A stretch of DNA of 38,616 nucleotides, taken from a virus. Shown here piece after piece: positions 1 to 38,616 of this stretch. The first letter of the stretch is position 1. Every line of letters starts with the position of its first letter. The DNA is taken from positions 1 to 38,616 of IMG/VR virus record IMGVR_UViG_3300037294_000662; one strand, written 5' to 3'. The notes beneath the pieces are model-generated. The model was given only the letters and a program-made list of their open reading frames with translations. It was not told the DNA's origin and did no database searches. A program made the translations under genes and the position numbers.

Positions 1-834
1 TTAAAACAGCCTCAAACCTCCTTTTGGATTGCTCAGATCATAATTAGCAGTCAATACCTCAATTTTTTTCTTTCCTGGTTTCCCGGTTCCATTTGCAACG
101 CTCACAGTTTGCTCTATATTCCTCGTATTCCAGCCAATGTCCTTGCTGTACTGCTTCAATATCTCGCTAGGGTATGACGACATAAGAAACTTCCCTTCAA
201 GCTTACTGAGCGTCTTAAGCAGGTTTTCGAAGTCATCTTGTGAATACCCATCATAGTGGCCACAGTCGCTGTTGAAGTATGGAGGATCACAATAGAAGAA
301 TGCATCAGCATAATCCCTATTATTGATCACTCTGATAGCGTCAGTGCATTCTATTTGCACGTTCTGAAGCCTGATCGAGTAGTCAATTGTGAAGCTGTCA
401 CGTTTCTTAGCGATCTTCTTAGACGTAGTTCCTTTGGATCGATCATAGCCCCAACTACCGTCAAGCATCGCTGAGAAGCTTTGCGAAGACAGTACCCAAA
501 CAGCCCAAGCACGCTGTATTCGGCTAAACATGTGAGGATTGTTGTAGATGACCGTAGCGTCATTGTGCAGACTCCTGGAGTGAAGTGAGATCCTAACCAT
601 CTTTTCCAGCTCCACATACTCATTCTGTACGATCTCATAGAAGTTGATTAGCTCTCTATTGTAGTCATTCACCACTTCGCATGGGCTAGGATGTTTGATC
701 CAAAACACTGCACCGCCTCCAACAAACGGCTCGACATACGTCTGATGGTCTGGAAACAGAGGAATGATTGTAGTGACTAAATTTTGTTTGCCTCCGTAAT
801 AACTGATCGGAGTGTTGAGTTCTTTTTGTACCAT
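1..834 (-). CDS. dam: DNA adenine-N6 methyltransferase (Dam/D12 class)
   Basis: This 277-residue protein should transfer a methyl group from S-adenosylmethionine to N6 of adenine in duplex DNA. The AdoMet-binding motif I reads EPFVGGGAVF at residues 35-44 and the catalytic motif IV reads DPPY at 183-186. The N-terminal YYGGKQ signature at 12-17 is typical of the D12 class. The ATG at 834 is preferred over an upstream in-frame codon at 873 because it is preceded by AGGAAAA and begins directly before the conserved region. It is the last gene of the leftward late transcript, after the tail hub gene. This matches the place where Mu keeps its mom modification gene, so a role in protecting phage DNA from host restriction is inferred. 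The recognition sequence cannot be read here; GATC is only the family default. Confidence 0.93.
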   Translation of the reverse strand: MVQKELNTPISYYGGKQNLVTTIIPLFPDHQTYVEPFVGGGAVFWIKHPSPCEVVNDYNRELINFYEIVQNEYVELEKMVRISLHSRSLHNDATVIYNNPHMFSRIQRAWAVWVLSSQSFSAMLDGSWGYDRSKGTTSKKIAKKRDSFTIDYSIRLQNVQIECTDAIRVINNRDYADAFFYCDPPYFNSDCGHYDGYSQDDFENLLKTLSKLEGKFLMSSYPSEILKQYSKDIGWNTRNIEQTVSVANGTGKPGKKKIEVLTANYDLSNPKGGLRLF

Positions 835-855
835 TTTTCCTGTTATATTTGACTT

Positions 856-939
856 CCCGCAATGACAAAGCATGCAAATGCAGCCTTAGACCTACCTCCG
901 GTCGTGTGCTTTTGCATGCTTATTCTTTGTTATTGCGGG
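856..939. repeat. Long imperfect inverted repeat between tail hub and dam
   Basis: Arms at 856-878 and 911-939 are complementary over about 23 bases, interrupted by a 6-base bulge (cttatt) in the right arm. The loop is about 32 bases. Both arms contain the sequences cccgcaat and catgcaaa. Transcription from the tail genes into dam must pass through it, so it could fold as an RNA stem that attenuates or protects the dam message. It may equally be a REP/MITE-type palindrome with no regulatory role. Confidence 0.75.
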
Positions 940-972
940 ATCTTTAACAGGGAAGGCCGGGGGTTCTTTTTT

Positions 973-3783
973 CTACAGCCTGAACCGATTGAACGTCCAC
1001 GCTGTGCCATCATAGCACATAAATGCACAGTCTCCCTGGCCACTACTCGCGCCCATGCCTTTGGCAGTCACAAGTCCAGTGACACGAATATTCTTTCCAT
1101 TGCCCCTGATGTTCACATCACCTATATTTCTTCGAATGATGATCAACTTTCCCGGACGTGGATCAGCTGGCAGATCCACATTGATCGATGAGCTATTATA
1201 GCAACTTATAAAAGTGTCACTGTGACTGCATTCATAGCTAACCGTTGTCTGCATCACCCCAATATTCAGCCCGCCAGCAAACAGGGTATTAAACCACCCT
1301 CCATAGCTTGGATTCCCAGCCGCCGCATCCGTCGCATCATACCCGATCACTCCCGCCCGAATTCCGAAGGCTGAAAAGAACTTCTCCTTCAATATCCCAA
1401 GCAAGCTCCCGTAATGCTGATTCGTAGGCAACGAGGAGGCTGTTAGGAACGAACCCTCACTCATTACTCCATTTTGGGTCATCAGTACCACATTGCTAGA
1501 GCCTGCCTTTTGGATCTTAAGACCGGCACTTGGGTTCGCCGCATTAGATGCATCCACAGCCGTATCGAGCGTGATGGCTAGATTGCCATCCGCATCGTAG
1601 AACTTCAGATTATGCAGCGGTACAGGCGGATCAGCCCCATTATCTGCAAGGATCTCGATTCGCTTGCCGGTCGCCGCTGTCTTCAGACTATTCACCCGCA
1701 GGTTCTCGATCACCCCATCCACCGCAAAGACAGCATTGGCAATAATAGCCCCTCTGATTGTCAATTTACCTTCGGCTGTCACGCCCCAATCAAGGCCGTT
1801 CTCTTCATCGCCCAAGTTGAAAAGCCCCTGACCTACATCGAAGAAGTTCAAGCCGTCAAGGCTCTGAATCCTTCCCGTGGTGATCGTATCACCAACGATG
1901 AAGGTCATCCCCTTGGTGAACATAAAGTATCGCAAGCCATTCGCCCCAACGGGATAGAGTATTCCCAACCAGAAGTGATAAAAGCCTGCCTCAGCATCTG
2001 TCTTGATCGGCTCGGTACTGATCACCCACGTGCCCGAAAGAGCCGATTTGTTACACCTCGCATAGACGTAGTACTTCGACCCCTGCAAAAGTGCATTCAC
2101 GATTACCGGGTCCATCGCCCAGATATAGCCCAGGCCCTCTATCTCGATTTCAAAGTGAATGAGCTCGCCTCCGGAGATCCTGATTCGATTCGGGTCACCT
2201 TCATAGTTCGCCTCGATCTCTACATTCGATAGTCCAAAATTCTGGCTGCTTGCCCCAACCGACAGGGCTAAAGTCTCAATACTATTCGGCTTGATCTTAG
2301 TCCCATCAAAGTACCCGTCTTGATCGAAAACATTATTTTCAAAGTCCCTGAACCTCTTGATCGCATCGCGATAGTTTTCGGCTCTGGTCCGGTCAAAGGT
2401 CACAATATCAATTTTTCCCTTCGCCGTATCCTTGATTATCCGCTCCACGATACTCACCGGGATCGTATCCGCTATCTGAGCCGTAATATTACTCGGATTC
2501 ACAAGCGGATAGGAGATCGAATAGATCCGGATCAGGTCATCCAGCCCCAAGGCCGTGTCCTTCACCCTCACTTTCATTCCGCAGGCGATTTCCACGCCAT
2601 TCACCCGGATGTACTTCTCGTCTATCTCTAGGGTATAGGTAACTCTCGGGATCTTCACCCTGTCATGATATTCGGTAGCAGCTGCCAATAACGCTGCCTC
2701 AGCCGCATCGATATAGCTCTGAGGCATCTTGATGTCCACAAGGGTATATTGATCTCCGATTTCGGGAACGAAGCTCGGAGCCTGCGGCATCACCGTGTCA
2801 TTCGCCTCAACCCGATCATTGAACACGATCGTCTTAGTCGCATGGACATAGCTCTTGATTTCAAATTCCTGACCCGCCAATGCCCCTGACTTGAACACGA
2901 TCTTCGCCACTACACCTTCTAGCAGCTGCGCATTCAGATCAAAGTCAATGCTCGCATCGGTCACCGTATTCTTATTAGCCGTAGCGGTCACCGATCCTGT
3001 TCGGTTGGGAAAAATATCCTCAAATGTCACCGTCCCTTCCTTAATTCCAAAGTTGGCCACATTGGCTTCCAGGTACCTCACTGCCGGGTCTCCTGTCTCG
3101 AATACCAGTCGCTTAGCTCCCCCTCGATAGTCGAAGCTCAGGTTCTTTTCAGCACCGAAAGCAAACAAGCGGGTAATTACCCCTTTCTCCACCACGCTAG
3201 TTCGAGTGAGCTGATACAGCCCTTTTCCTCGCCCATACTCGACTTCGTACAGCGAGGCAAAGCCCACATCCGCTCTTACAATGATCACCTTTTGCACCAA
3301 ACGGAATTCCAACTTAAAAGCCTCCATAATACGGCTTAGAGCCTGCCTGCAACTTTCGCCATTAAAGGCTATATAAACGGGGTTTAAATCAGCATCCACA
3401 TCCATCGTCCAACCCGCATCGATGCTATTCATATTATCAAGCACCAGCTGAAGGAACTCTGACGGCGTGCCAAAGTACGTGAACTCAGCCGCTCCCTCAT
3501 CCATCATGATTTTGTTGAATAACTTATATAGCTCACTTTCAAAAGTCGCCGCATAGCGATAGGTGATGTTATTCACTTTCACCACCTGAGGCACAATATT
3601 CAGATAGAATTTCTCTACTCCAACCTCGATGTAGTCACCAAGCTGAGGATGGATCGGCGCAGCACTCACCCAGCTGGCATCTACCTTGTGCTCGCCCATC
3701 AATTGATACGTCAGTCGGGAATCCGTCCCGATTTTCGCAGTATGAATAGTAACTCCTTCACGTTTGATTTCTAAGCTGTCCAT
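973..3783 (-). CDS. Large tail hub / tail endopeptidase-like protein with receptor-binding C-terminal part
   Basis: This protein of about 936 residues has an N-terminal part (about 1-430) resembling siphovirus tail hub or prophage-tail endopeptidase proteins: antiparallel strands, a segment from about 80 to 240 on tail-associated loading and folding, and a central segment rich in ADxI/V motifs. The C-terminal half (about 500-936) is beta-rich with Gly, Asn and Ser, like fibre or baseplate-attached receptor-binding regions. The listed frame also extends to a TTG at 3798, but the ATG at 3783 follows an A/T-rich leader typical of Bacteroidota starts. It follows the fibre genes, whereas hub genes usually come directly after the distal tail gene. 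Role at the tail tip is inferred from size, composition and location; no catalytic site was identified. Confidence 0.75.
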   Translation of the reverse strand: MDSLEIKREGVTIHTAKIGTDSRLTYQLMGEHKVDASWVSAAPIHPQLGDYIEVGVEKFYLNIVPQVVKVNNITYRYAATFESELYKLFNKIMMDEGAAEFTYFGTPSEFLQLVLDNMNSIDAGWTMDVDADLNPVYIAFNGESCRQALSRIMEAFKLEFRLVQKVIIVRADVGFASLYEVEYGRGKGLYQLTRTSVVEKGVITRLFAFGAEKNLSFDYRGGAKRLVFETGDPAVRYLEANVANFGIKEGTVTFEDIFPNRTGSVTATANKNTVTDASIDFDLNAQLLEGVVAKIVFKSGALAGQEFEIKSYVHATKTIVFNDRVEANDTVMPQAPSFVPEIGDQYTLVDIKMPQSYIDAAEAALLAAATEYHDRVKIPRVTYTLEIDEKYIRVNGVEIACGMKVRVKDTALGLDDLIRIYSISYPLVNPSNITAQIADTIPVSIVERIIKDTAKGKIDIVTFDRTRAENYRDAIKRFRDFENNVFDQDGYFDGTKIKPNSIETLALSVGASSQNFGLSNVEIEANYEGDPNRIRISGGELIHFEIEIEGLGYIWAMDPVIVNALLQGSKYYVYARCNKSALSGTWVISTEPIKTDAEAGFYHFWLGILYPVGANGLRYFMFTKGMTFIVGDTITTGRIQSLDGLNFFDVGQGLFNLGDEENGLDWGVTAEGKLTIRGAIIANAVFAVDGVIENLRVNSLKTAATGKRIEILADNGADPPVPLHNLKFYDADGNLAITLDTAVDASNAANPSAGLKIQKAGSSNVVLMTQNGVMSEGSFLTASSLPTNQHYGSLLGILKEKFFSAFGIRAGVIGYDATDAAAGNPSYGGWFNTLFAGGLNIGVMQTTVSYECSHSDTFISCYNSSSINVDLPADPRPGKLIIIRRNIGDVNIRGNGKNIRVTGLVTAKGMGASSGQGDCAFMCYDGTAWTFNRFRL

Positions 3784-3818
3784 GGTTAAATTTGGCAATG
3801 GGTTGGGGTGAGATACTT

Positions 3819-4046
3819 TTAAGTGTTTTGATTATCGGAGGAGCTATCTGGCTCAACTCCCGATTTATTTTCCTGCGTTCTGAGGGAAGATGGATCAGGC
3901 GTAGGAAGCGGCATTAAATACCTCTCCAGCTGCTCGATCACCGGATTGCAGAACACCCCGGGAAACTGAAGGAGCCATTCCTTATTTTTTGCCCATTCTG
4001 CTTCTGACATGATCATGGCTTTGGGCGGTTGGGTTGGATTTTTCAT
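3819..4046 (-). CDS. Small hypothetical tail-region protein (75 aa)
   Basis: This is a 75-residue hydrophilic protein, rich in Pro, Ser and Asn. It begins two bases after the stop of the preceding gene and lies 35 bases before the tail hub start, so it belongs to the tail transcription unit. The middle (about 14-44) contains Trp and aromatic residues and could form helices; the C-terminal 25 residues look disordered. I do not recognise the family. Similar small genes between fibre and hub genes are often fibre chaperones or baseplate accessories, but nothing in the sequence shows that here. Confidence 0.6.
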   Translation of the reverse strand: MKNPTQPPKAMIMSEAEWAKNKEWLLQFPGVFCNPVIEQLERYLMPLPTPDPSSLRTQENKSGVEPDSSSDNQNT

Positions 4047-4048
4047 TT

Positions 4049-4474
4049 TTAAAGTAGTCTAGGCTGTAATACAATTACCTTGGTAAGCGGATCAGTCGAG
4101 TAAGTGAAAGTGCTTGATAAATTCGTTTTGTCTTTTTTTAATAGAACGGTCTTAGTTCCGGATACATCAACAACAACCGAGGCAATTCCTAGTATGTCGG
4201 TAAACTGAGTAAAGTCACCTCCTGTATTTTGGACCGTGACTTGAGCTCCGGCAAGTGGGTTGCCTCTGAAGTCGGTTACCTGTATGAATCTATTTTGCTC
4301 TGAAAATTCTAATGTGAATCCTTCGAATCCAACTGGAAATCTTCTAAAGCCAGAAGCTCCTTCAGTAAAAACAAAGCCCTCAAACCCCAAAGCGTTTTTG
4401 GGGTCGATCGTTTTTTCAGGACTTGTAAAACCTTCAAATCCATCTGGCGGCAGGGTTGGGTCAGAATAAGCCAT
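4049..4474 (-). CDS. Tail-associated protein with four GFxxF repeats and an Ig-like domain
   Basis: This 141-residue protein starts at an ATG that overlaps the upstream stop as TAATG, which decides the start over an in-frame codon further upstream at 4519. Residues about 10-60 hold four repeats of the form GFEGF, GFEGF, GFRRF, GFEGF spaced roughly 13-15 residues apart. Residues about 65-141 resemble a carboxypeptidase-regulatory-like or bacterial Ig-like fold (pattern FRGNPLAGAQVTVQNTGG followed by TDILGIASV). Such domains on phage tails commonly bind surface carbohydrate weakly. The aromatic repeats may be a docking segment onto the spike encoded just upstream. The function is inference; the repeats are seen directly. 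Confidence 0.65.
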   Translation of the reverse strand: MAYSDPTLPPDGFEGFTSPEKTIDPKNALGFEGFVFTEGASGFRRFPVGFEGFTLEFSEQNRFIQVTDFRGNPLAGAQVTVQNTGGDFTQFTDILGIASVVVDVSGTKTVLLKKDKTNLSSTFTYSTDPLTKVIVLQPRLL

Positions 4475-5835
4475 TAAACCCGTTGCTGATCTAGTACGAC
4501 AATAATATCCACGGCACAAAGGTTGAAATTAGAAAGAGGAGAACCGATTGCCCTTGGGTCTCCATTTCCGTAAACCGTACCTCCGAATGGAGCGTGCTGC
4601 GGAACGGTTGAGTCTTCATGAAGCAGATAGGTTCCGGCTCCGGCTCCGTCGTTATCCCAAGCGGAATCCAAACTTGCTTGATTTGCATTTGGGTTAAGAG
4701 AAGTCCTCATAAAATAAGTCAATCGCCTTGGCTTGTCAATACTTCCAGCAGGCAGGCCCAGAAGCCTGACCGCATCGGGTACGTTATTATTTTCTGCTGT
4801 TCCTGCGGCTGCTCCTTTCCAAAACGCCAGAATAGTTCTTAGCGAAAGGACTCCGAAGGTTATTGGCGTGATCGATACCTTTCCTGTCATTCGAATTTGA
4901 CCAAAAGCTTGGCCTGCCAAGGTCGAAACTGCAAGGGGATTGGCAGTATTCATATTGGTATAAACAAATTGAAAATCGGTATTGTCTAGTCTAAATATCG
5001 TAGCGGGTTTAACTGCTCCGATGAAAAAACCTAAGAAGGCGCGTTTCAATAGTGGCGAAGTTGGCTTCACGGTTTTGGAATAAATGTCCAAAAATTCGGG
5101 GTCCAAGCAAGAGAAATTTCCACGAGTGTAGAAAGCAGGAAATACTGTTATTATGTCTAAAACTCCTGCGTCTGCATCCGTTCTTACTGAGCCGTCCCAA
5201 TTTCGTTTTGATTCGTATAAAATACCGTTCCGTGAAATTTGCCCATTAATACAAGCGTTATCAAAATTATTTGCCGCCGCGAAAGTTTCGGTATTTCCCG
5301 TAGGTAATATGACATTTTTAGAGAAAAACGCACCGCTCCACCCTAAAGAGTAAATAGTGTTAGTTATTACTATGGGGTTTAGGACTATGCAGTTATAGAC
5401 CGTAGCACCTAGTCCTACGGTATTTAAAGGGTTCGCGGAGGGTAAAAATATTGACCTATTGGCGGCAAAAGTGTTATTTGGCGACAAGTGCCCTTGTACG
5501 TTCTCGTAAATATTATCGACGTTTGCGTTTTGCGCGTTACTGTGCCCTAGACTCGATACATTTTTAAACCAAATATTTTTCCAAACGCTTCCCCCCGCAA
5601 GTCCTAGACTTCCGTTAAGCCCATCAATTATTACTCGCCCGTCGCCTTGCATAGTTTTGGCCAACCCACCGAAATTATTTTCTCTATATACTCCCGAACC
5701 GATCACATTAACCCCGCCCAAAGCAGAAAGCCCCGCAATAGTTAATTTAGGCAAAGTCGGATCGGTTCCTGCGTTTGCGTTATTTCCGCCCCATTCCGAA
5801 GCGTAAGCGTTTCCTGGTATTTTAAATCTTGACAT
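4474..5835 (-). CDS. Putative tail spike with right-handed beta-helix-like repeats
   Basis: This 453-residue protein starts with a sequence of the type NAYASEWGGNNANAGTDPTLP, followed by many short Asn/Gly/Val-rich turns (to about residue 290) typical of right-handed beta-helix proteins such as pectate-lyase-like tailspikes. The C-terminal third (about 300-453) is a separate, probably globular domain. It lies between a fibre gene (3 bases away) and the GFxxF-repeat gene, overlapping the latter. Its codon use is visibly more A/T-ending and includes more rare codons than the flanking structural genes, which suggests a recently swapped host-recognition gene. A role in binding or cutting a host surface polysaccharide is inferred; no catalytic residues were assigned. 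Confidence 0.65.
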   Translation of the reverse strand: MSRFKIPGNAYASEWGGNNANAGTDPTLPKLTIAGLSALGGVNVIGSGVYRENNFGGLAKTMQGDGRVIIDGLNGSLGLAGGSVWKNIWFKNVSSLGHSNAQNANVDNIYENVQGHLSPNNTFAANRSIFLPSANPLNTVGLGATVYNCIVLNPIVITNTIYSLGWSGAFFSKNVILPTGNTETFAAANNFDNACINGQISRNGILYESKRNWDGSVRTDADAGVLDIITVFPAFYTRGNFSCLDPEFLDIYSKTVKPTSPLLKRAFLGFFIGAVKPATIFRLDNTDFQFVYTNMNTANPLAVSTLAGQAFGQIRMTGKVSITPITFGVLSLRTILAFWKGAAAGTAENNNVPDAVRLLGLPAGSIDKPRRLTYFMRTSLNPNANQASLDSAWDNDGAGAGTYLLHEDSTVPQHAPFGGTVYGNGDPRAIGSPLSNFNLCAVDIIVVLDQQRV

Positions 5836-5838
5836 GTT

Positions 5839-7395
5839 TTAGGTGTTAATTATTTGAACTATTGCCTTGTTGTTTGCTCCCCATTCTAGTTTTACTCGGT
5901 TCCAAACGTCAACGGTATTTAGCCAATCGTCATAGACCACCACCACATCGGTTGAATTCCAAAAAGGTTTGTTTACCCCGTTGGCTTTTATGTAAAGCGT
6001 GACTCCAAACCCAACCTGAGCGCCTGCGCTATTAATCACGAGTTCTGTGCTGTTAGTAATTACATGAGAAAGCACTTGGTTATCGGTTGCAAAGTTGATC
6101 GTCAATTGAGTCAGTCCGGAGCCATCATTGGCTGTGCCTTGATGTGTATTTTCAATCTGTAATACAGCCTTGCCTTGCGGACTCCATTCTGCATAAAACC
6201 GATTCCAGAATCCGGCTGTATTTACCCAATTGTCCCAGATCACTGTGAAATCTCCCGTTAGAGTTGGCTTGTTTACTCCGTTGGCTTTGATGTATAGCTT
6301 ATTGGAATTCCCAACTACCGCCAAGGGAGTGACCGCCTGAACTGATAACTGAATAGCTCCAGCCATTTCATGGATGTATCTGTAATTCTTGTCGAATTTT
6401 AGGATAGGAAAAGTGTCGAGATCAGTTAAAATTGGCGAGGGGCTTCCCCCGCCTCCTCCAAGACCCTCCAATTGACTTTTAACCACATATTCATCCAGCT
6501 CCACCGCTGCCACTCCCTTAATCGGCTTCGCACTCACCAGGTGAAGCAGCTCTGCTACAAAAGCATCATATTCTACCGGCTGAGTGACCGGATCAAAGGG
6601 GTTCACCGAATACACGCCCACAACCTGGCTACTCACCGGAGTACCGTCTTTGATCAGCGGAATTGCCCCATCCACAAAGCCCGCATACTCCAATATCTTC
6701 GCCTCATACCCGGCAAACTGACCGATCGTAAACCCTCTGACGAAGTCAGGCACACTCGCATCCGGAGGAGGCATATTGGTTGGACTGTAGAAATCCACCC
6801 CTGCCGCTTCCCAGGCTGCACCCACTCGCTTCAGAAAAGTTCCGTTCGCAGCCACATCCACCCCGGCATCCACATTCGAGTGCGAGCCAAGCGAGTGAGA
6901 CGCTGGCGCAAAGGTCAAAGGCTTGCCCGTTACCTCTGCCCAAGTTGGCACCCAGGCCACAGGCCGATATTGCCCCGCATGATTTCCCCATCCAAAAGCC
7001 GAATCCCAGTTTCCCATTCTCAAAGCCGTGATCCCTCGCACGGGATCAGGTACCGTGGAGTCCGCAGGAGGTGGATTACCTACACCGTAAAAGTCCACGG
7101 CTACAGCCTGAAATGCTCCTCCCACTTTCTTCAGGAACGTCCCATCTGCCGCAGCATCCACCGAATCAGCCACATTCGAGTGACTTCCGATCGTATGAGC
7201 CGCTGGCGCAAAAGTCAAAGGCTTCCCCGTCACCGCTGCCCAAGTCACAGGATTGGCCGCAATAAGATTCAGAATCGACTGAATCGTAAAGCCCCTGCTC
7301 TTCCCATCCCCCGCATCAAATCCAAACACCCGATCCAAAGCGACCGGATTCGCCTTCAGCGGAAATAAATCATCAAACGCTACAATCCCGCTCAT
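5839..7395 (-). CDS. Tail fibre protein with two pairs of internal repeats
   Basis: This 518-residue protein contains two copies of a module of about 100 residues that begins with a WAxVTGKPLTFAPA motif and continues through GSHSNV and GTFLK (about residues 51-150 and 151-250). The corresponding DNA copies are 300 bases apart, near 6901 and 7201. The C-terminal part holds a second duplicated unit of about 80 residues with the motif LYIKANGVNKP (near 365 and 460). A Gly-rich hinge (GGGGGS) lies near residue 315. Such repeats are typical of trimeric tail fibres. The start overlaps the upstream gene as ATGA, so the two are probably translationally coupled. Binding target unknown. Confidence 0.8.
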   Translation of the reverse strand: MSGIVAFDDLFPLKANPVALDRVFGFDAGDGKSRGFTIQSILNLIAANPVTWAAVTGKPLTFAPAAHTIGSHSNVADSVDAAADGTFLKKVGGAFQAVAVDFYGVGNPPPADSTVPDPVRGITALRMGNWDSAFGWGNHAGQYRPVAWVPTWAEVTGKPLTFAPASHSLGSHSNVDAGVDVAANGTFLKRVGAAWEAAGVDFYSPTNMPPPDASVPDFVRGFTIGQFAGYEAKILEYAGFVDGAIPLIKDGTPVSSQVVGVYSVNPFDPVTQPVEYDAFVAELLHLVSAKPIKGVAAVELDEYVVKSQLEGLGGGGGSPSPILTDLDTFPILKFDKNYRYIHEMAGAIQLSVQAVTPLAVVGNSNKLYIKANGVNKPTLTGDFTVIWDNWVNTAGFWNRFYAEWSPQGKAVLQIENTHQGTANDGSGLTQLTINFATDNQVLSHVITNSTELVINSAGAQVGFGVTLYIKANGVNKPFWNSTDVVVVYDDWLNTVDVWNRVKLEWGANNKAIVQIINT

Positions 7396-8342
7396 ATCCG
7401 TATCAGTATTTTTGCACCTTCAGTAGTCGCCACATAGTTCCCAACTGTATCACCCAAAAACTGCCAGTTTTCCGAGGTGACGTATTCAGTCGCTTCGGTG
7501 AAGTTGATCACGATCCGGGCCGTCGCCTTGTAGTCGATTACCACCTGATCCACTGTGAAGCCTTCTTCACAGAATACAATCCGGATCAGATCATCCGCGA
7601 TATACAGCACCTTCGTACCGGCAGCCGCAAAAAGTGCGTACAGCCCCGACAGGATCGTTTTCAATCCTGCATAGTCCACCGCTTCGATTGCTCCCGTCAG
7701 CTTATATTTTCGGGCTCCGGTTTTTGTCACCTGAAATCCCTCCGTTACATAGCTCTGTGATTCACCCGATTTGGGTTTCGGTCTGTTCAGCATGCCTTCC
7801 AGCGATGCCCTTGATATGCCCAACTGACGAAAGTCAACCAGCGCAAAGCCCAACGTACTCCAGGCGATCCCATTAATCCCCGGCACCACATCCACATCCA
7901 CCGCCACAGGGATCACCCCAGTCAGATTGCAAACAGGCTCCCGAAAGGGAATCATCCCTGCCAGGCCTCCTTTTCCAAGATCCTCTATCTGGATCTCATC
8001 CCGTACCAGCACTTCCCAACTCCCAAAATCACAACTCAGCGTCGCCAACCCTGTCAGTCCTTCGATCAGATCATAGAGCTGAAATAACTTTGCATAGGCC
8101 GCATTCGTATCCGCTGCCTCAATCAAAAAATGAAAATCAATATCCCGACCGCCAAAGAAGATCTCACCCGCACTCACATACGGCTCCACTCCATCCCGAT
8201 CACCCCAGGGGTGATTCGTTTTGTTGATGCGCCTCGGAAAATCCAACTCACCCGACACAGCGATATTACTCCCCTTCGCCTTGCTCTGGCTGGGGATCAT
8301 TCCCAAAGTTGATAGTGCTGTTCCGTTTATATAGTATTCCAT
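7392..8342 (-). CDS. Distal tail (Dit)-like protein
   Basis: This 316-residue protein directly follows the tape measure gene, the usual place of the distal tail protein. The N-terminal half contains Ile/Leu-Gly strands and a segment resembling the Dit galectin-like adaptor fold, and the C-terminal half repeats a similar strand pattern. The protein is expected to form the ring at the tail tip that joins the tube to the fibres. It is separated from the tape measure gene by a repeat array of 175 bases, and its stop overlaps the next start. The assignment rests on order, length and fold-like features, not on a diagnostic motif. Confidence 0.65.
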   Translation of the reverse strand: MEYYINGTALSTLGMIPSQSKAKGSNIAVSGELDFPRRINKTNHPWGDRDGVEPYVSAGEIFFGGRDIDFHFLIEAADTNAAYAKLFQLYDLIEGLTGLATLSCDFGSWEVLVRDEIQIEDLGKGGLAGMIPFREPVCNLTGVIPVAVDVDVVPGINGIAWSTLGFALVDFRQLGISRASLEGMLNRPKPKSGESQSYVTEGFQVTKTGARKYKLTGAIEAVDYAGLKTILSGLYALFAAAGTKVLYIADDLIRIVFCEEGFTVDQVVIDYKATARIVINFTEATEYVTSENWQFLGDTVGNYVATTEGAKILIRI

Positions 8343-8360
8343 AATTCCTTTTTACCCAAC

Positions 8361-8535
8361 ATCCGACATCGGTCATCCCACATCGGTCATCCCACATCCC
8401 TCATCCAACATCGGTCATCCTACATCGGTCACCCAACATCGGCCACCCAACATCGGTCACCCAACATCGGTCATCCTACATCGGTCACCCAACATCCCTC
8501 ATCCAACATCGGTCATCCTACATCCGACACCCTAC
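8361..8535. repeat. Array of 25 heptamers (7-bp tandem repeat) starting in the tape measure stop codon
   Basis: The plus strand reads as 25 consecutive 7-mers of the pattern a(t/c)cnnnc, such as atcggtc, atcccac, atcctac and acccaac, often alternating so that the array also looks like a 14-mer repeat. The last unit (accctac, 8529-8535) contains the TAG stop of the tape measure gene at 8532-8534. The array fills nearly all of the 189 bases between the tape measure and distal tail genes. It has no unique spacers and no ORF, so it is not a CRISPR. A related array lies at 15548-15645. Confidence 0.95.
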
Positions 8536-11500
8536 CCATCTATCCCCAAATCCCGACTTCCACTTCCCGCCTTCGTATTCTTCCTAATCTCCTTCAGCTC
8601 CACCAGTGCCTCATCAAGTCTGCCAACCGTATCCTGGGTATTCTTTTCGATCGCTGCCCAATATGTCAACCCTTCAAGAGTAGCCTGATAGTGCTGCTTC
8701 TCCACTTCCAGCATTCCTTCCGTCAGCGTAAATGTCCGCTTGCTGATATCGTAGAATCCACGGAAAAGCCCCGCCAACTCCGAACCCGTAGCCTCGGTCA
8801 GCTCCCTTCTTATTCCTCCTGATAGTCCCGTTTGCTGAGATGATCCGCCTTCCGGCTTGAACAGGTCAAATCCAGCCTCACCCGCCGCAGCCTGAGCCGC
8901 CGCCAGTGAATCATAATAGGTGTCACTAAGCCCTTTAGCCTGGTTGAAAAAGTCTTTGAATACTTCAGTCGTCTGATTGATGTCTCCGGAGGCAAGAGCC
9001 TCTACCAGATCATCTTCCAACTGTGCAAAAGTCTCTGCGAAAATCCTGTTGAAAAGCAGCTGACTGATAATGTCCTCGAGTACCTTTTCAACCGATTCAC
9101 CCATACGGAGCGCCGCATCTTCCCCCGCTTTGAATGCTTCCACCAGCGAGTTTCGCAGCTCCGTCCCAAGGCCTCCTGCCAGATCACTCACCACGTCGCG
9201 GATCTGCTCACGCGCTGCTTCCATCGCATCCTCCCACTGAATGATATTGCGAAGGATATCCTTCGTAGCATCATCAACCAGGTTATTCGCAATCAATGAT
9301 TCTGCAAGTGCTTTATTGAATTTCTTAACTCCAGACTCTGTTTGTGTCAACAGCTCCGGATACTCTGTCAGGATCGGAAGGAGCACATCCTTTTTCTTCT
9401 TTCCTCCAAAAAGCCCTGCTATGCCTCCCACGATTCCACCTACCACAGCTCCGACTATATTCCCGATCACAGGCACCACAGTTCCTATCGCAGCTCCGAA
9501 GGCTGCACCGCCTGCTATTCCTGAACCGATAGCTCCCAGATCAATGGCACTGCGCTGACCGGCAATTGCTTTCCCGTCCACCAGTTTGCCAAGCGCTGCA
9601 TCGTAATTCTTGGAAGCATCACCCAACGCAGAGAGGGCATCCCTCACCCTTCCTTCGTAATCGGTTAGAAACACCGATTCGCCCAGAATGCTCTGTAGCC
9701 TCAGCTGCTCATTGAGCGTGAGGTTATATTGATTTTGAAAACCTATAATTGATTTATAATACGCCTCCTCAGCCTCTCTTCTAGCCCTTGCGGCAGTACC
9801 AAGCATATCGATCACCTGAATCAACCCATTCACTCCGGCGATGATCTTATCTGATTTTGAAGCGTCTTTGTCAAAGGACACAAGAAGATTATTCACCCCT
9901 TGTGCCAATCCTGAAAACAGACTTCCGATCCCGGCGATCTTGGAGCTCCCCACATCACTGCCAAACTTCACCAGCGCCCCGCCAAGATTTCCAAGAGCCT
10001 GACCCAATCGGGCATAATCCTGCAAGTCCAGCTTATTGATCTCCCGCTCCAGCTCACGGATGAAAGCCGCTATTTCAGCAGCTTTTTCCTGACTCATGTC
10101 CTGGGTACTCAGCAGATTTTTAGCGATCGAGATCAACCGCCTCGCTGAAGACACCGTAAGGCGCTCCACGCCTGCATAGAGTTCCTTGTAGCTGTCGAGC
10201 CTTTCCAGATTCGCATCGTCAAGCGCGTCCACATCTCCCTGATATTTAAGCTCCAGTTCCGCCAGCTCATCAAATTTTCCCGCCGCCTCCAGTTCCTTTC
10301 GGTCAGCCTGATAGGCCTGCTCTAGTCGAAGCCGCTCCGCATTGTAGTCCTGGTACTTTGCCAGCAGATCAATAAAGCTCTGCTCCTGACTCCTCACTGC
10401 CTCAGTGGTCTCTTCATTGAGGAATTTCACGATTTCCCGCTGTCCGTCTGTAGCCGTATTCCCCATCACTCCGGTAAAGGCATCCTGATTGGCCAGTGTC
10501 TTTTGCTTCAGAAAAGCCAGATAGTTTTCGTATTCGGACAGCTGATTTCCAAACTGCTCCCTGGCTTTTTCTTCTCCAAACTTCGCCTTGAAGCTCTCAA
10601 AGTCGGCATACACCTGCTTCATCTGCTCCACTTCCAGCTTCAGCACTTCCAGCGGGCTCAAGGCCCCGGTCGCAACTTGCAGCTCTCGCTCGACTAATAT
10701 CTGCTGCCTGCCTGAGTCGCTTGAATTTGGATCTATCCCTGTCTTAACCTTGTTCAGGTAGTCGACGTAGGTCTCCGCTTCTTTTCGCAGATCGGCAAAC
10801 TGCACATCAGCGGTATCTTTGCCCAGCAGCTCAATGGCCGTGTAGTAGTCCGCATAGGCTGCCTTTTTGGCATCAAGCCGCTCTTTAAGGAGTTCGAGCT
10901 CTGTTTTCTTCGATTCGGCATCGCGCTGTTTGGCTGTTTTGATTTCGAGGGCTGCGATCTGATTTTGAACCGCCGCAGTCGCACGGGCATTGGCAGCAAG
11001 TGCCTCCGTCGATGTGATGTCGATCGTTTCCCGCGCCTCCTGTAGTTCATTAAGTTGCTCTTTGAGCTTTCGAAGGGTGATAATTTCCTTTTCAGCTCCA
11101 CCGGTTGATTCTTCCTGTCCATCATTGATCAACCCAAGCTGCTTCAGATAAGCTGTCTTAGCTTCACCCAATCCTTCAGTCGCTGTTTTCTCCCGATTGA
11201 TTGCTCCTGCATAGGCCTGCGTATCTTTGATCAGATCTTGGAAGTTCAGAGAACTTATATCTCCACCGGATCCAAAAAGACTAAAATCTATCCCAAAATC
11301 CCGAAGCACCTTAGAAAGCCGCTCCTGAACTTGCGCAATAGGCTGCTCAGAAAATTCTGAAAGCTCAGTCAAAGCCTTTTCAAATTCGGCTGACAGCTGA
11401 CCCGCTACGGTATTGGATACGCCTGCATCCTTGATGATGTCGCTGATTGCATCGCTGAAGTCTTCCGCATAGGCCTGCGTTCCTTCACGTAGCGCACTTA

Positions 11501-12863
11501 GATCGGCCTCCTGAGTCCGGAGAAAAATAGACTCTCCGATCGCGGTATTTACTGCTTTTTGGGCTTTTTCGATTTCTTCCAAGTTACTGACTTCTGTCAG
11601 CTGCTTGGGTAGATAGTCCTTGTAAGTTGCATTGATCAGCTCAATTGCTTTCGCCCGATCCTCGCTTCCTTGATTTGTTTTTTTCAGGGCTTTGAAGAGA
11701 TCCTCCGAAGCCTTGATTTCATCGCGTATCGCTTTTTTGAAGTCTTCAGAGACCTGCACCGCTTCGGTATTCGATCTGTTGAAAATCACAAAGGCGGCTA
11801 CCAAGGCCGATAGCGCAGTAGCTGCCGCCACAAATGGATTGGCAAGCATCGTAGTGTTCAACAGTGCCTGAGCTCTGGTAGCCAGTATAGTCCACTTCTG
11901 CTGAAGTATAGTCGCTACGGTCAGGCCTGAATTTGCAGCCGCCAGTACCTTGGAAGCGACCGAAGTCAGAATCAAGGCTGCCCGATACGTGCCGTAGGTG
12001 ATCGCGAGTACTTCCAGTACATCCAGCACATCCTGATAATTGTCCACCAGACCGATCACGCCATCCAGCGAATCGGCAATCACACCCTCATTGCTCTGAC
12101 CGATGCTGTTATACATCCGGTCAAAAGCATCGCCCAGGTTGGAGATCTTTCCGGTGATGGAGGCTGACTGCTTTTCCATCAGATTAAAGAAGGTACCTCC
12201 TTCATTGGTCAGGGAGTTGATCGCCGTTTCCACCTCTTTGAAACCGACCTTCCCCGCACTCACCAAGTTGGTTACTTCTGATTCAGTGACTTGGAATTGC
12301 TTCGCAAGTTCAGCGATCAGCGGAATACCCCGCCCGGTAAATTGCTGAAGATCCTTTGCAAATAATCTACCCTGAACACGTGTGGTGCCATAGAGGAAAG
12401 CAAGATCTCCCAGCGGGATACTGAGACCGGCCGACACGTCGCCCAGTCGCTTCAGAACACCTACTACTTTGTCTCCTTCAAATCCGTACGCAAGCAATTG
12501 CTTCGTACCCTGCCCCACTTCCTGTAGTGAAAACGGAGTCTTTGCTGCCAGCTGCACCACTTCGGCAAGCAGCTGATCGGCTTTCTCTTTACTCTTTAAT
12601 ATGGTCTCGAGGGATATTTCCAACTGTTGAAACTCACCCCGAACGGTTGCGATACTGGTAATCAAACCCGCTGCAGCCTGGATGGAAAAGTAACCGGCAA
12701 GTGCGGTGCCCAGCTTTTTGTACAGCTGATCCATCTTGGCCGCTTCATCCGTAGCAGTAGCGGTCACGCCCTTGATCTCGGTCTTTACCTTATTGGTATT
12801 TCGACTGAAATCATCATTGTTGATCAGGTACGTTACGTTGATCGGGCCGAGCGTTGTTTCCAT
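8532..12863 (-). CDS. Tail tape measure protein
   Basis: At 1443 residues this is the longest gene, as expected for the protein that sets tail length and leads DNA into the cell. The N-terminal 290 residues resemble the tape measure N-terminal domain (for example RGEFQQLEISLETIL near 80 and TGRGIPLIAELAKQF near 175). Hydrophobic segments lie at about 283-308 and 335-360, and a Gly/Ala-rich zipper-like membrane segment lies at about 1111-1156, before a KKKK patch. Residues 380-1000 are long coiled coils rich in Glu, Lys and Ala. The gene overlaps the end of the frameshifted chaperone extension by 31 bases, the standard arrangement. At a rule of thumb of 1.5 angstroms per residue it would suit a tail of roughly 200 nm. 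Confidence 0.95.
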   Translation of the reverse strand: METTLGPINVTYLINNDDFSRNTNKVKTEIKGVTATATDEAAKMDQLYKKLGTALAGYFSIQAAAGLITSIATVRGEFQQLEISLETILKSKEKADQLLAEVVQLAAKTPFSLQEVGQGTKQLLAYGFEGDKVVGVLKRLGDVSAGLSIPLGDLAFLYGTTRVQGRLFAKDLQQFTGRGIPLIAELAKQFQVTESEVTNLVSAGKVGFKEVETAINSLTNEGGTFFNLMEKQSASITGKISNLGDAFDRMYNSIGQSNEGVIADSLDGVIGLVDNYQDVLDVLEVLAITYGTYRAALILTSVASKVLAAANSGLTVATILQQKWTILATRAQALLNTTMLANPFVAAATALSALVAAFVIFNRSNTEAVQVSEDFKKAIRDEIKASEDLFKALKKTNQGSEDRAKAIELINATYKDYLPKQLTEVSNLEEIEKAQKAVNTAIGESIFLRTQEADLSALREGTQAYAEDFSDAISDIIKDAGVSNTVAGQLSAEFEKALTELSEFSEQPIAQVQERLSKVLRDFGIDFSLFGSGGDISSLNFQDLIKDTQAYAGAINREKTATEGLGEAKTAYLKQLGLINDGQEESTGGAEKEIITLRKLKEQLNELQEARETIDITSTEALAANARATAAVQNQIAALEIKTAKQRDAESKKTELELLKERLDAKKAAYADYYTAIELLGKDTADVQFADLRKEAETYVDYLNKVKTGIDPNSSDSGRQQILVERELQVATGALSPLEVLKLEVEQMKQVYADFESFKAKFGEEKAREQFGNQLSEYENYLAFLKQKTLANQDAFTGVMGNTATDGQREIVKFLNEETTEAVRSQEQSFIDLLAKYQDYNAERLRLEQAYQADRKELEAAGKFDELAELELKYQGDVDALDDANLERLDSYKELYAGVERLTVSSARRLISIAKNLLSTQDMSQEKAAEIAAFIRELEREINKLDLQDYARLGQALGNLGGALVKFGSDVGSSKIAGIGSLFSGLAQGVNNLLVSFDKDASKSDKIIAGVNGLIQVIDMLGTAARARREAEEAYYKSIIGFQNQYNLTLNEQLRLQSILGESVFLTDYEGRVRDALSALGDASKNYDAALGKLVDGKAIAGQRSAIDLGAIGSGIAGGAAFGAAIGTVVPVIGNIVGAVVGGIVGGIAGLFGGKKKKDVLLPILTEYPELLTQTESGVKKFNKALAESLIANNLVDDATKDILRNIIQWEDAMEAAREQIRDVVSDLAGGLGTELRNSLVEAFKAGEDAALRMGESVEKVLEDIISQLLFNRIFAETFAQLEDDLVEALASGDINQTTEVFKDFFNQAKGLSDTYYDSLAAAQAAAGEAGFDLFKPEGGSSQQTGLSGGIRRELTEATGSELAGLFRGFYDISKRTFTLTEGMLEVEKQHYQATLEGLTYWAAIEKNTQDTVGRLDEALVELKEIRKNTKAGSGSRDLGIDG

Positions 12864-13539
12864 TTTTCGATAAATTCCCTGCCTTCAGTTGGCGTTGACT
12901 TGATTTCTTTTTCGTTTTCCTCCTCAAATCCCGGCTGATCCGAGATACCCCAGAGGATGAGGTTCCACGGGACTCCCCACAGCACGTAGTTCCAGCTCCA
13001 GCCGGTCTTTTCGCAAATGTGATAGATGATCCCAGCGGGGCTATGAAGTCCTTTCGGCTTTAACTCCCCTTTTTCTTTTCCTTTTGCCCCAGATTTGGAT
13101 CCGTTATTTTTAGAGCCCGTAGATATCTGGTAGTAGTCATAAAATCCGATACCCCGTTATAGATCAGACAGATCTCCAAGAGGGTCATCGTTTCCCGGAC
13201 CGTCAGGCTCTCCCGGAGGTATCCGGCCAGCGGCTTGGCAAATATCCGACCCAGTGTCTTGGAGTTGATGAGGGCACAGGCCACAGCCAGATAGATGGCT
13301 TTTCCATGCTTGGACATTAGCTCCAGGGCTTTTTCTGTGTCGGTCTCTTTCAGGTCATCTTCCGTGATTCCGGTACTCAGGTAGAGTGCCGATACTCGGA
13401 AGAGGGTCCCGGCATAGAGCTTGGTCAGGGTGATCGGAATGGTTTTGATGCCTAGCATCCGTAAAAAAAGAGGGGCTCTGACCTTCGCCCTGACCCCTCT
13501 TTCCAGTACTGCATAGGCTGCATGTAGCTCAGTGTTCAT
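12833..13539 (-). CDS. Tail assembly chaperone, -1 frameshift (gpGT-like) product
   Basis: After residue 158 of the short form, slippage by -1 on the heptamer A AAG GGG (plus-strand 13066-13072) opens a 77-codon extension that ends with TAA at 12833-12835. The extension reads through a Trp-rich core (TGWSWNYVLW, GVPWNLILWG), then an acidic and a basic segment, and overlaps the tape measure start by 31 bases. It has no Met codon and no plausible start of its own, so translation by frameshift is the simplest explanation. GW-rich extensions fit the T domains that bind tape measure protein in siphoviruses. The total length is 235 residues. Efficiency and exact slip position are inferred. Confidence 0.75.
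13060..13539 (-). CDS. Tail assembly chaperone, short (zero-frame) form
   Basis: This 159-residue helical protein lies between the tail tube and tape measure genes, the position of the lambda gpG-type tail assembly chaperone that holds the tape measure during tube polymerisation. It ends in a lysine-rich tail (GQKEKKKGS) encoded over a slippery A/G run. The ATG at 13539 lies 3 bases after the tail tube stop. Residues 1-100 form helices without known motifs. The zero-frame product should be the major form; a minority of ribosomes are predicted to slip and make a 235-residue protein (see separate entry). Identification rests on position, length, and the downstream open frame. Confidence 0.8.
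   Translation of the reverse strand: MNTELHAAYAVLERGVRAKVRAPLFLRMLGIKTIPITLTKLYAGTLFRVSALYLSTGITEDDLKETDTEKALELMSKHGKAIYLAVACALINSKTLGRIFAKPLAGYLRESLTVRETMTLLEICLIYNGVSDFMTTTRYLRALKITDPNLGQKEKKKGS
13066..13072 (-). promoter_or_regulatory. Predicted -1 ribosomal frameshift site A AAG GGG
   Basis: On the minus strand the codons AAG GGG are preceded by A, giving a canonical X XXY YYZ heptamer. After a -1 slip both tRNAs re-pair fully (AAA, GGG). The zero-frame stop TAA follows two codons later at 13060-13062. The A/G-rich run of about 17 bases before it also allows other slips, so the exact site needs peptide data. Confidence 0.7.
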
Positions 13540-13542
13540 TCA

Positions 13543-14052
13543 CTAGACCATCCAGCCTGCTTCTCCCCAACTGATATCCGGTACTCCTGCAAATCCGGTG
13601 TCATTCACAGATCCGGAGATATCAATCAAGTTGATATTCGCATCCGTGATGGTCAGATTTGGACGTGCATAGAAGTTGAACTTCGGGATCAGGATGATCG
13701 ACCCATCAGCACACGTGATCTTCAGAGCCTTTGTCAACTCTGACTTGGATTTCGGTGCACGCCAGACGTTTTTTGTCAGCACTACTGCAACCGTTCCTCC
13801 AAGGAATTTGACCAATTCTTCAGGATCTGTGTCCATCACCTGGAAGGTCACATCCAAAGGATTCGCATTGAATCGCTCCAATCTTGGATTAGATCTCCCT
13901 TGCTGATAGTGCTGAGTCTTGTTAGGCTCGGCCTCAGTCATGGTGAACGTGTCCTTGTACACAGGGATCTCAGCAAATGCCGAGGTAGTCCCATCCGCCG
14001 GGTTGAATGTGCCCAGCTCAATTTTTGTCGCTCCGTAGGTTACTACTGCCAT
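13543..14052 (-). CDS. Major tail tube protein
   Basis: This 169-residue, mostly beta-strand protein lies directly before the tail assembly chaperone and has the size of siphovirus tail tube subunits. The N-terminal part (AVVTYGATKIELGTFNPADG) and the pattern of strands ending in ITDANINLIDISGSVNDTGF fit a tube-like beta sandwich. The stop lies 3 bases before the next start. It is expected to polymerise into hexameric rings around the tape measure. A role as tail completion protein is less likely because of position and length. Confidence 0.78.
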   Translation of the reverse strand: MAVVTYGATKIELGTFNPADGTTSAFAEIPVYKDTFTMTEAEPNKTQHYQQGRSNPRLERFNANPLDVTFQVMDTDPEELVKFLGGTVAVVLTKNVWRAPKSKSELTKALKITCADGSIILIPKFNFYARPNLTITDANINLIDISGSVNDTGFAGVPDISWGEAGWMV

Positions 14053-14567
14053 TATTTCTCTTCGTTTTGGTTTTTGATTTCACCAGAACCGGCAGCGGCA
14101 ACTTTTGCGGCTTCATCAGCAGCAGGTTTGTCAGCTTCCAATTCCTGAACTTTCGCCTTCAGCGTCTCCAGCTTGATATTCCCAGCTGCTTTCTTACCTG
14201 ATAGCGCTTCATGCTTTGCCAATAGACCCTGCATTTCAAGTGCTTCAGCTTCCTTGACAGGATCAGACCCGCCTTCACTTAAGCCCTTTTCAGACTTCAC
14301 TCCCAGCTTCTGGAATTCATTCTTTGCACCGTTTGGATCTACAGCCGCAGGGGCCGGATCGCTTGGCACGTCAATAGTTCCGGCTGCTGCCATTGACTTG
14401 GTGATGAGCACCGTGTCTTTTACTTCCAGTCCCCTGGCATGATTCAGGGCATCGGCCTTTTGCGAAAAAGCCTGACCATCTGCCGAGAAGTGAAATTCTT
14501 TGCTTGCCGGATAGATGTCAAAGACTTCTTTGGCCTTCTCCAGCAACTCTGATTTCGATAGTGACAT
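14052..14567 (-). CDS. Conserved-looking hypothetical phage protein, Ala-rich helical C-terminus
   Basis: This 171-residue protein has two parts. Residues 1-55 contain a compact motif (YPASKEFHFSADGQAF, then DALNHARG) that I recall from other Bacteroidota phage proteins without known role. Residues 60-171 are rich in Ala, Glu, Lys and Pro with likely coiled coil near 120-150 and a disordered C-terminus. The gene lies between the putative spanin and the tail tube and overlaps the tail tube gene as TAATG. The position suggests a head-tail or tail accessory role, but no function can be given from the sequence. Confidence 0.6.
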   Translation of the reverse strand: MSLSKSELLEKAKEVFDIYPASKEFHFSADGQAFSQKADALNHARGLEVKDTVLITKSMAAAGTIDVPSDPAPAAVDPNGAKNEFQKLGVKSEKGLSEGGSDPVKEAEALEMQGLLAKHEALSGKKAAGNIKLETLKAKVQELEADKPAADEAAKVAAAGSGEIKNQNEEK

Positions 14568-14568
14568 A

Positions 14569-15063
14569 TTAGAATAGTTTGATTCTGTTTAATTTATTAA
14601 GTACTGCCAGAAAGATCATTAGAATCAGTATCGGCCAGATCCACCAGGGGATTCCCAACTTCTTTTTATAAGTTGATTCTTCCTCGATTCGAGCCAGATC
14701 CTCTTTCACTTTATCCAAAGAAAAAGTAGTGTCGGCTTGACTCAATCGCGATCGGGCTACCGGCTTAGCAACCGACTGGTAGGTGATCGTGGAGTCACTC
14801 AAGGTGATGTCGAGTGTGATTCCTCCGGATTCCAGCTGATAGCTCACGGATCGGGGCACTGTGAAGGGAAGCGGCATCCTGCCTTTCAGGGAGTCTCCTA
14901 GGTACTCAGTTTCCAGTTTCCTGGACATCGTAGCCTGTATAGACGTCTCTTGTTTTCGGGAGTATTCCTCCTTCAGCTGACGGCTAGTCTGCTTGGTAGT
15001 TTTACAACCGATGCAGATCAGTAGGATGACCGCTAACCCCGCCCCAGTGGCTAGTAGCTTCAT
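14569..15063 (-). CDS. Lipoprotein with C-terminal membrane segment; candidate unimolecular spanin
   Basis: This 164-residue protein has an N-terminal lipoprotein signal ending LLICIGC (Cys20), a soluble segment of about 115 residues with Ser/Thr-rich strands and a short helical region, and a C-terminal transmembrane helix at about 139-158 (WWIWPILILMIFLAVLNKL) followed by basic residues. This is the topology of u-spanins such as phage T1 gp11, which tether outer and inner membranes and fuse them in the last step of lysis. The gene lies two genes after the endolysin. The fold pattern and position support this, but no sequence match was tested. A host-surface lipoprotein is the alternative. 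Confidence 0.6.
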   Translation of the reverse strand: MKLLATGAGLAVILLICIGCKTTKQTSRQLKEEYSRKQETSIQATMSRKLETEYLGDSLKGRMPLPFTVPRSVSYQLESGGITLDITLSDSTITYQSVAKPVARSRLSQADTTFSLDKVKEDLARIEEESTYKKKLGIPWWIWPILILMIFLAVLNKLNRIKLF

Positions 15064-15064
15064 T

Positions 15065-15508
15065 TTAGTTGTAGCGGACGAAATCCTTCACTGCGACTAC
15101 TCTTAGAATTTCTTCGGCAGGAGCATCAGATTCAGTATCTTCCTTTTTTTTCATGGAAAAACTCGTATCGCCCTCCTCGTAGAATACCGGAGCCAGTTCC
15201 CAGTATTCGCCTTTGTCGGAAGGTTTAATCGCCAGGTACTCCATATTATGCCTGATCGCCCGCTCCACAAATCCTTTCGAATCCCGCACCAAGACAATCT
15301 TATTCTCAGCTGGAAGTGGTACTGAATAGATCGGCACCTTCATCGTCTCCGTCGACGAAGCAATCTCATCGCCCGTCATTGCGAGGCACGAAGCAATCTC
15401 ATCGGCTTGCGTCATTGCGAGGCACGAAGCAATCTCATAACCCGGAGGGGTCGAATAGCCAGTCGTAATCATCAAGACCATCAACAGGCACAATAGATAC
15501 TTTTTCAT
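15065..15508 (-). CDS. Exported hypothetical protein carrying an in-frame repeat insertion
   Basis: This 147-residue protein begins with a signal peptide (MKKYLLCLLMVLMITTGYS), so the mature part is probably periplasmic. Residues about 25-52 are encoded by a DNA repeat and read as the repeated peptide EIASCLAMT. Residues 55-147 (from KVPIYSVPLPAENKIVLVR) look like a small beta-rich domain that I do not recognise. The gene lies between the endolysin and the candidate spanin, so a lysis-associated role is possible. The repeat keeps the frame open and lies just after the signal peptide, where an insertion is easily tolerated. Confidence 0.65.
   Translation of the reverse strand: MKKYLLCLLMVLMITTGYSTPPGYEIASCLAMTQADEIASCLAMTGDEIASSTETMKVPIYSVPLPAENKIVLVRDSKGFVERAIRHNMEYLAIKPSDKGEYWELAPVFYEEGDTSFSMKKKEDTESDAPAEEILRVVAVKDFVRYN
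15354..15438. repeat. Three copies of a 'gtcattgcgaggcacgaag' type repeat inside a CDS
   Basis: Two full units of 28 bases (gtcattgcgaggcacgaag followed by caatctcat) begin at 15375 and 15411, 36 bases apart, and a partial unit lies at 15354-15369. The same unit occurs twice at 25061-25115 and in palindromic form at 17662-17743. This is a widespread REP-like family. The 36-base spacing keeps the reading frame. Confidence 0.9.
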
Positions 15509-15547
15509 TTTGTTTGGGGTTTTAGTTTAAATTCAATTCACATCCAC

Positions 15548-15645
15548 ACCGGACACCGGACATCCCACATCGGACATCCCACACCGGACATCCCACACCG
15601 GACATCCTACATCCTACATCCTACATCGGTCACCCGACATCCTAC
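15548..15645. repeat. Array of 14 heptamers starting in the endolysin stop codon
   Basis: The plus strand reads as 14 consecutive 7-mers (accggac, atcccac, atcggac, atcctac and similar). The last unit atcctac (15639-15645) contains the TAG stop of the endolysin gene at 15642-15644. It fills most of the 133 bases between the endolysin and the next gene. It belongs to the same family as the array at 8361-8535. Confidence 0.93.
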
Positions 15646-16124
15646 ACTGTAATCCAGCTATACTCCGCTTTCGCTTCAAAACTCGGACAATCCTTTATTC
15701 GCTCCCAGGGATCAATCACGCCGTTGCCATTCTTATCAGGACTTGCATCCCGATGGCCCAGTATCTTGATCTTGGTGATATCCTGGTATCGCTTCAGCTC
15801 CTCCAGTACCTCGCGGATCGCTTCGAGCAATCCCACTTTCTGCATCTCTGTCCGGGTGTCTTCTGCTACCCTGACATTCTTCTTTTGCACGCCGCCCCGG
15901 TAGCAGATATGCACCGAGTTGCTGTTGCGATCTCTCACGCCGTTAGTGACTGTCGCCAGCGGATACACATCCGTGATCAGCCCGTCATAGTCCACCCACT
16001 TGTGATAGCCTCCCGTTTTCCAGCCCATGCCATTCGGCTTGGCTCCATGCCACCAGCGTTTTACGCCTTCGAGGTCTGAGTGACCTGCTGAGCAATGGAT
16101 GAAGATTTGATCGATCTTTCTCAT
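15642..16124 (-). CDS. N-acetylmuramoyl-L-alanine amidase endolysin
   Basis: This 160-residue enzyme should cut the bond between N-acetylmuramic acid and L-alanine in peptidoglycan during lysis. It matches the amidase_2/T7 lysozyme family in length and motifs: zinc ligands are His10 (IFIHCSA), His124 (LGHRDASPD) and Cys146 (KDCPSF), and Tyr40 in GGYHKW corresponds to the catalytic Tyr. The insert NGNGVIDPWERIKDCP is typical of Bacteroidota phage amidases. No signal peptide is present, so export depends on the holin, whose gene it overlaps as ATGA. The stop codon lies inside a heptamer repeat array. Confidence 0.95.
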   Translation of the reverse strand: MRKIDQIFIHCSAGHSDLEGVKRWWHGAKPNGMGWKTGGYHKWVDYDGLITDVYPLATVTNGVRDRNSNSVHICYRGGVQKKNVRVAEDTRTEMQKVGLLEAIREVLEELKRYQDITKIKILGHRDASPDKNGNGVIDPWERIKDCPSFEAKAEYSWITV

Positions 16125-16666
16125 TTGAAAAATCCGTTTACTTTTTCCACCATCGTGGTGATCCAGTGTGCTTTTGGCTTTCCCGTGATCACACTTAAGT
16201 TTTCCGATATGCTTACAATGTTTTCCAGTACGATTTGAACCAAAAAAAACAGATGCATAAAATCGAAAATTACCACTGCCAGTTCTTTGCCCCGATCTTT
16301 AAAGCTCACCGCCATCAAATAGGTGATTGCAATGATCAGCAGGTAATAGGCGCATTTGAAAGTGAATCGGCTGAGCTTCTTACTTTCAATCTTCTCACCC
16401 TTGGTCTGACTTGCCCATATTCCCGAAATCAACTCCACAAGAAATACCAGCAACAGTGCTCCGAATGCGAGCCAGTCCAATCCGAAGATTCGGATGATCG
16501 GAACTGAGGAGATAGAGATTACCACTGTGATCATCCCGCTCCCTGGATACTTCAGCGTAGGGATGAGGCTCTCTTTAAAAGAGCCCCAATCCTCATAGCC
16601 AAATGATCGAAGCAGATATGCCCAATGAGCCACTACTGTCAACCAGATATGTTGAAGGAAACCCAT
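16121..16666 (-). CDS. Phage holin (holin_4 family-like)
   Basis: This 181-residue membrane protein has hydrophobic segments at about 44-60, 65-82, 106-122 and 130-150. The motif ELISGIWASQTKGEKIESKKLSRF at about 78-101 (an acidic-Gly-x-x-x-Ala helix end followed by a Lys-rich loop with SKKL) is characteristic of the phage_holin_4 family. It should open the inner membrane to release the amidase encoded next, with which it overlaps by 4 bases. It lies 13 bases after the major capsid gene, so the lysis genes are embedded in the structural operon. Antiholin variants from a second start were not identified. Confidence 0.87.
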   Translation of the reverse strand: MGFLQHIWLTVVAHWAYLLRSFGYEDWGSFKESLIPTLKYPGSGMITVVISISSVPIIRIFGLDWLAFGALLLVFLVELISGIWASQTKGEKIESKKLSRFTFKCAYYLLIIAITYLMAVSFKDRGKELAVVIFDFMHLFFLVQIVLENIVSISENLSVITGKPKAHWITTMVEKVNGFFK

Positions 16667-16679
16667 CTAGCTTCCTTGA

Positions 16680-17606
16680 TTATACGACTGCGCCTGATCC
16701 GATCGCACCGATGTACTTCGCGCGCTTAGGCACCGCGATGAAATAGTGACGATAGTTCAATTTGTTTGTCTGGCTTTCCGGATCTTTCGCAGACTCCGCA
16801 AAATATTGCTTGGTCATACCGGTCTTCTTGGCGATGTTAGGCACATAGAAGGCGACAGATGCCTGGTAATCTCCGGCTATTGGAGCCGCTCCATACGCTT
16901 TCTTTACCAAGCCTGTGAAATATGGATTCGCCACATATTGGTAGATTTCAAATCCTGCTACCATCGGAGCCACTCCACCTGTTCGGTAGTTGGAGAAATT
17001 GTCCCCAAAACGATCCCGGTCAAGCAAAAGATCATTGTAGTGATCTGTCGACAGCACGATTCGTCTTCCGATCATCGGCATCTGCAAAATATCAAATCTC
17101 TTTTTCAGAGCTACCAGGTTCGCATACGTCAATATTCTTCTGCCTGTAGCAGCTCCACCTTCCACACCTCCTGTAGTCAGGATCACAGGCGTATTCGCGG
17201 TATTGCCAGCTGGGGCAATCGCGTGAATCGCCTTGCCATACTTGCTCTTCAGGATTGCTGAGGAGTGCGAGCGTGTCGCATTGTCAATTCTCGGATACGC
17301 AGCACCGATGATCTGGTCATCTGACAGGGTGGTGACTAGAGTCTGGTATTTATCCAGGCTGATCACCACTTCACTGTCCGTGTAGGCCTGAAGGGCAATC
17401 GGATATGCAGTGTTGTTGATCAATACATCAGCCTCAAAGTCTGAGGTGGGAATATGAATGACGTTGGTCTCTCCGGCACTTCCGGAACCCATCTCGACTA
17501 CCGTGGTATCGAGTTCTTCCACCCCATCTAACCAGGGTGCTTCATCAGTTGCTCTGAGGTTGGTCTCCACTCGGGCTCTCCATACCTCTGGAAAATTTGC
17601 TGGCAT
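16680..17606 (-). CDS. Major capsid protein
   Basis: This 308-residue protein follows the protease/scaffold gene and is the size of Mu gpT-like and other HK97-fold capsid subunits. Visible features are an N-terminal arm (FPEVWRARVETNLRATDEAPWLDG), a beta-hairpin E-loop-like region near 75-115, the motif MPMIGRRIVLSTDHYNDLLLD at about 176-196, which resembles the P-domain spine helix region, and a C-terminal A-domain ending in KYIGAIGSGAVV. It should form the icosahedral shell together with the scaffold encoded upstream. A repeat palindrome separates it from the scaffold gene. Confidence 0.85.
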   Translation of the reverse strand: MPANFPEVWRARVETNLRATDEAPWLDGVEELDTTVVEMGSGSAGETNVIHIPTSDFEADVLINNTAYPIALQAYTDSEVVISLDKYQTLVTTLSDDQIIGAAYPRIDNATRSHSSAILKSKYGKAIHAIAPAGNTANTPVILTTGGVEGGAATGRRILTYANLVALKKRFDILQMPMIGRRIVLSTDHYNDLLLDRDRFGDNFSNYRTGGVAPMVAGFEIYQYVANPYFTGLVKKAYGAAPIAGDYQASVAFYVPNIAKKTGMTKQYFAESAKDPESQTNKLNYRHYFIAVPKRAKYIGAIGSGAVV

Positions 17607-17661
17607 ATATATGCTGTTTAATTATAGTTTAATGACTGATTAAGCTGGGGCTTAATTTTAC

Positions 17662-17743
17662 CGTCATTGCGAGCGACGTAGGAGCGCGGCAATCTGCCTG
17701 ATTCAAACAGATTGCTTCGGTCGTTCCTCCCTCGCAATGACGT
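17662..17743. repeat. REP-like palindrome between scaffold and capsid genes
   Basis: The sequence begins gtcattgcgagcgacg and ends as its complement cctcgcaatgacg, with internal caatctg...cagattg pairing, so the whole 82 bases can fold into one long hairpin. It starts 1 base after the protease/scaffold stop. It could reduce or protect the downstream capsid message. The family also occurs at 15354 and 25061. Confidence 0.9.
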
Positions 17744-17744
17744 A

Positions 17745-18218
17745 CTACGCAAACAGCGCCTTATACCCTTCCGGATTTCCATCACGAAATGCCAGTTGCT
17801 TTGCATGCGTCAGCTTCTGGAACTCATCCAGATTGGTAGGATCTCCAGGGGTTCCGTTCACTCCGATCACCAGGGCACTAAGTGAAGCCTTACCGGGCAT
17901 CGATTCCAATACCATAGCGAGAATAGCCGGATCGTTCAATCCCAGTGTGATCATTGATTCCTTTTTGTCAGCAGTGAGCTTACCGGTTGCGATAGCCGCA
18001 TCGACCGTAGCGGTCACATTTGCCTTGGCAGCAGTAAGTTGTGCATCCTTCATCGTCTGAAGGGCTAGTTTTGCGGCTGTCTCGCCATCCTGAGCGGCCT
18101 TTAGGCTCGCGCCCAATTGAGCGATGCTCGCATTGACAGCAGTCTCATCGTTCTGATTACTCAGACCGCTCAGCATCAGCACAGATAGCGCGCCCGCTGT
18201 TAGCGTGAATTTTTCCAT
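17745..18218 (-). CDS. Nested scaffold protein (Mu gpZ-like), internal start
   Basis: An internal ATG at 18216-18218 (Met170 of the protease gene, sequence MEKFTLTAGALSVLM) is preceded by an A-rich leader (aaccaaaaccaaatttt on the minus strand) of the kind that marks starts in Bacteroidota. Translation from it would give 157 residues, Ala-rich and helical, ending with the same stop. In Mu the scaffold gpZ is made in exactly this way from the 3' part of gene I. Seen here: the domain boundary and the leader. The use of the internal start is inferred. Confidence 0.65.
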   Translation of the reverse strand: MEKFTLTAGALSVLMLSGLSNQNDETAVNASIAQLGASLKAAQDGETAAKLALQTMKDAQLTAAKANVTATVDAAIATGKLTADKKESMITLGLNDPAILAMVLESMPGKASLSALVIGVNGTPGDPTNLDEFQKLTHAKQLAFRDGNPEGYKALFA

Positions 18219-18725
18219 GTTAAAATTTGGTTTTGGTTTCGATTCTTGGGGCAGCTCCACCTTCTTGGAGAGTGCCGATAGTTGCAGTTTTACTTCTTTT
18301 TCACTCAGCAATACACCCGGCGAGGCATAGAGCCTGACCGCAGATCCATTGGAGGGAATGATCACAAAGCTTCCCTCGTAAGGCTCTGATTTGGACAGCT
18401 CAAATACACCGTCCAATGCCTTGGTAAAGAATTCTTCCAGAAATAGGAAGCCCAGGCTCACAGCGTTCAGAAATCCACGGTTGACTTTGCCGGCAATCTT
18501 CTTCGCCTCAGCGTCTTCCATGTCAAACTCATCATCCGCCAGTAGCTGTGCTCCTTCGATCCGGATATTCTTCCAGCGACCGATGACAGCATTTAGGTCC
18601 CAGTCTCGGTGCATAGCTAGCATCATCGGATTTGCTTTGAATCTTTCCAGATCCAAACCGCTGTTAAGCAATCGGAAACCGTAGCTGTTCACTTTTGATT
18701 CATCATTTAATACCCAAGTTGCCAT
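17745..18725 (-). CDS. Prohead protease with in-frame scaffold region (Mu gpI-like)
   Basis: This 326-residue protein has an N-terminal HK97/Mu-type prohead protease domain (about 1-145): His39 in LAMHRDWD with the following IGRW, and Ser90 in LNAVSLGF, with an acidic residue before SFVIIPSN as the likely third member. Residues 146-169 are a linker, and 170-326 are an Ala-rich helical scaffold region (coiled coil, many Ala, Lys, Gln). The frame extends upstream to a TTG at 18761, but the ATG at 18725 is preferred. The protease should mature the capsid and degrade the scaffold. It is the first gene of the leftward late arm. Confidence 0.87.
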   Translation of the reverse strand: MATWVLNDESKVNSYGFRLLNSGLDLERFKANPMMLAMHRDWDLNAVIGRWKNIRIEGAQLLADDEFDMEDAEAKKIAGKVNRGFLNAVSLGFLFLEEFFTKALDGVFELSKSEPYEGSFVIIPSNGSAVRLYASPGVLLSEKEVKLQLSALSKKVELPQESKPKPNFNMEKFTLTAGALSVLMLSGLSNQNDETAVNASIAQLGASLKAAQDGETAAKLALQTMKDAQLTAAKANVTATVDAAIATGKLTADKKESMITLGLNDPAILAMVLESMPGKASLSALVIGVNGTPGDPTNLDEFQKLTHAKQLAFRDGNPEGYKALFA

Positions 18726-18864
18726 GCGGTCGTTTGAAGTTTTTGCCTTTGTAGAACCCAAATATTGAGGCTATTCGATTGTCTTCTAAATAGTTGTGCA
18801 ATGCTTGCACTCTTATTTCACGCGCGACCCATTTTCCACCAGTTTTGGCCTAAACAAAGAGCTA
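18726..18864. promoter_or_regulatory. Divergent late promoter region with dyad gtgcaa-tgc-ttgcac
   Basis: Both late arms begin here: the protease gene leftward at 18725 and the small terminase rightward at 18865. The only strong symmetric element is the perfect 6-3-6 dyad at 18796-18810. It is a candidate site for a late activator comparable to Mu C, although none was identified in the window. A minus-strand aatatttg close to the leftward start resembles the Bacteroidota -7 element TAnnTTTG with one mismatch; no convincing rightward promoter was found. Confidence 0.6.
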
Positions 18865-19293
18865 ATGGCGGGGAAAAAGGATAAAATCAGGCAACAGGCG
18901 ATGGATTGGTTTGTCGAAAACTTCGACGCAACCAAGAAAGAAATCGCTGAACTCTTCAGCGTGACTGAGAAGACTATTGGAGACTGGAGCCAAAAAGATG
19001 ACTGGGAAGCCAAGCGGCTCGACTATCATGTGTCGCCAGTCAAGATCAAGCAACTCCTACAGCAGGAGCTGCTATCGGTAGCCCAGGGAAATCCCTCCAA
19101 ACTCCCAGCTGACGGAATTTCGAAACTCATGGCAGCCTTGGACAAAGTCGAAAAGAAAGCCGATCCCACTGTAGTGGCCAAGATCCTGAAAGACCTGGAC
19201 AACTTCATATCCGAAGATGATCCTGCCTTTGCGATCAAGTGCACCCATCACCACAAGCAGTTCCTCATTCACAGAATCAATCTCGAATCCTAA
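18865..19293 (+). CDS. Small terminase subunit-like protein with HTH
   Basis: This 142-residue protein starts at the ATG at 18865; the upstream frame to 18796 runs through the promoter region and is probably not translated. Residues about 8-50 form a helix-turn-helix (AMDWFVENFDATKKEIAELFSVTEKTIGDWSQ) such as those in DNA-recognising small terminases (Mu gp27 position). The remainder is helical and probably oligomerises. It should choose viral DNA and hand it to the large subunit, whose gene overlaps as TAATG. In Mu-type packaging it would find the prophage end. The assignment rests on HTH, size and coupling to the large terminase. Confidence 0.8.
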   Translation: MAGKKDKIRQQAMDWFVENFDATKKEIAELFSVTEKTIGDWSQKDDWEAKRLDYHVSPVKIKQLLQQELLSVAQGNPSKLPADGISKLMAALDKVEKKADPTVVAKILKDLDNFISEDDPAFAIKCTHHHKQFLIHRINLES

Positions 19294-20861
19294 TGAGCCT
19301 CGAGAACAGGAAATACCTCAGGCTCCTCGCGGACTATGACAAGCATTGCGCCCGCATATCCAAGGCTACCACCGTGGACATCCACGAAGCCCCGGAGAAA
19401 AAAGTAAAAAGGGTTCAAACCTTGGAAAAAGACTACGTGAAGTGGTTCGAATACTACTTTCCAAACTTTGCCAAAAAGAAGTCCGCATGGTTCCACAAAA
19501 GACTGGCAAGTCTCATCGTGGACAACAAAAGCATTCGCCTGGTTGCGGAGATGTATCGGGGAGCCGGGAAGTCGGTCCATATCGACATGGGCATTCCGCT
19601 GTTTCTATACCTGGCAAAAAATGACCTGCGCTTTATGCTCCTCATCGGTCAGACCGAAGAGAAAGCAAACAAGCTCCTCGGAGGCATCCAGTCCCAACTC
19701 ACCCACAACAACCGCCTAAAAAATGACTATGGCGAAAAGGCCCAGCACGGTGATTGGTCATCGGGTGACTTTCTCACCACGGATGGCGTGCGGTTTTCAG
19801 CACTTGGATTTGGGCAGGATCCACGTGGATCAAGGGAAGAAGCCGACCGTCCCGACTACATCGTAGTGGATGATGTGGATTCCAAAAAGCATGTGAATAA
19901 TGACCGCCTAATGCGTGAAGCCCTAGACTTCCTGACCGAAGATGTCTGGGGCTGCTTTGACTCGGATGAGGACGCGACCAACCGCTTCATTTTCGCCAAT
20001 AACAACTTCCACCGCAATTCCATCACCAATAGGCTCCGGGTCTATTTCCTAGAGCAGCTTGCAAAACAGCAAATGACGGGTCGGAAGTCGAGCACGCTGT
20101 TCGAAGTATTCCGGGTATGTGCCGTCAAAAACCTCACGGACTTCGAACCCGAGTGGCCAGAGCGGGGAGGCGCTGCCTACTGGCGTGACAAGTATGACAA
20201 CATGCCCTATCGCTCGTTTATGCGCGAGTACATGCACGTCCACATCGAAGAGGGCAAGGTCTTCAAGTCAAAGGACATGCTATATAAGTCTCCGTACTTC
20301 ATGCGGGATTACGAGGCATTATGCTTCTATGGTGATTTGTCTTACAAGGCCAACGGTGACTTCAAGGCCATGGTCTTGGTAGGTAAGAAAGGCAGGGAAT
20401 TTCACATCCTTTTGGTTTATCTCCGTCAAAAGAGCCGCTCGGATGTCGCCAGATGGCTCTATGACATGTATGAGATGCTGGATCTGGGAAAGCAAAACAT
20501 CCGCTACCTGATCGAAGGGCTCTTTGCAATGGATGAGTTCACCAATGACTTCGACATGGAAGGTGATCAGCGGGGATTCTACATCCCGGTGCGAGCGGAC
20601 AAGAGCACAAAGGGTGACAAGTTCGACCGGATCGAGTCCTTACTTGGATTCTTCGAGAAGCACATGGTCTTCTTCAACGACGACTACCAGACAGTAGATC
20701 AGCTCGAACTGATCAATCAATTCCTGGCATTTGAGAAAGGCTCACAGGCACACGATGACGGCCCCGATGCCGTGCATGGCGCATTCACGAATGTGAACAG
20801 GCGCACAGCTCACCGGGAATCCACCTACGTGATAGGCTCCCGATCGGATAACCATTATTAA
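19293..20861 (+). CDS. Large terminase subunit (Mu gp28-like)
   Basis: This 522-residue motor packages DNA into the prohead and cuts it. The ATPase half has Walker A at RGAGKS (89-94), Walker B at IVVDD (190-194) and a following coupling region with FIFANNNFHR (232-241). The nuclease half has acidic residues Asp348 (YGDLS), Glu408 (LIEGL) and a DDGPDAV cluster at 488-494, typical of the RNase H-like fold. The start overlaps the upstream stop as TAATG, which decides it over upstream codons. The downstream palindrome at 20866 could separate it from the portal unit. Mu-type headful packaging into host DNA is inferred from the other genes. Confidence 0.93.
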   Translation: MSLENRKYLRLLADYDKHCARISKATTVDIHEAPEKKVKRVQTLEKDYVKWFEYYFPNFAKKKSAWFHKRLASLIVDNKSIRLVAEMYRGAGKSVHIDMGIPLFLYLAKNDLRFMLLIGQTEEKANKLLGGIQSQLTHNNRLKNDYGEKAQHGDWSSGDFLTTDGVRFSALGFGQDPRGSREEADRPDYIVVDDVDSKKHVNNDRLMREALDFLTEDVWGCFDSDEDATNRFIFANNNFHRNSITNRLRVYFLEQLAKQQMTGRKSSTLFEVFRVCAVKNLTDFEPEWPERGGAAYWRDKYDNMPYRSFMREYMHVHIEEGKVFKSKDMLYKSPYFMRDYEALCFYGDLSYKANGDFKAMVLVGKKGREFHILLVYLRQKSRSDVARWLYDMYEMLDLGKQNIRYLIEGLFAMDEFTNDFDMEGDQRGFYIPVRADKSTKGDKFDRIESLLGFFEKHMVFFNDDYQTVDQLELINQFLAFEKGSQAHDDGPDAVHGAFTNVNRRTAHRESTYVIGSRSDNHY

Positions 20862-20865
20862 TCTT

Positions 20866-20896
20866 ACCCTCCAAGGGTTTAAAACCCTTGGAGGGT
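20866..20896. repeat. Perfect 15-bp inverted repeat accctccaagggttt
   Basis: Arms at 20866-20880 and 20882-20896 are exact complements around one base, and flanking bases extend the symmetry. It starts 5 bases after the large terminase stop. It resembles a transcript-end hairpin with no clear U-run, but the sequence also matches a common Bacteroidota palindromic repeat family. Confidence 0.9.
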
Positions 20897-20914
20897 TAAA
20901 TATAAATCAGTCTT

Positions 20915-21094
20915 ATGAATACCAAACAAACTAGCCTTAACAAAATCATGTACCACCTCAGGGCCAGAGGCGGTATGTTGGTAGACATCGAGACAGCTCC
21001 TGCCAATGCCGTGGAATATGCAGAAAAAGAAGGCCTGAAACTCACCAACGAAAAGACCGGCAAATGCTGGATCTACGTCGAATCACTATTCTAA
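20915..21094 (+). CDS. Small hypothetical protein (59 aa)
   Basis: This 59-residue ORF starts at ATG 20915, 18 bases after the palindrome, and ends 10 bases before the gp36-like gene, so it fills the interval as part of the packaging operon. The protein is basic at the N-terminus (LNKIMYHLRARGGM) and ends in ETGKCW-like residues (NEKTGKCWIYVESLF). Codon use matches the neighbours. I do not recognise the family. The good fit in the operon and absence of other use for the interval support it. Confidence 0.6.
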   Translation: MNTKQTSLNKIMYHLRARGGMLVDIETAPANAVEYAEKEGLKLTNEKTGKCWIYVESLF

Positions 21095-21104
21095 CTAATT
21101 CTAA

Positions 21105-21524
21105 ATGCCACTAATCACAATCCCAGATCTCGCATCACACATCTATCCGGAAGGCATGGACATGATCAGCCGTGACGATGATACCAAAGTGCAGGAAGCA
21201 ATCGACTCAGCCATCCTTCAGGCATCCCAATACCTAAGTCGCTACGATGTCGCCGCCATATTCGCTACCGAAGATGCCGTTGCAAAAAAGAACTTTTCAA
21301 ACCTGATCACCTACGTGAAGGACATTGCCAAATGGCACTTCATAGCAGTGGCCAATGTGACCGTGGATCTCGATCTCGCTGAGCGCAGATATACTGCGGC
21401 CCTCCGTGAGCTCAAAGATATTCGCAACAACATTCAGGCTGGCTGGCCTCTACTGGAAGCGGAAGTATCAGACAAGCCCTTTAGATCAGGCTCCAATCCA
21501 AAATTCAACCATTCAGGATTCTAA
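21105..21524 (+). CDS. Mu gp36-like protein (DUF1320 family)
   Basis: This 139-residue helical protein resembles the Mu gp36/DUF1320 family: an N-terminal sequence of the type LITIPDLASHIYPEG, followed by VQEAIDSAILQASQYLSRYDV, a helix with KDIAKWHFI, and a final RYTAALRELKDIRNNIQAGWPLL. Family members sit between capsid and tail genes and are thought to serve at the head-tail connector. It is 3 bases upstream of the portal fusion gene. In Mu gp36 lies after the capsid gene, so gene order differs here. Confidence 0.8.
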   Translation: MPLITIPDLASHIYPEGMDMISRDDDTKVQEAIDSAILQASQYLSRYDVAAIFATEDAVAKKNFSNLITYVKDIAKWHFIAVANVTVDLDLAERRYTAALRELKDIRNNIQAGWPLLEAEVSDKPFRSGSNPKFNHSGF

Positions 21525-21527
21525 ATC

Positions 21528-24089
21528 ATGGCAGAAAACACGTCTAACGCCAAAGTGGGGAAAAGCTACCTCCCCTGGGCAGCAAAATCAATCAGCCGAA
21601 CACGCCAGGACATCAAGTCATGGAACACCGGCCTCAACATGGCTCGCATGGCTGAGCACCCGCAAAACTGGCCTCTTCAGCTCACCTATGATGAATGTGA
21701 TCTAGATCCCTTGATTTCTTCCCAGTGGAACAATCGAAAGAATCAAGTCTTCAGCGCAGATTTCTCCCTCAAAAAGCCAAACGGCGAAATCGATGAAGAG
21801 CAAACCCTTTTGCTCAAAAAGCATCCCCTCTACCGGATGCTGACAAATGCCGCCTTAGACTCGATCATTTTCGGGTACAACCTGGTAGAACTCGCCATGA
21901 AAGGCACAGGTGACCAGGCGTATCTTGGAGCGGATCTGATCCCACGCTATAATGTGGTACCACAGACCGGAATGTTCTACAAGGATTATGGAGACACCGC
22001 CAACTTCATCAAGTATCGAGAGCTGCCTGAGTTTGGTGTATGGATTCTGGAATTCAATTCCGGTAACCTCGGACTGATGAACAAGCTCGTAGCACCGGCC
22101 TTGTTCACCCGATTTGCAGAGGCCTCATGGTCTGAGCTCTGTGAGATTTACGGTATTCCACCGCGTGTGTTGAAGACGAATACCCAAGACTCAACGATGC
22201 TCAAGCGTGCCGAATCCATGATGCGCGATATGGGTTCAGCAGCCTGGTTCATCATCGATGAGACAGAGTCCTTTGACTTTGCCAAAGGAGCGAGCACCAA
22301 CGGTGACGTGTACAAGAGCTTAATCAATCATTGCCGAGACAAAATCTGTAATCTGCTATCAGGTGGAATGATCGGGCAGGATAGTGAGAATGGGAATCGT
22401 GCCAAAGATCAGGTGTCAATGGACATGCTTTGGCTATTGGTGCAGTCGGATATGGCTATGCTGGAAGAGACCTGGAACAATACCATCATTCCCGCGCTGA
22501 TCAGGCACGGTGTGATCACCGGTGATGTAAGCTTCGAATTTGATCAGGCCGAAGATGTCAATCAGCTGTGGACATTCGTCCAGGGACTGCTTCCCCATTA
22601 TGAGATAGATCCGGAGTGGATCAAAGAAAAGTTTGGAGTGGATGTCACCGCTGCCAAAGTGCAGAATGATCTGACCACCACACTGGCACTGGCATTATCC
22701 AAGGCAGTCCCTCCCCCTCCAGGGGGAGCCGGAGGGGGAGATGGGGACCCGGATTTTTTTCCGCCAGCCCCGCAGGTCGGGGCGTGCTGTGGAACTCACC
22801 ACACCTTACTCCCCCTCAAGGGGGAGCTAGAGGGGGTAAAAGGGGCTCTCCCCCTTCAGGGGGAATTAAAGGGGGTAAAAAGTGATAAGCTGATCACCAG
22901 AGTAGCAGAGACAAGCGGACAACTCGTCTTTGATCCTGAGACGTTCCAGTCCACTGCCAAAACCCTTAAACAAGGGTTCAACAAAAAGCTGGACGGTCGC
23001 AAAATTAGGCTGGATGCAAACTTTTCCAAAGTTCCAAACTTTGGAAAAGCTAAAAAGAAGCTCTCCATCGGCACCGCCTACGGCATCGATTCACCCCACT
23101 TGCTTGCATCCTTTGAAATGAACCTCTTCCGATTCTCAGCCGGCAAAACACTTGCCCAGGTGCAGGCGCTCAATCAGGCATTCCAGTCGGCCCCTAGCTT
23201 CGACATCTTCAAGATCAACGCCAATCGGATCGGTGACGTGTTCAATGACCGATGGCTTCGCACCGAGTTTGACACCGCCGTCCTGGTAGGGGAGAGCGCA
23301 AACAACTATTACAGCCTCCTTCAGGATGTGGACGTATTTCCATACTGGGAATATCGCACCGCCGGTGATGCGGCAGTACGGGAAGAGCATGCCACATTGG
23401 ATGGCCTGATTCTCCCTGCCGACGATCCAAGATGGTCAAAGATCTTCCCGCCAAACGGATGGAACTGTCGCTGCTACGTAGTCGCCAGAACCCGCGAAGA
23501 AATACTCGGTGTCAACTTCACCGATATGCAGCAGAAAGCAGACACCTACTTTGGGTCGGATGACTTTGAGCGGGCAAGCAAGTCGGGATTCGGAGTCAAC
23601 CGCGCCACTTCAGGCGAGGTATTCACCGCCAATCAGCAGTATATAAGCGGCAAGAATCTCACACAATCCACCAAGATGATCAATGACCTCGAGCCTAAGG
23701 ATTACGGGTTAAAAACTGCCGAAGATTTGCTAGAAAAAGCAACCAGAAGCCTGCCCGAATCGAATAAGGCACTTTCGGAATTCATCGGTGAACTCGATGT
23801 GCTGAATGGCAAGCCGATCCTGACCGACTACAGTAAGCGCGCTTTGAACTTTCCTGCGCAAATCAGTACCGGAGAAGATCTGCTCGAAGCCCTCCGAGAC
23901 ACCCTTTCCAAGCCTTCCGAGGTATGGGTGAAAACAAGGCCCGCCGGATATCAACTGACCTATTTCAATTATTACAAGGGGGAAACCTTCCAGGTGATTG
24001 CCGAACTGGAAAATCTGGAACTGAATATTGTGCTCTGGCGCAAAATCAAAAGCATCGAATCTAAACGCAAAGGAATGCTACTAAGATGA
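21528..24089 (+). CDS. Fused portal (Mu gp29-like) - MuF head morphogenesis - putative C-terminal nuclease domain
   Basis: This 853-residue protein joins functions that Mu encodes in separate genes. Residues about 1-390 are a DUF935-type portal (for example IYGIPPRVLKTNTQ at 207-220 and NHCRDKICNLLSGGMIG at 267-283). Residues about 394-452 are a low-complexity linker made of the repeats listed below. Residues about 455-665 carry the MuF signature HATLDGLILPADDPRW (621-636) and GWNCRC (644-649). Residues about 745-853 (PSEVW, TYFNYYKG, FQVIAE, KRKGMLL) resemble the PBECR toxin-like nuclease fold found at the C-terminus of MuF proteins. The C-terminal assignment is by pattern only. The gene overlaps gpG as ATGA. 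Confidence 0.82.
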   Translation: MAENTSNAKVGKSYLPWAAKSISRTRQDIKSWNTGLNMARMAEHPQNWPLQLTYDECDLDPLISSQWNNRKNQVFSADFSLKKPNGEIDEEQTLLLKKHPLYRMLTNAALDSIIFGYNLVELAMKGTGDQAYLGADLIPRYNVVPQTGMFYKDYGDTANFIKYRELPEFGVWILEFNSGNLGLMNKLVAPALFTRFAEASWSELCEIYGIPPRVLKTNTQDSTMLKRAESMMRDMGSAAWFIIDETESFDFAKGASTNGDVYKSLINHCRDKICNLLSGGMIGQDSENGNRAKDQVSMDMLWLLVQSDMAMLEETWNNTIIPALIRHGVITGDVSFEFDQAEDVNQLWTFVQGLLPHYEIDPEWIKEKFGVDVTAAKVQNDLTTTLALALSKAVPPPPGGAGGGDGDPDFFPPAPQVGACCGTHHTLLPLKGELEGVKGALPLQGELKGVKSDKLITRVAETSGQLVFDPETFQSTAKTLKQGFNKKLDGRKIRLDANFSKVPNFGKAKKKLSIGTAYGIDSPHLLASFEMNLFRFSAGKTLAQVQALNQAFQSAPSFDIFKINANRIGDVFNDRWLRTEFDTAVLVGESANNYYSLLQDVDVFPYWEYRTAGDAAVREEHATLDGLILPADDPRWSKIFPPNGWNCRCYVVARTREEILGVNFTDMQQKADTYFGSDDFERASKSGFGVNRATSGEVFTANQQYISGKNLTQSTKMINDLEPKDYGLKTAEDLLEKATRSLPESNKALSEFIGELDVLNGKPILTDYSKRALNFPAQISTGEDLLEALRDTLSKPSEVWVKTRPAGYQLTYFNYYKGETFQVIAELENLELNIVLWRKIKSIESKRKGMLLR
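22708..22880. repeat. Palindromic ccccctcaaggggg repeats at the portal-MuF junction
   Basis: Two clusters, 22708-22745 and 22809-22880, contain units such as ctccccctccagggggag, ctccccctcaagggggag and cccccttcaggggg. They fall in frame exactly between the portal and MuF domains and translate to PPPPGGAGGG and LPLKGELEGVKG-type peptides. The same family appears inside the gpG-like and GemA-like genes. Confidence 0.9.
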
Positions 24090-24616
24090 AAAATCCCGAA
24101 GCCCTCTTAAACAAGTTCTTTGCCTCCCAAAATAGATTCTTTGGAAGGGAAGTCCCGGCGATTATCGGAAAGACCTCCGTGGAGTACTATAAGGAGGCCT
24201 TCACGAAAAAAGGATTCGACGGAAAGCCTTGGCCAGCCCTCAGCAAGCGATACAAACCCAAGCGTGGTTCCATGATGATCCGCAGCTCCAAGCTGATAAA
24301 CTCCATCAAAGAGACTTCCCGCACCGCATCCAGCGTGGTGATCAGTGCCGGCAACTCCAAGACTCCCTATGCCAAAATCCACAACGAAGGAGGCACCATT
24401 AACCGGGCAGCCCGGTCAGAGCTCTTCATCCGCAACCGTTCCCCCCTCAAGGGGGGCAAGGGGGGTAACCGATTTGCCAAAGGCACAAAGTCAGGAAAGG
24501 GGCTAACATTCAAGGCCTCGCAAGTAAGCATGCCACAGCGCCAATTTATGGGCTATGCCTTTGAGCTCAACGAACGTATCATACGCCGCATCGTCGCGGC
24601 AGCCAAAACCAAATAA
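24086..24616 (+). CDS. Virion morphogenesis protein (Mu gpG-like, phage_tail_S/PF05069)
   Basis: This 176-residue basic protein resembles the Mu gpG virion morphogenesis family: a helical N-terminus, a central VSAGNSKTPYAKIHNEGGTI-type motif at about 84-105, and a C-terminal basic region ending VAAAKTK. Family members join late in head assembly or at head-tail joining. The start overlaps the portal fusion stop as ATGA. The segment RNRSPLKGGKGGNRF at about 115-129 is encoded by a repeat (24441-24468), so this protein carries an inserted peptide. Confidence 0.85.
   Translation: MKNPEALLNKFFASQNRFFGREVPAIIGKTSVEYYKEAFTKKGFDGKPWPALSKRYKPKRGSMMIRSSKLINSIKETSRTASSVVISAGNSKTPYAKIHNEGGTINRAARSELFIRNRSPLKGGKGGNRFAKGTKSGKGLTFKASQVSMPQRQFMGYAFELNERIIRRIVAAAKTK
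24441..24468. repeat. Palindromic ccccctcaagggggg repeat inside gpG-like gene
   Basis: A single short unit of the family at 22708, in frame, read as SPLKGGKGG. It contributes a flexible Gly/Lys loop to the protein. Confidence 0.85.
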
Positions 24617-24618
24617 TC

Positions 24619-25059
24619 ATGAACCTAGAAACACTCTTCCTCCTTATCCAGGACAAACTGAAAGTTCTACCTGACATCAAATGGGTAGACATGAATGTAG
24701 GGCAATTGGATGTCGAGACACGTCCGGCAGTAGCATTCCCCTGCGCGCTGATCAGCATAGACCTTCCCAAGTGTGAGGAGCTCGGACAGCAGATCCAAAA
24801 GTGCCAGTGCCAGATAGGGATTCGCCTGGGCTTCAATTATGCCGGCGCTACCAATTCAAAAACGCCTATAGCTGTCAAAGCAGCCGCGTTAGACTATTAC
24901 AGAATGATTCGAGAGGTATACCGCGCTTTGCAGGGGCACACCGAACCGGGACTTTCCCGGATCCGCCGGGTTTCTCAAGTCGAGATGGCCCGTGAGGATC
25001 AGATCAAGATTGTAGACATGACCTTCTACACCGAGTTCCACGACTATTCCGCAGTCTAA
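24619..25059 (+). CDS. Tail completion / terminator-like protein
   Basis: This 146-residue protein is the last gene of the rightward late arm, two bases after the gpG-like stop. The pattern with an N-terminal helix (ETLFLLIQDKLKVLPDIKWVDMNVGQLD), a strand-rich middle, and YYRMIREVYRALQGHTE towards the end resembles tail terminator or completion proteins (Mu gp37-position). It should close the tail tube end towards the head. No diagnostic motif was found, so the assignment is by position and size. Two copies of the gtcattgcgag repeat begin 2 bases after its stop. Confidence 0.6.
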   Translation: MNLETLFLLIQDKLKVLPDIKWVDMNVGQLDVETRPAVAFPCALISIDLPKCEELGQQIQKCQCQIGIRLGFNYAGATNSKTPIAVKAAALDYYRMIREVYRALQGHTEPGLSRIRRVSQVEMAREDQIKIVDMTFYTEFHDYSAV

Positions 25060-25060
25060 C

Positions 25061-25115
25061 GTCATTGCGAGGCACGAAGCAATCTCCCCGTCATTGCGAG
25101 GCACGAAGCAATCTC
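25061..25115. repeat. Two direct copies of the gtcattgcgaggcacgaag repeat
   Basis: Units at 25061-25086 and 25090-25115 are nearly identical to those at 15375 and 15411. They lie directly after the end of the rightward late operon, before the terminator. Confidence 0.92.
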
Positions 25116-25120
25116 TAAAA

Positions 25121-25146
25121 ACGGTGATAAATCAAAATATCACCGT
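25121..25146. repeat. Short palindrome acggtgata...tatcaccgt
   Basis: Complementary 9-base arms lie at 25121-25129 and 25138-25146, and a third ggtgat follows at 25151. It is between the repeat pair and the terminator and could be an operator or simply an extra hairpin. Confidence 0.6.
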
Positions 25147-25156
25147 AAGTGGTGAT

Positions 25157-25196
25157 AAAAAAAGCCTCCCGAGATTCGGGAGGCTTTTTGTTTTTT
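25157..25196. terminator. Strong bidirectional rho-independent terminator
   Basis: An 11-bp stem (aagcctcccga / tcgggaggctt) with a GATT-like loop is followed by a T-run on the right and preceded by an A-run on the left. It therefore ends both the rightward late operon and the leftward early operon, which converge here. The stop codon of the neighbouring 77-residue gene lies in its T-run. Confidence 0.92.
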
Positions 25197-25428
25197 AATG
25201 CTTTTTATAAATTTTGTCTCGGATGTACTTTATTTCTTCGATGGATCCGGAAATTATAATTTCACCTGTCTGAGGATTGATTTCTGTCTTAACATCCATT
25301 TCCTTCAAGAATTTATCAACGGTACTGTCTGATAAAAATCCATCGAATTCACCTTCAAGACTTCCGGAAGGCTGATCATTGTGCCACATCTGAAATCGCT
25401 TTAGGAATTTGATGTTCTCCTCTTTCAT
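25195..25428 (-). CDS. Small hypothetical protein (77 aa)
   Basis: This 77-residue acidic protein contains the patterns DVKTEINPQTGEIIISGS and IKYIRDKIYKKH at the C-terminus. Its last codons overlap the terminator, so it ends the leftward early transcript. A second terminator lies upstream at 25501-25532, so the gene probably has its own promoter. I do not recognise the family. No signal peptide or membrane segment is present. Confidence 0.55.
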   Translation of the reverse strand: MKEENIKFLKRFQMWHNDQPSGSLEGEFDGFLSDSTVDKFLKEMDVKTEINPQTGEIIISGSIEEIKYIRDKIYKKH

Positions 25429-25500
25429 TTTTTTAGATTTTTAGCAGTATATGATTTATGATTTACAATCTTAAAGTAAGAAAAAAAACTATGCTTAACA

Positions 25501-25532
25501 AAAAAAAGCCCAGCTCAACGAGCCGGGCTTTT
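25501..25532 (-). terminator. Rho-independent terminator after the 73-aa gene
   Basis: The sequence folds as AAAAGCCC with GGGCTTTT and an inner GCTC/GAGC pairing, and on the minus strand it ends in a U-run. It lies 26 bases after the stop of the gene at 25558. Confidence 0.85.
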
Positions 25533-25557
25533 CCACCACTAAACCTTATCTATCTAT

Positions 25558-25779
25558 TTATGAAAACAAAACCAGCTGCCCCGGATCAATCAACTCCTCA
25601 CTTCGGTTGATCTTCATGCTCTTGATATTCATCCACTGCCGGTAGCTTAAAAAAATGTTGAACTTGGGAAATACATTCCTCACGATTCGCGTATCCGGTA
25701 TATCCTCCTCCTTCACACTTAGATATACCTCTCGGATATGCTGGGCAGTCTTGATGTAATTGTCACGAACATAAGGCAT
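25558..25779 (-). CDS. Small hypothetical protein (73 aa)
   Basis: This 73-residue protein is helical and charged at the N-terminus and hydrophobic at the C-terminus (GQLVLFS). It contains the stretch MPYVRDNYIKTAQHIREVY at 1-19. It lies between a terminator downstream and a hairpin upstream, so it forms its own short transcription unit. I do not recognise the family. Overall codon use resembles the early region. Confidence 0.5.
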   Translation of the reverse strand: MPYVRDNYIKTAQHIREVYLSVKEEDIPDTRIVRNVFPKFNIFLSYRQWMNIKSMKINRSEELIDPGQLVLFS

Positions 25780-25782
25780 AAA

Positions 25783-25813
25783 ACAAAAATACCCTGACAG
25801 ACTGACAGGGTAC
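25783..25813 (-). terminator. Hairpin terminator after the secreted-protein gene; left copy of an inverted pair
   Basis: On the minus strand the stem TACCCTG/CAGGGTA (25790-25812 in plus coordinates) is followed by TTTTTGTTTT. The outer part, acaaaaataccctgacag at 25783-25800, matches the reverse complement of 26442-26461 except for single-base differences. See the findings. Confidence 0.75.
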
Positions 25814-25845
25814 TAATAAGTTTTAAAGTAGTTTTGAAGAATTAC

Positions 25846-26388
25846 TTAAAAATCAGAGAGTGCTTTTTTATTTTGGGCTACTGAATAATCGTCCGCTTTT
25901 GACTTTAGGTCTTTATCAACCATCAATAAAGAATCCTCTCCTAGGCCATTGTAGTCAAGCATCATGACCACAGCCTTGCCCCGCCAAATAAACCGATCCA
26001 TAAATTGGTTGGGCTTGGTGCCCCTTCCATATGCCTGAGTAAAAACTTCGTGCAATTTTGATCCATTTGGCTTTGCCAACTTCATGTATATCATGGTGAC
26101 TCTAGATTCAAAAGCCAAAACTAATATACTTTCGATTTGGACCAAATCAGAGATGTTTAGCATCTCAGGATCTATGACATCATAGGCAATCATACCGGGT
26201 CCTACCATAGTGGAATCTAGAGACTCTGAAAGGTAATCTTCAATTGAGGAAATCGGCATTCCTAGTGTTATTTCTTTAAAGCTTCTTTTAAAGTCCAGAT
26301 ACTGAACGGTTCCAGGCTTTACCTCTTTTTGACCAAAAGAAGCCAAAGGCATAATGACCAAACAAAGGACTAGTAATATATTTTTCAT
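25846..26388 (-). CDS. Secreted protein, probable moron gene
   Basis: This 180-residue protein has a signal peptide (MKNILLVLCLVIMPLASFGQ) of the Bacteroidota type, with likely cleavage before Gln20. The mature part (about 160 residues) contains FKEITLGMPISSIEDYLSES and LMVDKDLKSKADDYSVAQNKK and is probably periplasmic or outer-membrane-associated. It is preceded and followed by hairpins, stands alone as one gene, and sits away from the replication genes, all typical of a moron (host-fitness gene). Its function cannot be read from the sequence. Confidence 0.65.
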   Translation of the reverse strand: MKNILLVLCLVIMPLASFGQKEVKPGTVQYLDFKRSFKEITLGMPISSIEDYLSESLDSTMVGPGMIAYDVIDPEMLNISDLVQIESILVLAFESRVTMIYMKLAKPNGSKLHEVFTQAYGRGTKPNQFMDRFIWRGKAVVMMLDYNGLGEDSLLMVDKDLKSKADDYSVAQNKKALSDF

Positions 26389-26437
26389 AACTATTTGATT
26401 TAAAAATTAAAACTAGTCTTTGATCCTTACATTTCTA

Positions 26438-26461
26438 TACCCTGTACAGGGTATTTTTTGT
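26438..26461 (+). other. Palindrome with T-run, right copy of an inverted pair
   Basis: The palindrome taccctgtacagggta (26439-26454) is followed by a T-run on the plus strand, a terminator shape with no rightward gene before it. It lies between the upstream gene's terminator and the start of the secreted-protein gene. It may be an operator or one end of a mobile cassette. Confidence 0.65.
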
Positions 26462-26462
26462 A

Positions 26463-26488
26463 GAAAAGGAGAGGTTTTCACCCCTCCC
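26463..26488 (-). terminator. Weak terminator after the 98-aa gene
   Basis: Minus-strand stem GGAGGGGT / ACCTCTCC with one mismatch, GAAA-like loop and a short T-run. It lies 7 bases after the stop of the gene at 26495. Confidence 0.6.
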
Positions 26489-26494
26489 GAATAT

Positions 26495-26791
26495 TTACTT
26501 CACTTGCCCGAGTGCTTTTCGAAGCAGCCGGAGGTAATGAATCTGATGCTCTACGGTCTGGCCTGGTAGCTCAGGATAGCGCAGCAGATAGCTGATGTAA
26601 TTAATCTCGATCTCTTCGAGGTAGATACTCAGCTCCTGAGGATCGATATGCTCCTGAAAGAGGTGCTCGAGCGGTGCAAGTGGATGGCCTGAAAAAGGCT
26701 GGATGATTGATGATTCCAACTTTTCAGAATCGGCATTGGGTGCTTGTTTTTCGTACATTTTTTTTGCGGGATCTTCGCAATAATAACCCAT
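26495..26791 (-). CDS. Hypothetical protein (98 aa)
   Basis: This 98-residue protein contains a short charged N-terminus and a helical C-terminus (LSIYLEEIEINYISYLLRYPELPGQ). It is the last gene of its unit, with a weak terminator after it. It has no membrane segment. Not recognised. The gene is complete with an ATG and stop and codon use like the adjacent early genes. Confidence 0.5.
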   Translation of the reverse strand: MGYYCEDPAKKMYEKQAPNADSEKLESSIIQPFSGHPLAPLEHLFQEHIDPQELSIYLEEIEINYISYLLRYPELPGQTVEHQIHYLRLLRKALGQVK

Positions 26792-26857
26792 TGTAACCGA
26801 TTACCAAAATTCATTTTTCACGATTCAATTTGATGTATACAAGTCTCAAAATAGGCG

Positions 26858-27436
26858 CTACTTATATCCTACCACCTGCCCGGCCTCTGTCTTGATTGCC
26901 TTCATTCCGAGACCTCGGAGATGTGTGTAGTAATTGATAGTCTCCTGTGGCGAGAGCTTTCGAACAAGATCGGAATTCCATTCGTTGGGAAACTTTCCGC
27001 TGCCCTGTCCCGCCAGATCCGCCCGAAACTCATTCCAGTACTTCACCAGGTTGGAGATCGACTGCTTGCCCTTGAATAGGAAGTTCTCAGAGCGAAAGTA
27101 GGCATGAAGCTGCTCTTCAGTCGGGTTGATCTGTTTGATCTTGCCAGCCTCCGCCGCGGTGACCTTGTACTTGATCGACTTATGCTTCTCATAGATCCGG
27201 CAGAAGATAGCCAGCTTCTCATTTGCCTGCGCTTCTTTAGTGATAGTGAGGCCAAGGCTTTTCATCTGATCTATTCCAGATTCAGCTACTGCAAGGTTGC
27301 TAATCAGGAAGCCTAATTTATCGCTATCCAAAGGCGGTTTAAATGTGGTTTCAAAGCCAATTAAAAACCCAAGCTCATAAGTCAGCCTGGCAGCTCCTTC
27401 ACGTGCAATGGATGTAAGTAGATAGGTAGTTTTCAT
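26858..27436 (-). CDS. Hypothetical early-region protein (192 aa)
   Basis: This 192-residue protein is rich in helices. The N-terminal part (MKTTYLLTSIAREGAARLTYELGFLIGFETT) carries a hydrophobic stretch near 20-30 that is not clearly a transmembrane segment. The central part holds NEKLAIFCRIYEKHKSI and the C-terminus reads LRGLGMKAIKTEAGQVVGYK. It is the first gene downstream of the putative gene cassette, about 27 bases from the nearer cassette repeat. I do not recognise the family. Confidence 0.55.
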   Translation of the reverse strand: MKTTYLLTSIAREGAARLTYELGFLIGFETTFKPPLDSDKLGFLISNLAVAESGIDQMKSLGLTITKEAQANEKLAIFCRIYEKHKSIKYKVTAAEAGKIKQINPTEEQLHAYFRSENFLFKGKQSISNLVKYWNEFRADLAGQGSGKFPNEWNSDLVRKLSPQETINYYTHLRGLGMKAIKTEAGQVVGYK

Positions 27437-27462
27437 AATTTATAAAAGTTAAATTAAACGCC

Positions 27463-27517
27463 TGCTAACAGCCGATTGAAGCCATCTGAAGAGACGGCTA
27501 CAATCTTGGTGTTAGCA
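27463..27517 (-). repeat. attC-like imperfect inverted repeat A (after the cassette ORF)
   Basis: In gene orientation it starts TGCTAACACCAAG and ends CGGCTGTTAGCA. The arms align as TGCTAACA-CCAAGATTGTAGCC against TGCTAACAGCC--GATTGAAGCC (revcomp of the 3' arm), with a short loop. It lies 6 bases after the TAG of the AT-rich ORF. The terminal 7-mers match those of repeat B. The AAC/GTT cores resemble attC, but GTTAGCA does not satisfy the full GTTRRRY consensus. Confidence 0.75.
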
Positions 27518-27523
27518 ACAAGG

Positions 27524-27799
27524 CTACATTGAGTCATACATTCTCTGTATAGCTTCGATTTCATTTTGGTGTATTTTACAATCTAACATATATGGTTTTT
27601 CTTTATTTGGTCTCTTATTACTAAGCACTTCCGCTAAAGCATTTTTAAGAGTCCCTGATTTCACATAACCTACTATTTGCCTTTCATCTGAGTGTTTGGT
27701 TATTATATTTGACACATCTTCTAAGGCTCTATCGTAAGAACATTGCCCTTTTTTGTAATTTTCGAATACGCCAAAAATTTCGTTTGCTACTAATTTCAT
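27524..27799 (-). CDS. AT-rich hypothetical gene in a cassette-like unit (91 aa)
   Basis: This 91-residue protein is charged and helical, with KLVANEIFGVFENYKKG at the start and KIHQNEIEAIQRMY near the end. The frame extends to a TTG at 27835 but the ATG at 27799 is preferred because the extension runs into repeat B. By hand count the region 27521-27800 has about 90 G/C in 280 bases, roughly 32%, well below the neighbouring genes. It is the only gene between two similar imperfect inverted repeats. This points to recent acquisition. The function is unknown. Confidence 0.6.
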   Translation of the reverse strand: MKLVANEIFGVFENYKKGQCSYDRALEDVSNIITKHSDERQIVGYVKSGTLKNALAEVLSNKRPNKEKPYMLDCKIHQNEIEAIQRMYDSM

Positions 27800-27826
27800 A
27801 CTTCTGTCTTTTAAAGACCGCCCAAT

Positions 27827-27913
27827 TGCTAACAATATGTATAGTAAATAAGCTGGTCAAGTTTATGTTTTAATTCAAATTTGTAGTACAGCTTACTTGC
27901 CATATATTTAGCA
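27827..27913 (-). repeat. attC-like imperfect inverted repeat B (before the cassette ORF)
   Basis: In gene orientation it starts TGCTAAATATATGGC and ends CATATTGTTAGCA. The arms pair as TGCTAA-ATATATGGCAAGTAAGCTG with TGCTAACAATATGTATAGTAAATAAGCTG (revcomp of the other arm), with a loop of about 33 bases. It follows the stop of the 79-residue gene by 12 bases. Different inner sequence but the same end pattern as repeat A. Confidence 0.75.
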
Positions 27914-27925
27914 TTAGCAGTCATT

Positions 27926-28165
27926 TCAATTATTCAAGTCCGCAATATCAACTCCTTCAGCTTCACAAAGAGTAGTTAAGATTAAATGAGCGTTGCTCAG
28001 TCCTTCGATAAATTGAGGCGGTAGCTCATCCGCAAAGCTGATCCGAGCGAGTAGCGACTCATTGTAGTTAAACAACAGCAAAGCCATTGCGCCAGCTTTC
28101 TGAATCTGCCTCAGCTCCATCTGCTGCTCAGGATCTTTGGTATCGATTTCAATTGTTATTTTCAT
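27926..28165 (-). CDS. Small hypothetical protein (79 aa)
   Basis: This 79-residue acidic protein has a strand-helix-helix pattern (MKITIEIDTKDPEQQMELRQIQKAGAMALLLFNYNESLLAR). It overlaps the upstream 84-residue gene by 4 bases (ATGA), so the two are probably cotranslated. Function not recognised. It directly borders the putative cassette. Confidence 0.55.
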   Translation of the reverse strand: MKITIEIDTKDPEQQMELRQIQKAGAMALLLFNYNESLLARISFADELPPQFIEGLSNAHLILTTLCEAEGVDIADLNN

Positions 28166-28416
28166 TGCTTTAAATCATTAAATTGTCCTAAGTACACCTC
28201 GATCGCACATCCAAAATCTTGGCATGCATCTGGCAGTTCGCATTCGCCACATGGATCAAAATCTCCTACTTGATCCCACATTTGATCCTCCTCCTCATCC
28301 AGTTCCATTTGCCTTCTGATTTCGGATTGTCGGAGCGACTCTCCCGTCTCCGGTCTTCGGTCCTCCGGCTTTCCGGGATTGAAATATGTTTCGCCGTACG
28401 TATTATCTGCACCCAT
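28162..28416 (-). CDS. Small Cys-containing hypothetical protein (84 aa)
   Basis: This 84-residue acidic protein has a central DEEEDQMWDQVGD segment and a Cys-rich segment with the spacing CxxCx6CxxxxC (residues about 56-70: CGECELPDACQDFGC). The pattern could bind a metal, though no family is recognised. It lies 3 bases after the GemA-like gene. The N-terminal 35 residues are hydrophilic and probably disordered. Confidence 0.5.
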   Translation of the reverse strand: MGADNTYGETYFNPGKPEDRRPETGESLRQSEIRRQMELDEEEDQMWDQVGDFDPCGECELPDACQDFGCAIEVYLGQFNDLKQ

Positions 28417-28419
28417 AAT

Positions 28420-28908
28420 TTATTTGTTTAAATTCTCCAAATAGCTCTTAAATACCTTGCCCTCAAATATGCTAACCAGAATATTCAGCTCCGGTACCGT
28501 GTGCTCCATCAGCGCCTTTTTATACTTCTGCTTCAGGCACCACCCATCCAGCCTCTCCAATATCAACTGATTCTCCGATCTCCCCTCTCCCCCCTTCATG
28601 GGGGCCGGGGGGGTAGGGGCCGGGGGGGTAGAAGCCGGGGTGGTAGGGGCCGTGGCAGTGCCCCAATTCATCTGCCGCCCTAGACTGATCATCTTCTTCC
28701 GCTGCAAGTCGCCGGGCTTGGGTGTCCAGTCTGTTTTCTTGTGTTGAAGATGCTTCAGGTATTCCAGCACATCGTCAAATTCCTGATCCGTAAGTGCTCT
28801 GAGGCTGGAAGTCCGCCCTTTGGATATCTCCCCAGCGAGTTCTTCCTTCTCGAATCCCTGCGCCTTGCACAGGGCAAAGAATTGGGAATAGTGGCGGGTC
28901 TTAGCCAT
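28420..28908 (-). CDS. gemA: GemA-like early protein (Mu gp16/DUF1018 family)
   Basis: This 162-residue protein matches the Mu gp16/GemA family by its N-terminal half (HYSQFFALCKAQGFEKEELAGE... ALTDQEFDDVLEYLKHL) and C-terminal half (RKKMISLGRQMNW ... LERLDGWCLKQKYKKALMEHTVPELNILVSIFE). GemA of Mu affects host gene expression and DNA supercoiling. Between the halves, residues about 84-112 are Pro/Thr/Gly-rich, encoded by the repeats at 28581-28650. The protein lies between the Pol X-like gene (overlap of 8 bases) and small accessory genes. Assignment by pattern. Confidence 0.7.
   Translation of the reverse strand: MAKTRHYSQFFALCKAQGFEKEELAGEISKGRTSSLRALTDQEFDDVLEYLKHLQHKKTDWTPKPGDLQRKKMISLGRQMNWGTATAPTTPASTPPAPTPPAPMKGGEGRSENQLILERLDGWCLKQKYKKALMEHTVPELNILVSIFEGKVFKSYLENLNK
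28581..28650. repeat. Pro-rich cccccttcatgggggccggggggg repeats inside GemA-like gene
   Basis: G-rich units on the plus strand (ggggccgggggggta, three copies with variation) with a ccccccttcatgggggcc palindrome. They encode the inserted peptide between the N- and C-terminal halves of the GemA-like protein. Confidence 0.85.
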
Positions 28909-29464
28909 TGGTCACCTCCCTGTCTTTAGGCTCAGGCATTGGGATGCCCAGGAGTTGGAATAGCTCCCATTCTTCCTTCACTTTTCGCTCCCACTTGCTT
29001 TTCTCATGGAATAGTATCCCCTCTACCGAGTGGTAGCCTCTGTGCACCCATCCACTGGCCAGCACCTTATGCGAGTACTCCGCTGATCCGGTTCGGATAG
29101 CCAGGATCAGGCCCCAGTTGGCAGGAGTGGCGAAGAAGAGGTCGAGCTTGATTGATCGCTCTTCCAGCTTTATCGCTCCTTTTTCAGTGCCTTCAGGATC
29201 ATCCACGAAGATGGATAAAGTGATCACCCGCTGCGTGTACTTGCAGGGAAGCTCGCCCTTTACCTTCACCCAGCGATTCACGACGGCAGCGATGCCGGAT
29301 TCAAATAGCCCCACTTCATAGGGCTTGGGAATCGCCACAATCTCGATGTCCTTTACTTCGGGCTTTTCCCTCCGGATAGACCCGGCGATCTGAATCCGCT
29401 CGCAATGTGGAGCCAGCTGCCTGACCAGCTCTTCAGCTATTGATTTGGCGTAGATTAGTTTCAT
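28901..29464 (-). CDS. Pol X-type nucleotidyltransferase, palm-only
   Basis: This 187-residue protein carries the DNA polymerase beta/X palm signature: GS at 28-29 within IAGSIRREKPEVKDIEIV, the two acids Asp39 and Glu41 (DIE rather than the usual DID), and a third acid at Asp108 (RSIKLDLFF). Residues 125-149 (TGSAEYSHKVLASGWVHRGYHSVEG) match the Pol X pattern TGS...F. The usual lyase and finger domains are missing. It could add nucleotides to DNA ends or fill gaps during transposition repair. Overlaps the neighbouring genes at both ends. Reaction inferred from family. Confidence 0.8.
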   Translation of the reverse strand: MKLIYAKSIAEELVRQLAPHCERIQIAGSIRREKPEVKDIEIVAIPKPYEVGLFESGIAAVVNRWVKVKGELPCKYTQRVITLSIFVDDPEGTEKGAIKLEERSIKLDLFFATPANWGLILAIRTGSAEYSHKVLASGWVHRGYHSVEGILFHEKSKWERKVKEEWELFQLLGIPMPEPKDREVTNG

Positions 29465-29790
29465 GAGATTAAGCTTAATTGAGTTCCTGATTTTATTCCT
29501 AATAGCTCGATGGTGTCTGATGTCCAGACTGAAATAATTTTTCCATCAATAATGTTGTAGCCATTTAAGTATGATGGAATACCGTTAGATTTTTCTTTAT
29601 CCACATCCTCACAAGTGATGTGATAATGTTCCGGAGATGATTCCTGCATTCCTGAATTGGTACACCCCAATTGATCAGACATCCTAGCGCAGGCGCAGGG
29701 ACCGGTGATAGACTTGACTATATATGGACCACTGCCATAGCTAGTTTTTATCAATGATCCTTTGATTAGTGTTTTTGTAATTAGGCTCAT
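29461..29790 (-). CDS. Cys/His-rich hypothetical phage protein (109 aa)
   Basis: This 109-residue protein has an N-terminal GSLIKTSYGSGPYIVKSITGPC stretch, Cys residues at about 32, 34 and 43, a HYHITC motif near 55-60, and a YLNGYNIIDGKIISVW segment. The Cys and His residues could bind zinc. The pattern recurs in Bacteroidota phage proteins as I recall it, without known role. It is linked to both neighbours by ATGA overlaps, so it is part of the early operon with the Pol X-like gene. Confidence 0.6.
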   Translation of the reverse strand: MSLITKTLIKGSLIKTSYGSGPYIVKSITGPCACARMSDQLGCTNSGMQESSPEHYHITCEDVDKEKSNGIPSYLNGYNIIDGKIISVWTSDTIELLGIKSGTQLSLIS

Positions 29791-29999
29791 GAATATTCTT
29801 CTGAAATCCTGGATTGAAGATCTTCTATCTCATCGGCCTTTTTACCCCATTTATCTTTTTTCATTTGCTCGCCAACCCCTCCATACCCTTGGATTGGTCT
29901 ATTCTCTATTGATCTAGATCGGATTCGCTCCCGATCTAGGCAGTCTAGGAGTAGAGCAAAATCCTCTTCGTCTAATAATTCTCTTATAGTTAATGACAT
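29787..29999 (-). CDS. Small charged hypothetical protein (70 aa)
   Basis: This 70-residue protein starts at the ATG at 29999 (MSLTIRELLDEEDFALL). The frame continues upstream to 30110, but that would overlap the ASCH gene by about 100 bases, so the shorter start is chosen. The protein is acidic at the N-terminus and basic in the middle (RERIRSRSIENRPIQGYGG). It is linked to the next gene by an ATGA overlap. Function not recognised. Confidence 0.55.
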   Translation of the reverse strand: MSLTIRELLDEEDFALLLDCLDRERIRSRSIENRPIQGYGGVGEQMKKDKWGKKADEIEDLQSRISEEYS

Positions 30000-30010
30000 T
30001 GCTTTTTTGT

Positions 30011-30436
30011 TTAAAATCTTAAGTCTGTCCAGTGATAGATTATCAGGTCTTCGATATTTAATCGAATGAATCCTTTCCGTGTGATCTTTTCCTTTACCGA
30101 ATCCATCCAATAGTGAATGAAATCCTCCTCATCGTTAAATCCGTCACATCTGACGAAATCCTGAGTTTCAATCGAGTCTAATGGCCTACCATCAATAAAT
30201 ACCACGATTAAATAATCGGTGCCGTTAACTTGCTTTTGAATCATGAGATCCACCAACTGAATCCCTTTGAGCGTATGTTCCGAGCTGATCTTTTCACAGG
30301 ACTTAGTTCGAAGTCCGGTGTACATGTGAAGCTGATCACCGATCTTAGGCTCCACCTTCCGTGGATTGCGGATGGTAAACTTCTTCGATCCATCCAAGAT
30401 CTTAGGGGCGAACTGTTTTTTGAATCCCAGGAGCAT
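30011..30436 (-). CDS. ASCH domain protein
   Basis: This 141-residue protein has the ASCH pattern: LLGFKKQFAPKILDGSKKFTIR (residues 2-23), a Gly-rich loop with IGDQLHMYTG, then strands VDLMIQ and YLIVVFIDGRPL. ASCH proteins bind RNA or modified nucleotides and some are ribonucleases. It overlaps the DUF4406 gene as TGATG. The role in the phage is not known; possible contribution to nucleic-acid metabolism or counter-defence is speculation. Confidence 0.72.
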   Translation of the reverse strand: MLLGFKKQFAPKILDGSKKFTIRNPRKVEPKIGDQLHMYTGLRTKSCEKISSEHTLKGIQLVDLMIQKQVNGTDYLIVVFIDGRPLDSIETQDFVRCDGFNDEEDFIHYWMDSVKEKITRKGFIRLNIEDLIIYHWTDLRF

Positions 30437-30825
30437 CAGAAATCCGTTTTCATCATTTCCGAAAAATCAAGGCTGGGCTCTACTAATAAAGGAATGCCCA
30501 GCTTCAGCGCAACTTCTCGCTCCCAAGTGGCTCCCTTGCTCGACTGCCAGTCGGGAAGCATATCGATGTAGTCCGAATACGGCAAGTGTGCCAGGCAGAT
30601 CCTCATCGCTTCCTGCCAGTCACAGGACTCATCCACAAACGCTACCGGGTTAAAAGTCGCAAAGCCCCTGGCGCTCAGCTCGGCTTCTCGCTTCGCAAAT
30701 TTGGCCACTACATCGTCATAGTGCAGGCCTGATATCTTACCGGCGATGTAGACTAGAGGCCGATCTAATCCGAGGCCTTCACGGATGGATTTCATTTTAA
30801 AAGATTTTTCTGGGGCGTTACTCAT
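30436..30825 (-). CDS. DUF4406 (nucleoside deoxyribosyltransferase-like) protein
   Basis: This 129-residue protein matches DUF4406: VYIAGKISGLHYDDV (25-39), a middle helix with AELSARGFATFNPVAF, WQEAMRICLAHLPYSDYIDMLPDWQSSKGATWEREVALKLGIP at about 70-112. The Rossmann-like fold is related to nucleoside 2-deoxyribosyltransferases and the SMF/DprA group. It may act on a nucleotide or nucleoside; a catalytic reaction is not established for this family. Overlaps the neighbours by one to four bases, so it is in the early operon. Confidence 0.82.
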   Translation of the reverse strand: MSNAPEKSFKMKSIREGLGLDRPLVYIAGKISGLHYDDVVAKFAKREAELSARGFATFNPVAFVDESCDWQEAMRICLAHLPYSDYIDMLPDWQSSKGATWEREVALKLGIPLLVEPSLDFSEMMKTDF

Positions 30826-31160
30826 TAGTTTTTAGGTTTTGGATTGTGGATTATTTCATTTTTGATTCGATCGTTCCAAGTGGCATCCTGCTGGCAGTCG
30901 ATCGCCCTGCCTGTACTTTGCTTTTCGGCTTGTGGATAGCGGTCTCCGACTTGGTAGCCGTGACCATTGAGATGTGCGAAGCAGCCAAGTGACTTATTTC
31001 CATAGTCTTCGTTTACATTGTCAAAGCTCACACACACTTCACAGCCTCGGATCAGGATCACGTCACCGAGATAGTTCATCAGCTGAGGCTTTGCAATTTC
31101 ACAGCTGAGCAGGCAAGTGAGCCCTGCTATCGCCAGGATATTTTTGATTAGTGCGCTCAT
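30825..31160 (-). CDS. Early lipoprotein (111 aa)
   Basis: This 111-residue protein starts at the ATG at 31160, one base after the exonuclease stop; the longer frame uses a TTG. The N-terminus is a lipoprotein signal ending LTCLLSC (Cys20). The mature part contains two further Cys pairs (RGCEVCVSF, SLGCFAHL) and is about 90 residues. A lipoprotein made early in infection is consistent with a superinfection-exclusion protein such as the T5 Llp, but there is no direct sequence support beyond topology and position. Confidence 0.68.
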   Translation of the reverse strand: MSALIKNILAIAGLTCLLSCEIAKPQLMNYLGDVILIRGCEVCVSFDNVNEDYGNKSLGCFAHLNGHGYQVGDRYPQAEKQSTGRAIDCQQDATWNDRIKNEIIHNPKPKN

Positions 31161-31161
31161 A

Positions 31162-31734
31162 TCAATCGATTTCAAGGTTGATACTATCCATCTGATTCAC
31201 AATCATCCGCACTTTGGCCATGCAGGCGATCTGATGACGGGCATCATCCACCGGGTTGTGTTCGATACCGTTAAATCGAAGGCAATTCTTCAATCGATCC
31301 TCATAGCCGTCCAGATCTGTCCGCACGCATCGCTCACGGGAGTACTTCCAGGGCAAGGGCTGATTGACCAGGTCATAGGCGTATCTGAGAATTGCATTGT
31401 CGAAACTTGGGCCCTTGCCCCACACCCGCACGTCTTTCTCACAGTTGTGCGCGATAAAGCTCCGAAGGCTGAGTAAAGTGCCTTTAAGCTCATAGGTGTC
31501 TTTTTGCAGCTCCTGGAAAAGGCCTGCTTTCTGAATCCACCAGTGCAGCGTGCTTGGGTCGATTTTCAAGCCCAAGGCCAGGCAGCTCTCGATATCCACA
31601 TTCATGTGAAAGTAAGCATCACCTACTTTGCAATCTGTCCTATAGAACGGCACGGCAGCGATAGAGATCACCACACAGCCGGGACCCTGACCAAGGGTCT
31701 CTATATCCAGCATTAGGTCAGTGTACTTTTTCAT
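31162..31734 (-). CDS. DEDDh 3'-5' exonuclease (DnaQ/exo VIII-like)
   Basis: This 190-residue nuclease has DIETLG at Asp10 and Glu12, the second-motif Asp112 in PSFDNAIL, and HNPVDDARHQ with His159 and Asp164, giving a complete DEDDh set. It should degrade DNA or RNA from 3' ends. The size fits exonuclease VIII-like phage proteins. The gene overlaps the upstream HTH gene by 17 bases and precedes the lipoprotein by one base. A role in trimming transposition or replication intermediates is inferred. Confidence 0.87.
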   Translation of the reverse strand: MKKYTDLMLDIETLGQGPGCVVISIAAVPFYRTDCKVGDAYFHMNVDIESCLALGLKIDPSTLHWWIQKAGLFQELQKDTYELKGTLLSLRSFIAHNCEKDVRVWGKGPSFDNAILRYAYDLVNQPLPWKYSRERCVRTDLDGYEDRLKNCLRFNGIEHNPVDDARHQIACMAKVRMIVNQMDSINLEID

Positions 31735-31972
31735 TTAGTGTTTGGATTAAGTTTTTCATTTCTGTGGATACTAATTCAATCTGATAGCTCGGCCTTTTTA
31801 GGCCTAGAATTTTTGTCATTTTAAAGCCCGACCTGTGGAGATTATCAATGTATCTGTAGATTGTCCGAGAGCTGACTGAAAACTCTTCTTTCAAATCACA
31901 AATACTTCTGGGCTGATCTGACATATAAATGATCAGTGCGCTGGTAAATTCAAAATCTATGCGTGCCCTCAT
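31718..31972 (-). CDS. HTH (HTH_11-like) DNA-binding protein
   Basis: This 84-residue protein has a winged-helix/HTH pattern: ALIIYMSDQPRSICDLKEEFSVSSRTIYRYIDNLHRSGF at residues 12-50, typical of HTH_11 (DeoR/BirA-like) domains. It could be a regulator of early genes. Linked to the upstream gene by ATGA and to the exonuclease by a 17-base overlap. Operator unknown. Confidence 0.75.
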   Translation of the reverse strand: MRARIDFEFTSALIIYMSDQPRSICDLKEEFSVSSRTIYRYIDNLHRSGFKMTKILGLKRPSYQIELVSTEMKNLIQTLNEKVH

Positions 31973-32166
31973 TCCCGACGCATTAAATGTGACTGAAAGA
32001 GAAATTCACCCAGCTTGATGTTTTGAGGGCTCGGATGCTTTTCGATGTAGGCGATTACCTTGGCTTCGATCTGTTGCGCCCCCATAAATCTTCCGATAAA
32101 GACTCCAGCAAGGAGTGATAGGCTAATTATTAAAATGCTTGAAATGATGAATGCTATGATGAACAT
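31969..32166 (-). CDS. Small single-span membrane protein (65 aa)
   Basis: The ATG at 32166 gives a 65-residue protein with one strongly hydrophobic segment (FIIAFIISSILIISLSLLAGVFIG, residues 2-25) and a charged helical tail (IEAKVIAYIEKHPSPQN). The upstream frame to 32256 is arginine/lysine-rich and probably not translated. Possible holin-like or superinfection membrane protein; nothing specific in the sequence decides. Confidence 0.6.
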   Translation of the reverse strand: MFIIAFIISSILIISLSLLAGVFIGRFMGAQQIEAKVIAYIEKHPSPQNIKLGEFLFQSHLMRRE

Positions 32167-32224
32167 GGTTTTTGTGGTTAGGGAGCCCTGAGCGTGAGGC
32201 TCAGGGCTTGGGTGAAAAATCAAC

Positions 32225-32398
32225 TTACTCTTCTTTTTCCATCGGGTGAGAATCACCCAGTCCGGTGACCCACTGGATTCCGGCCTTTACGCCATCCTCG
32301 TAGGTTCGCTCCGGAAAGGAGGTATTTTCAGAATTGGCTTCGCACTCAGCTACCACTTCATCGATCTCCTTCCAGCCTACAGATTTCTTAACCGGCAT
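32225..32398 (-). CDS. Small hypothetical protein (57 aa)
   Basis: The ATG at 32398 gives a 57-residue acidic protein with KEIDEVVAECEANSEN and TYEDGVKAGIQWVTG. The longer frame to 32473 would overlap the signal-peptide gene extensively. It resembles small proteins of unknown function in early phage operons. Overlaps the preceding stop by about 11 bases. Confidence 0.5.
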   Translation of the reverse strand: MPVKKSVGWKEIDEVVAECEANSENTSFPERTYEDGVKAGIQWVTGLGDSHPMEKEE

Positions 32399-32585
32399 GC
32401 TGCACCTCCTCCCAGCTGACCACCTGCGCCAAGCCCCATTTTTTGAGGGCTTTTTTGTTTCGCTTATTGACATTCTTCACAGAGTTTTGACGCTTCTGCT
32501 TGTTCGAATTGTGACCTTCTCCGGCCATCACCGGAAGAGTGGAGAAGGCAAAGAATGCCAGGAGTATTAGGATTTTAATTTTCAT
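32388..32585 (-). CDS. Small exported basic protein (65 aa)
   Basis: This 65-residue protein has a signal peptide (MKIKILILLAFFAFSTLPVMA) and a strongly basic mature part (NKQKRQNSVKNVNKRNKKALKKW). It is exported and then probably cationic in the periplasm. Function unknown. Overlaps the DUF4494 gene by 11 bases, so translation is coupled. Confidence 0.55.
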   Translation of the reverse strand: MKIKILILLAFFAFSTLPVMAGEGHNSNKQKRQNSVKNVNKRNKKALKKWGLAQVVSWEEVQHAG

Positions 32586-33021
32586 TTTCTTCGGATTTTT
32601 CGTAAGGAAACACTTCTATAATCGGGCTCTCAAGGATCTGTGTCACTCTGAAGCTGACCAGCATATTGCTAAGGCTCTCTATGATTCGATCAAATGCCTC
32701 TTTGGCATGCTCAGCCGTCACAATCATGTACTGATTCACCAGCTTTTCTTTGCCGCTGTCACCATCGACCACGTAGTAGGTGATCTTACACTTCCACCAG
32801 AGGTCGTTGTCCTCGTAGAAAAACACATCCACGATGTTGCTTTTGGTCACTCCGGTGACTTGGAAGCCGCCCCGGATCTGGGAGGCCAATCGGTCATAGA
32901 GCACCGCCTCTGCCTCGGTGAAGCTCACTGCATCCACGAGATATGTCTCTGTAATGCTCTTGAGAAGACCTTCCTCATTCTCTTTCGCATACTTTACCTT
33001 GCACTGGAACCACGTTCTCAT
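32575..33021 (-). CDS. DUF4494 family protein
   Basis: The ATG at 33021 gives a 148-residue protein with the DUF4494 pattern: WFQCKVKYAKENEEG, TETYLVDAVSFTEAEAVL, WWKCKITYYVVDGDSGKEK. This family is nearly confined to Bacteroidota, which supports the host assignment. Role unknown. It overlaps DUF3164 as ATGA. The upstream extension to 33054 belongs to the preceding gene. Confidence 0.85.
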   Translation of the reverse strand: MRTWFQCKVKYAKENEEGLLKSITETYLVDAVSFTEAEAVLYDRLASQIRGGFQVTGVTKSNIVDVFFYEDNDLWWKCKITYYVVDGDSGKEKLVNQYMIVTAEHAKEAFDRIIESLSNMLVSFRVTQILESPIIEVFPYEKSEENEN

Positions 33022-33674
33022 ACCGATGCGAAGTTTAGGTTGATGGCCTCCCACTGACCGCTCTGGTCATTGCGCTTGAAGAATCGCACATAATATGCGC
33101 TGCCGACTTCCACATAGGCTACTCGAAATAGCTCTATAGCCTTTTTCCACAACTGATCTTCATAGTTGTCCTCCATCTGATAGAGTCTTCCTACTAGGCT
33201 CACATCGAACTTGTCATTCTTCTTTTCGATGAAAGTCTTAATCATGTTATAATCGGCTTTTGACCTCTTTTTCACATGCGAAAGCAAGAACTCATTAAGG
33301 TGCTCAGCCGCCATATCTGCCCGCTCGTCAAACTCCTTGATGATTTGGTTGGTGAATTCCACCTTAAATTCACCATCCTCCGATTTCAACTGAAAGTTGC
33401 CTTTATGGCCCTCCTTTACGTCTCCATATTCTTTCATGCGCTGATAGTGACCGTTTAGCTGATCAAAGGCCTGATCTTTGAATTCCTTCAGCAAATCACT
33501 TAAGCCCTGTGCATTGTGCACCAGCTTATTGACAAGCTCATTTTTGGCAGCTTGATAGGCTAGCTCTTTCTTCACTTTATCAGCCTTAGCTTTTCGCTGC
33601 CGATCCTTTACCAGCTGATCGAGCTCTTCGTTCGTCAGCTCGTTGACATTTTTGTTTGCGATTTCTGGATTCAT
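33018..33674 (-). CDS. DUF3164 protein (Mu-like early gene)
   Basis: This 218-residue protein matches DUF3164: helices with ELTNEELDQLVKDRQRKAKADKVKKELAYQ, then FKDQAFDQLNGHYQRMKEYGDV, a strand-rich middle (KGNFQLKSEDGEFKVEF) and a C-terminal part with the motif AADYNMIKTFIE-like residues. DUF3164 members are usual next to MuB-like genes in transposable phages. Function is unknown. Overlaps the upstream small gene by 4 bases. Confidence 0.85.
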   Translation of the reverse strand: MNPEIANKNVNELTNEELDQLVKDRQRKAKADKVKKELAYQAAKNELVNKLVHNAQGLSDLLKEFKDQAFDQLNGHYQRMKEYGDVKEGHKGNFQLKSEDGEFKVEFTNQIIKEFDERADMAAEHLNEFLLSHVKKRSKADYNMIKTFIEKKNDKFDVSLVGRLYQMEDNYEDQLWKKAIELFRVAYVEVGSAYYVRFFKRNDQSGQWEAINLNFASV

Positions 33675-33838
33675 ACTTCTTTGGGGTTTGATTTATTTGT
33701 TTGTTTTTGGATTTGACTCTCGAGGGCGATGATGTCCTTCGTAAATGCTCGAATGACGGCGGGATCTCGCTCTGTGGCGATTCGCTGATTCAGCGCCTCA
33801 AGACGCTCTTCAATTTTTGATCGTAATGGTTCGTTCAT
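33671..33838 (-). CDS. Small coiled-coil protein (55 aa), overlooked ORF
   Basis: This ATG ORF (33836-33838) ends TGA at 33671-33673, overlapping the DUF3164 start as ATGA and the end of the DnaA-like gene by 29 bases. The 55 residues form a heptad-like helix (LRSKIEERLEALNQRIATER). It is in the spacing expected for the polycistronic operon and its codon use is ordinary. Not recognised; the overlap pattern supports translation. Confidence 0.6.
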   Translation of the reverse strand: MNEPLRSKIEERLEALNQRIATERDPAVIRAFTKDIIALESQIQKQTNKSNPKEV

Positions 33839-34406
33839 TGGAAGTGGGTTTTATTTGATTGATAATGTCGATTAGCGTCATGTGACCGTGTGGATGCACC
33901 TCCTCGAATACGGCCCCGAAGTGGAAGTACCACACCTGAAAGGCTTTTACCTGTTTGTCGTCCAGTCCTATATTCTCTTTTCCTGCAAGGAATCGTTTGC
34001 GAGACTTCTCCTTGATATCATCCAGGTGAAGGCAAAGAAGGGCGTGCGAAACACTCTCAGGCCTCCTACTGAGGAACATCTCCAGGACTTCCCAAAGGCT
34101 GCCCAATTGGCTTCTGTTGATTTTAATGGTCATTTCTTGAAGGGTCAGATTGATTTGATTTATATGATCCAGCATCTCGCGATCAATGATGTTTCCTTCG
34201 CTCATTTCATAGCGAAATGTCGAAGCCATTGACTCGGATCTGTTAATTGCTTTGGCTATGACTTGATTGGATCGATCTCCCATAAAATGAACCACAACCC
34301 TCCGCGCAGAAGCCATGTGCCCTTTTCTGGATTTACCCCTGATGTCATCGTGAGTCACATCGAAGTGGTCACAAACTGCCTTGATGATTAGTCTCGTAGC
34401 GATCAT
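33810..34406 (-). CDS. DnaA domain IV-like DNA-binding protein
   Basis: This 198-residue protein has an N-terminal HTH resembling the DnaA C-terminal domain: ICDHFDV-like start (residues 8-17), SRKGHMASARRVVVHFM at about 26-42 (basic loop and AR.v...), then NQVIAKAINRSESMASTF. The remaining 130 residues are helical without known motif and end near GKENIGLDDKQVKAFQ. It could bind phage replication or regulatory DNA. Located between the small coiled-coil ORF and the hypothetical gene, two genes downstream of the ATPases. Confidence 0.68.
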   Translation of the reverse strand: MIATRLIIKAVCDHFDVTHDDIRGKSRKGHMASARRVVVHFMGDRSNQVIAKAINRSESMASTFRYEMSEGNIIDREMLDHINQINLTLQEMTIKINRSQLGSLWEVLEMFLSRRPESVSHALLCLHLDDIKEKSRKRFLAGKENIGLDDKQVKAFQVWYFHFGAVFEEVHPHGHMTLIDIINQIKPTSNERTITIKN

Positions 34407-34780
34407 AGGATTTTGATTAAGTGTCCATATCTCCCCATGAATTCCTCATCTTCAAGGAGTCGCTCATGGCTATGAATGAATAAGTATTCAGTTTTCATAT
34501 AGTGATAGTCCGGACACTCGGTAGCAAATGCCAGAAAGTCAAGTCTATTTCTGGTAGCCCACTCGGATGTCCAGAATCCACGGAATACCGGGCTGTACAA
34601 GATGTCTTCACGGACTGCCGGCCATCCTTCGGTCAGTGCTTCCACAAAGGCACAGTACTCGCCGAATTGGTGGATGCAATAATCCTCATGTGTCCAGGTG
34701 AGCAGCAGCTGAGCCTGTGCCTGCTCATCCTTGATGAGTTCGCGCTGCTGCTGAATATGCTTTGTTGTGATTGTTTTCAT
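34403..34780 (-). CDS. Hypothetical protein (125 aa) in the transposition operon
   Basis: This 125-residue protein is acidic and rich in Trp and Tyr (LLLTWTHEDYCIHQFGEYCAF, FRGFWTSEWATRNRLDFLAF). It overlaps both neighbours by ATGA, so is cotranslated with the RecA-like ATPase. I do not recognise the family. No signal peptide or membrane segment. Confidence 0.55.
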   Translation of the reverse strand: MKTITTKHIQQQRELIKDEQAQAQLLLTWTHEDYCIHQFGEYCAFVEALTEGWPAVREDILYSPVFRGFWTSEWATRNRLDFLAFATECPDYHYMKTEYLFIHSHERLLEDEEFMGRYGHLIKIL

Positions 34781-35415
34781 TTCTCTGTACCGTGATAGGC
34801 CGCGGCTCCTTCTTTGTGAATTATGTAGGCACCTCCATTGGCGCCGATGTATCTACCTTTGCTAAATGCTTTAAGACCTTCTATCCAGATTTTCAAACTG
34901 GCATCATACATGACGCTGACAGCTGCTCGCCCCATTGGCTTCTTACCATCTGCCTGACTGATGAAAATCAGGAGCTTGTCCGGGTGACTTTGCTTGAATC
35001 TCAGATACTGCTTGAATGAGAATTCGGTATATTGATAACTGTCAATGATTGCGAAATCAGGGCTTTTCCTGCGTTTCATCCTACGATCCAGCTCCTCCAT
35101 GCTCTCGCAAGTCAGAAGCAGCTTTCCCTTCACTTGAGCCATACCTTCTCGTTTAAATGCCCGTGTCATTGTGTGACCGGCTCCCTCTTCAAGAGAGTTG
35201 TAGACACCCCGCATAAATCTGCATAGCTCTTTTGCCAGTTGCAGCGTGAATCCCGTCTTTCCATTCCCCGAGTTGCCCCAGATAAACCAGACTCCCGTTT
35301 GCTCAGGATGCCCAAAGGCCTGGTACCATTCTCCCTCAAATGGGAGAAGCTGAAAGGTTTGCTGGAGGACTTGATCAACTGTTAATGCGCGTTTGATTCG
35401 CTGATCTCCAGCCAT
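34777..35415 (-). CDS. RecA/RadA-like ATPase
   Basis: This 212-residue protein is a RecA-fold ATPase: Walker A GNSGNGKT (47-54), Walker B FAIIDSYQY (121-129), and a later FISQAD (151-156) corresponding to the motif-3 Gln. RadA/DnaB-like single-domain ATPases occur in phages as recombination or replication helpers. It follows the MuB-like gene by 1 base. It is distinct from the MuB-like ATPase, so the operon carries two ATPases beside the transposase. The exact role is inferred. Confidence 0.75.
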   Translation of the reverse strand: MAGDQRIKRALTVDQVLQQTFQLLPFEGEWYQAFGHPEQTGVWFIWGNSGNGKTGFTLQLAKELCRFMRGVYNSLEEGAGHTMTRAFKREGMAQVKGKLLLTCESMEELDRRMKRRKSPDFAIIDSYQYTEFSFKQYLRFKQSHPDKLLIFISQADGKKPMGRAAVSVMYDASLKIWIEGLKAFSKGRYIGANGGAYIIHKEGAAAYHGTEK

Positions 35416-35416
35416 A

Positions 35417-36313
35417 CTAGACTTGCTCCAGTTTGAGGACCGTTTTTGCTCTTCTCAATCCTCCGATTTGACCATCAGAATCCGAAGCCAGGCACTTCTT
35501 CACTAGGGCTGGCAGATTTTGCAGTCCGCTAGAATTGGCCTTTAAGACATCTGTGACCATCTTGCTGTAGAAGCTCAGTCGCTCACTTCTTTCTGTTGGG
35601 ACTATAGTCATGTACTTGGAGCTGTAGCGTGAGAATAGCTCCCGATAGCCTACTTTCTTGGTGTTGATGCCGTTTTCCCACTTTTTGCGAAGCCCATCGG
35701 CTCCCATGAGGTACCAGCCACACACATCCTCAGTAGCATTCCAAAACTCCTTCAGTTCTAGGATAGCGCCATATTCCAAGTCCCCCGCTTCATCCAGGAT
35801 GATCATTGGGTTTTCGAGCATTCGCAGGTAGTACTTGATGTTTTCTTTGATCTCAGCCACTCGCCCGATAGCTTCGATTCCGAGAACCTTAGCAAATGCC
35901 TTGATGAATAGAATCTTGTTTTTGGACTGGGAGCAGTCGAGATAGAAGCAGTTGGATAGTGTTTTGGAAAGATGCTTTCCTGCGACTGTTTTTCCAATCT
36001 CTGGCTCATCGACTAGGATCATCCCTTTGGAGTGCTTTTGGCAGAAAATCACATCTGCCTCGATAGCCTGATAGACTTCGGTTTTGACCAAGTTCCAAGG
36101 CGTTTTGTCAAGTTGGATATTCAGCTCACGACCAAGATTGATCCATTGGATGTCTTTTAGTAGGCCTTCAGACTCACCTTTCTTCAATCGGCTCCAGACG
36201 CTGGCGTTGATGCTCCATTGCTTCGCAAATCCAGCGTCTGAGCCTCCGTATCTAGTGCGTAGATCCTTGAGACCTTCGACTACTTGTGATTTGAATTCGT
36301 TAGTTATATTCAT
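35417..36313 (-). CDS. MuB-like transposition ATPase (AAA+)
   Basis: This 298-residue protein has an N-terminal HTH-like region (residues about 14-70) and an AAA+ domain: a Walker A-like VDEPEIGKT (101-109), Walker B MIILDEAGD (170-178), and an Arg-finger region with RYSSKYM. The first Gly of the usual GxxxxGKT is replaced by Asp102. MuB delivers target DNA to the transposase and blocks self-insertion. The gene lies 12 bases after the transposase stop. Role by analogy with Mu. Confidence 0.85.
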   Translation of the reverse strand: MNITNEFKSQVVEGLKDLRTRYGGSDAGFAKQWSINASVWSRLKKGESEGLLKDIQWINLGRELNIQLDKTPWNLVKTEVYQAIEADVIFCQKHSKGMILVDEPEIGKTVAGKHLSKTLSNCFYLDCSQSKNKILFIKAFAKVLGIEAIGRVAEIKENIKYYLRMLENPMIILDEAGDLEYGAILELKEFWNATEDVCGWYLMGADGLRKKWENGINTKKVGYRELFSRYSSKYMTIVPTERSERLSFYSKMVTDVLKANSSGLQNLPALVKKCLASDSDGQIGGLRRAKTVLKLEQV

Positions 36314-36325
36314 AGAAAAATGAGG

Positions 36326-38401
36326 TTAGAATCTTGATTTGGTGCTTGAATTGAAACGGCTTGGATAGCCTGGCATTTCTGTTTTTTCGACCGGAGCGAG
36401 TACTTCAGCTTCGGCTTCTTTTGTTTCATACTGCTTAAGGCCTGGCATGACAAAGCCGGGTTTTGCTTCTTTTGGCTTTTCTAGGATCGTGATGGGCTCG
36501 ATGGCTCTTGATGTTCTCTTGATGTAGGATTCTACTGTTGCGACATATGCGCTCATTAGTTCGCGGTTCTTATCGCCTTCCGGAGTGCGCTCCAGTGTAG
36601 ATCTGCTATAGCCAAGGTCTCCAAGTAGGTCACAGATTAGATTTTCCTGTAGATCATAGACATGAGCCTTGAGCACTTGACCTTCGCAGTCATCCAGCCA
36701 GTTCACTCTGACTTCTTTGCCCTCGATTCGCTTGAGAATGCCTATTAGCTTTTCGCCTGTGGCTACAGTTCCATCGAATCCAACTACTCGTTCTTTTCCC
36801 TGAAGCTTGATTCTGCCCAGGTGCATTGAGCTCCGCTGCTGAAATCCGATGTAAGGAAGTATACCGACCCAGTTGGTAGGCTTCAACTCTGGATGCTGCT
36901 TTGCCATGAATACTTCCCAGCGGGTCATTCCCGGATGTAGATCCTGATTGCTGTGAGGCGTATTGTTCCACTTTTGGATATTGCGAAGTGCGATCTCTAC
37001 GATTTCATCCTTTGGAAGCTGAATTGTTTTGCCAGCTCCCTTCTGATTGCTTTCGGCGATAGCGAAAGGACGCGCAAGCCATCCCTCTTCATCCTTTTCG
37101 TAGTCATAGCGAAGGCTTCTGTAGTAAGCCTCGATTCGCTTGCCTCGAGCGTTGTTTGCCTCGATTCTGACTCGTTGGAACATTGCGCCATTCTGGAGTA
37201 GGTTGTCTTGAAACATGCTGTTAAGGGACATTTCGCATTCCATCTCGTAAGGCAGGTTCATTCCCCAGAGATTGTAGAGCCTTACCATTTCGCGGTAGAA
37301 TTCCAGGATGATTCCCTCTTTCGTATCTCCCCATACCCAGGTAGTGAATGCCTCAGAGCCCAGATCGATGGCATTGTAGAACCACATTCTTTTTCCAGTG
37401 GCATATTCGAAGGGAGGTTGTCTGTCATCTATCGAGATTATAGATCCCGCAAACTTTGGCTGCTCTAATCGGTGCCAAGGCTTATAGGCTGACATGAATT
37501 TCTGACGGTCTCCACTTCTGAGTGCATGAGATCCGGCACGCTGTGCCCAGGCTGACTGATAGTTGTAGATTGTACTTTCTGAAGCTGCTCTGTAGTGATC
37601 AGCTGACGCATCGAAAAGTTCACCAGTAGCATTGTTGATGATCTCAAGAGATCCGTCCAGGAATGCGGCATATCGAAGAGCAACTTCTATGTAGGTCGGC
37701 TTCCTGTTTTTCTGACCTGCAAAAATATTTTGCCAAAGCTCGATCATCTCGGGAGTCACCAGCTGCGCATTGTTATTGTTGTTTCGACCGTCGATGAAGG
37801 TTTCGAAGCTAAATTTCTTGAAGTCATCGTGTCGCATTCTCAACCGCTTAGTGGATGAAGGGAGCGTATGAGTGATGTGTCCGATTTTCTTCAGGTGATC
37901 CTGGAAGGCTACCACGTCAGCGGCAAGAGCATCCCACATTCCCTTTAGGTTACCGCCTCTACTTTTGCGCTGTGCAGACCTGTTGGCTTTCAAAGCCATC
38001 ATGGCCTCCATCACACTTGCATTGATAGTGTATTGACCGCGCTGCTTCGCTGTCAAGTACTCGTCATTTTCAAATTGAAAAGTGTCGTAGTAGGTCTTCG
38101 CAGCTGGGCTGATCTGGAAGTAATTTTGCAGCGGATTGTAATCGGATTCAGGATTGCCGAGCTTCTCGCGGCAGATTGATTGCCATTCGTGAGGCATGCA
38201 GCTCCAGGAGATCAAGGCTTCATTCCCTTTACCTCTGCCTTCCTTCAATCGGAAGCCAGGAGTTCTTTTCGCGCGCTGCTTGTAGGCATCATAGGTGATC
38301 GCAGCAATTGAATTGGGGTGTCTTCTATCGGGCTCGCTCAGTAGGAAGCTTAGCCGGACTCCGATTTGGTTTTCGTGAATTTCGTAAGGTATCAGGTGCA
38401 T
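36326..38401 (-). CDS. MuA-like DDE transposase
   Basis: This 691-residue protein resembles Mu transposase. Residues about 1-240 contain DNA-binding helices, a linker follows, and the RNase H-like core spans about 320-515: Asp325/326 in SIDDRQPPF, then MECEMSLN at 387-394 and Glu424 in GKRIEAYYRSLRY. E388 and E424 are 36 residues apart, the DDE spacing, so the second acid seems to be Glu rather than Asp. Residues 515-640 match the Mu transposase C-terminal region (YIGFQQRSS). It starts at the ATG at 38401 after a short leader. Confidence 0.9.
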   Translation of the reverse strand: MHLIPYEIHENQIGVRLSFLLSEPDRRHPNSIAAITYDAYKQRAKRTPGFRLKEGRGKGNEALISWSCMPHEWQSICREKLGNPESDYNPLQNYFQISPAAKTYYDTFQFENDEYLTAKQRGQYTINASVMEAMMALKANRSAQRKSRGGNLKGMWDALAADVVAFQDHLKKIGHITHTLPSSTKRLRMRHDDFKKFSFETFIDGRNNNNNAQLVTPEMIELWQNIFAGQKNRKPTYIEVALRYAAFLDGSLEIINNATGELFDASADHYRAASESTIYNYQSAWAQRAGSHALRSGDRQKFMSAYKPWHRLEQPKFAGSIISIDDRQPPFEYATGKRMWFYNAIDLGSEAFTTWVWGDTKEGIILEFYREMVRLYNLWGMNLPYEMECEMSLNSMFQDNLLQNGAMFQRVRIEANNARGKRIEAYYRSLRYDYEKDEEGWLARPFAIAESNQKGAGKTIQLPKDEIVEIALRNIQKWNNTPHSNQDLHPGMTRWEVFMAKQHPELKPTNWVGILPYIGFQQRSSMHLGRIKLQGKERVVGFDGTVATGEKLIGILKRIEGKEVRVNWLDDCEGQVLKAHVYDLQENLICDLLGDLGYSRSTLERTPEGDKNRELMSAYVATVESYIKRTSRAIEPITILEKPKEAKPGFVMPGLKQYETKEAEAEVLAPVEKTEMPGYPSRFNSSTKSRF

Positions 38402-38424
38402 TTGTAAGTGGTTAGATTTTCGGT

Positions 38425-38616
38425 TTATACTAATCCCAATTCAGCCAATAGCCTGGGAATGATATTCACACCCTTATAGTGGCCGTTTATAGTTTCGTTT
38501 AGAACCCTTCTAGAGCACCGGATTCGGCTAGCTATCTCCTCTTGAGTCAATTCCGACTTGAATACCTCAAGAGATAAATATTTATTCTCTGGATACTTTG
38601 GCTCTTTCTTTTTCAT
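38425..38616 (-). CDS. HTH (Cro/CI-type) regulator, possibly truncated by window edge
   Basis: This 63-residue protein contains an HTH (LTQEEIASRIRCSRRVLNETINGHYKG at about 23-49) of the Cro/C1 type. It starts exactly at the window edge, so the true start may lie upstream. The place just before the transposase fits a Ner-like or repressor-like regulator. It should bind the early control region, but operators lie outside the window. Confidence 0.65.
   Translation of the reverse strand: MKKKEPKYPENKYLSLEVFKSELTQEEIASRIRCSRRVLNETINGHYKGVNIIPRLLAELGLV

Follow-up and report, generated by a model that had tools for sequence, protein, structure and literature searches.

A small gene between two hairpin-type inverted repeats at a variable site in the early operon of a Mu-like phage

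Is a small gene enclosed by two hairpin-type inverted repeats in a phage genome an integron gene cassette, or an accessory gene that arrived by another route? The locus that raises this question lies in virus record IMGVR_UViG_3300037294_000662, which we analysed over its whole length of 38,616 bases (the window; 47.9% GC). The minus strand carries the early genes of the phage. The window encodes a MuA-like transposase (36326..38401, minus strand; phrog_310, E 1.6e-28), an AAA protein in the position of MuB (35417-36313; AAA_22, E 1e-8), and Mu-type portal and F genes (21528-24089; Portal_Mu, E 1e-64; Phage_Mu_F, E 7e-13). Because these elements occur together, we assign the record to a Mu-like transposable phage, in agreement with the first-pass annotation, which had placed the locus in the early region of a transposable phage. 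The nearest named relatives of the transposase belong to phages of Bacteroides, Porphyromonas, and Elizabethkingia, alongside gut metagenome phages, and we place the phage among the Mu-like phages of Bacteroidota. Strong GC-rich palindromes of the type CCCCCTGAAGGGGG occur at 22707-22864, within the Mu portal/F gene, and a further one at 20845-20900, at the end of the preceding gene.

The locus sits between two conserved genes. On the right is p192 (26858..27436, minus strand), whose conserved block identified seven viral loci containing orthologs; on the left is a gemA-like gene, p162 (28420..28908, minus strand; Pfam GemA weak, E 0.07; phrog_14123, E 3e-10), with orthologs in loci L099, L100, and L102-L105. 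The two genes overlap or adjoin directly in L102-L105, and are separated by one small unrelated ORF in L099 (74 aa) and L100 (67 aa). The analysed phage instead carries three small ORFs on the minus strand: p84 (28162..28416), p79 (27926..28165), whose start overlaps the p84 stop, and ORF91 (27524..27799). None of the three is present in the relatives’ loci, ORF91 is also absent from the relatives’ whole records, and p79 has chance-level matches only in phages. The relatives lack the 364-bp unit that contains ORF91, yet they differ from the analysed phage across the entire slot. As three ORFs here correspond to none or one unrelated ORF in relatives, the slot is a variable accessory site in the early operon. 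Promoter-like sites around it are at background level. In the closest relative, the p187 ortholog (L099:2181-2786) contains a repeat, SGTGVTLSGTGVTLSEVEG, inserted in frame and missing from the analysed phage’s copy, and the gemA-like gene contains a low-complexity C/G-rich stretch of repeated GTAGGGGCCGGGGGG (28590-28650) where its orthologs are shorter. Two related Mu-like viral contigs encode a reverse transcriptase in the early region, not far upstream of the gemA-like gene (L100:1511-2503 and L104:1676-2725; PF00078, E 6e-17 and 2e-17, respectively); the analysed phage has none there.

ORF91 is a 91-codon gene with an ATG start, 31.9% GC, and no assigned function, matching the roughly 32% GC ORF that the first-pass annotation had described between the repeats. 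ORF91 and the stretch preceding it have a GC content of 31-32%, compared with 43-53% for the neighbouring genes. A tblastn search of phages found a single relative, in Flavobacterium phage MaF61 (ORF47), with 50.5% identity over the whole of ORF91 (E 1e-22); the existence of a real protein relative indicates that ORF91 is a real gene. Neither peptide patterns nor tblastn brought up any other relative in viral contigs, plasmids, or genome contigs, although the second genome-contig scan used two peptide patterns only and its null carries little weight. Neither protein has a confident family match, and a single-sequence AlphaFold model of ORF91 contains helices only, with a pLDDT of 57 that is too poor for a fold search. 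In MaF61, both adjacent ORFs overlap ORF47 in a tight operon, and we found no flanking hairpins or repeats at that gene.

The variable slot, the foreign composition of ORF91, and its relative in another phage are plain observations. They resemble what is described for phage morons and Mu-like accessory loci (PMC6469090; PMC4378225), namely horizontally acquired extra genes in variable places, with conserved neighbours and a differing GC content: ORF91 is likewise an extra gene between two that adjoin in relatives, and its base composition departs from that of the record. We therefore lean toward ORF91 being an accessory, moron-type phage gene that entered the variable early-operon slot by horizontal transfer. 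Its unit would have arrived by ordinary phage mosaicism, not through an integron integrase. A moron would also bring its own promoter and terminator and be expressed independently of the phage operon; around ORF91, promoter-like sites are at background level and the hairpin has no T-run. Unlike the morons in those reports, ORF91 has a hairpin repeat on either side, with TGTTAGCA common to both, and p84, p79, and the slot genes of L099 and L100 are tightly packed without hairpins, making the ORF91 unit unusual among slot genes.

The right repeat (27463..27517, minus strand) is a 55-nt imperfect hairpin, TGCTAAC...GTTAGCA, with the outline of an attC site. It lies 6 nt 3′ of the ORF91 stop and 26 nt ahead of p192, and comprises R-type arms with AAC/GTT, an unpaired spacer, and an inner stem with AGCC/GGCT. 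Its folding energy of -16.5 kcal/mol (z -6.9) was equalled by none of 200 dinucleotide shuffles, it ranks as the fourth strongest 56-nt window of the phage, and three dinucleotide shuffles of the whole record never reached -16. In 549 kb of other phage DNA, there are three hairpins of 50-75 nt and -14 or better that are closed by perfect 7-bp AAC..GTT arms. We rejected a standard terminator, as the T-run is absent. The region 26000-29000 has no relevant Rfam match. Folded as RNA, the hairpin reaches -28.6 kcal/mol; its most likely role would be at the RNA level, where it might protect the 3′ end behind the ORF91 stop or uncouple or attenuate p192.

The left repeat (27827..27913, minus strand) lies upstream of ORF91 and is an imperfect inverted repeat, TGCTAA...GTTAGCA, rich in AT. 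Its arms are complementary at 16 of 21 positions without gaps (P about 0.004; anchoring on GTTAGCA gives 0.0016), and TGCTAA..TTAGCA and GTTAGCA appear in 0.6% and 1.4%, respectively, of shuffles of this intergenic stretch; every one of these P values is post hoc, the place having been picked for these very features. Its folding energy is at chance level (z -1.1, 26 of 200 shuffles equally good). Thus, of the two long imperfect inverted repeats originally proposed, the right one holds by folding and the left one by arm pairing but not by energy, while the shared ends TGCTAA and GTTAGCA in gene orientation are present in both. Both repeats end in TGTTAGCA in the same orientation, 364 bp apart, and the 8-mer TGCTAACA recurs at exactly this spacing. 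In gene orientation, the p79 stop is followed by a 126-nt AT-rich stretch that ends in TTGTTAGCA plus 27 nt, then by ORF91, 6 nt, TGCTAACACCAAGATTGTAGCCGTCTCTTCAGATGGCTTCAATCGGCTGTTAGCA, 26 nt, and the p192 start. Inspection led us to reject the 8-bp TGTTAGCA as a transposon target-site duplication, as the ends inside it are not mutual inverted repeats.

Hairpins at both ends, a single cargo gene, and no long terminal inverted repeats would suit another small cassette-like or palindrome-ended mobile unit unrelated to integrons, such as a non-autonomous element mobilized by a single-strand transposase. An imperfect outer inverted repeat, CTGCTAA/TTAGCAG (27450-27468 and 27914-27932), fits such a unit, but, at 79% over 19 nt, it does not stand out from the other AT-rich matches of the same comparison. 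The two hairpins also differ in size and inner sequence, and a second copy was not found: hairpin DNA has chance-level matches only in phages and none in plasmids, and the pattern TGCTAACA..TGTTAGCAGGCG has one match in viral contigs, in an unrelated GC-rich contig, that we judged to be chance. We regard a mobile unit of this kind as improbable.

The order of GTTAGCA, 27 nt, ORF, 6 nt, hairpin, and GTTAGCA, with repeats 364 bp apart, is also that of an integron cassette, and the first-pass annotation had suggested a CALIN-like element, or else an unknown cassette-type mobile element, with repeats placed as attC sites are. In such a scheme, ORF91 and the right hairpin, acting as its attC, would form a true or degenerate cassette inserted by a host integrase in trans, at a secondary G|TTAGCA site or into the left repeat as a second attC. 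The R-type AAC/GTT arms, unpaired spacer, and inner AGCC/GGCT stem of the hairpin are in keeping with this scheme. We ran the attC covariance check that the annotation had called for with models of our own, built from published phage CALINs, the integrons of Vibrio and Shewanella phages, and viral integrons that an IntI alignment had retrieved. Our own structural scan, rather than any curated collection, supplied the training sites, which makes the models home-made substitutes for the published ones. Model R1 comprises 25 sites including that of phage P12002L; R2 comprises 26 model-aligned sites without it.

Both models place their best site in the record at 27463-27517, the right hairpin, which again favours a cassette, but neither score is significant (R1, 13.6 bits, E 0.31; R2, 11.2 bits, E 0.88). 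For comparison, sites from intI-linked arrays outside R1 training score from about 13 to 42 bits, the top scorers being near-copies of training sites. Among 96 kb of viral DNA selected as non-integron, a single hit matches the 13.6 bits, a rate of about one per 100 kb; the best score in 64 kb of relatives and MaF61 is 10.5. The right hairpin, moreover, scores on the plus strand, opposite ORF91, and reaches 7.4-7.5 bits on the minus strand; this counts against an attC because the attC of a cassette should share the strand of its gene. The left repeat, whose R′′ of TGCTAAA ends in TAAA where 25 of 25 training sites have AAC, matches neither model. The hairpin fold also has no bulged extrahelical base, as its inner-stem mismatches are symmetrical with no one-sided bulge. 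The boxes TGCTAAC/GTTAGCA do not strictly follow RYYYAAC/GTTRRRY, as had been observed for GTTAGCA at the outset, yet a strict GTTRRRY is found in only 9 of the 25 training sites, and GTTAGCN in 4 of 25. When extrahelical bases are lost, strand choice suffers but not all activity disappears, and these bases are not strictly needed (PMC2727003). The models thus fall short of establishing an attC site, although the hairpin may be an atypical one, because GTTAGCN-type R′ boxes are present in intI-linked viral arrays and extrahelical bases are no strict requirement. Several IMG/VR contigs (L028, L031-L034, L038, L049, and others) carry a gene similar to integron integrases together with attC arrays; some of these contigs may be misassigned bacterial fragments.

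Phage CALINs are a known category, with 17 CALINs and 4 integron or In0 records among 10,705 phage genomes (Qi et al. 2023, PMC9892861). The closest parallel is the Polaribacter phage P12002L, a Bacteroidota phage with no integrase and a short gene beside a hairpin that is also 55 nt long with TGCTAAC at one end. The attC of P12002L recombines with IntI1, and the attC sites of this phage are divergently oriented (PMC9892861). In contrast to the hairpin here (11.2 bits, E 0.88), the P12002L attC scores 16.7 bits (E 0.037) with R2, which never saw it. The absence of a visible integrase, already pointed out in the original annotation, was confirmed with TIGR02249, which has 0 matches in the record; the record thus does not contain a complete integron, which comprises an intI gene and attI. 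By the usual criterion a CALIN has at least two nearby attC sites, whereas the left repeat has no model match and the locus offers one candidate at most, and our own models detect no significant attC behind the gene on its strand. The attC/CALIN claim was accordingly not borne out. Two results had been named beforehand as refuting it, a missing structural attC score and relatives of the ORF without repeats; the model scores are of the first kind and MaF61 ORF47 of the second. By the original standard, the integron interpretation is largely refuted. We consider a true or degenerate cassette doubtful. The fuller proposal, in which a Bacteroidota Mu-like phage carries a cassette with an atypical 55-nt attC, captured by a host integrase and spread by phage transposition, appears unlikely. 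Were a cassette present, the empty junction would be the left TATTG joined to TTAGCAGGCG, and a 364-bp circle might form.

The accessory-gene explanation that we favour is supported by the slot (empty in L102-L105, one unrelated ORF in L099 and L100, three here), the GC of 32% against 43-53%, the MaF61 relative in a tight operon without repeats, the RNA fold, the non-significant attC scores on the wrong strand, and the lack of an integron integrase. Against it stand the tight, hairpin-free packing of the other slot genes, the shared TGTTAGCA in the same orientation at both would-be cassette boundaries, a hairpin that lacks the T-run of a standard terminator, and promoter-like sites at background. 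If the hairpin acts at the RNA level, the TGTTAGCA common to both flanks could be a short homology or a coincidence. The cassette-like layout, with a hairpin pair around ORF91, is left unexplained by an accessory gene.

A confirmed cassette here would extend a known category, the phage CALIN, to a new phage type. If the hairpins were to function as attC sites, a phage that transposes by replication would be added to the lytic and other temperate phages that serve as cassette vehicles, and the slot would be a natural capture record. The locus also teaches that, unless a model is used to score them, attC-like hairpins can mislead. As it stands, ORF91 and its ordinary, repeat-free counterpart in Flavobacterium phage MaF61 define a small phage protein family, and the interval between the gemA-like gene and p192 is a variable cargo slot in Mu-like phages of Bacteroidota.
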